IMG/VR virus record: IMGVR_UViG_3300046007_005271
Span: 1-34,400 of that record
Length of the DNA stretch: 34,400 nt
Reading direction: 5' to 3' (one strand)
Source of the DNA: a virus
In this document: positions 1 through 34,400 of the stretch, one piece after another
How the letters are laid out: each line of letters starts with the position of its first letter
Position numbering within the stretch: position 1 is the stretch's first letter
Made by a program: the position numbers and the translations under genes
The notes under the pieces: model-generated
Told to the model about the DNA's origin: nothing
The model's input: the letters and a program-made list of their open reading frames with translations, nothing else
The model's database searches: none

Positions 1-2
1 AG

Positions 3-1175
3 ACCGGCGCTCGCCCTGTTGGGAAGGCCCGCCTTTACAACAAGGGCGGCAAGGTTTCCGGTTCCGCCGTCAAGGCTCGCGCCGATCGCAAGGCCCGCAA
101 GGCTGGCGGTAAGGTCGAAAAGGAAATCGGCATCGGCATGTCTAACAAGGACGTGCGCGAAGCCAATGAATTGCGCGAAGGCAAAAAGCACATTGGCGGC
201 TTCAAAAAGGGCGGTAAAGCCCGCGCCACCGGTGGCTCGGTTCCGTCAGACAAGGAAACGGGTTTGGACAAGAAGCGGGTCGGCACCATTCAGGTGAAGC
301 CGACCCGCGGTAAGGCTGAGAACTACAAGAAGGGCGGCAAGATCAAGAAGGCCGACGGTGGTGGTCTGCCCAGCCCCGAGGAGGCGATCGGCACAGAAGT
401 TCGCATGAAGGGCCTGAAGGTTATGCCCGGCAAGGCTTCGACAGCTGCTGCTGAAGTGACGCCTGCGCAGCTTCGCCGCGAGGAAGGCTATACTGCTGCT
501 GACATGAAAGCCCCGCGCGCCGGTCGCAAAGAAGGCGGTCGTAAGTGGATCCAGAAAGCCATTGAGAAGCCCGGCGCGCTGCGCAAGTCGCTTGGCGTAA
601 AGGAAGGCGAGAAGATCCCGGCAAAGAAGCTGGCCAAGGCTGCTGAAGCCTCAGGTAAGCTGGGCAAGCGCGCTCGTCTTGCTGAGACGCTTGGCCGCAT
701 GAACCGAGCCACTGGCGGTCGCACGAAGTCAGGCAAAGGTAAGACCAACATTAACATCGTGATCGCTGCTGGCCAGAAGCGTCATCCGGCGGAAGACATG
801 CCGCCGGCGGCTCCTCGCGATGGCGCTGTGCCTATCCCGATGCCTGCGGCTCCGCCGCCTGCGATGATGGGCGCTGGTATGCCTCCGATGCCTCCGGGCG
901 GCGCTGGTTTGCCGATGCCGCGTAAGGCTGGCGGTCGAATCACCAAGGTCGCCAAGTCCTATAAGGACATGGAAGCCGGCGCGGCGAGCGGCGAGGGTCG
1001 TCTTCAGAAGACGGATATCGAATCACGTCACACCGACGCTCCGGCCCGCAAGGCTGGCGGTCGAATCAGCAAGGTTGCCAAGTCCTATAAGGATATGACG
1101 GCTGGCGCTGGTGATGGTGAAGGCCGCTTGCAGAAGACAGATATCGCGAAAGCGAAAAAAGCTCGCGGTAAGTAA
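3..1175 (+). CDS. Lys/Gly-rich repetitive phage protein (5' end outside window)
   Basis: The frame is open from the first bases of the window, so the gene begins upstream; an internal ATG at 138 is not needed as a start. About 390 residues are visible. The protein is very basic and is built around short double-glycine motifs preceded by Lys/Arg, such as NKGGK, RKAGGK, KKGGK, RATGGS, RKEGGR and RKAGGR. A Pro/Met/Ala-rich linker lies in the middle (around 790-920), followed by two near-identical C-terminal repeats. There is no recognisable enzymatic domain. It sits upstream of the co-chaperonin and scaffold genes, where portal-proximal virion genes usually lie. Similar GG motifs recur in other virion genes of this window. 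I do not recognise a function; a virion-internal or DNA-binding role is a guess from charge and position. Confidence 0.8.
   Translation, partial: TGARPVGKARLYNKGGKVSGSAVKARADRKARKAGGKVEKEIGIGMSNKDVREANELREGKKHIGGFKKGGKARATGGSVPSDKETGLDKKRVGTIQVKPTRGKAENYKKGGKIKKADGGGLPSPEEAIGTEVRMKGLKVMPGKASTAAAEVTPAQLRREEGYTAADMKAPRAGRKEGGRKWIQKAIEKPGALRKSLGVKEGEKIPAKKLAKAAEASGKLGKRARLAETLGRMNRATGGRTKSGKGKTNINIVIAAGQKRHPAEDMPPAAPRDGAVPIPMPAAPPPAMMGAGMPPMPPGGAGLPMPRKAGGRITKVAKSYKDMEAGAASGEGRLQKTDIESRHTDAPARKAGGRISKVAKSYKDMTAGAGDGEGRLQKTDIAKAKKARGK
921..1146 (+). repeat. Two in-frame direct repeats, 126-nt period
   Basis: Copies at 921-1020 and 1047-1146 are each 100 nt and start 126 nt (42 codons) apart. Both encode RKAGGRI(T/S)KVAKSYKDM, then a Gly/Ala/Ser/Glu stretch, then GEGRLQKTDI. 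Differences are mostly at third codon positions or in the loop, so the duplication has been kept under protein-level selection rather than being recent. Confidence 0.85.
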
Positions 1176-1186
1176 TTGCTGCGAAT

Positions 1187-1223
1187 GGGGGTGCCGGATT
1201 CCCCTTCCTCTTTCGGCACCCCC
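1187..1223 (+). other. Perfect 10-bp intergenic hairpin
   Basis: GGGGGTGCCG (1187-1196) pairs perfectly with CGGCACCCCC (1214-1223) around a 17-nt pyrimidine-rich loop, just after the stop of the repeat protein. No T-run follows, so it is a poor intrinsic terminator. It could be a processing site or a 3'-end stabiliser. Confidence 0.5.
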
Positions 1224-1261
1224 TGACTACATAAGAGGAAGGCGAGTGGAAGGGACTCGTT

Positions 1262-1465
1262 ATGACTTTTACGACGCAGCAAGCGTATGAGCGCGAGCTT
1301 GCAACTTTGATCGAGATGGAAATTGAAAGGTTGATGGACTCAGTTTCCAACGGTCATTTAGAAAGTTTCGCCGCTTATCGATTTGAAGCGGGGAAGATTG
1401 CAGGGCTTCGCCTTGCTCAGGAATATCTGCTTGAAGCCGAGCGGATATGTAGAGAGAAGTATTGA
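1262..1465 (+). CDS. Small helical phage protein
   Basis: 67 residues, predicted mostly alpha-helical and acidic, with a central segment FEAGKIAGLRLAQEYLLEAE that reads as an amphipathic helix. The ATG is preceded by a GGAAGGGA ribosome-binding site about seven bases upstream. Small helical proteins of this kind occur near portal and scaffold genes in short-tailed environmental phages, but no function is known to me. It lies 21 bases before the GroES-like gene and is probably co-transcribed with it. Confidence 0.75.
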   Translation: MTFTTQQAYERELATLIEMEIERLMDSVSNGHLESFAAYRFEAGKIAGLRLAQEYLLEAERICREKY

Positions 1466-1486
1466 TGAGAAGGAAGGGAAAATAAA

Positions 1487-1879
1487 ATGCCGCCCATGAT
1501 TATGGAGCACGAAGTCGATCCAAAGCAAAAGATCCTTGAAGATCTTGGAGATCTTTCAAATATTGAGATCTTCAACAATCAAATATTGTGCGCGGTATAT
1601 GTCCGTCCGACAAAAACAAAGAGCGGATTGTATTTGTCCGACAAAACCATTGATGAAGACCGTTACCAAGGTAAGGTCGGTCTTCTCGTAGGCATGGGAC
1701 CGGCAGCGTTTCAAGATGATTCGGGTGCTTGGTTCAATAACGCCAGCTTTAATCTGAATGATTGGCTAGTCTTCCGCCCGTCGGATGGCTGGAGCATTAC
1801 AGTTAATGGCGTTTTATGCCGAATGATGGCCGATACGCAGGTGAAAATGCGTATTCCGTCTCCTGATGCTGCTTGGTAG
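1487..1879 (+). CDS. Phage GroES-like co-chaperonin (Cpn10 fold)
   Basis: 130 residues. The core matches the GroES pattern: a first beta strand ending VYVRP (37-41), a loop KTKSGLYLSD (43-52) that corresponds to the GroEL-binding mobile loop with LYL in place of the usual IVL, then YQGKVGLLVGMG (60-71) and DWLVFRPSDG (92-101). The C-terminal part, NGVLCRMMADTQVKMRI, is the strand that closes the barrel. By analogy with T4 gp31, it would replace host GroES on host GroEL to help fold the capsid protein. No GroEL gene is seen, as expected for a phage. It is placed just upstream of the scaffold and capsid genes, which supports this role. The ATG at 1487 follows an AAGGGA site. Confidence 0.85.
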   Translation: MPPMIMEHEVDPKQKILEDLGDLSNIEIFNNQILCAVYVRPTKTKSGLYLSDKTIDEDRYQGKVGLLVGMGPAAFQDDSGAWFNNASFNLNDWLVFRPSDGWSITVNGVLCRMMADTQVKMRIPSPDAAW

Positions 1880-1890
1880 GAGGATTTTAT

Positions 1891-2802
1891 ATGTCTGATG
1901 AAGATAATGGCGTTGAAATTGTGCTTGAAGAGCCAAAGAACGCCGATGAAAAGGCTCCGGAAGTAGAAATTACTGACGATCCGCCGAAGAAAGAAGCGAA
2001 AAAGAAGGAAATTGAGCCTGAAGAAGGCATCAGCGAGCTTAAAAAGAACCTTGAGCGCGAAAAAAGAGCGCGCGAAGAGGCTGAACTAAGAGCGCAGCAG
2101 GCATATCAGCACGCTCAGAAAGCTCATGCTGATAAAACTGACTCGGATTATCAGCTTATCGTCAATGCAATCGAGACAGTTAAGGAGAGAAACGAATCTC
2201 TGAAGACTGCTTATGCAGAAGCGATGGCCGCGAGCGATTATAACCGCGCTGCCGAGATCCAGAACGCCATGACAACGAACGCCCATCAGCTTGAAAAGCT
2301 GAAAGAGGGCAAAAAGGTCATGAAGAAGCAGCTGAAGGAAGCAGAGCAGGCGCAGCCTATTCAGCCTGTTGCTCCTCCGCGTGGCGACATTGTCGATCAG
2401 CTTGCCGCGACTGTTTCAAACAAGTCTGCCGAATGGCTGCGCAGCTCGCGTGACTTCATCAAGAGCGAGCGAGATGTTCGAAAGATGTTTCGAGCGCACG
2501 AAGATGCGGTCGATGATGGCATTCAGCCGGATACCGACGAGTATTTCGAGTTCATCGAAGGCCGTATGGGCATTAATCGAGACAGTGCAGTCGAATCACC
2601 GATGTCTGAGGCGGCTGCGCCGGCTCCACGTCGGTCTGTTTCGCCTCCTCCGGCCCCTGTTTCTCGTGGTAATGCGCCGCGGCCTAACGTCATGCGCCTT
2701 TCGAGGGCGGAGGCGGAGACAGCTAAGGATCTTGGCATGACCCCTGAAGAGTATGCCAAGAACAAAGCCGCCCTGATTAAAGAAAACCGCTACGGACATT
2801 AA
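1891..2802 (+). CDS. Putative capsid scaffolding protein
   Basis: The start is set at ATG 1891 because AGGAGG lies at 1879-1884, six bases upstream; the TTG at 1873 overlaps the previous gene. The 303-residue product is acidic at the N-terminus, has a long charged coiled coil (about residues 45-165, Glu/Lys/Arg/Ala/Gln-rich), a Pro/Ala-rich linker (about 230-265) and a C-terminal helical motif, LSRAEAETAKDLGMTPEEYA. Coiled coil plus a short charged C-terminal helix, placed shortly upstream of the major capsid gene, is the usual form of a podovirus scaffold. Similar C-terminal motifs are seen in environmental phage scaffold candidates. Function is inferred from layout and composition, not from a catalytic signature. 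Confidence 0.7.
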   Translation: MSDEDNGVEIVLEEPKNADEKAPEVEITDDPPKKEAKKKEIEPEEGISELKKNLEREKRAREEAELRAQQAYQHAQKAHADKTDSDYQLIVNAIETVKERNESLKTAYAEAMAASDYNRAAEIQNAMTTNAHQLEKLKEGKKVMKKQLKEAEQAQPIQPVAPPRGDIVDQLAATVSNKSAEWLRSSRDFIKSERDVRKMFRAHEDAVDDGIQPDTDEYFEFIEGRMGINRDSAVESPMSEAAAPAPRRSVSPPPAPVSRGNAPRPNVMRLSRAEAETAKDLGMTPEEYAKNKAALIKENRYGH

Positions 2803-2813
2803 GGATGACTGAT

Positions 2814-3389
2814 ATGGAAAACACAGATACCCCTCGCGGCCGTCGTGGCGGCATGTTTGCGAAGGCCGCCAAGGAGGCAGTTTCTTCCGAGGCTCAGACG
2901 ATGAGGCCGGCTATGCGTGATGATGATCCTCGGGCTGCTGCGGCTCGCCGTGCGGCTGAACTTCGCGGCCATCTTGGCGATCTCGATGAAGGCACGGACC
3001 AGCTTTACGTTGATCCGTCCACTATTCCGGATGGCTGGACATATAACTGGAAACGCTACTCTGCCTATGAATGGGAAGACACTGGCAATCAGCTGCGCGT
3101 TAAGCGTGAAGGCTGGACGCCTGTGCCGGCGTCGCGCCATCCTGAGATGATGCCGCATAATACGGATGCAAATTCGATCATTATGCGCGATGGCCTTGTT
3201 CTTATGGAGTGCCCGACCGAGATCGTTGAGGAGCGCAAACGAATCGAAATTAAAGCTGCGCGCGATCAGGTTCGGTTCAAGGAATCGCAGCTTTCGGGCA
3301 CACCTGAAGGCACGATGACGCGAGATCATGCGCGCGTTAAGCCGCAGATCAAAAAGTCCTACGAAGCGATGCCGATTCCGGAAGAGTGA
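2814..3389 (+). CDS. Conserved phage protein next to the capsid genes
   Basis: 191 residues from ATG 2814, chosen because AAGGA (2801-2805) is eight bases upstream; the ATG at 2805 would overlap that site. The N-terminus is basic (RGRRGGMFAKAAKEA). The central and C-terminal parts carry a pattern I recall from environmental phages: IPDGWTYNWKR, GWTPVPASRHPEMMP, LVLMECP, and a final RDHARVKPQIKKSYEAMPIP. No function is known to me. It lies between the scaffold candidate and the tRNA/capsid promoter region, so a head-assembly role is likely but unproven. Confidence 0.8.
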   Translation: MENTDTPRGRRGGMFAKAAKEAVSSEAQTMRPAMRDDDPRAAAARRAAELRGHLGDLDEGTDQLYVDPSTIPDGWTYNWKRYSAYEWEDTGNQLRVKREGWTPVPASRHPEMMPHNTDANSIIMRDGLVLMECPTEIVEERKRIEIKAARDQVRFKESQLSGTPEGTMTRDHARVKPQIKKSYEAMPIPEE

Positions 3390-3394
3390 TCTTC

Positions 3395-3470
3395 GCCGGC
3401 GTAGCTCAGTAGGTAGAGCAACGGATTTGTAACCCGTAGGTCGGGCGTTCGATTCGCTCCGCCGGCACCA
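3395..3470 (+). tRNA. tRNA-Thr (anticodon UGU), CCA encoded
   Basis: A complete 76-nt cloverleaf. Acceptor stem GCCGGCG (3395-3401) pairs with CGCCGGC (3460-3466), followed by A and an encoded CCA (3468-3470). The D arm is GCTC/GAGC; the anticodon stem ACGGA/CCCGT has one A-C mismatch next to the loop; the loop TTTGTAA carries TGT at 3428-3430. The T arm is GGGCG/CGCTC around TTCGATT. The sequence closely follows bacterial tRNA-Thr(UGU). It lies only five bases after the upstream stop codon and is followed at once by a terminator. Confidence 0.95.
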
Positions 3471-3474
3471 GCTT

Positions 3475-3506
3475 AGACCCCCGTCAAGGGGGTCTTTGCA
3501 TTTTTT
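3475..3506 (+). terminator. Intrinsic terminator after tRNA-Thr
   Basis: AGACCCCC (3475-3482) pairs with GGGGGTCT (3488-3495) around GTCAA, followed by TTGCATTTTTT. It is a strong hairpin plus T-rich tail and would end the transcript carrying the scaffold genes and the tRNA. Confidence 0.85.
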
Positions 3507-3524
3507 GCGTTGTCAATATATAAT
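3496..3524 (+). promoter_or_regulatory. Candidate sigma-70-type promoter for the capsid block
   Basis: TTGCAT (3496-3501), a 17-base spacer and a perfect TATAAT (3519-3524) lie directly downstream of the terminator stem, so the -35 box overlaps the terminator tail. Initiation near 3531 would give a leader of about 105 bases before the ATG at 3638. The -35 match is only three of six, so strength is uncertain. Confidence 0.55.
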
Positions 3525-3614
3525 GTGCTCAAGCTTTAACAGGCTTGGGCTCCCCCGGCGTGGAGCATTTAACTATTCCCGGCTAACATATCGCCCCGGC
3601 GCGCGATGATGAGC

Positions 3615-3629
3615 CTCCTGAAGAAGGAG
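3615..3629 (+). promoter_or_regulatory. Hairpin that sequesters the ribosome-binding site of the next gene
   Basis: CTCCT (3615-3619) pairs perfectly with the Shine-Dalgarno AGGAG (3625-3629) around a GAAGA loop, eight bases before ATG 3638. The anti-Shine-Dalgarno arm could hold translation of the decoration-like gene down until the hairpin melts or is bound. The stem is only five pairs, so this is a candidate, not a certainty. Confidence 0.45.
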
Positions 3630-3637
3630 AACCCGTC

Positions 3638-4246
3638 ATGGCGAACACGGATCCCGGTTCCTATAACGGTTTCCAGCAGTATCAGGGCAACGGTTCTGCT
3701 CCGACATACGAGCAAATCGCTGGTAAGGCTGCGTATAACGCTACCATCTACTTCGGTGATCCCGTCGAAATCGACGGCTCCACCGGCTACATCCAGCGCG
3801 GCACGACGACAGCCAGCACGACCGGCGCTACGCCGATCGCTGGCGTTTTTGTCGGCTGCAAATACCTGTCGGTCTCGCAGAAGCGCGTCGTTTGGGGCAA
3901 CTATGCTCCGGGCACAGACGTCGCCTCTTCGCAGACGGTCGAGGTCTATTACGTCAATGACCCGAACGCCAAGTTCGTCGTCTGGACGGATGCTAACGGC
4001 GTTCTTGAAGCGGCTGTTGGCTCGACCTGCGGCTACAACATCGGCTCCGGCAATACCTCTAACGGTCTGTCCGGTGCTTACATCAACTATAGCGTCTCTG
4101 GTCCGAACTCTGACGGCACAGGTCCGTTCCGCATTCTTGGTCTGGCGGGTAATCCCCCCGGCACCAATGGCACGGAATGGGGCGCTTATGCTCGTCTGCT
4201 TGTGGCGTTCAACAACGTCGCGACCAAGACTCTGGCCACGATCTAA
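3638..4246 (+). CDS. Putative capsid decoration/head-associated protein
   Basis: 202 residues, rich in Gly, Thr, Ser and Val, with no membrane segment. The pattern ATIYFGDPVEID (around 35-46), PIAGVFVGCKY (around 67-77), VYYVNDPNAKFVVW (around 103-116) and FRILGLAGNPPG (around 167-178) follows a family of phage proteins encoded beside the major capsid gene, thought to be decoration or head proteins. It is the first gene after the 3496-3524 promoter and is followed by the capsid gene 13 bases later. The N-terminus lacks the FRPV-type opening I recall in many relatives. The role is inferred from neighbourhood and family resemblance. Confidence 0.65.
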   Translation: MANTDPGSYNGFQQYQGNGSAPTYEQIAGKAAYNATIYFGDPVEIDGSTGYIQRGTTTASTTGATPIAGVFVGCKYLSVSQKRVVWGNYAPGTDVASSQTVEVYYVNDPNAKFVVWTDANGVLEAAVGSTCGYNIGSGNTSNGLSGAYINYSVSGPNSDGTGPFRILGLAGNPPGTNGTEWGAYARLLVAFNNVATKTLATI

Positions 4247-4259
4247 GGAGTAAGGAACT

Positions 4260-5171
4260 ATGGCTGTTAATCTTTCTGCCATTAAAGACCTTCTCCTCCC
4301 CGGTCTCCGGGGGATCGAAGGCAAGTATGAGATGATCCCGTCTCAGTATGACAAGATCTTCACGAAGCATGACTCGAAAATGGCGCTTGAGCGCACAGCC
4401 GAGATGCGCTTCTTGGGTCTTGCCCAGTTGAAGACCGAAGGCGGCCAGACTGCCTTTGATAACAACGCAGGCGAGCGTTATGTGTATAACCAAGAGCATA
4501 CAGAAATTGCTCTGGGCTATGCCATTACTCGTAAGGCCATCGACGATAACCTGTATAAGACACAGTTTATGCCGTCGAACCTCGGCCTCATTGAGTCGTT
4601 CCAGCAGACGAAGGAAATTTACGGCGCGAACGTGCTCAACACGGCCACGACGTATAATGCTTCGATCGGCGGCGACGGCGTCTCGCTTCTGAGCTACAGC
4701 CATCCGATCGACAACGGCACTGTTGCGAACACCCCGCTTGTTCAGGTTGATCTAAACGAAGCTTCGCTGCTGAATGGCATGATCGCCATCCGCACGAACT
4801 TCAAAGATCAGGCTGGCCTGAAGGTCTTCGCGCGTGGTCGTCGTCTGGTTGTCCCGCCGGCGCTTGAGCCTGTCGCGATCCGTCTGATCAAGACGGAACT
4901 GCGCCCCGGCACAGCGAACAACGACGTCAACGCGATCATGATGACTGCCGGCGGTCTGCCGGAAGGCTACATGGTCAACGACTTCTTGACCTCGGCGCGT
5001 GCGTGGTTCCTGCTTACGAACATTGACGGCCTCTCCTACATGGAGCGCGTTAAGTTCGAGACCGATATGCAGGTCGACTTCGTTACCGACAACCTTCTGG
5101 TTAAAGGTTACGAGCGTTATAGCTTCGGCTATTATAATTGGAGATCCATCTACGGATCGACTCCGACCTAA
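4260..5171 (+). CDS. Major capsid protein (HK97-type fold, Mu gpT-like)
   Basis: 303 residues. The order of segments fits small HK97-fold capsid proteins of the Mu gpT-like type: an N-terminal helix-rich arm, then YVYNQEHTEIALGYAITRKA, a central LLSYSHPIDNGTVANTP, then GLKVFARGRRLVVPPALEPVA (P-domain strand and VPP turn), VNDFLTSARAWFLLT, and a C-terminal YERYSFGYYNWRSIYGS, all typical of the family. The gene ends in a strong terminator, as expected for a highly expressed capsid gene. Spacing to the upstream gene is 13 bases with AAGGAG and AAGGA sites before the ATG. No fused protease is seen. Confidence 0.88.
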   Translation: MAVNLSAIKDLLLPGLRGIEGKYEMIPSQYDKIFTKHDSKMALERTAEMRFLGLAQLKTEGGQTAFDNNAGERYVYNQEHTEIALGYAITRKAIDDNLYKTQFMPSNLGLIESFQQTKEIYGANVLNTATTYNASIGGDGVSLLSYSHPIDNGTVANTPLVQVDLNEASLLNGMIAIRTNFKDQAGLKVFARGRRLVVPPALEPVAIRLIKTELRPGTANNDVNAIMMTAGGLPEGYMVNDFLTSARAWFLLTNIDGLSYMERVKFETDMQVDFVTDNLLVKGYERYSFGYYNWRSIYGSTPT

Positions 5172-5179
5172 GAATGATT

Positions 5180-5200
5180 GGGGGCTTCGGCCCCCTTTCA
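5180..5200 (+). terminator. Intrinsic terminator after the capsid gene
   Basis: GGGGGC-TTCG-GCCCCC (5180-5195) is a UUCG tetraloop hairpin followed by TTTCA, nine bases past the capsid stop codon. The T-run is short, so some read-through into the next gene is likely. Confidence 0.8.
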
Positions 5201-5205
5201 TCGTT

Positions 5206-5260
5206 CGAGAGCCTAAGAACTCTCGTCCTTTCGCTACAGCCACTCCCGAAACCCTACGGG
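5206..5260 (+). promoter_or_regulatory. Structured leader between capsid gene and beta-helix gene
   Basis: Two further stem-loops lie in the 120-base gap: CGAGAG (5206-5211)/CTCTCG (5220-5225) and CCCG (5245-5248)/CGGG (5257-5260). They precede the ATG at 5292. I recognise no riboswitch class. They may protect the capsid mRNA end or shape initiation of the next gene. Confidence 0.35.
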
Positions 5261-5291
5261 GCTAGGAAGCTAACCCAGAGGATAAATTCCA

Positions 5292-6257
5292 ATGGCTCTC
5301 ACTAACTTCCCGAATGGCATTACGTCCTTCGGCGTTCCGGTTCTCGGAACAGTTGGCGGCCTTCCGCTGACAGGCACTTACTTCTTCGTCAATCCCGCCA
5401 CAGGCTCGGATGCGTATGACGGTCTTTCGCCGCAGACGCCTTTCTCGTCCCTGACGGCCGCTTACAACGCGGCTACTGCCGGCAACAACGACGTTATCGT
5501 CCTTATCGGCGATGGCTCGACGACTGGCACGGCGCGTCTGACGTCGACCCTGACATGGGCAAAAAATGCGACCCATCTGATTGGTGTTACAGCCCCGACG
5601 ATGATTTCGCAGCGCGCTCGTATCTCGCATTCGACGACTGCCACAACGAACTTCAAGCTGATGAGCATTACAGCTTCTGGCTGTATCTTTGCTAACTTCA
5701 GCCTGTTCCAGGGCATCGGTCAGGCTTCGACGGATGAGCAGTTGGCGGATATTTCGGGCGACCGTAATTTCTTCGGCAATGTTCAGTTCGGCGGCATGGG
5801 CGCTGCGAATGGTGCGGCTCGCGCCGGCTCGTATTGCGTCTATCTGAACGACGGCGACGAGAACACTTTTGATGGCTGCACCTTCGGCCTCGACACAATC
5901 AGCCGTTCGGCTGCTAATGCGTCGATCAAGTTTGGTGGCCAGTCGCAGCGTAACGTCTTCCAGAACTGCCTGTTCCCGATGTATGCGACGGCAACTTCGC
6001 CGTGGTTCATCGACGCCAATTCGGTTGGCTCGATTGATCGGTTCCAGCTGTTCAAGGGCTGCTCGTTTGTGAACACAGGCACCAGCACACTTGCTGGCGT
6101 CGTCAGCTTCAACGCTTCTCAGGGCGGCAAGATCGTTTTGGACAACTGCACCGTCGTTGGCGCGGCTGTTTGGACGGCTTCGGCTACTGCGACAGTTGTT
6201 GTTTCTGGCCCAGTTCCGAATGGTGCTACGTCTGGCGTCGCTGTAACGGCTGCTTAA
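5292..6257 (+). CDS. Right-handed beta-helix virion protein
   Basis: 321 residues. The N-terminus FPNGITSFGVPVLG followed by GTYFFVNPATGSDAYDGLS and TPFSSLTAAYNAA is the opening seen in phage proteins with a pectate-lyase-like parallel beta-helix. The rest has regular turns with Asn/Gly and aliphatic strands (CIFANFSLF, ENTFDGCTFG, RNVFQNCLF, RFQLFKGCSF), as in beta-helices. No catalytic motif is evident. Its place directly after the capsid gene, far from the other fibres, suggests a head fibre or decoration protein rather than a tailspike. The start follows an AGAGGA site. Structure is well supported; location on the virion is inferred. Confidence 0.72.
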   Translation: MALTNFPNGITSFGVPVLGTVGGLPLTGTYFFVNPATGSDAYDGLSPQTPFSSLTAAYNAATAGNNDVIVLIGDGSTTGTARLTSTLTWAKNATHLIGVTAPTMISQRARISHSTTATTNFKLMSITASGCIFANFSLFQGIGQASTDEQLADISGDRNFFGNVQFGGMGAANGAARAGSYCVYLNDGDENTFDGCTFGLDTISRSAANASIKFGGQSQRNVFQNCLFPMYATATSPWFIDANSVGSIDRFQLFKGCSFVNTGTSTLAGVVSFNASQGGKIVLDNCTVVGAAVWTASATATVVVSGPVPNGATSGVAVTAA

Positions 6258-6272
6258 TCTTAGGAGGTCATC

Positions 6273-6503
6273 ATGGGTTTTTACGAAGGTCAGGACGGCC
6301 CGGCGGTCGTCAAATCTGCGAAGTCGGGCACAAACGGCTTCAAAAAGGGTGGCATGGCAAAGGGCAGCTGCATGAAGAAGGGCGGCAAAGCCGTCATGTC
6401 TTCGGCTGCTAAGGGCAAGAAGCCGGCTCGCGCTTCTGGCGGCGGCGTTTTTTCGTCGGCGCACAGCGGTTCGCCGCGTGGCGCTTCGCCTAAGCCTTAC
6501 TAA
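6273..6503 (+). CDS. Small Lys/Gly-rich protein with KKGG motifs
   Basis: 76 residues, very basic, containing FKKGGMAKG and MKKGGKAV, the same double-glycine motif as the repeat protein at 3-1175. It ends in a Ser/Gly/Pro-rich tail. A perfect AGGAGGT lies seven bases before the ATG, so high expression is likely. There is no known domain. It sits between the beta-helix and DUF6321 genes in the head region. A packaged or DNA-contacting virion component is possible but not shown. Confidence 0.75.
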   Translation: MGFYEGQDGPAVVKSAKSGTNGFKKGGMAKGSCMKKGGKAVMSSAAKGKKPARASGGGVFSSAHSGSPRGASPKPY

Positions 6504-6507
6504 TCTG

Positions 6508-6557
6508 GACTGATTTTCGGTTCAGTCGAGAACAGGCGGGGCGTCCAAAGCCCCGCC
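6508..6557 (+). other. Tandem intergenic hairpins
   Basis: GACTGA (6508-6513)/TCAGTC (6522-6527) is followed by a perfect 8-bp stem GGCGGGGC (6535-6542)/GCCCCGCC (6550-6557). No T-run follows (AATCTT), so termination would be weak; the pair may mark a partial terminator or an mRNA processing point before 6578. Confidence 0.45.
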
Positions 6558-6577
6558 AATCTTACAAGAGGGCCGAT

Positions 6578-6847
6578 ATGGCGAAGTCTCCTGCATGGCA
6601 GCGTAAGGCTGGGAAAAATCCAGAAGGCGGCCTCAATGAGGCTGGTCGCCGTTCCGCCAAGGCTGAAGGACACGATCTGAAGCCGCCGGTTTCGAAAGAA
6701 CAGGCTTCTAAGAGTCCAAAGGCTGCATCACGCCGCTCTTCATTTTGCGCCCGCATGACGGGCATGAAAAAGAAACTGACGGGATCCGCCAAAGCTGCTG
6801 ATCCAAATAGTCGAATCAATAAATCTCTTCGAAAATGGGATTGCTAA
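6578..6847 (+). CDS. DUF6321-like small basic protein
   Basis: 89 residues. It carries the DUF6321 hallmarks as I know them: an N-terminal SPAWQRKAGKNPEGGLNEAG, a middle with DLKPPVS, then RRSSFCARMTGMKKKLT and a C-terminal DPNSRINKSLRKWDC. The family is common in phages of this kind and has no established role. Strongly basic charge and a position among head genes suggest a DNA-contacting or virion-packaged protein. Its stop overlaps the next start as TAATG (6845-6849), so the two genes are translationally coupled. Confidence 0.85.
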   Translation: MAKSPAWQRKAGKNPEGGLNEAGRRSAKAEGHDLKPPVSKEQASKSPKAASRRSSFCARMTGMKKKLTGSAKAADPNSRINKSLRKWDC

Positions 6848-7251
6848 TGGCGTCTAAGCCTCAAAATACTGGGCTATGGGGGCGCGCAAAGGCTGCCGCT
6901 CGTACTAAATTTGATGTTTATCCTTCTGCCTACGCAAATGCTTGGGCTTCTAAATGGTATAAACAGCACGGTGGAAGATGGTCTGGAGAAGATAATCGCG
7001 TCAATAAAGCTTCCGGAGGTGGTCTTGGAAAATGGTTTTCCGAAGATTGGCGTGATGTGAAAACCGGCAAGGAATGTGGTAGAATACCGGGAGAAAAGGG
7101 CAAGCGTCCTTATCCGGCATGTCGTCCAGCTTCTGCCGCTGCCGCGATGACCAAGGAACAGAAAAAGTCTATGGCCGCCAAAAAAACAGGACCGGCAAGA
7201 AAATCTTGGCCTGTTTCTCCATCTGGCCGGCGGAAAGAAGGGAACAAATAA
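6847..7251 (+). CDS. DUF5872-like small basic protein
   Basis: 134 residues from ATG 6847, which overlaps the preceding stop as TAATG; the in-frame ATG at 6835 lies inside the upstream gene and is unlikely. Typical DUF5872 pattern: ARTKFDVYPSAYANAWASKWY (residues 18-38), GLGKWFSEDWRDV, then a Lys/Ala-rich MTKEQKKSMAAKKTG. The family occurs in phages and giant viruses with no assigned function. It is paired with DUF6321, and both are coupled to the next gene (TAATG at 7249-7253), which argues for a shared expression unit. Confidence 0.85.
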   Translation: MASKPQNTGLWGRAKAAARTKFDVYPSAYANAWASKWYKQHGGRWSGEDNRVNKASGGGLGKWFSEDWRDVKTGKECGRIPGEKGKRPYPACRPASAAAAMTKEQKKSMAAKKTGPARKSWPVSPSGRRKEGNK

Positions 7252-7907
7252 TGCAGCCGATTTCTATCACTGTTGGCCCTATCGCGGCGGCTGATGCAAA
7301 CAATATTGCTGAAAGCCAAACAGTAACTGGCGCTTCAAACGTAGTTCTTGATGGTTCTACCGTCGTAGATGGTGTTGCTTATCTTGACGTTCCTCGTCGT
7401 GTATTAATCACAAATGTCGGCAATGACTCGTCTGTTACTTTTACAGTTTACGGGACAACATTTAATGGTGTCCCCGTTTCTCAGGCGGTTCAGGGCACGA
7501 GCGGTTCGACTGTTGCAACCACAGTAGACTTTGAAACAGTTACGAGAATCGCGACAAGCGGCTCGACAAGCGCATCTGGCATTACAGTCGGCACAAATGA
7601 TGTTGCCGGTAGCCGCTGGTTGTTTCTTGATAGCTGGGCCGACGCTCAGACGTCTATCCAGTTAAACGCTTCTGGAACTGTTAATTACACGCTTCAGGTT
7701 ACGATGGATAATCCTAATGATCCAGTCTCTCCTGTTGCAATTAAAGATGTTACTTGGCTCAACACAAACGATCTTGATGCCGTATCCGCGATTGGCGATG
7801 TATTCACTAATTTTCAGTTTACCCCGGTCTTTACCCGCATTCTCTTGAACAGCGGTTCTGGATCGGTAACTGGCGTGTTCTCGCAGTTTAACGTGGTGAA
7901 CCTATGA
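7251..7907 (+). CDS. Beta-rich phage structural protein
   Basis: 218 residues from ATG 7251 (TAATG overlap). The pattern VAYLDVPRRVLITNVGNDSS, TFTVYGTTFNGVPVSQAV and SGTVNYTLQVTMDNP suggests Ig-like beta sandwiches. I recall such proteins in many environmental phage genomes as conserved virion-region proteins. No enzymatic motif is seen. It lies between the small basic genes and short fibre-like genes, so head-surface or neck attachment is plausible. Its end overlaps the next start (ATGA at 7904-7907). Confidence 0.75.
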   Translation: MQPISITVGPIAAADANNIAESQTVTGASNVVLDGSTVVDGVAYLDVPRRVLITNVGNDSSVTFTVYGTTFNGVPVSQAVQGTSGSTVATTVDFETVTRIATSGSTSASGITVGTNDVAGSRWLFLDSWADAQTSIQLNASGTVNYTLQVTMDNPNDPVSPVAIKDVTWLNTNDLDAVSAIGDVFTNFQFTPVFTRILLNSGSGSVTGVFSQFNVVNL

Positions 7908-8224
7908 GTAATAGTCCGGCATATGTTTCTGCTAGTCTTGTTGGAACAACAACGCTTCCGTTCACCAATAAGACCGGGTCTTACGTCATTGACGTAACAA
8001 CAGATTGTGTCGTCAACTGCACGTCCGGCACTTTTACTGTGACTTTGCCGACCGCGGTTGGTATTGAAGGCCAGTATTTCACTGTAAAGAACAGCGGCAC
8101 AGGCGTCATCACCATTGACGGCGATGGATCTGAAACAATAGACGGAGCGGCGAATAAGATACTTGCTGTTCAGTATGAGAGCATTACTGTCGTCTCAGAT
8201 GGCGTTAATTGGGTGGTGATCTAA
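7904..8224 (+). CDS. Short beta-strand protein resembling a fibre domain
   Basis: 106 residues. The segment FTVKNSGTGVITIDGDGSE followed by TIDGAANKILAVQYESITVVSDG and a final NWVVI matches a repeat-like domain found at the C-terminal end of phage fibres. Here it stands alone behind a short Ser/Thr-rich N-terminus. It is coupled on both sides (ATGA with the upstream gene, TAATG with the next). It is likely a small trimeric structural protein; the exact place on the virion is unknown. Confidence 0.7.
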   Translation: MSNSPAYVSASLVGTTTLPFTNKTGSYVIDVTTDCVVNCTSGTFTVTLPTAVGIEGQYFTVKNSGTGVITIDGDGSETIDGAANKILAVQYESITVVSDGVNWVVI

Positions 8225-8712
8225 TGTCGTTTCATGTTCCTCCTTCTCCGTATGCAAGCTTCTCAAGCTCGCAGACGCAGTCCGTATCTAACGCAGCGAA
8301 TGCCCAGGAAATCACATATAATACGACAGGTGTGGCCAAGGGTATTTCCCTTGTTTCGAATACTCAGATCACGCTCCCGCAGGTTGGAAATTATGCGCTT
8401 TCGTTTTCTGCGATCGGGCATAATTCTGGGTCTGCCAGCGCCAAATGGTTGAATATTTGGCTTCGCAAAAATGGTTCTGATGTCGCAAATAGCAGCTCAA
8501 TAGTCGCTACTGTAAAAGATAATCCGACAACTGTTGTTGCTACTTTTGATATTTCTTGCACGACGCCGGGCGATTATTATGAGCTCATGCTGGCGGGTCA
8601 GGATACAGGGGCGCAAATCCTTGCGACAGCAGCTCAGGCTGCGGTTCCTTTGACTTCGCCGGCTATGCCTGCTTGTCCGTCAATTGTAGTTGCTGTATGG
8701 CAGATCAACTAA
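8224..8712 (+). CDS. C1q/TNF-like jellyroll virion protein
   Basis: 162 residues from ATG 8224 (TAATG overlap). The order ITYNTTGVAKGISLVSNTQI, GNYALSFSAIGHN, WLNIWLRKNGSDV, YYELMLAGQD and the terminal PSIVVAVWQIN is the strand pattern of C1q/TNF-like jellyrolls found as knobs or decoration proteins in phages. No signal peptide is seen. It probably forms a trimeric knob together with the fibre-like protein encoded just before it. Fold assignment is from strand pattern memory, with moderate certainty. Confidence 0.65.
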   Translation: MSFHVPPSPYASFSSSQTQSVSNAANAQEITYNTTGVAKGISLVSNTQITLPQVGNYALSFSAIGHNSGSASAKWLNIWLRKNGSDVANSSSIVATVKDNPTTVVATFDISCTTPGDYYELMLAGQDTGAQILATAAQAAVPLTSPAMPACPSIVVAVWQIN

Positions 8713-8722
8713 GGATGGTTAT

Positions 8723-9403
8723 ATGTCGACGAGCGGCACATATACGTTTAACCCGTCGCTCGGCGAGCTCACAATCTATGCCTATCAGCTAATTGGCGTT
8801 AGGCCGACAGCTCTCCTTCAAGAACATATAGATTCGGCGCGTCTTGCGACGAATATGATGTTTACGCGGTGGAGTAACCAAGGCGTCAATCTTTGGCAGG
8901 TTGACCTTGTTACCGTCCCTTTGGTTCAAGGTCAGGCGACATATACAGTCGACGCCAACACCGTCGTCATGCTTGACGCTTATATCGAATACGGTTCTCC
9001 GGCGATCGATCGAATCATTCTTCCTATCAGCCGCACAGAATATTCGTCTTATCCCAATAAGCAGCAGCAAGGCTTCCCGACGACTTTTTGGTTTGATCGC
9101 CTTCTGTCTCCGACCGTGACGCTTTGGCCTGTCCCAAATGGCCAGCAAGCTTATCTTAAATACTACCGGGTGATTCGATTGCAGGACGCCAATATGAATG
9201 GAACCCAGCAGGTCGACGTTCCTCCAATTTGGCTTGAGGCTATGGTTTATGGCCTAGCTGAACGTCTGGCTATGATTTGGGCTCCTGATAAGGTCGCCAT
9301 CATGAAGCCTGCCGCGGATGAAGCTTACGCTATTGCTTCTGCTCAAAATGTCGAAACGGCGCAGCAATATATATCCCCGCAAATTAGCGGATATTTCAGA
9401 TGA
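8723..9403 (+). CDS. Head-to-tail connector protein (P22 gp4-like adaptor)
   Basis: 226 residues from ATG 8723, with AAGGATGG just upstream. An N-terminal helical part reads ELTIYAYQLIGVRPTALLQ, followed by ARLATNMMFTRWSNQGVNLWQVD, then VMLDAYIEY and PISRTEYSSYPNKQQQGFP, a beta part VTLWPVPNGQQAYLKYYRV and a C-terminal helical part with WLEAMVYGLAERLAMIWAP. This is the conserved pattern of P22 gp4-like adaptors, which bind under the portal and start the short tail. Together with the hub at 19450 it supports a short-tailed particle. It overlaps the next gene by ATGA. Confidence 0.8.
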   Translation: MSTSGTYTFNPSLGELTIYAYQLIGVRPTALLQEHIDSARLATNMMFTRWSNQGVNLWQVDLVTVPLVQGQATYTVDANTVVMLDAYIEYGSPAIDRIILPISRTEYSSYPNKQQQGFPTTFWFDRLLSPTVTLWPVPNGQQAYLKYYRVIRLQDANMNGTQQVDVPPIWLEAMVYGLAERLAMIWAPDKVAIMKPAADEAYAIASAQNVETAQQYISPQISGYFR

Positions 9404-10020
9404 GGCCTCACGGTCGAGCGAGGGTTAGCTCAAGGAATCCTAGAGCATTTGCTATCTGTGATAGATGCGGATTCCTGTATAATCATAATCAGTTGTCTTG
9501 GCAGTTTGATTGGGCTGGGGCCAGTTTAATTAATAAAAGAATTCTCGTTTGCGAAACTTGCAATGATAAGCCTCAAAATCAGCTTCGCGCAATAGTTGTT
9601 CCTGCGGATCCGGTTCCGATTCAAAATCCGCGCACTCAAGATTATGTTGCTGCATCTACGGATCAGCGCCAAACATCTGGCCAAAATACAATTGACCCAA
9701 CTACTGGAATTCCTATCCCTGGTGGCGATACTCGCGTTACTCAGGACGATCAGGTTCGCGTTACACAGCAAACAGGAGAGCCTCCTGGTGGGCGAAATCA
9801 ACTGCCAGGGACAGATTGGAATGCTCCTGCCGTTGAATATGACGGAACCGAAATTGGTTTGCCATACAACAATGATTCTGTCCCATTTACCGGCCCCCTG
9901 TCTCCGCCATATAACTATGTGGTTCAATGGAATAATCAGTGGAACTTTGGTATATTGACCGGATCTTATTGGACAAATGACTCTAACGGATTCGTCGTGT
10001 GGACGACGACAATTTTATAA
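9400..10020 (+). CDS. Zinc-ribbon phage protein
   Basis: 206 residues. Four cysteines in two CxxC knuckles, CDRC (20-23) and CETC (51-54), frame WQFDWAGASLINKRILV, giving a short zinc ribbon. A conserved LRAIVVPADPVPIQNPR follows, then a Gln/Thr/Pro-rich disordered stretch and a Trp/Tyr/Asn-rich C-terminus. The zinc-ribbon part is a pattern I know from environmental phages, always beside the connector gene. Role unknown; an assembly or DNA-exit channel function is speculation. It starts inside the connector stop (ATGA), so the two are co-translated. Confidence 0.75.
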   Translation: MRPHGRARVSSRNPRAFAICDRCGFLYNHNQLSWQFDWAGASLINKRILVCETCNDKPQNQLRAIVVPADPVPIQNPRTQDYVAASTDQRQTSGQNTIDPTTGIPIPGGDTRVTQDDQVRVTQQTGEPPGGRNQLPGTDWNAPAVEYDGTEIGLPYNNDSVPFTGPLSPPYNYVVQWNNQWNFGILTGSYWTNDSNGFVVWTTTIL

Positions 10021-10029
10021 GAGGGCGAA

Positions 10030-11493
10030 ATGACTGTTCCGTACATATTTGCAAGCACTCCTGGCGGATCATCGATTCCTCTTGCGTATTTAGATGCAGA
10101 TTTTGCTTATATTAATGATCGACTGCCGCTGAAGGTAATCAACACCGTAAATACGGATTTAAAAAATTTAACGGTGACAACTGATTTTAATATTTTAGTG
10201 AATGGGTATTACACCAACGGGGATGGCGGCGGCGGATATTTTTATCCAGCCACTACTGGTGGGCCTTATACAAACAACAATGGCACAATCATTGTCCCTG
10301 GAGGCGGCACGGCGTCGTCTGCTTGGATACGAGTCCAGCAAAACAATGTAATTGATGTAAAATTCTTTGGGGCGAAGGGCGACGGTAATACAAACGATAA
10401 AAATGCAATTCAGGCCGCGATCGACTATGCTCAATCAAACGTATCCAATGGCGGGTCTGTTTATTTCCCAAGAGGGATTTATCAAATAAATTCCACATTA
10501 TTGATCACCTCAAATTATATTTCTTTATTTGGAGAGGGGCTAAGTTCTGTTATTAAAACGAACTTTACTGGAAACATTGTTTCTATTCACGGCACAATAG
10601 GCGGAACAAAAGTATCTAATATTTCTGTTTCAAAATTGAGATTTATTTCTAATGTAGCCCATAGCACTGGATCATTATTTAGTTGTTATTCATGCTCAGA
10701 TATATTTATATCTGACATAGTTGCTGGAAGCTATTACACATTTTTAAGCGCCGGAACGGACGGCGAGGCAAATAGCGCCATTAGAATTTTTGTAAGAAGC
10801 AGTAAATTTGATCATGCTAATTACGGATCTCCTGGTATTTTGTTGTATTCTGGTTCAATACTTAACATAACTGACTGTTTCTTTAACGGTAACGGTAATT
10901 CTGGAGAGACGTTAATAAGAGAAATCGGATCATCCAACAACTGGGATGGATTAAACTTAACAAATTGCACATGCGAAAATTGGAGATATGGTATTTTTTC
11001 AGATGGTCTTGGGATTGTGAATGCTCGCGTTGTAGCAAATATATTTGATCGGTCAGAAACTACTATATTTTTGGCCCCATCAGCCGGGAATTGTAATTAT
11101 TTTTATTTTGCTGGAAATAACTGCCAAGCGAATGGCGCATATGCCTCAACATTTGCAATAAGAATAATTCCTCCCGCCGCTCAAAATATGAAAAACTTCA
11201 TTATCTCAGGGAACACTTTTGGAGCTTATAGCGATATTGGCATCCAACTTTTTTCAGCAACACCAGGGCTGCTCAGCAATATTGTTGTTTCTGGGAACAC
11301 ATTCGATGAATCTGGTAACACCCAGGTTTATGTGGGTAATGGAGTTGATAGTGTCCTTGTCGGCGACAATGTTTTTAATGGAGAAAGTGTAAGTAATTAT
11401 GGTATTGAGTGGGTCGGAACGGCAACCGCAAGGGTTCAGGGAAGCAATTCTTTTGATGGTTTCTTATCTGCGAACACAACGGGGACGCCGTAA
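10030..11493 (+). CDS. Tail fibre/tailspike with pectate-lyase-type beta-helix
   Basis: 487 residues. The N-terminus MTVPYIFASTPGGSSIPLAYLDADFAYI, read in two parts (MTVPYIFAS and PLAYLDADFAYI), is a short virion-attachment module seen on phage fibres. Residues about 108-150 read VIDVKFFGAKGDGNTNDKNA with GGSVYFPRGIYQI, the entry to a pectate-lyase-3 type right-handed beta-helix, followed by repeated Asn/Gly-turn coils to near residue 465. This fold is typical of tailspikes that bind or cleave surface polysaccharide. Catalytic residues cannot be assigned by eye. The gene is clearly more AT-rich than the head genes, as is common for exchangeable receptor-binding proteins. Confidence 0.8.
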   Translation: MTVPYIFASTPGGSSIPLAYLDADFAYINDRLPLKVINTVNTDLKNLTVTTDFNILVNGYYTNGDGGGGYFYPATTGGPYTNNNGTIIVPGGGTASSAWIRVQQNNVIDVKFFGAKGDGNTNDKNAIQAAIDYAQSNVSNGGSVYFPRGIYQINSTLLITSNYISLFGEGLSSVIKTNFTGNIVSIHGTIGGTKVSNISVSKLRFISNVAHSTGSLFSCYSCSDIFISDIVAGSYYTFLSAGTDGEANSAIRIFVRSSKFDHANYGSPGILLYSGSILNITDCFFNGNGNSGETLIREIGSSNNWDGLNLTNCTCENWRYGIFSDGLGIVNARVVANIFDRSETTIFLAPSAGNCNYFYFAGNNCQANGAYASTFAIRIIPPAAQNMKNFIISGNTFGAYSDIGIQLFSATPGLLSNIVVSGNTFDESGNTQVYVGNGVDSVLVGDNVFNGESVSNYGIEWVGTATARVQGSNSFDGFLSANTTGTP

Positions 11494-11502
11494 TTGGCCA
11501 TG

Positions 11503-11526
11503 CCATTTTTTTAATGATAAAAATGG
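11503..11526 (+). other. AT-rich hairpin upstream of the collagen-like fibre
   Basis: CCATTTTT (11503-11510) pairs with AAAAATGG (11519-11526) around TTAATGAT. A TATAAT follows at 11529-11534, but no acceptable -35 box lies at the right distance, so I call only the hairpin. It fills the 63-base gap between the two fibre genes. Confidence 0.35.
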
Positions 11527-11541
11527 AATATAATAAAATAA

Positions 11542-13665
<2,124 letters not shown>

Positions 13666-13677
13666 CGGAAAATAAAA

Positions 13678-14001
13678 ATGGCTAACTTATATACATGGCA
13701 GATTATGCAATTGGATTGCTACCCTGAAAAAGACGGGCGCAAAGATGTTGTTTTTACCATCCATTGGAGAAGGGCCGCGACAAATGGAGTAAAAAGCGCC
13801 GATATTTATGGTTCTAAGTCCGTTATATTAGACCCGAATGAACCGTTTATTCCTTACAATGAATTAACAGAATCTCAAGTTGTTTCTTGGCTGGAAAATT
13901 CAATCAGTCAAGAAATTCTCGCCCAGCAAATTGCTTCTCTTGATAAGCAAATTGAAGATCAAATCAATCCACCAATTATCTATCCTGCGCTTCCTTGGTA
14001 A
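13678..14001 (+). CDS. DUF7936-like phage protein
   Basis: 107 residues. Pattern: TWQIMQLDCYPEKDGRKDVVF, IHWRRAATNG, YGSKSVILD, FIPYNELTESQVVSWLENS and a C-terminal helix ending in IIYPALPW. I know this as a small family that follows fibre genes in many environmental phages, recently named DUF7936. It has no known catalytic residues. Its constant place after the fibre suggests a fibre-assembly or fibre-associated role. It starts 12 bases after the fibre stop. The family name is from memory and should be checked. Confidence 0.75.
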   Translation: MANLYTWQIMQLDCYPEKDGRKDVVFTIHWRRAATNGVKSADIYGSKSVILDPNEPFIPYNELTESQVVSWLENSISQEILAQQIASLDKQIEDQINPPIIYPALPW

Positions 14002-14063
14002 AGTAAGTTTTACATATTATATACGCATTAATATTTGCAGAAGGGGCGACTAGGAGCGCATAA

Positions 14064-14231
14064 ATGGAAAAGATAACCATCACTCTTGCCATAAATGACT
14101 GGAACATCGTAATCGGTTCTCTTGGTAAAATGCCTTTTGAGCAGGTTGTGAATGTTATTAACGAAATCAAAGTTCAAGCGGAGCCTCAAGTAAGATCTGT
14201 AAAAAATCAGGAAGATAAAACACATAATTAA
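14064..14231 (+). CDS. 55-residue conserved phage protein
   Basis: A short gene with a good AGGAG (14052-14056) seven bases before its ATG. The product, MEKITITLAINDWNIVIGSL continuing to GKMPFEQVVNVINEI, has a beta strand followed by two helices. I recall such small proteins, with a sequence like ITLTxxxWNxVLxALGxxPF, next to fibre genes in many phages. Function unknown; a fibre or tail accessory is possible. It lies between the DUF7936 gene and the glycosyltransferase gene. Confidence 0.72.
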   Translation: MEKITITLAINDWNIVIGSLGKMPFEQVVNVINEIKVQAEPQVRSVKNQEDKTHN

Positions 14232-14265
14232 TCATCGACAGCATCGTTCTCAGAAGGGGGAGAAT

Positions 14266-16614
14266 ATGCCGGTTAGTTTTGAAAGCGGTAAGGCTTATAT
14301 CCGTGAATTTATAAACAAAATAAGCCATTCCAAGATGATTGATATTGGGGTTGGATGCGGGACATATGCTAAAATGTTTCCTGAATCTCACTGGACTGGC
14401 GTAGAAATTTTTGGTCCGTATGTAGAAAAATTTGGTCTCAAAAAAATATATCAAAAATTAATTATAGAGGACGCCCGTAAAATTGATTATTTATCTTTAG
14501 GCTCATTTGATGTCGCTATAGCTGGAGATATTCTTGAGCATATGTCGGCAAATGAAGCTAAAGAACTTTTAGAAAACTTAAAAAATATTTCTGACACAGT
14601 TATTGTTAGTATCCCCCTTGGGCATCATCCTCAGGGAGAAGTTGACGGAAATATTTATGAGTCTCATGTAGAAGACTGGAGCGATAATAAAGTAATAAGT
14701 ATATTTGGAATTCCGTCTGAATCTCATATTGATGGCTGTATTGGTGTTTATATTTATTCTAAAACAAAAAAATTAAAAATTTGTGTATATACAATAAGCA
14801 AAAATGAAGAAAAGTTCGTAAAAAGATGGGCAGAGTCGTCTTCTGATGCTGATGTTTTATTAATAGCTGACACCGGGAGCACGGACAGGACTGTTGAAAT
14901 AGCTAAAGAATGCGGCATTCAAGTTCATTCAATTTGCATAACACCTTGGCGTTTTGATCATGCTAGAAACGCATCCATAGCATTAATTCCAAAAGATATT
15001 GATGTTTGTATTTGCATGGATATGGATGAGGTTTTAGAGCCTGGATGGAGAGAAGAGATTGAAAGAGTTTGGGTAAGTAACACTACTAGACTAAGTTATT
15101 TTTTTGATTGGGGATGCGGGATAAAATTTAGATACGAAAAGATACATGCCAGACACGGCTATTTTTGGCATCATCCGTGCCATGAATATCCAGTCCCAGA
15201 TAAACGTATAACAGAAGTATATGCTTATACAGACAAATTACTTGTTAGCCACCATCCTGACCCAAATAAAAGCCGCGGACAGTATATGGATTTACTACAG
15301 CTCTCGGTTGATGAAGATCCTTTGTGCCCCAGAAACGCATTTTATTACGCGAGAGAGCTTTCATTTAATCGCAGGTGGCAAGAATCAATTGATGCTTGCA
15401 AAAAATACCTAGAGTTGCCGGGTGCTACTTGGGCAAATGAACGATGCTATGCCATGCGGGTTATGGCTAAATGCTATGAAGAGTTAGGAAATTCACTTGA
15501 AGCCGAAGCATGGCTTCAAAGAGCTTCGGCGGAGGCTCCGAATACAAGAGAGCCGTGGTGCCAGTTGGCTATGCTTATGTATCGTCAAAGTCGATGGCCT
15601 GAGTGCTATGCGGCTGCGAAGCGAGCTTTATCGATCACTCAAAGAGATCTTGTATATACTTGTGACCCAGAGGTATGGGGTCACTGGGCTAATGACCTTG
15701 CCAGTATTTCGGCTTGGCAGCTCGGAATGAAAGAGGAAGCTCTTGAACAAGCAGAACTAGCTGTTCAAGCGACACCTACTGATCAGAGGTTAATTAATAA
15801 TTTATCGTTCATAAAAAATACGATGGCAAATAATCATATCCCAAATATCATACACTTTATTTTTTTCTTCGGCCCTAAATCTCGCCCGTTCGGGATAATT
15901 AATTATTTATCTGTAATTGCCGCCTACGAAATACAGAAGCCAGATAAAATATATTTTTATTACAATGAAGAGCCAGTAGGAAATAAATATTGGGATGGTA
16001 TGAAGAAATATGTAGAAATGGTTAGAGTCGATCCTCCGACTGAATATGAAGGCGTATCTCTTGATGATTGGCCACAGTATCAATCCGATGTTTTAAGACT
16101 TCAAAAGCTTTACGAACATGGAGGTATATATTTAGACACAGATTGCATTTTGATGAAGCCATTAGATTGCTTCCTAAATAATGACGTAGTTATGAGCGGA
16201 CATATAGCTGGCGTATCGAAGTCTCCGTGGCATAAGGTCGACTCGATGCCGGCTTCGACCATAATAGCGCGCCCTAGAGCTAAATTTATAAAAATCTGGC
16301 TATCAAAACTCGCCGACGGATTGAGGAAAAATGTCTGGGCTTGGCATATCGTTAATTTACCTGTTGAAATATATAAGGATAGGCCAGATCTGATTACCCT
16401 TTTAGAGATGGAAGTTTTCATGCCCTTCGACTTCAAAAATGAGAAAATGCTAGAGCCAGATCAGACCGAGGAGGCCTTAAGGGAAATCAAAGACTCATAT
16501 GCCATCCATATGTGGGATTCGGTATGGTTTAACCCAATTAAGAAGATTGACGAAAACTATATCCAGAATGTAGACACTGGTTTCACCTTAACCGTTCGTA
16601 AATATTTGGAATAA
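14266..16614 (+). CDS. Methyltransferase-GT2-TPR-GT32 fusion enzyme
   Basis: 782 residues with four parts. (1) About 1-165: class I SAM methyltransferase, motif I MIDIGVGCGTYA (24-35) and a GDILEHM motif (87-93). (2) About 170-345: GT2 glycosyltransferase, ICVYTISKNEE (172-182), ADTGSTDRT (201-209) and the metal-binding DMDE (252-255). (3) About 350-515: TPR-like helical repeats. (4) About 524-782: GT32/OCH1-like glycosyltransferase, IPNIIHFIFFF (525-535) and SDVLRLQKLYEHGGIYLDTD (607-626) with a DTD catalytic motif. It should transfer two sugars and methylate one product. The TPR part may hold the protein substrate. It lies two small genes after the collagen-like fibre. Codon use is strongly AT-rich except in the TPR part, which suggests assembly from modules. 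Domain calls are well supported; the substrate is inferred. Confidence 0.88.
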   Translation: MPVSFESGKAYIREFINKISHSKMIDIGVGCGTYAKMFPESHWTGVEIFGPYVEKFGLKKIYQKLIIEDARKIDYLSLGSFDVAIAGDILEHMSANEAKELLENLKNISDTVIVSIPLGHHPQGEVDGNIYESHVEDWSDNKVISIFGIPSESHIDGCIGVYIYSKTKKLKICVYTISKNEEKFVKRWAESSSDADVLLIADTGSTDRTVEIAKECGIQVHSICITPWRFDHARNASIALIPKDIDVCICMDMDEVLEPGWREEIERVWVSNTTRLSYFFDWGCGIKFRYEKIHARHGYFWHHPCHEYPVPDKRITEVYAYTDKLLVSHHPDPNKSRGQYMDLLQLSVDEDPLCPRNAFYYARELSFNRRWQESIDACKKYLELPGATWANERCYAMRVMAKCYEELGNSLEAEAWLQRASAEAPNTREPWCQLAMLMYRQSRWPECYAAAKRALSITQRDLVYTCDPEVWGHWANDLASISAWQLGMKEEALEQAELAVQATPTDQRLINNLSFIKNTMANNHIPNIIHFIFFFGPKSRPFGIINYLSVIAAYEIQKPDKIYFYYNEEPVGNKYWDGMKKYVEMVRVDPPTEYEGVSLDDWPQYQSDVLRLQKLYEHGGIYLDTDCILMKPLDCFLNNDVVMSGHIAGVSKSPWHKVDSMPASTIIARPRAKFIKIWLSKLADGLRKNVWAWHIVNLPVEIYKDRPDLITLLEMEVFMPFDFKNEKMLEPDQTEEALREIKDSYAIHMWDSVWFNPIKKIDENYIQNVDTGFTLTVRKYLE

Positions 16615-16641
16615 AGTATGTTCTATGAGTAATGTCTAATA

Positions 16642-16650
16642 TGTTATAAT
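16642..16650 (+). promoter_or_regulatory. Extended -10 promoter before the lysis genes
   Basis: TGTTATAAT matches the extended -10 form TGnTATAAT exactly. No clear -35 box is present, which such promoters tolerate. It is in the 77-base gap after the glycosyltransferase gene and would start transcripts near 16657, ahead of the holin candidate, endolysin and spanins. Confidence 0.5.
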
Positions 16651-16691
16651 GGTGTGTGTGGCTAACATCTATGAATCTAACGGCGGCTAAA

Positions 16692-16949
16692 ATGGCGGAT
16701 TATCAGAATTTATTCAACATAGTCATCGGGATCCTCGGAATTATTGGGGGATGGTGGCTGAACGCAATTTGGACGGCCATCAAAGATCTCCAAATCATGG
16801 ATAGAGAATTGGCTGAAAAAGTCGGAGCCATTGAGGTTCTTGTCGCCGGCAGATATGTCACCAGAGAAGAATTTAATAGCACATTGAGCCAAGTCTTTGG
16901 GAAGCTAGACAGGATCATTGACGCCGTAAATCAAAAGGCAGACAAATGA
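16692..16949 (+). CDS. Small membrane protein, candidate holin
   Basis: 85 residues from ATG 16692 (MADYQNLFN), chosen because relatives I know begin there; in-frame upstream starts at 16656 (GTG) and 16671 (ATG) are also possible. One hydrophobic segment runs from about residue 7 to 27 (IVIGILGIIGGWWLNAIW), followed by a charged helical cytoplasmic or periplasmic tail with a GRYVTREEF turn and a coiled-coil end. It is the first gene of the lysis cassette and overlaps the endolysin start by ATGA. A holin or holin-partner role is inferred from position and topology, since holins share little sequence. Confidence 0.65.
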   Translation: MADYQNLFNIVIGILGIIGGWWLNAIWTAIKDLQIMDRELAEKVGAIEVLVAGRYVTREEFNSTLSQVFGKLDRIIDAVNQKADK

Positions 16950-18010
16950 CCGATTGGGCCCTTATCTTAAAAAAGATAGCTCCAGACGGCAGAAAAAATA
17001 TTATTGATGGGCTTGCGCAAGCAATGCCACAAGTTATTCAGATTGCCAACCTTATAACCCCGCAGCGTCAGGCTCAATTTTTGGCGCAAATCGCGCATGA
17101 AAGCGACGGGTTACGCGCGACAACAGAATACGCAAGCGGCAAAGAATATAATGGCCGTGTTGATCTTGGTAATCGTCCCGGCACAAATGATGGCGTGACA
17201 TATAAGGGGCGCGGCTTAATTCAGCTTACAGGTCGATCTAATTATGGTCTTATGAGCAAAAAGTTGGGCGTCGACCTTATAAATAATCCCAATCTTGCAG
17301 CGAAATTTCCTTATGCGGCTCTTACTGCGGCTTATTTTTGGAAGGATCGCAATCTCAACCCACTTGCTGATATCGGCGATATTGACGCAATAACCCGCCG
17401 CATTAATGGCGGATACAATGGCCTAAAAGAGCGCAAAATGTATCTTGCTCGCGCCAAAAATGAATTAAGCGATATAAAAATAGCGCAGCGCCGACTTAAG
17501 GATTTGAGCTATCCGCCGGGTGGCATTGATGGGGATATGGGGCCCTTAACTAGATCGGCATTGCGGGACTTCCAAGAAGCTAATAATTTGCCTGTGACTG
17601 GAGAACTTACACCTGAAACTAAAGCCGTTCTGTTTTCCGATTCCGCTTTGCCGAGACCTGTAGAGATTGGTCGGGCCGTTTTAACTGTCGCAGACCTTCG
17701 AGAGAAAGGGTCAAAGACCATCGAAGCTGCGGATGAAGTAAAAAATTCTTCAATTGGAGCTGGATTGGCGACTGCGGCAGGCGTTACAACATCAGCTGGA
17801 ACGATTGCTTCTAATATTACCCAAATCAGTGATAGCGCCAAAAAGGGGGAGCCATTTTTGCAAATGGCTCGAGAATATTGGCCTGTTTTTGTGATTATCG
17901 CATCTTTGGTAGCAATCACTTACTTCACTTGGCGGGCCTATAAGAGCGCCAAAAAGGTTGAAGAAGAGCGCGTCCGGGTGGCGCGAACAGGCGAAAATGT
18001 GAGGATATAA
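16946..18010 (+). CDS. Endolysin: GH19 muramidase-like domain, peptidoglycan-binding domain, C-terminal membrane segment
   Basis: 354 residues. Residues about 1-175 are a GH19/lysozyme-like domain: QAQFLAQIAHESDGLRATTEY (around 42-62) holds the likely catalytic Glu52 and Glu61, followed by YKGRGLIQLTGRSNY (86-100) and the helical end. Residues about 178-232 form a peptidoglycan-binding type 1 domain (GGIDGDMGPLTRSALRDFQ). A Ser/Ala-rich linker follows, then one hydrophobic segment at about 312-329 (WPVFVIIASLVAITYFTW) and a basic tail. Cleavage of peptidoglycan at lysis is expected. The C-terminal membrane segment is unlike most soluble endolysins. The gene overlaps both neighbours (ATGA, TAATG). 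Confidence 0.88.
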   Translation: MTDWALILKKIAPDGRKNIIDGLAQAMPQVIQIANLITPQRQAQFLAQIAHESDGLRATTEYASGKEYNGRVDLGNRPGTNDGVTYKGRGLIQLTGRSNYGLMSKKLGVDLINNPNLAAKFPYAALTAAYFWKDRNLNPLADIGDIDAITRRINGGYNGLKERKMYLARAKNELSDIKIAQRRLKDLSYPPGGIDGDMGPLTRSALRDFQEANNLPVTGELTPETKAVLFSDSALPRPVEIGRAVLTVADLREKGSKTIEAADEVKNSSIGAGLATAAGVTTSAGTIASNITQISDSAKKGEPFLQMAREYWPVFVIIASLVAITYFTWRAYKSAKKVEEERVRVARTGENVRI

Positions 18011-18441
18011 TGCCTCTATGGGGTCATCTTATTGGCAGTTTTCTATGGTCTGTTTTGACATCCAGAATAGGTCAGATTGCTATGGCTTTTTGCGCTGCTT
18101 GGATCTGGGCCGGATGGCGTTCTGACGACTATTGGAGGGCCAAGATCGCCGTGGATGACGCCGCTAGGGAAATAGCCTATCAGAAAGAAATCGTCCGCCA
18201 AGAAGAGGCAGCTATGAAAATTGCTGCTGAAGCGACTGCTAGAGCTGAAGAGGATGCTAAGGCGCAGGACAAAATGCGGCAAATAATTGAGGAATTTAAC
18301 AATAGGGAGCCGATTTATGTCGAGAAAAAAGTTCCGGTTAATTCCGGTTATAATTGCCATATCGATGCCGGTTTTTCTAGTGTCGTGCGCGAGCTCGACA
18401 CACAGGTTAGAGCGGGCAAGGCTCCCCGACGCCCCCGATAA
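18010..18441 (+). CDS. Inner-membrane spanin (Rz-like)
   Basis: 143 residues. An N-terminal hydrophobic segment (about 15-35, SRIGQIAMAFCAAWIWAGW) is followed by a long charged coiled coil (about 40-100, Ala/Glu/Lys/Arg-rich) and a short C-terminal part. This topology, and a lipoprotein gene lying inside it in another frame, is that of an i-spanin. With the o-spanin it would fuse inner and outer membranes after the endolysin acts. It starts within the endolysin stop (TAATG). Confidence 0.8.
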   Translation: MPLWGHLIGSFLWSVLTSRIGQIAMAFCAAWIWAGWRSDDYWRAKIAVDDAAREIAYQKEIVRQEEAAMKIAAEATARAEEDAKAQDKMRQIIEEFNNREPIYVEKKVPVNSGYNCHIDAGFSSVVRELDTQVRAGKAPRRPR

Positions 18442-18619
18442 TTTTGGGAAAATGGTCCCCCTCCCATCACCCATAAAAGGCAAAAGCATCAAAACATTCG
18501 CCTTGGAGAATAGGGCAGCGGCTATAACGGCCAACCGGAGGCTTCAGGACGACGCCAGTTTCTATGAGCGGGTTCAGCAAGAATTTGGCGTGGAAAGACT
18601 TTTTGGGGTTACACAATAG
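18317..18619 (+). CDS. Outer-membrane lipoprotein spanin (Rz1-like), overlapping the i-spanin gene
   Basis: 100 residues from ATG 18317, preceded by GGGAG at seven bases. A basic N-terminus (MSRKKFRL) and hydrophobic segment lead to the lipobox LVSC, so Cys24 would be lipidated. The mature part is Pro-containing and then helical. Bases 18317-18441 are shared with the i-spanin in a different frame, an arrangement typical of embedded or overlapped Rz/Rz1 pairs. The mature protein is about 77 residues, somewhat longer than lambda Rz1. Confidence 0.82.
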   Translation: MSRKKFRLIPVIIAISMPVFLVSCASSTHRLERARLPDAPDNFGKMVPLPSPIKGKSIKTFALENRAAAITANRRLQDDASFYERVQQEFGVERLFGVTQ

Positions 18620-18666
18620 CGAATCTGCCCTGAAAGTGGTAAGGTAGCTGGCGCATGAGGTAAAAT

Positions 18667-19443
18667 ATGACTACTGGCCTTAGTTATGATGGGACCGTAA
18701 GCGGGACCACCAGCTACATTACCCAAATCGCCACTATGGCCGTCGTCGATCCTTCGGATTCGGCTTTTTTAGCCATTTTGCCGCAAGCGATAACTTATGC
18801 AGAAAATAGAATTTATCGTGATGTTGATTTCCTTTTTACTTCAACGTCTAATTCTAGTTTTTCTGTTTCTTCTGGGACAAGGAGCATTTCTGTCCCAAGC
18901 GGCACAAACTTTGCAGGTTCATTTTTTGGCGGCGGCGTTCTTGTCGTTGCTGAACAGATTAATCTTATCACTCCGGCTGGTGAAACTGATCCCGATGTCG
19001 GCGATCGAGTCGCTTTATTGCCGACAACCAAAGAATTTTTAGATGCAGTTTATGGTTCTTCGGCTGTAGCAAACAGGGGTCAGCCAAAATATTTTTGTCC
19101 GTTTGATGATTATACATTTCTTGTTGGTCCATATGCTGACAGCACATATCAAGTAGAGATTATCGGAACATTTAGGCCTGTCAGTATGTCGTCATCTAAT
19201 AAATCAACATTTATTAGTTTATATTTGCCTGATTTATTTATTATGGCAAGCATGATTTATATTGCGGCTTATCAGCGTAATTTTTCTAGTGCAGCTGGCA
19301 ATGATCCTCAAATGCCTGTTACGTATGAATCTCAGTATCAAGCTCTTCTTAAGAGCGCGATGGAAGAAGAAAGCCGCAAAAAATTCGAGGCAGCGGCGTG
19401 GTCCTCTCAAGGGACTGCAAAATTTGCGACGCCGACGAGGTAA
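18667..19443 (+). CDS. Adaptor-like virion protein of the short tail
   Basis: 258 residues. Pattern: TSYITQIATMAVVDPSD, FLAILPQAITYAENRIYRD, VALLPTTKEFLDAVYG, PKYFCPFDDYTFLVGPY, then TFISLYLPDLFIMASMIYIA and YESQYQALLKSAMEEESRKKF. I know this as a very conserved protein of environmental podovirus genomes, next to the gp10-like hub. Helical ends with a beta middle resemble gp4/gp11-type adaptors. I assign it to the head-to-tail interface with moderate certainty. The ATG follows GAGGT and the next gene begins seven bases after its stop. Confidence 0.7.
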   Translation: MTTGLSYDGTVSGTTSYITQIATMAVVDPSDSAFLAILPQAITYAENRIYRDVDFLFTSTSNSSFSVSSGTRSISVPSGTNFAGSFFGGGVLVVAEQINLITPAGETDPDVGDRVALLPTTKEFLDAVYGSSAVANRGQPKYFCPFDDYTFLVGPYADSTYQVEIIGTFRPVSMSSSNKSTFISLYLPDLFIMASMIYIAAYQRNFSSAAGNDPQMPVTYESQYQALLKSAMEEESRKKFEAAAWSSQGTAKFATPTR

Positions 19444-19449
19444 TGTCGA

Positions 19450-21969
19450 ATGCCGCACACAACACTTAAACTTCACCCGGGCGTTGATCAGAATAGAACG
19501 CTTGCTCTTAACGAAGCGGCTATTTCGACGACTCAACTTGTCAGATTTGTTCCTGACAAACAGGGTCTTGGGCTCGTTCAAAAACTTGGCGGATGGCAAA
19601 AATTTCCAAATTCCACTGCATCTAATTCCGGGCCGACAACCCGTGCACTTTGGGCATGGCAAGACACAAATGCAGTTTCTCACTTAGCGGTTGGAAATCA
19701 ATCGACTTTATCTTACGCGGGGACGGCTACGGTTTCTGGCTCAAGCGTTACGTTGCCAGCAAGTTTTACCGGAGGATCTCCTGCTTCATCTGTAAATAAT
19801 TTTTATGTTGGATGGTTTATAACAATTGGATCAACATCTTATAAGATTACTGCTTATAATGGGTCAACCCGGGTCGCTACTGTAAATGTAGCTCCTCCGG
19901 CTGGGTCGCAATCATTCACTCTTGTTAACCCTACATTGATTGTTATTACAAACGGGCAGAAAAGTTCAATTTCTCCACAAGGCAGGACGTCAAGCGTCGC
20001 TCCCCAATTTAGCACTACAGTTGGCTCAGATGTTGTTCAAATATATGATGCCAATTCAAATATAACTGATTACGATTATGTTTTCATTGAAACTCAAATT
20101 AGTGTAGGTGGATTGTTTCTTTTTGGTCTTTATAGATGCTCATTTGTTGATCCAGACAGATACACCATACAGGCTACAAATTTAGATGGAACTCCTCAGT
20201 ATGCAACGGCTAACGTCGTAAATGGCGGAGTTACTCCCAAATTTACATTTTCTCCAGGTCAGCAATATTCTGATGTTTATATCCCAAACAATCCATATGT
20301 TGTTGGAGATGTTTTCCCTGTTCTTGTGCCGACAACAATCGGAGATACAACTCTTTATGGTAATTATACAGTATCGGAGACTAATCCCCCTGCCGTAGAT
20401 ACATTCCGAATATTTTTACCCAATGGCGCAAATAGCGTCGCAACAACTTCAACATCCGGAACCGGCGCTACGGCCATAATTGGTTTTTCTGCGACTTACA
20501 AATTTTTAGCTGGAAATACGGTTATAGCAGCAAACATAGACCCCGCTGGATATAATGGTGTTTACGCAATAACGGCCGCGACTTCTAATACAGTTGCTTA
20601 TTTAAATGCGACCACTGGATCAATGGTTTCTGCTGGTATTTTGTTTGCTGTTGATGGATATTTAAATGATGGCAATGCTTATTTTCAATATTACATTACT
20701 CCTGGCCCGCCGACATTTGGTGTTGGATATGGCCTTGGAGGTTACGGTGCCGGCGGATATGGCATAGGCGGCTCTTCGCCTATAACGCCTGGTGGCACTC
20801 CAATAACTGCAACAGATTGGACACTTGATAATTGGGGGAGCATATTGATCGCTTGCCCTGTCGGCGGCGCAATTTATTCATGGTCCACAGATACCGTAAA
20901 TGGCGCAGCCACAATCATTAACAATTCTCCAATTGCTAATGACGGTATATTTGTTGCAATGCCTCAACGTCAAATCGTTGCGTGGGGATCAACATTTACA
21001 GGAATTCTTGACCCCCTTCTTATACGTTGGTGCGATGTAAATAATTATGAGGAGTGGACGGCTTCTCTTACAAATCAGGCTGGATCTTATCGTCTTCCAA
21101 AAGGATCTAAGGTTGTAGGATGTATCCAGGGCCCTCAACAGGGTTTAGTTTGGACGGATTTGGGCATATGGGCCATGCAGTATGTCGGTCCTCCGTATGT
21201 GTATCAATTCAACGAAATTGGCACAGGATGTGGGTTAATATCTCGCAAAGCCGCCGCGTCGATGAACGGAACCGTATATTGGATGAGTCAGAGCCAATTT
21301 TACCGCCTTGGCGGAAGTGGGGTAGAGCCAATCCGGTGTCCTGTGTGGGACGTTATATTCCAGGACTTGGATACAACTAACTTAAATAAGATAAGAATTG
21401 CTCCAAATTCTGCTTTTGGGGAAATTACTTGGTATTATCCAACAATGAGCAATGGTGGAGAAGTCAGTCATTATGTAAAATATAATGTCGTTCTTGATCA
21501 GTGGGATTTTGGCGCTCTTGTTAGAACGTCTTGGATAAATCAATCTGTTTTTGGCCCACCTATTGGATCTGACGGAACTTATATTTACCAACATGAGACA
21601 TCTAAGAACGCGGATGGCTCGGCTATGATTTCAAGTTTTCAAACTGGTTATTTCGTATTGTCGGAGGGAGAGTGGAAAGTATTTGTTGATCAAATTTGGC
21701 CCGACATGAAATGGGGATACTATGACGGAACGCAAAATGCGTCGGTTCAAATAACATTTTATGTCGCAGACTATCCTGGCGATGCAGTATCTGCTCCTTC
21801 GGGTGGTATTAGGACATATGGCCCATTTACGATGACGGACGCGACTACATTTATAACTCCAAGATTTCGCGGCAGGCTAATGTCTATTAAAATACAAAGC
21901 AGCGATCTTAATTCATTCTGGAGAATTGGAGCTATGCGTTATCGGTTTCAGCAAGATGGAAAATTTTAA
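19450..21969 (+). CDS. Tail hub/nozzle protein (P22 gp10-like)
   Basis: 839 residues. The N-terminus LKLHPGVDQNRTLALNEAAI with WAWQDTNAVSHLAVG opens a beta-propeller. About residues 100-420 carry inserted beta domains. Residues 424-441 are a Gly/Tyr-rich linker of GYG-x-GG units. From about 450 the conserved part reads DNWGSILIACPVGGAIYSW, then LIRWCDVNNYEEW, LVWTDLGIWAMQYVGPPYVY, GCGLISRKAAASMNGTVYWM and a C-terminal FRGRLMSIKIQSSDL. This matches P22 gp10-like packaged-DNA stabilisation and T7 gp12-like nozzle proteins. It closes the short tail channel and supports a podovirus-type particle. The stop overlaps the next ATG (TAATG). Confidence 0.8.
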   Translation: MPHTTLKLHPGVDQNRTLALNEAAISTTQLVRFVPDKQGLGLVQKLGGWQKFPNSTASNSGPTTRALWAWQDTNAVSHLAVGNQSTLSYAGTATVSGSSVTLPASFTGGSPASSVNNFYVGWFITIGSTSYKITAYNGSTRVATVNVAPPAGSQSFTLVNPTLIVITNGQKSSISPQGRTSSVAPQFSTTVGSDVVQIYDANSNITDYDYVFIETQISVGGLFLFGLYRCSFVDPDRYTIQATNLDGTPQYATANVVNGGVTPKFTFSPGQQYSDVYIPNNPYVVGDVFPVLVPTTIGDTTLYGNYTVSETNPPAVDTFRIFLPNGANSVATTSTSGTGATAIIGFSATYKFLAGNTVIAANIDPAGYNGVYAITAATSNTVAYLNATTGSMVSAGILFAVDGYLNDGNAYFQYYITPGPPTFGVGYGLGGYGAGGYGIGGSSPITPGGTPITATDWTLDNWGSILIACPVGGAIYSWSTDTVNGAATIINNSPIANDGIFVAMPQRQIVAWGSTFTGILDPLLIRWCDVNNYEEWTASLTNQAGSYRLPKGSKVVGCIQGPQQGLVWTDLGIWAMQYVGPPYVYQFNEIGTGCGLISRKAAASMNGTVYWMSQSQFYRLGGSGVEPIRCPVWDVIFQDLDTTNLNKIRIAPNSAFGEITWYYPTMSNGGEVSHYVKYNVVLDQWDFGALVRTSWINQSVFGPPIGSDGTYIYQHETSKNADGSAMISSFQTGYFVLSEGEWKVFVDQIWPDMKWGYYDGTQNASVQITFYVADYPGDAVSAPSGGIRTYGPFTMTDATTFITPRFRGRLMSIKIQSSDLNSFWRIGAMRYRFQQDGKF

Positions 21970-22361
21970 TGGCAACTCTTGATGACATCCTTACTACTCA
22001 AAAAAATGGCGTTATAGCCATAAATAATGTCAATCAGACATTGTCTAATATTGTATCTGGCATCAATAATTATACTAATAAAATTTCATATTTAAACGGA
22101 ACGACAACAACAACTGTCATAACAACGGACACTCTTGTGTTATCCGGTTCTGGTCGTTTGGTTAGTTTTTCAATTATTGTTGGTGGAGCTGATGGGGCTA
22201 TACACGACGCCGCATCTATTATTACTTCTGCCGCATTTAATGTTCTGGCAGTAACTAAAAACACGATTGGTATTTATCAGGTTGGTATGCAATTCACTTA
22301 TGGGCTAGTCGTTAAGCCTGGGGCTGGGCAATCTGTTGCCATAACATACTCTGTTAATTAA
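21969..22361 (+). CDS. Small tail-hub-associated beta protein
   Basis: 130 residues. The N-terminus MATLDDILTTQKNGVIAINN is a helix I recall from a conserved family encoded right after the gp10-like hub. The rest is beta-rich, Ser/Gly/Thr-containing (TDTLVLSGSGRLVSFSIIVGG, GMQFTYGLVVKPGAGQSV). No enzymatic motif is present. It starts within the hub stop (TAATG), so it is made in step with the hub and probably binds it or the tail tip. Confidence 0.7.
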   Translation: MATLDDILTTQKNGVIAINNVNQTLSNIVSGINNYTNKISYLNGTTTTTVITTDTLVLSGSGRLVSFSIIVGGADGAIHDAASIITSAAFNVLAVTKNTIGIYQVGMQFTYGLVVKPGAGQSVAITYSVN

Positions 22362-22369
22362 GGTGAAAC

Positions 22370-22879
22370 ATGCCTCTTAAACATGGAACGTCAAGAGAAA
22401 CAATCTCTGAAAATATTAGAGAAATGATGCGATCTGGCCATGAACAAAGGCAAGCTATCGCCGCGGCTTTAGATCAAGCAAAAAGGTCGCGCGCCAATGG
22501 CGGCGAAATTAATGAAAAAATTCACGTTGGGCCTATTCATAGTAATGTTGCTGGACGAACTGATCATCTCCCAATTAATGTCCCTTCTGGATCATATGTG
22601 ATTCCGGCAGATATTATTTCTGCTATGGGAGAAGGGAATACGATGGCAGGATTTCAAACTGCTAATTCTATATTTGGTCGTCAAGAAAAAAGCTCAGAAG
22701 ATGAGCCTGTTGAGATTATCGCAGCAGGTGGAGAATACGTTGTTTCTCCAGGGAACATTTCTCGAATCGGCGGCGGAAATATAGAAAATGGACATGCAAC
22801 TCTTGATGAGTTTGTAAAAAAATATCGGGCAAAGACAATTCAGACTTTAAAAGAATTGCCGGGGCCTCGAAAAGATTAG
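22370..22879 (+). CDS. Conserved phage protein with VGPIHS...DHLP motif
   Basis: 169 residues. The N-terminus MPLKHGTSRETISENIREMM is a helical basic motif, then RSRANGGEI (the GG motif shared with other genes here). The conserved core reads IHVGPIHSNVAGRTDHLPI, then VPSGSYVIPADIISAMGEGN, then IIAAGGEYVVSPGNI and a final helix ending in KELPGPRKD. I know this pattern from many environmental podovirus genomes, always beside the acetyltransferase and internal-protein genes. Function unknown. It is probably a virion component. Confidence 0.78.
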   Translation: MPLKHGTSRETISENIREMMRSGHEQRQAIAAALDQAKRSRANGGEINEKIHVGPIHSNVAGRTDHLPINVPSGSYVIPADIISAMGEGNTMAGFQTANSIFGRQEKSSEDEPVEIIAAGGEYVVSPGNISRIGGGNIENGHATLDEFVKKYRAKTIQTLKELPGPRKD

Positions 22880-22904
22880 CGGGCAGCGATTAAAGGGGAA
22901 TCGC

Positions 22905-23414
22905 ATGACAGAGGAAGTGAAAGTTCGCGTAGCAACGCCAGACGATGTTCATGGCGTTATGGAACTATTGATGATGGTTTGCAGGGAAAATGGCCTTTTT
23001 GAGCCTGATGTAAATAAGGTTTTGGCTGATATTTGGCCGGCCCTTCATCAGGATCATGGGCTAATTGGCGTTATTGGAGAGCATAAGGACCAGCTTGAGG
23101 GCATGGTTTTGCTAAAAATCGGCTCAATGTGGTATAGTAACGAAGAAATAGTAGAGGAAAGAACCGTTTTTGTGCACCCAAAATTCAGAAAAGCGCGAGG
23201 CGGTAGGGCCAAAAAGTTGTGTGAGTTTTCAAAGAAAGTTGCCGATGAGCTGGGGTTAACTCTGATTATCGGCATCCTTTCGAATCAAAGAACAGAAAGC
23301 AAAACACGTCTTTATAATAGAGTTTTTGGACAGCCGGCGGGAGCTTTTTACCTTTACGGCTCAAAGACAGGCGAATGGAACCACAAACCAGCGGCTGAAA
23401 TACAGCCTGTCTGA
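22905..23414 (+). CDS. GNAT-family N-acetyltransferase
   Basis: 169 residues. The GNAT fold is visible: VKVRVATPDDVHGVMELL (strand 1, helix 1), GLIGVIGEH and GMVLLKIGS (strands 2-4), VFVHPKFRKARGGRAKKLCEF (88-108) with the acetyl-CoA-binding Rx-x-GG-R-A turn, then LTLIIGILSNQRTESKTRLYNRV and FYLYG. It would move an acetyl group from acetyl-CoA to an amine. The substrate is unknown. Its place between two virion genes and just before the large internal protein suggests a target among virion proteins, but a host target is equally possible. Similar genes at this site occur in other environmental phages. Confidence 0.83.
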   Translation: MTEEVKVRVATPDDVHGVMELLMMVCRENGLFEPDVNKVLADIWPALHQDHGLIGVIGEHKDQLEGMVLLKIGSMWYSNEEIVEERTVFVHPKFRKARGGRAKKLCEFSKKVADELGLTLIIGILSNQRTESKTRLYNRVFGQPAGAFYLYGSKTGEWNHKPAAEIQPV

Positions 23415-23428
23415 CCGGAGAAATTAGA

Positions 23429-26400
23429 ATGTGCGGGAAAGGCCTTTCTCAAACAACCCAGCAGACAGCGATGCCATCCCTGGCAGGGATGATGGCGTAT
23501 AATCAGGCTATGAGCCGCGTTGGAGCTGCGACTTCCAAGCCTTTCCAGCGATATAGCGAAGATCCAACAGCGTATGTGGCAAGCTTAACCCCAGTCCAGC
23601 AGCAGGCCATTTCTAATGTGGCTGCTATGCAGGGCATGACTCAGCCTTACTATCAAACGGCCGGCGGTCTTATGGGGGCGGCGGCTGGGTTGACAGGCGC
23701 TGGCGCTGGCGGGGTTGGTAGATTAACCGGCGCTCAAATAGCAGAATATATGAGCCCGTATATGTCTCAGGTTGTTGATCCTGTGCGGGCTGCTATCCAG
23801 CAACAATCTGGCCAGCAATTGGCCCGCCAGCAGGCGGAAGCGATAAGAGGTGGGGCTTTCGGCGGGGAGAGAGCTGGACTTCAAAGATCGCAGCTTCTTG
23901 GTCAGCAAGCTTTAGGCCTTGGTCAAGCTTTAAGCCCTCTTTATCAGACCGGGTATGGTCAGGCTCTTCAAACAGCATTGGGTCAGCAAAACGTTGAAGC
24001 TGCTAATCTCCAGCGTCTCCTTGGCGCTGGGGCGCAAATGGGTCAACTTGGAACCTCTACGGGAGCACTTGGAACGGCTGCCCAGCAGGCCGCCCTTCAG
24101 CAAGCTCAGGCTCAACTTCAGGCCGCGACTCTCCAACAACAGACAGAGACAGCTCAAAAACAGGCTATGTATGGAGAGTTTCAGAAAGAGCGCATGTACC
24201 CGCTTCAGGTGGCGCAGCTTTATGCCCAGACGGCAGGTGCGCTTGGCCCTCTGATGGGTTCGACGTCAATGGGCTATCAGCAATTGCCATTTTTCGGCGC
24301 TGTGGCCACAGGCGGCGCTATTAAGGGTTATGAAGAAGGTCTCGGAGCGGCTCGCATGGGCGGCGCTGTTCGCGAAGGAGGCGATTTCGCCCGCGGTGGA
24401 TATGCTGATGGCGGATCGCCAGATTTCGCCTATCTGGTTGAGTCGCATCGCGCTGGCATCATGCCGAAAGTGGAAGACGTCGCTTTCCCAACTGGCGAGT
24501 TCCGCACAAGTGAAGCCCCGAAGATGGGCGCTATGCCGGAACGGCAGGCTGGTCTTATTGGTTCCGCTGTGAAGTATGCTATCAGCGACCCGGAATCAGC
24601 CATGAAAAAAGCCAAGGGCCTTTATACAGGCTATGGCGAAGTAAAAGATTGGCTGGAGAAGTCAGGCTATCTTCCGGGCAAAGCCGAGGGCGGCGATGTC
24701 GAAGATGACGCCATGAACAAGCTTCTGAGCGCGCCTATCCAGACGTCGAAGCCGATGCAGGCCCCGCAGCCACAGCAGAAAGAGGGCAGCGGTCTCCTTG
24801 GCTCGCTGGCTAAGATGGGCGCGAGCGCCGCTGCTAATTACTTCCTGCCGGGCTCTGGCGCGGTCGTCTCTGGCGGCCTGAGCGCGCTTGGCTTGGCTGA
24901 TGGTGGTAGAGCCGGATACGCGGACCGTGGCGCAGTAAAAGAAGATGAAGACATTTTCGAGCGCGGCATTATTCCGGCTGAATCAGCCGGTCGTCAGCTG
25001 ACAAGAGAAGGTCATCCGTTACTGTCCCCAAAAGGGGCTACTGGCATTGCCCAGATTATGCCCGGAACGGCTCCTGAAGCGGCAAAGCTCGCTGGCCTGC
25101 CGATGGACATGGAGCGTCTGAAATATGACGAAGGCTATAACCGGGCTTTAGGCCGCGCTTATTTTGGCGAGCAGCTTCGTCAATTTGGAACGCCGGAATT
25201 AGCCGCTGCGGCTTATAACGCTGGCCCCGGTCGAGTTCGTCAGGCTCTTGCGCGTGCAGAGCGAGAAGGTGGCGATGTTATGAGCTACCTGCCGGCGGAA
25301 ACGCGGGCATATGTTCCGACGGTTATGGGCAAGGCTGGTCTTGGAGGCGGCAATATAGATCGCTCTCTTGCCGGTATTCCGAAAGGCGACCCGCGCCGTG
25401 AGATCACGGCCAGCGCAGCGCAGCCGACAGTTGGTGGCATTGTTCCTGTGAAGCAGGAAGGCGCGGAGCCGACAGACTGGCGTCAGGTTGTGCTTCCTGT
25501 TCTGTCTGGTCTTGGCGCGATGGCCGGATCCCGCAGCAAATATCTTGGCTCGGCGCTCCTTGAGGGGCTTGGCGCTGGCGCGAAATCCTACATGGACGTC
25601 GGCCGCCAGATCGAAGAGCAGAAGAAGCTCGGCGAAGAAGTTGGGACGCAGCGCGAGACGACCGGCCTTGTTCGCGAAGAAGCCGGCAAGACCGCGGCAG
25701 GAACACTTCGCGAAGTTCTCGAGTCTGGCAAACTTGGCATCCAGCAGTTCGGTCCTGCCGATGCTCCGTTCTACATTGTCACGCTTGAAGACGGCACGAG
25801 AATGCCGCTTGAGCAGTGGATGGAAAAGGGCGGCAATCTTATTGGCGGGTCCGTCGCTGCCGACGTCGCCCGTCGCCTTTCAGCAGGCAAGACAGGCGCG
25901 ACTTATCAGCAGCCCTCGCCCCCTGCCGCCGCGGCGGTCGAAACGGCAAAAGATATTTCTGCCGTCCCTGAAGGCAAAACTATCCCGACGAAGGAAGCCG
26001 AAGGCGTCCCTGCGCCGAAGACCGTTGCGCCTAAGCAGCCTCCACTGACGAAGCCTATGGAAGCCCCGACGATGACGCCGGGTGTTGTCTACGACGATGA
26101 ATCTCGCAAGCAGGCGCAGGAAAACAAAAAGATCAAATTCTCGTCGGACCCATCTCTTGTCAGGACGGCCGAAGAAGCCAGAAAGATATATGGCCCGAAA
26201 ACGATCTCCGGCGCTCAAACAGCTAGAGAAAATACGCCATATCTGAATGAGCTTTCTGAGACCCTGTCAAAAGCCTATAAGGGTAAAGGTCTTGCGACGC
26301 CCGGCTACGGCGCAGCTGTTCGCTCTCAGGCGATCAAGGCGGCAGATACAATCTATCGCGCGCTTGGAGGCGAAGGTAGCTTGAGCAATCTACCGGAAGC

Positions 26401-26866
26401 GGCCGATGTCACGGGTAAAATCACAAGCCTTCTTGGCCGTGAGTCTGCCGCAAGCGCCGGTCAAGAAAGTTATGCGGCTCTTAACGCCATTCGCGAAGCC
26501 ATTCCTAATTTGGAAATGGACCCGCGCGCTGGTGCCAAGCTTGCTGCTGAATTGATGGTTCTCCGCAAAAGAGCGATCGATCGCGAAGAGCACATGAAAG
26601 CTTGGTCTCGTGATTCCGGCGGCGTCCTTCTTGATGCGGCGAGCAACTTCTCTGAAAAGAACCCTGATGCAAAATATCAGGTCGCGCAGAAAGTAATCTC
26701 TGACATGATGATCCGTCATCCTGATGCTTTCGAGCGTATTATGTCTGGTACTGTTCCGAGAGAAAGCATTGAGAGACAGCTTCGCGCTCAATACGGATCT
26801 GGCATTCCAGAGGGTATTTCTGAGTTCTTCCCTTCCCTTCAGACATCGAGAAGAAAGACACCGTAA
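23429..26866 (+). CDS. Large internal virion/ejection protein with lytic transglycosylase domain
   Basis: 1145 residues. The first ~290 are Gln/Ala/Leu-rich helices, opening with MCGKGLSQTT. Residues about 290-505 carry many double-Gly motifs (VATGGAIKG, ARGGYADGG, KAEGGDVED, LADGGRAGY). Residues about 508-635 form an SLT-type lytic transglycosylase: IIPAESAG with catalytic Glu518, GATGIAQIMPGTA (537-549) and AAAYNAGPGRV (593-603). The remainder is helical with a Pro-rich linker around 815-890. Such proteins are packaged and ejected to open peptidoglycan, like T7 gp16. It overlaps the following internal protein by TAATG. Confidence 0.85.
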   Translation: MCGKGLSQTTQQTAMPSLAGMMAYNQAMSRVGAATSKPFQRYSEDPTAYVASLTPVQQQAISNVAAMQGMTQPYYQTAGGLMGAAAGLTGAGAGGVGRLTGAQIAEYMSPYMSQVVDPVRAAIQQQSGQQLARQQAEAIRGGAFGGERAGLQRSQLLGQQALGLGQALSPLYQTGYGQALQTALGQQNVEAANLQRLLGAGAQMGQLGTSTGALGTAAQQAALQQAQAQLQAATLQQQTETAQKQAMYGEFQKERMYPLQVAQLYAQTAGALGPLMGSTSMGYQQLPFFGAVATGGAIKGYEEGLGAARMGGAVREGGDFARGGYADGGSPDFAYLVESHRAGIMPKVEDVAFPTGEFRTSEAPKMGAMPERQAGLIGSAVKYAISDPESAMKKAKGLYTGYGEVKDWLEKSGYLPGKAEGGDVEDDAMNKLLSAPIQTSKPMQAPQPQQKEGSGLLGSLAKMGASAAANYFLPGSGAVVSGGLSALGLADGGRAGYADRGAVKEDEDIFERGIIPAESAGRQLTREGHPLLSPKGATGIAQIMPGTAPEAAKLAGLPMDMERLKYDEGYNRALGRAYFGEQLRQFGTPELAAAAYNAGPGRVRQALARAEREGGDVMSYLPAETRAYVPTVMGKAGLGGGNIDRSLAGIPKGDPRREITASAAQPTVGGIVPVKQEGAEPTDWRQVVLPVLSGLGAMAGSRSKYLGSALLEGLGAGAKSYMDVGRQIEEQKKLGEEVGTQRETTGLVREEAGKTAAGTLREVLESGKLGIQQFGPADAPFYIVTLEDGTRMPLEQWMEKGGNLIGGSVAADVARRLSAGKTGATYQQPSPPAAAAVETAKDISAVPEGKTIPTKEAEGVPAPKTVAPKQPPLTKPMEAPTMTPGVVYDDESRKQAQENKKIKFSSDPSLVRTAEEARKIYGPKTISGAQTARENTPYLNELSETLSKAYKGKGLATPGYGAAVRSQAIKAADTIYRALGGEGSLSNLPEAADVTGKITSLLGRESAASAGQESYAALNAIREAIPNLEMDPRAGAKLAAELMVLRKRAIDREEHMKAWSRDSGGVLLDAASNFSEKNPDAKYQVAQKVISDMMIRHPDAFERIMSGTVPRESIERQLRAQYGSGIPEGISEFFPSLQTSRRKTP

Positions 26867-28749
26867 TGGCTGAGATAGACGAAGCGCCGCTTTTTACGAC
26901 GGGAACAACTCGCGCTCCGGAACAGCCTTACTTTGGCGCTCCGGAAGAGGCCCCGCTGTTTAAACCTGCTGCGCCGCCGCAGCCGACAACATTCCCCAAA
27001 GAGCAATATGAGAAAATGCCTTGGCGGGATGTTCTGTCACGCGCTGGGCAGCAGCTTGTCCCTAGCGCCGCGCGCTCTTTGTCGGCTATCCCTTCCGCCA
27101 TTTATAATTATCCTGAGACAGGCCGCGCAATAAAAGAACTTGGTCTTGGCGCGGCTGGTCGCATGGGTCTTTACGAAGAAAAGGATCCTGAGGCGCGTGC
27201 CCGTCAGGCGCAGATGGTTGAGACAATGGTCGAGCCATTTACGTCTGTTGGCGGCTTCAAGAAGACGCTCGCCGAAGATCCTTATGCCATCCTATCTGCC
27301 GCAGCCACTCCTTTTGGTGGCGGTCTTGCGAAAGCCGGCGAGCTCGTTGGCGCGACAAGCATGGCGGGTAGAACTTTGGGTGGTCTTGGTAAAGCCGCTC
27401 GATATGCAATGGACCCCACTCAGGCCGCTATGGGCACTGTCGGCGATGTTGCGGGGTATGGTTTAGAAAAAATCCGCGGCATTCGCGATATTTCGACCAA
27501 TGTTCCGCGCTATAGCTACGAAAAAGCTTTTGAGGCTGGCGCGCTTCCTGAAGGCAATATCGCCAAGCAGGCGTTCAAAGACTTCGCTTCTGGGCAGGGA
27601 GACGCAATAGAGTTTTCACAGCGCGCCCGTAAGGCGACTGAAGCTCTAAAAAATCAGGCTATGGAAAATTGGATTGCCACGAAGGGTCAAATGACCGGAG
27701 CGGCTACTCAGGACATTCCATTTGATCGCGTTGAACAAGCTATTCGGGATGCACGCGCTCGTCTTGGCCCCCAGGATCTTGCGCTTGATCCGACTCCTTA
27801 TCAGACATTGGATTTGATCGAGAACAATCTAGCTCAAAGAGCGGCGTTGCCCTCTGGGCATCCTGGCAGAACGCTTGAGGGCTTTGATCAGCTAAAGCAG
27901 CAGCTTTACAACTATGCAAAAACGCAAGGCAACACACCGTCTGGCAGCGTTGCGATGAACGTCCATTCCGGAGTAAAAAATGCGATTAATGACGTCGCGC
28001 CAGAATATCAAGCTTTGATGGATCATTATCAAGCTATCGACGATCAGATACAAAATATCCAAAAGCAGCTTGGCACAAGCAACAGAACCGCAGCAAATGC
28101 GGAGATGGCCAAATTCATCAAGTCTCAGAATACACCGGAAGGGCGCGCTCTAATCAATCAGCTTGCCCAGCATGATCCGGTATTACCGTTCATGAGCGCC
28201 GGATCCGCGGTTCATTCCGCGACAGCCACAGGAATACCGGGCGGCTTGGAAAAAGCTTCCTTGCCGCTTCATGCGCTCAACATCGCTACTGGCGTTCTGT
28301 CTGCTAACCCGTTTCATGCTCTCTCGGCGATGGGCTTGGCTGGTGCGCAAACAGCTCTACAGTCGCCGTCTCTTATGGGCGACATTTCTTACAAGGCTGG
28401 GCAGCTTGGCGCTACGCAGGCAGCTAGAGCGGCGAGAAAAGTCCCGTCTGCCGTTAGGACTGTCCAGCCTGTGGCGACACAGCTTGTCAGGATACGCCCG
28501 GAGATCGAGAGCGAAGTTATCGGATCTGTCACGCCTATGGAAGAAGAAGCTCCGTATTTCCCAGGGCCTGGAGAAGAGCGACGTGGCCGCGCCACAGGCG
28601 GCTTTGTCCGGCGCGGGATGACTGCTGATCAGTTAATTGCCGCCGCGGATCGAGCAAAAAAACAAAACCAACAAACATCTAAAAAGATACTTGATGCACC
28701 AGATGAGCATGTTGCAAAAGCTCTTGAAATAGCCAACCAGAATATTTGA
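26866..28749 (+). CDS. Internal virion/ejection protein
   Basis: 627 residues from ATG 26866 (TAATG overlap with the previous gene). N-terminus with Pro/Ala-rich EAPLF repeats (EAPLFTTG and EEAPLFKPAA), then helical and Gly/Ala-rich membrane-like stretches (about 135-180 and 455-500), and a charged middle. The C-terminus GRATGGFVRRGMTADQLIAA and a final DEHVAKALEIANQ match an ending I recall in internal proteins of related environmental phages. Coupled to the transglycosylase protein and lying before a fibre gene, it is probably a second ejectosome component. No enzymatic motif is seen. Confidence 0.7.
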   Translation: MAEIDEAPLFTTGTTRAPEQPYFGAPEEAPLFKPAAPPQPTTFPKEQYEKMPWRDVLSRAGQQLVPSAARSLSAIPSAIYNYPETGRAIKELGLGAAGRMGLYEEKDPEARARQAQMVETMVEPFTSVGGFKKTLAEDPYAILSAAATPFGGGLAKAGELVGATSMAGRTLGGLGKAARYAMDPTQAAMGTVGDVAGYGLEKIRGIRDISTNVPRYSYEKAFEAGALPEGNIAKQAFKDFASGQGDAIEFSQRARKATEALKNQAMENWIATKGQMTGAATQDIPFDRVEQAIRDARARLGPQDLALDPTPYQTLDLIENNLAQRAALPSGHPGRTLEGFDQLKQQLYNYAKTQGNTPSGSVAMNVHSGVKNAINDVAPEYQALMDHYQAIDDQIQNIQKQLGTSNRTAANAEMAKFIKSQNTPEGRALINQLAQHDPVLPFMSAGSAVHSATATGIPGGLEKASLPLHALNIATGVLSANPFHALSAMGLAGAQTALQSPSLMGDISYKAGQLGATQAARAARKVPSAVRTVQPVATQLVRIRPEIESEVIGSVTPMEEEAPYFPGPGEERRGRATGGFVRRGMTADQLIAAADRAKKQNQQTSKKILDAPDEHVAKALEIANQNI

Positions 28750-28759
28750 GGAAAAAACT

Positions 28760-29713
28760 ATGAGCATCACAACAAAAGTCGGAACGACAACTTCTGGTGT
28801 TGGACAAACATATACTCAGCCATTGGCTAATTCTCTAAACTGGAACATTCCTCTTAATAATAATTTTGATATTATCAATAAAGCACTTGGCGGAACACAG
28901 TCATACACCGTTGGTAGTTCTGCTATTACAGTTACGGCAGATGAAGCGAACAACAGCCTTTTAATATTAAGCGGAACTCTTACTGCTAACATTAATCTAA
29001 GGCTCCCAGATACAGCAATTGGATATACTGGATTATATTTTAATATTACGAATTTGGGATCATATTATGTAAATGTAATAACAACAGCAGTTGGTTCAAA
29101 CGGTCCTGTTATAAATTCTAACGGATATTATGTCATATTTAATGATGGACAAGATGTTAATTTCGCAAACTCAGCATCATCTGTGCCATCTGGAACAATT
29201 TCTATGTATGGCGGATCTTCAGCTCCTTCTGGGTGGCTGATTTGTGATGGAAACTCATATTTAATATCTGTTTACCCAGAGCTATATGCAGCTTTGGTTG
29301 TTTCTGCTACTCGCCCGTGGGACAATGGTCCCTCATTGGGTTATTTCAATGTTCCCGACTTAAGGGGCGCATTTTTGCGTGGTTCTGGTGTTAATGGTAA
29401 TACGACCGCAGGCAGCAATGGTATAACCGGCCAGTCCGTTGGCGATTATGTTTCTGACACTTATTTAAATCACTCGCACGCCATAACTCAAACAGGACAT
29501 GCGCACACAGTTTACGCTAAAGCAGCATCTAACTTTAACACAGGCGGCGGAGCTACTGCATTAAATGATATGACAACTCCGTCTGGGACCGGAACAATCG
29601 TAACAGGCACGACATCTTCAGATAATGCAAATATTACAGTTGATACGTCTACAACTGGCGGCACCGAAACAGCGCCACAAAGTTTCGGTATAAATTTCAT
29701 CATCAAAACATGA
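28760..29713 (+). CDS. Tail-collar-domain fibre protein
   Basis: 317 residues. An N-terminal module with TQPLANSLNWNIPLNNNFD, then a beta shaft, then a phage tail collar domain: SGTISMYGGSSAPSGWLICD, SVYPELYAAL and FNVPDLRGAFLRGSG (around 195-220). A His-rich NHSHAITQTGHAHT follows, as in T4 gp12-like tips where paired His residues bind a metal. It ends in a Thr/Gly-rich tip. It is a second, separate receptor-binding or short fibre, away from the fibre block at 10-13.7 kb. Strong AT bias suggests exchange with other phages. Confidence 0.82.
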   Translation: MSITTKVGTTTSGVGQTYTQPLANSLNWNIPLNNNFDIINKALGGTQSYTVGSSAITVTADEANNSLLILSGTLTANINLRLPDTAIGYTGLYFNITNLGSYYVNVITTAVGSNGPVINSNGYYVIFNDGQDVNFANSASSVPSGTISMYGGSSAPSGWLICDGNSYLISVYPELYAALVVSATRPWDNGPSLGYFNVPDLRGAFLRGSGVNGNTTAGSNGITGQSVGDYVSDTYLNHSHAITQTGHAHTVYAKAASNFNTGGGATALNDMTTPSGTGTIVTGTTSSDNANITVDTSTTGGTETAPQSFGINFIIKT

Positions 29714-29838
29714 TGCACCCTGATACATGGGCTATGATCGTCGCTATGTCGAAAGCGTTTATCATGGTCAATGTGTGTATTTATGCCTTCAAGTTGGGGC
29801 AGGCGGCATATCAAGCCGCCGCTCCCTATATGAATTAG
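29710..29838 (+). CDS. Tiny membrane protein after the collar fibre
   Basis: 42 residues from ATG 29710, overlapping the fibre stop as ATGA (ATG 29713 is an equal alternative). MMHPDTWAMIVAMSKAFIMV and the following NVCIYAFKLG form one hydrophobic helix. No function recognised. Coupling to the fibre gene and the intact frame support it as real, but its small size keeps confidence moderate. Its stop overlaps the convergent GcrA-like stop. Confidence 0.5.
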   Translation: MMHPDTWAMIVAMSKAFIMVNVCIYAFKLGQAAYQAAAPYMN

Positions 29839-30245
29839 CGTCGTATTGGCTGATAGCAGAGCTTATAATGATCTTTGCAGTATGAAGCCTTATCGATATG
29901 TTTGCCGCAATAAAGCACTGTCGCTGCTTTTTCTTCTGATACGATATATCGGCAGGACATATATTTCAGCTCTAATAAAGTAATACCCTCCGGCATCTCG
30001 ACGGCGCCCATCTTCAGAATAATTGATTCTGTCTTTTTGGCCTTCTTCTTTACGACCCGATTCTCAGAATGACGTGAGAGATCAGCCCCGCTGGCCCGTA
30101 GCCTGTGAACGACACCAATCACTGAATTTCTGGATATCCCGATCTTGTCGCCTATCTTGGAGGCCGCTATTCCGTCTTGCCACATGGACACAATCTGCTG
30201 GCGTTTTTCTTCGGTCATTTTCCGGACGCCCTTATATTCACGCAT
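29835..30245 (-). CDS. GcrA-family cell-cycle regulator homologue
   Basis: 136 residues. An N-terminal helix-turn-helix reads TEEKRQQIVSMWQDGIAASK (11-30) and ISRNSVIGVVHRLRASG (37-53), the GcrA DNA-binding signature. After a Lys-rich linker comes the GcrA C-terminal region with LLELKYMSCRYIV (90-102), YCGKHI and SYCKDHYKLCYQP, including Cys98, Cys113, Cys123 and His126. Host GcrA binds RNA polymerase sigma-70 and GANTC-methylated promoters in Alphaproteobacteria. A phage copy could redirect that program. AAGGA lies eight bases before the ATG. It is divergent from the gene at 30311. Family certain; effect on host is inference. Confidence 0.88.
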   Translation of the reverse strand: MREYKGVRKMTEEKRQQIVSMWQDGIAASKIGDKIGISRNSVIGVVHRLRASGADLSRHSENRVVKKKAKKTESIILKMGAVEMPEGITLLELKYMSCRYIVSEEKAATVLYCGKHIDKASYCKDHYKLCYQPIRR

Positions 30246-30260
30246 ATCTATATCCTTTTG

Positions 30261-30288
30261 TTGCCATATGCCCGTTTTAAGGTATCAT
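30261..30288 (+). promoter_or_regulatory. Sigma-70-type promoter for the 30311-30690 gene pair
   Basis: TTGCCA (30261-30266), a 16-base spacer and TATCAT (30283-30288); each box has five of six consensus bases. It lies in the 65-base divergent gap between the GcrA-like gene and the plus-strand pair, so the GcrA product itself may act here. Confidence 0.6.
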
Positions 30289-30310
30289 TTACTGTCGAAA
30301 GGAGGCAGTC

Positions 30311-30487
30311 ATGACGATTTGCCGGATCCTATCTAATGCCTCGGCCCTTGCGATTTGTTTGGTCGCGATTGCCGCGGGTGGTCTTTTTTCATTCGTTACA
30401 TTAACAGCCATTTTGGCTATTGGCGCGGCTACCGCACCTATCCCAAAACCTGCTTATGTAAGAGCTAAAAAGCGCCGTCCGTTCTGA
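30311..30487 (+). CDS. 58-residue membrane protein
   Basis: MTICRILSNASALAICLVAI then AAGGLFSFVT and LTAILAIGAA form one or two hydrophobic helices, ending in a basic RAKKRRPF tail. AAAGGAGG precedes the ATG by six bases and a promoter is just upstream, so it is probably well expressed early. No family recognised. It is the first gene of a two-gene plus-strand unit inside the minus-strand region. A small host-membrane-targeting protein is possible, but nothing shows this. Confidence 0.65.
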   Translation: MTICRILSNASALAICLVAIAAGGLFSFVTLTAILAIGAATAPIPKPAYVRAKKRRPF

Positions 30488-30489
30488 AG

Positions 30490-30690
30490 ATGGTTTATAT
30501 CGTCGTCTTTATCTGTGCCGGATACCTGCCGCATAAAGAATGTGACACCAGAACCGCGCGAGCATATCAAGCGCACGCACTGGAAGGCATTGGATGCGGC
30601 CTCCCCAATCAGATGGCCATTGCATCATCGGCTATTGCTCTCCGTGAGGACGAATACGTCAAGGTTAAATGCCGCATCGAGCAGCATTAA
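30490..30690 (+). CDS. Small secreted or membrane-anchored phage protein
   Basis: 66 residues, starting three bases after the previous stop. A short hydrophobic start (MVYIVVFICAGYL) is followed by CDTRTARAYQAHALEGIGCG and a C-terminal DEYVKVKCRIEQH. Four cysteines (Cys9, Cys18, Cys36 and one near the end) could form disulphides if exported. I have seen similar small proteins with a C-terminal YVxVxCR in phages of Alphaproteobacteria, with no function. Its stop shares TTAA with the stop of the convergent gene at 30687. Confidence 0.65.
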   Translation: MVYIVVFICAGYLPHKECDTRTARAYQAHALEGIGCGLPNQMAIASSAIALREDEYVKVKCRIEQH

Positions 30691-31055
30691 AGCTGCCCCT
30701 TCTTAGCACGAATCTTTGCGATATCATCCCTAACGGTCGACGAGTGCATGTTGAGCGCGGTTGCGATCATCCTGCTGCTCATCGTATGCCGCATCTCGTC
30801 GATCTTTTTTTCGCGGTCTGTTAGCTCTTGGCCAAGAAGCCTTTCGACTCTTGCTGCGACCGATCTTGGCTCGACAGGGGATCTGACTTCTTCATATTTT
30901 TTGTAGTTACGATAATACTGACAGCTTTCCAGATCCTGCTCCAGCCATTTGACCCGGGGTATCGACATCAGCATATGCCTGACGGTCAATCCTTCGTGAG
31001 ATCTAGATGGCGTATTGCATGGAATGTATCTGCTTACTTTCTCGATTCCAGCCAT
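30687..31055 (-). CDS. Small HTH-containing protein
   Basis: 122 residues from ATG 31055 (MAGIEKVSRYIP), chosen because an AGGGG lies upstream and longer starts would run back through two neighbours. The middle reads HTP-like CNTPSRSHEGLTVRHMLMSI. The C-terminus LTDREKKIDEMRHTMSSRMI with ALNMHSSTVRDDIAKIRAKK has the shape of a LuxR/sigma-region-4 type helix-turn-helix. It may be a phage regulator. The longer frame to 31190 is open but would overlap the genes at 31034 and 31129. Confidence 0.65.
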   Translation of the reverse strand: MAGIEKVSRYIPCNTPSRSHEGLTVRHMLMSIPRVKWLEQDLESCQYYRNYKKYEEVRSPVEPRSVAARVERLLGQELTDREKKIDEMRHTMSSRMIATALNMHSSTVRDDIAKIRAKKGQL

Positions 31056-31132
31056 GATATTAAGACCCCTGACATCAATCCAAAAATGTAGAACCCAAGG
31101 TAGATGATTCCGTCTATCGCCATATCCATCAT
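31034..31132 (-). CDS. 32-residue membrane protein
   Basis: ATG 31132 overlaps the stop of the upstream gene as ATGA, with AGGAG nine bases before it. The product MMDMAIDGIIYLGFYIFGLM plus SGVLISWLESRK is one hydrophobic helix with a short basic end. Its 3' end overlaps the start of the HTH gene by 22 bases in another frame. Coupling on both sides makes it plausible, though very short. No function recognised. Confidence 0.5.
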   Translation of the reverse strand: MMDMAIDGIIYLGFYIFGLMSGVLISWLESRK

Positions 31133-31446
31133 CGCCAATATCTCCTGATTCTGTGGCGTCGATGATAGCGTTTTGTCGATTTGCTATCATCCTCTTTAGC
31201 TACTTGTTCTTGAGTAACATTTTCTGTTACTGGCGTTACTTGCGGGCACTTCTCTTTAACAATAATGGGATCTGCAGGAGGCGACGGGGGAGGCTTTAGC
31301 ACATAAGCCGTAACAGATTTCTTCGCCACCTTATATACATTGCAATCATTATGCGGGCCAGGAATCGGCATTGTTGATATTGTGATCACTCCGCCGATAA
31401 GAGATCCTGCAATGAATGTCATGGAGTAAGCAGGGAAGGTTGTCAC
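31129..31446 (-). CDS. Membrane-anchored protein with Arg/His-rich C-terminus
   Basis: 105 residues. A hydrophobic N-terminal segment (about 7-27, SMTFIAGSLIGGVITISTM) is followed by a Pro-rich region (LKPPPSPPADPI) and a Lys/Glu/Thr-rich stretch. It ends in a very basic KRYHRRHRIRRYWR. This suggests a single membrane anchor with a nucleic-acid or phospholipid-binding tail. I recall similar basic endings in other alphaproteobacterial phages, with no assigned function. It is part of an ATGA-coupled minus-strand chain. Confidence 0.65.
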   Translation of the reverse strand: MTTFPAYSMTFIAGSLIGGVITISTMPIPGPHNDCNVYKVAKKSVTAYVLKPPPSPPADPIIVKEKCPQVTPVTENVTQEQVAKEDDSKSTKRYHRRHRIRRYWR

Positions 31447-31652
31447 TTATTGTTCTCCAAAGCGGCGCGGGCGGCGTCACGCCCTTTTTCAAACCCGTCC
31501 ATGTGGGCAACGGTAAGACACTCGTTCAAGTCAGCAACTTCCGCTTCAAGTTCCGCGATGCGGGCGCGTAGCGCCAGCGTTTCATCAGCGCGGATTTCAT
31601 GCACCGCTTGGTGTTCCGCCGTCAAAGGCGGCCCGTTCCCAACCCCACTCAT
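31443..31652 (-). CDS. Small coiled-coil protein with MDGFEKG motif
   Basis: 69 residues from ATG 31652, which overlaps the upstream stop as ATGA; a longer start at 31694 is possible but less likely. Residues about 26-45 form a short coiled coil (LRARIAELEAEVADLNECL), followed by AHMDGFEKGRDAARAAL. The end resembles that of the gene at 31969-32160 (YMDGYERGKEEARKGL), so the two look like diverged copies. Such C-terminal motifs are common in small phage early proteins of unknown role. Confidence 0.68.
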   Translation of the reverse strand: MSGVGNGPPLTAEHQAVHEIRADETLALRARIAELEAEVADLNECLTVAHMDGFEKGRDAARAALENNK

Positions 31653-31966
31653 TCCTTGTCCCCCAAATAAGCGGCGCGGGCAGAACCCATCCACGGTTTA
31701 GAAATTGCCTTTTTCAGTTCTTCGTTCTCGGCTTCAAGAGCCGCGATGCGGGCTTTCAAGGCGTCAACATCAACCGCCAGACGATGAACGGCGAGCATCT
31801 TTTCCAACTCAGCAATCCGCCCCGCCTGCGCCTCTAATGCGTCGGCGGCTTCGAGCTCTATTTTCCTTGGACTAGAAACAAATATCTCACCTAAATTTTC
31901 ATTTTCATATATAATTGTCACATCGTTTCTTAAGCGATCAATAAGATCGCGGTCGTTTTTTGTCAT
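31649..31966 (-). CDS. Ead/Ea22-like coiled-coil protein
   Basis: 105 residues. It opens DLIDRLRND, has AADALEAQAGRIAELEKML (about 40-58) and a second coiled coil DALKARIAALEAENEELKKA. The DLIDRLR...AADALEAQ...RIAELE arrangement recalls Ead/Ea22-like early phage proteins, which are not essential and have no clear role. AGGAG lies eight bases upstream of the ATG. It is the second of three neighbouring coiled-coil genes. Confidence 0.7.
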   Translation of the reverse strand: MTKNDRDLIDRLRNDVTIIYENENLGEIFVSSPRKIELEAADALEAQAGRIAELEKMLAVHRLAVDVDALKARIAALEAENEELKKAISKPWMGSARAAYLGDKE

Positions 31967-31968
31967 AG

Positions 31969-32160
31969 TTATTCTCCTAATCCCTTGCGGGCTTCTTCCT
32001 TGCCTCGCTCATATCCATCCATATATGCTTGAGCAATTCCTTGCTCTAATTCCAAGATACGCTTGTCTTTTCCCTTTAATGCTTCAATGACTTCTTCATA
32101 CTCTTCTTCCGGGTATCTGGAACTCATTTCGCATAGCTTTTTGATCAGATCATTGCTCAT
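31969..32160 (-). CDS. Small coiled-coil protein with MDGYERG motif
   Basis: 63 residues from ATG 32160, overlapping the upstream stop as ATGA; the ATG at 32172 is an alternative. DLIKKLCEMSSRYPEEEYEE is followed by a short coiled coil (DKRILELEQGIAQA) and YMDGYERGKEEARKGL. The C-terminal motif matches that of the gene at 31443-31652. Together with the gene between them, it looks like a locally duplicated small family. No function recognised. Confidence 0.66.
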   Translation of the reverse strand: MSNDLIKKLCEMSSRYPEEEYEEVIEALKGKDKRILELEQGIAQAYMDGYERGKEEARKGLGE

Positions 32161-32768
32161 AGCCGGTTCCATCTTCTTAATGCGCTCAATCTACCCATGC
32201 GCGGCTTATGAAACACAAATGGCTTTACGCTTGTTTCAGCTTTTGCTTGCGCGGCTTTTTCTTTAGCCGCCGCGACTTCTTCAGCCCTTTTCCTACGGAT
32301 TTTTTCGACACGCGCCTTTCGCGCGGATTCCTTTGCTGCCTTCTTCTCTTGCGCCCGAATCAGCTTCTGTCGCTCGCGCTCGGCTAACTTTATCGCTTTC
32401 TCTTCTGCCTTGCGAGCTTCGCGTGCGGCTTTTTCTTCCTCAGACAGTCGAGGCCCACCACAACGAAGAACCGCATCTTCGGGCAACCCCTTTAGCCTGC
32501 GATACCGCTTATGCGATCGTTCATTACTTTTGGCACGATAAGCTGCGGCGTATTCCGGATCCTCCGCAAGGCGCTTCTTTACGCGCTCATGATGCAGTCT
32601 GTGCCTGTTCTTGTGATACTCTTGCTGCTCTTCAAGAGACTTGCGCTGCTTGGCAAGATAAGGAACGTCTTCACCACGAATACGCGCCTTATAACGCTCC
32701 CGTTGCGCCTTGACCTTATCAGGGTTATTCTCACGCCAAAGTCTTGTGTATTCCGCCCTATCGTTCAT
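32157..32768 (-). CDS. Very charged helical protein
   Basis: 203 residues. The start YTRLWRENNPDKVKAQRERY resembles the repeated helices that precede HNH/endonuclease VII domains in phage proteins, but no HNH or His-Asn residues follow. The middle (about 40-100) is Arg/His/Tyr-rich, with a CGGPRLSEEEKAAREARKAE transition into a long Ala/Lys/Glu/Arg single helix (about 108-175). It ends with FVFHKPRMGRLSALRRWNRL. A nucleic-acid-binding role is plausible from charge; no enzyme activity can be claimed. It may be the decayed or nuclease-free form of an endonuclease VII-like protein. Confidence 0.68.
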   Translation of the reverse strand: MNDRAEYTRLWRENNPDKVKAQRERYKARIRGEDVPYLAKQRKSLEEQQEYHKNRHRLHHERVKKRLAEDPEYAAAYRAKSNERSHKRYRRLKGLPEDAVLRCGGPRLSEEEKAAREARKAEEKAIKLAERERQKLIRAQEKKAAKESARKARVEKIRRKRAEEVAAAKEKAAQAKAETSVKPFVFHKPRMGRLSALRRWNRL

Positions 32769-32913
32769 TTATCCGCGCCGTCTCAAAGAATATATTGCTG
32801 TTGATTTTTGTTCTTTGCGTCATGCCACGCGCGAACGTGGAATCAGCGACAATGATCTCCAAGATCATCATGGCAATCAGCCCGAAGCCAATAATGGCGT
32901 CTGCTTTGCGCAT
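32758..32913 (-). CDS. 51-residue membrane protein
   Basis: From ATG 32913 with GGAG seven bases upstream. MRKADAIIGFGLIAMMILEI and the next IVADS form one hydrophobic helix, followed by a Thr/Arg/Asn-containing tail. Its 3' end overlaps the next gene's start by 11 bases in another frame. No family recognised. It fills what would otherwise be a 160-base gap. Confidence 0.58.
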   Translation of the reverse strand: MRKADAIIGFGLIAMMILEIIVADSTFARGMTQRTKINSNIFFETARINER

Positions 32914-32927
32914 ATGTATCTCCGTGA

Positions 32928-33569
32928 TTAAACGTAGTCCCCCGGACGCTCAAGCGTCTTACGACAAGGGGGGATCCACTGTAGGGAGGTTGGCTTGAAG
33001 AGTATTTTGTCGGACTCTTTATACCAAACAAGCCAGCAGTAAGCCGTTGCCGTCGACATTTTGGGATCTATCCGACCGCGGCCCATTGGAACACGCTCAG
33101 AAAATTGAGCGACGACATCTGGGGGATTAAACAGAAATAGTTGATTATATCTCTTAACGCCTTCGAGAAAAGAAGTTCGCACAAGCATGGCGTATCCATC
33201 CTTGGCGATACGATCAGCTTGCTTGATAAATTGATCCGCCTTATTGAAAGGAGGGTTTGTTATGACCCAATCGCAAGGAAGAACTTGATCAGCGCGAATA
33301 TCCAAGAAATCAACCACGTTACCAAGTCCGTAATCGTGGACATCAGATTCCATGACATATTTGAAATATTCATTGAGCGGCCTCGACATATATCCACGAT
33401 TGGCGGCAGGCTCCCAACACATCAATTCTTTGACGCGAGCCGGCTTAATCACATATTCAATCAACGCGCGCGTGGCCCAAGGCGGCGTTGGGAAATCGTC
33501 TAGGCTGTCCTTGCTTTCAAACCGCTGAGCGACAACAGCATGGGATCTATTCCCGCTGGTATTCGTCAT
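32928..33569 (-). CDS. DNA adenine-N6-type methyltransferase
   Basis: 213 residues. Motif I is WEPAANRGYMSRPL (52-65), an EPAAxxG SAM-binding loop, and motif IV is NPPF (105-108), typical of amino-methyltransferases acting on adenine (sometimes cytosine N4). Conserved surrounding text includes DFPTPPWATRALIEYV, SDVHDYG, YAMLVRTSFLEGVKRYNQLF and FSERVPMGRGR. There is no separate target-recognition domain of usual size, so specificity cannot be told. No restriction enzyme gene is nearby, so it is an orphan enzyme, likely for protection from host restriction or for changing host gene control. GGAG lies seven bases before the ATG. Confidence 0.82.
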   Translation of the reverse strand: MTNTSGNRSHAVVAQRFESKDSLDDFPTPPWATRALIEYVIKPARVKELMCWEPAANRGYMSRPLNEYFKYVMESDVHDYGLGNVVDFLDIRADQVLPCDWVITNPPFNKADQFIKQADRIAKDGYAMLVRTSFLEGVKRYNQLFLFNPPDVVAQFSERVPMGRGRIDPKMSTATAYCWLVWYKESDKILFKPTSLQWIPPCRKTLERPGDYV

Positions 33570-33804
33570 CTTTTATCTCCATATCAATCTGTTTTATAAC
33601 GGTAATATCATCGGCAGGTTCAACAGGATACCCTTCGCCTTCCCATTTGTAAAGGCTTGCGTATGCCGCGTGAGGATATCCTAGATATGACGCAAAAACC
33701 CATCCCAGATCTTCATACGCCCTCTGGCGATGATGTGGGACATACTTGTAAATCCCTTCTTTGCTCTCGCTGTCGTTCAATTTTGTAATAGGCATGGACG
33801 ACAC
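33547..33804 (-). CDS. Small conserved phage protein
   Basis: 85 residues from GTG 33804, supported by AGGGA eight bases upstream; the in-frame ATG at 33795 would be too far from it. Conserved-looking core: YKYVPHHRQRAYEDLGWVFA, YLGYPHAAYASLYKWEGEG and PVEP. I recall this core from other phages of Alphaproteobacteria; no function is known. It overlaps the upstream DnaA-domain gene by about 92 bases in another frame and the methyltransferase gene by 23 bases. Confidence 0.68.
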   Translation of the reverse strand: MSSMPITKLNDSESKEGIYKYVPHHRQRAYEDLGWVFASYLGYPHAAYASLYKWEGEGYPVEPADDITVIKQIDMEIKDDEYQRE

Positions 33805-33997
33805 TAGTATGATCCCTTTTGAATATCTTTCCGATCAGCGGGAACGACGCGCCTGTTTCGTGTCTTGCCCTCCACATTGCATATTGCCGGATATCTGCAA
33901 TCTTTCTGTTGCGGGCTGGGCTAACGAGATAAGAGACGGGGACGTTGTTTTTTTCGGCTTCCTCTTTGAGGATATCACGCACAAATATTTTAGTCAT
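33713..33997 (-). CDS. Stand-alone DnaA domain IV (C-terminal DNA-binding domain) protein
   Basis: 94 residues from ATG 33997 (a TTG at 34009 is in frame). The core reads VSPARNRKIADIRQYAMWRA (25-44), then FPLIGKIFKRDHTSVVHAY (52-70), which is the DnaA domain IV signature RDHTxVxHA that reads DnaA boxes. The AAA+ ATPase domains are absent. It could bind DnaA boxes at a phage origin or compete with host DnaA. The last 30 residues (after KIE, about 74) are read over bases shared with the next gene. No clear ribosome-binding site was seen. Confidence 0.82.
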   Translation of the reverse strand: MTKIFVRDILKEEAEKNNVPVSYLVSPARNRKIADIRQYAMWRARHETGASFPLIGKIFKRDHTSVVHAYYKIERQREQRRDLQVCPTSSPEGV

Positions 33998-34007
33998 GAC
34001 GCACCGC

Positions 34008-34040
34008 AAAAATGAAAACGGGCGATATTTTTACCGCCCG
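34008..34040 (-). terminator. Intrinsic terminator on the minus strand
   Basis: On the minus strand CGGGCG (34040-34035) pairs with CGCCCG (34024-34019) around ten bases, then TTTTCATTTTT (34018-34008). It lies between the right-edge gene and the DnaA-domain gene, so that gene needs its own start of transcription or read-through. Confidence 0.75.
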
Positions 34041-34052
34041 CTTTAGCCAGAA

Positions 34053-34400
34053 TCAAGAAGCTGTTTGAGCGTCTAGTGCGCTAATTGCGTCGATATTAAG
34101 CGGCGCAGTAACGATGTTCTGAACTTTCTTTTTTGCAGATATTTCTACCGGCCGAATCTCGGCCTTCTTGATGGCGTCCTTGCGCTTATAAGAAATCTCA
34201 GGCGAAACCGTCATTCGGCTTGCGGCATAGTCCTGAGCGAACAGCGCCGCAAAAGCTTTGTAGTTGATCCCATCGAGGTAGTTATCGACATTGGCGGGGT
34301 CGGAAAACATACGCGCGTCTTTAACGCATTCCATCAGAACGCAAACTTCATAAGGATGGAACTCGCGGCCAATGCGAAGCGTAAACAGCTCGGAGATCTT
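34053..34400 (-). CDS. Unknown phage protein (5' end outside window)
   Basis: The minus-strand frame is open to the right edge, so the start lies beyond base 34400; the internal ATG at 34334 is not needed. The visible 115 residues begin KISELFTLRIGREFHPYEVC and include LMECVKDARMF, NVDNYLDGINYKAFAALFAQDY and a Lys/Ile/Ala-rich C-terminus. Mixed helical, soluble. I do not recognise a family. It is followed by a terminator, so it ends an upstream early operon. Confidence 0.7.
   Translation of the reverse strand, partial: KISELFTLRIGREFHPYEVCVLMECVKDARMFSDPANVDNYLDGINYKAFAALFAQDYAASRMTVSPEISYKRKDAIKKAEIRPVEISAKKKVQNIVTAPLNIDAISALDAQTAS

What the first reader, a model, noticed from the sequence alone, without database searches (positions are those of the whole stretch)
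14266..16614. Single phage protein joining a methyltransferase, two glycosyltransferases and TPR repeats, next to a Gly-Pro-Thr collagen-like fibre
Seen: a SAM motif (IDIGVGCG), a GT2 core with DMDE, helical repeats and a GT32-like core with DTD in one 782-residue frame, two small genes downstream of the collagen-like fibre at 11557. Known: in Bacillus collagen-like BclA, Thr in Gly-X-Thr triplets carries O-linked sugars, some methylated; collagen glycosyltransferases also occur in large viruses. Inference: this enzyme decorates the fibre threonines with at least two sugars and a methyl cap, possibly to hide or stiffen the fibre or to tune receptor binding. TPR repeats, as in O-GlcNAc transferase, could hold an extended repeat substrate. 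Alternative: it modifies host surface glycans.
Basis: partly seen in the sequence, partly recalled or inferred. Interest (0 to 1): 0.82.

Follow-up and report, generated by a model that had tools for sequence, protein, structure and literature searches.

The report
Phage enzyme that sugar-coats collagen-like fibres
This phage gene most likely encodes one enzyme that attaches, extends and caps sugars on the threonines of the phage's own collagen-like fibre, a trick known from bacterial spores that related phages share and that has apparently not been described for phages.

Summary
One 782-codon frame (14266-16614) encodes a methyltransferase, a GT2 glycosyltransferase with TPR repeats, and a GT32 glycosyltransferase, all with conserved catalytic motifs and a confident model (pLDDT 91). 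It lies one small gene (DUF7936) after a collagen-like fibre with Thr at 72 of 88 Y positions. The GT2-TPR core is the constant part. The methyltransferase and GT32 come and go by fusion, permutation or as a separate overlapping gene. The link to the fibre survives controls. All 20 distinct core loci with at least 6 kb upstream carry a Thr-rich collagen gene. In long contigs of the same phage group, collagen and core are both present (7) or both absent (4). In a collagen sample chosen without naming Thr, the family occurs in 9/23 Thr-rich and 0/27 Thr-poor records. Many bacterial relatives also sit beside Gly-Pro-Thr collagen genes. The best fold matches are peptide glycosyltransferases (SunS, ThuS). 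C. difficile SgtA, with the same GT-A plus TPR layout beside bclA3, is shown to put beta-O-GlcNAc on collagen threonines. I infer a phage version of SgtA-type collagen O-glycosylation with built-in extension and methyl capping. The chemistry is untested: a new variant of a known kind.

The parts
11557..13665 (+). Collagen-like fibre (702 aa), the proposed substrate: 88 Gly-X-Y triplets in six tracts, Thr at Y in 72, Pro at X in 48
   Evidence: Pfam Collagen E=8.7e-30; PHROG tail fibre hits; triplet counts
11683..12129 (+). First five Gly-X-Y tracts (10, 11, 6, 11 and 5 triplets)
12286..12690 (+). Longest Gly-X-Y tract: 45 triplets, Thr at Y in 43
13678..14001 (+). Small gene (107 aa) between fibre and enzyme, DUF7936, function unknown
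   Evidence: PF25590 E=2.4e-23; phrog_7802
14266..16614 (+). The 782-aa enzyme: methyltransferase + GT2-TPR + GT32
14266..14763 (+). Residues 1-166: class I SAM methyltransferase domain (optional module); SAM motif residues 25-32 at 14338-14361
   Evidence: 18 relatives, invariant D-x-G-x-G-x-G; Pfam methyltransferase models in 18/18; PDB methyltransferases
14767..15270 (+). Residues 168-335: GT2 (GT-A) catalytic domain, the constant core; DTGSTD at 14869-14886, DxD (DMDE) at 15019-15030
   Evidence: PF00535 over cut-off; invariant residues in 34 diverse members; fold match to SunS and ThuS
15283..15828 (+). Residues 340-521: TPR-type helical repeats, part of the constant core
   Evidence: PF07719 over cut-off; ten helices in the model; PDB TPR and OGT hits
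15832..16611 (+). Residues 523-782: GT32-type glycosyltransferase (optional module), DxD at 16135-16143
   Evidence: PF04488 39.3 bits, over cut-off; D102 and D104 invariant in 8 members; fused, permuted or separate in relatives

Best explanation
It is a phage-encoded glycosylation machine for the phage's own collagen-like fibre. (1) The GT2-TPR core binds the Gly-X-Thr chain through its TPR arch and transfers the first sugar, probably beta-linked GlcNAc from a UDP-sugar, to the hydroxyl of Thr at the Y position, as SgtA does on C. difficile BclA3. (2) The C-terminal GT32 domain adds a second sugar. (3) The N-terminal methyltransferase caps the glycan by O-methylation. The enzyme has no sign of export, so it would act in the host cytoplasm on fibre chains before or while they trimerise. 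The probable benefit is a stable triple helix without hydroxyproline, plus a hydrated, protease-resistant or disguised fibre. Shown here: domain anatomy, conserved catalytic motifs, co-occurrence with Thr-rich collagens, and module shuffling. Inferred: every chemical step, the sugars, the order and the benefit.
For: Gene context: 20/20 distinct relatives with >=6 kb upstream have a Thr-rich collagen gene, often the next gene. A control fetched by another gene of the same phage group gives, in contigs >=30 kb, 7 with both and 4 with neither, p=0.003. Specificity for Thr: the profile occurs in 9/23 Thr-rich vs 0/27 Thr-poor collagen records, p=0.0003. Y=Thr of the nearest collagen has median 0.69, against 0.21 for collagens without the gene. 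Independent lineages: the cultured actinophage DSL-LC01 has the gene (45% identity) close to two collagen genes; 49/80 bacterial relatives have a Thr-collagen gene, 43 within 1.5 kb. Fold: nearest solved structures are the peptide glycosyltransferases SunS and ThuS, then OGT. Biochemical precedent: SgtA, GT-A plus four TPRs, beside bclA3, beta-O-GlcNAc on Thr of collagen peptides, Mn2+, UDP-GlcNAc the only donor used of three tried (PMC7157674). Modules joined to the core: MT+core, core+GT32, GT32+core, MT+core+GT32, and GT32 as a separate overlapping gene, which argues for one pathway.
Against: No biochemistry or virion proteomics. Core relatives at about 31% (phages PaBG, HRDY3, Lu11) have no collagen nearby, and a clade of tandem GT pairs in Lacrimispora/Clostridium mostly lacks it too, so GT2-TPR alone does not imply a collagen substrate. 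The converse fails: only 13/120 short fragments with Gly-Pro-Thr collagen carry this family. That GT32 and the methyltransferase act on the same glycan rests on fusion alone.
Confidence: 0.75

Rival explanations
1. The core glycosylates fibre threonines, but GT32 and the methyltransferase serve another target (host surface glycan, another virion protein, or direct methylation of a protein).
For: Both modules are optional: most relatives have the core alone (161 of 197 distinct cores). GT32 can be a separate gene (L009, L011, L016).
Against: Three fusion orders plus a separate but overlapping gene, always attached to the same core, is the usual sign of one pathway.
Confidence: 0.15
2. The protein remodels host surface polysaccharide (serotype-conversion-like, superinfection exclusion), the role usually assumed for phage glycosyltransferases. 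Its place beside the fibre only reflects a variable host-range region.
For: PHROG 13126 files relatives as moron/host-takeover beta-1,4-glycosyltransferase. Published phage papers suggest this role or DNA protection (PMC10202952; PMC7029224).
Against: Does not predict dependence on Thr-rich collagen (9/23 vs 0/27), the same pairing in bacteria, joint absence in sister phages, or a best fold match to peptide glycosyltransferases.
Confidence: 0.07
3. The enzyme modifies phage DNA bases (glucosylation) against restriction.
For: Suggested for glycosyltransferases of freshwater actinophages (PMC10202952).
Against: No hydroxymethyl-pyrimidine synthesis genes recognised among the window genes scanned; TPR peptide-binding architecture; late structural/lysis position; SunS-like fold.
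Confidence: 0.02

Closest known systems
SgtA-BclA3 of Clostridioides difficile spores (PMC7157674)
   Same: GT-A domain followed by TPR repeats, gene adjacent to a Gly-Pro-Thr collagen-like gene, proposed initiation at Thr
   Different: SgtA is 358 aa with no methyltransferase or GT32, and serves a spore coat, not a virion; no extending enzyme was found for it. Direct sequence comparison could not be made here.
SunS and ThuS glycocin S-glycosyltransferases (PDB 7msn, 7msk)
   Same: Best solved fold matches; GT2 enzymes acting on a peptide side chain, with a helical C-terminal part
   Different: Act on Cys (or Ser) of a small bacteriocin, 16-20% identity, no collagen context
GmaR (PDB 22ao), Listeria flagellin O-GlcNAc transferase (function from own knowledge)
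   Same: GT2 protein glycosyltransferase, top sequence-level match for the catalytic domain (E=1.2e-17 with the profile)
   Different: Flagellin substrate; also acts as a transcriptional anti-repressor
Eukaryotic OGT
   Same: TPR superhelix that holds extended substrates; Ser/Thr O-GlcNAc
   Different: Catalytic domain is GT41 (GT-B), here GT2 (GT-A): a similar working principle, not a member
Mimivirus L230 (collagen lysyl hydroxylase/glucosyltransferase; PMC9614988)
   Same: A multi-domain virus enzyme that glycosylates the virus's own collagen-like protein
   Different: Modifies hydroxylysine, unrelated domains, eukaryotic virus
Mycobacteriophage virion glycosylation (e.g. Maravista, PMC11256854)
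   Same: Phage-encoded glycosyltransferases proposed to decorate the phage's own virion
   Different: Capsid protein is the proposed target, no collagen link

Membership tests
SgtA-type collagen O-GlcNAc transferase | GT-A/GT2 domain followed by TPR repeats in one chain | tested here: met
SgtA-type collagen O-GlcNAc transferase | Gene beside a Gly-X-Thr collagen-like gene, conserved across relatives | tested here: met
SgtA-type collagen O-GlcNAc transferase | Sequence homology to SgtA itself | tested here: inconclusive
   SgtA sequence not held. Clostridia/Bacilli relatives, many beside collagen genes, are 41-47% identical to the window core. The start of SgtA read from its primer (MITISLCMIV) resembles the more distant collagen-linked branch L405, L438, L448
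SgtA-type collagen O-GlcNAc transferase | Transfers GlcNAc from UDP-GlcNAc to collagen Thr | not testable with these tools
   needs enzyme assay or mass spectrometry
Glycos_transf_2 (PF00535) | Score over the curated cut-off, nucleotide-binding and DxD motifs | tested here: met
   27.5 vs 23.3 bits; DTGSTD and DxDE conserved
GT32 Gly_transf_sug (PF04488) | Score over cut-off, DxD motif | tested here: met
   39.3 vs 23 bits; D102 and D104 invariant
Class I SAM methyltransferase | Motif I D/E-x-G-x-G-x-G and family-level profile match | tested here: met
   18/18 members match Pfam methyltransferase models. Window copy below the Methyltransf_25 cut-off, relative L028 above (40.1 vs 27)
OGT (GT41) | GT41 GT-B catalytic domain | tested here: not met
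   Catalytic domain is GT2 by sequence and fold
Host-glycan remodelling (serotype conversion) glycosyltransferase | Membrane-anchored enzyme within a gtrA/gtrB-like cassette | tested here: not met
   No gtrA/gtrB-like partner among neighbours in the window or in 72 neighbour proteins of relatives; soluble domains only in the model

The most novel reading that the evidence does not exclude
A large, so far unrecognised class of tailed phages builds glycoprotein fibres. Dedicated polypeptide glycosyltransferases initiate sugars on Gly-Pro-Thr collagen, and swappable fused modules (GT32, methyltransferase and others) set a phage-specific glycan. Without it the hydroxyproline-free Gly-Pro-Thr triple helix would not fold, so the enzyme would be an obligatory maturation factor and the glycan a fast-evolving surface trait.
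Probability: 0.45. Interest if true: 0.82.

Novelty: new variant of a known kind. Interest (0 to 1): 0.7.

Why it matters
Phage glycosyltransferases are usually filed as host-takeover or DNA-protection genes. Here a widespread family is tied to one virion protein, down to the residue type it needs. It would make fibre glycosylation a general feature of many collagen-fibred phages, help explain why so many phage collagens are Gly-Pro-Thr rich, and correct annotations (PHROG 13126). It would also supply compact enzymes that start, extend and methylate O-glycans on collagen in a bacterial cytoplasm; for C. difficile BclA3 the extending enzymes were not found (PMC7157674).

Tried and rejected
(a) DNA-pattern comparison of Thr-collagen fragments with Lys/Gln-collagen fragments: 13/120 vs 3/120 carry the gene, but the fragments are short, so this was dropped in favour of whole records.

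(b) In the unbiased collagen sample, comparing Thr content of only the largest collagen ORF was not significant (p=0.28). Using the most Thr-rich collagen in each locus gives p=0.0008. The choice was made after seeing the data, so the weight rests on the record-level test, whose cut-offs of 0.5 and 0.2 are also mine.

(d) Weak Pfam hits Lact_bio_phlase and Gb3_synth were judged spurious or a GT32-related tail.

(e) A dedicated tRNA for the fibre: the window's only tRNA is tRNA-Thr(UGU), but none was found in 31 related loci, so it is not part of the system.

(f) GT32 profile hits to PDB large clostridial toxin glucosyltransferase domains are marginal (E about 8e-4) and reflect only the shared DxD fold.

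(g) Apparent exceptions were checked. L314 has its collagen about 10 kb upstream in the same contig; L039, L358 and G014 run out of sequence 2-4.4 kb upstream of the gene.

(h) Nothing in the paper library links a phage glycosyltransferase to a phage collagen; the library lacks most subscription journals.

Full report
WHAT IS THERE. The window is a 34,400-base IMG/VR virus fragment with a late gene order: major head protein, tail spike (pectate-lyase fold), collagen-like fibre, DUF7936, the enzyme in question, a small gene, endolysin, tail proteins, internal virion protein, collar fibre. The enzyme is one 782-aa frame, 14266-16614. Pfam and the family alignments give four parts: methyltransferase (residues 1-166), GT2 (168-335), TPR-type helices (340-521) and GT32 (523-782). 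Catalytic motifs are conserved in all three enzyme domains: SAM motif I invariant in 18 members, DTGS and DxD invariant in 34 diverse cores, GT32 DxD invariant in 8. The AlphaFold2 model is confident (pLDDT 91.3), with pTM 0.57, as expected for domains on flexible links. The fibre (11557-13665) has 88 Gly-X-Y triplets, 72 with Thr at Y and 48 with Pro at X. Only one credible small gene, not two, lies between them.

THE CORE AND ITS MODULES. 70 viral relatives were fetched. Over all fetched loci, 197 distinct cores fall into GT2-TPR alone (161), MT+core (19, plus 2 with GT32 in the next overlapping frame and 2 with extra sequence), MT+core+GT32 (4), core+GT32 (2), GT32+core in the reverse order (1), and core with unknown extra sequence (6). 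The constant element is GT2-TPR; methyltransferase and GT32 are accessories that are fused, permuted or encoded next door. That is fusion evidence for one pathway, and it makes GT2-TPR the natural initiator.

TEST 1, CO-OCCURRENCE. Among distinct loci fetched by the enzyme, 20 of 20 with at least 6 kb upstream, and 27 of 28 with at least 4 kb, have a Thr-rich collagen gene on the same strand. The collagen ORF ends within 100 bases of the enzyme ORF in 16 of 57 pairs, with a median gap of 541 bases.

TEST 2, SISTER PHAGES. To avoid choosing by the enzyme, I fetched 80 loci by the tail gene 19450-21969. In the contigs of 30 kb or more, 7 have both collagen and core and 4 have neither; none has one without the other (Fisher p=0.003). 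One of the seven (G025) is below the Pfam cut-off but has a 19-triplet tract with 95% Thr. Shorter contigs with the core but no collagen (G030-G033) end 0.4-4.4 kb beyond the gene.

TEST 3, THREONINE RATHER THAN COLLAGEN. I drew collagen loci with a pattern that names only Gly and Pro and compared records with a Thr-rich collagen (23) and a Thr-poor one (27). The family profile is in 9 of 23 and 0 of 27 (p=0.0003); any GT2 is in 9 and 1 (p=0.003). The Thr-poor records are not shorter in total. Members found here include branches only about 22% identical to the window core. The cut-offs were my choice, and contigs are related, so the p-values are optimistic.

TEST 4, INDEPENDENT LINEAGES. The cultured actinophage DSL-LC01 has a 45% identical gene close to two collagen genes, with a halogenase gene immediately before it. 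Bacterial relatives (80 best; mainly Clostridia and Bacilli, also Verrucomicrobiota, Alphaproteobacteria and Actinomycetota) have a Thr-rich collagen gene in 49 loci, 43 within 1.5 kb. In the tree the phage clade with its few bacterial members has 57 rows: 47 with collagen, 9 with too little flank, 1 without (L314, whose collagen is about 10 kb upstream in the contig). Rows fetched by collagen patterns are included in that tree, so tests 1 and 2 are the clean ones. Exceptions lie outside it: tandem GT pairs in Lacrimispora/Clostridium, and the jumbo phages PaBG, HRDY3 and Lu11 (about 31%).

MECHANISM. Foldseek places the model closest to SunS and ThuS, GT2 enzymes that glycosylate peptide side chains, and then to the TPR part of OGT. 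C. difficile SgtA has the same layout (GT-A residues 1-260, four TPRs 262-358), lies immediately upstream of bclA3, and in vitro adds beta-O-GlcNAc from UDP-GlcNAc to Thr in Gly-Pro-Thr collagen peptides (PMC7157674). Those authors could not find the enzymes that extend that glycan. I therefore propose Thr initiation by GT2-TPR, extension by GT32 and methyl capping by the methyltransferase. From my own knowledge (not found in the library): bare Gly-Pro-Thr peptides do not form triple helices in water but galactosylated ones do, as in Riftia cuticle collagen. That would make glycosylation a folding requirement rather than an ornament. A review in the library confirms that Thr is the commonest Y residue in Gram-positive collagens and that bacterial collagens mostly lack hydroxyproline (PMC8968730).

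WHAT IS AND IS NOT NEW. Collagen Thr O-glycosylation by a GT2-TPR enzyme is known (SgtA), and virus-encoded collagen glycosylation is known in mimivirus (L230). I found no report tying a phage glycosyltransferase to a phage collagen, nor of this methyltransferase-GT2-TPR-GT32 chain with a function; published comments on such genes suggest DNA protection or cell-wall/LPS change (PMC10202952, PMC7029224). A 790-aa protein, 54% identical in the structural alignment, exists in BFVD as 'Glycosyltransferase, DXD sugar-binding motif' (A0A6J5ND39), so the fusion itself has been deposited without interpretation. Verdict: new variant of a known kind, well supported as to substrate, untested as to chemistry.

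Noticed in passing
window 3395-3470 (+): The only tRNA gene is tRNA-Thr (anticodon TGT), reading ACA; the fibre has 140 Thr codons, 54 of them ACA. None found in 31 related loci, so possibly coincidence.
   Followed up: partly
window 29835-30245 (-): GcrA-like cell-cycle regulator (PF07750, E=7.8e-20), which points to an alphaproteobacterial host.
   Followed up: no
L055:6876-7991: A 2OG-Fe(II) oxygenase gene lies immediately upstream of the GT2-TPR gene; it could be a prolyl or other hydroxylase acting on the same collagen. Two or three such genes and one GT25 occur among 72 neighbours.
   Followed up: no
L391:13436-15007 (phage DSL-LC01): A flavin-dependent (tryptophan-type) halogenase overlaps the GT2-TPR gene by 4 bases, downstream of the collagen genes.
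   Followed up: no
L314:6167-7924 and L484:4973-7213: Cores with about 200-234 extra residues of unrecognised sequence; possibly further sugar-modifying modules.
   Followed up: partly
L495, L501, L505, L506, L510, L526, L534, L542: Tandem pairs of GT2-TPR genes without collagen in Lacrimispora/Clostridium relatives; substrate unknown.
   Followed up: no
window 13678-14001 (+): DUF7936 gene sits between fibre and enzyme; unknown function, possibly a fibre chaperone or attachment protein.
   Followed up: no
window 23429-26866 (+): 1145-aa protein with an N-terminal DNA-ejection-like part and a lytic domain; looks like an internal virion protein.
   Followed up: no
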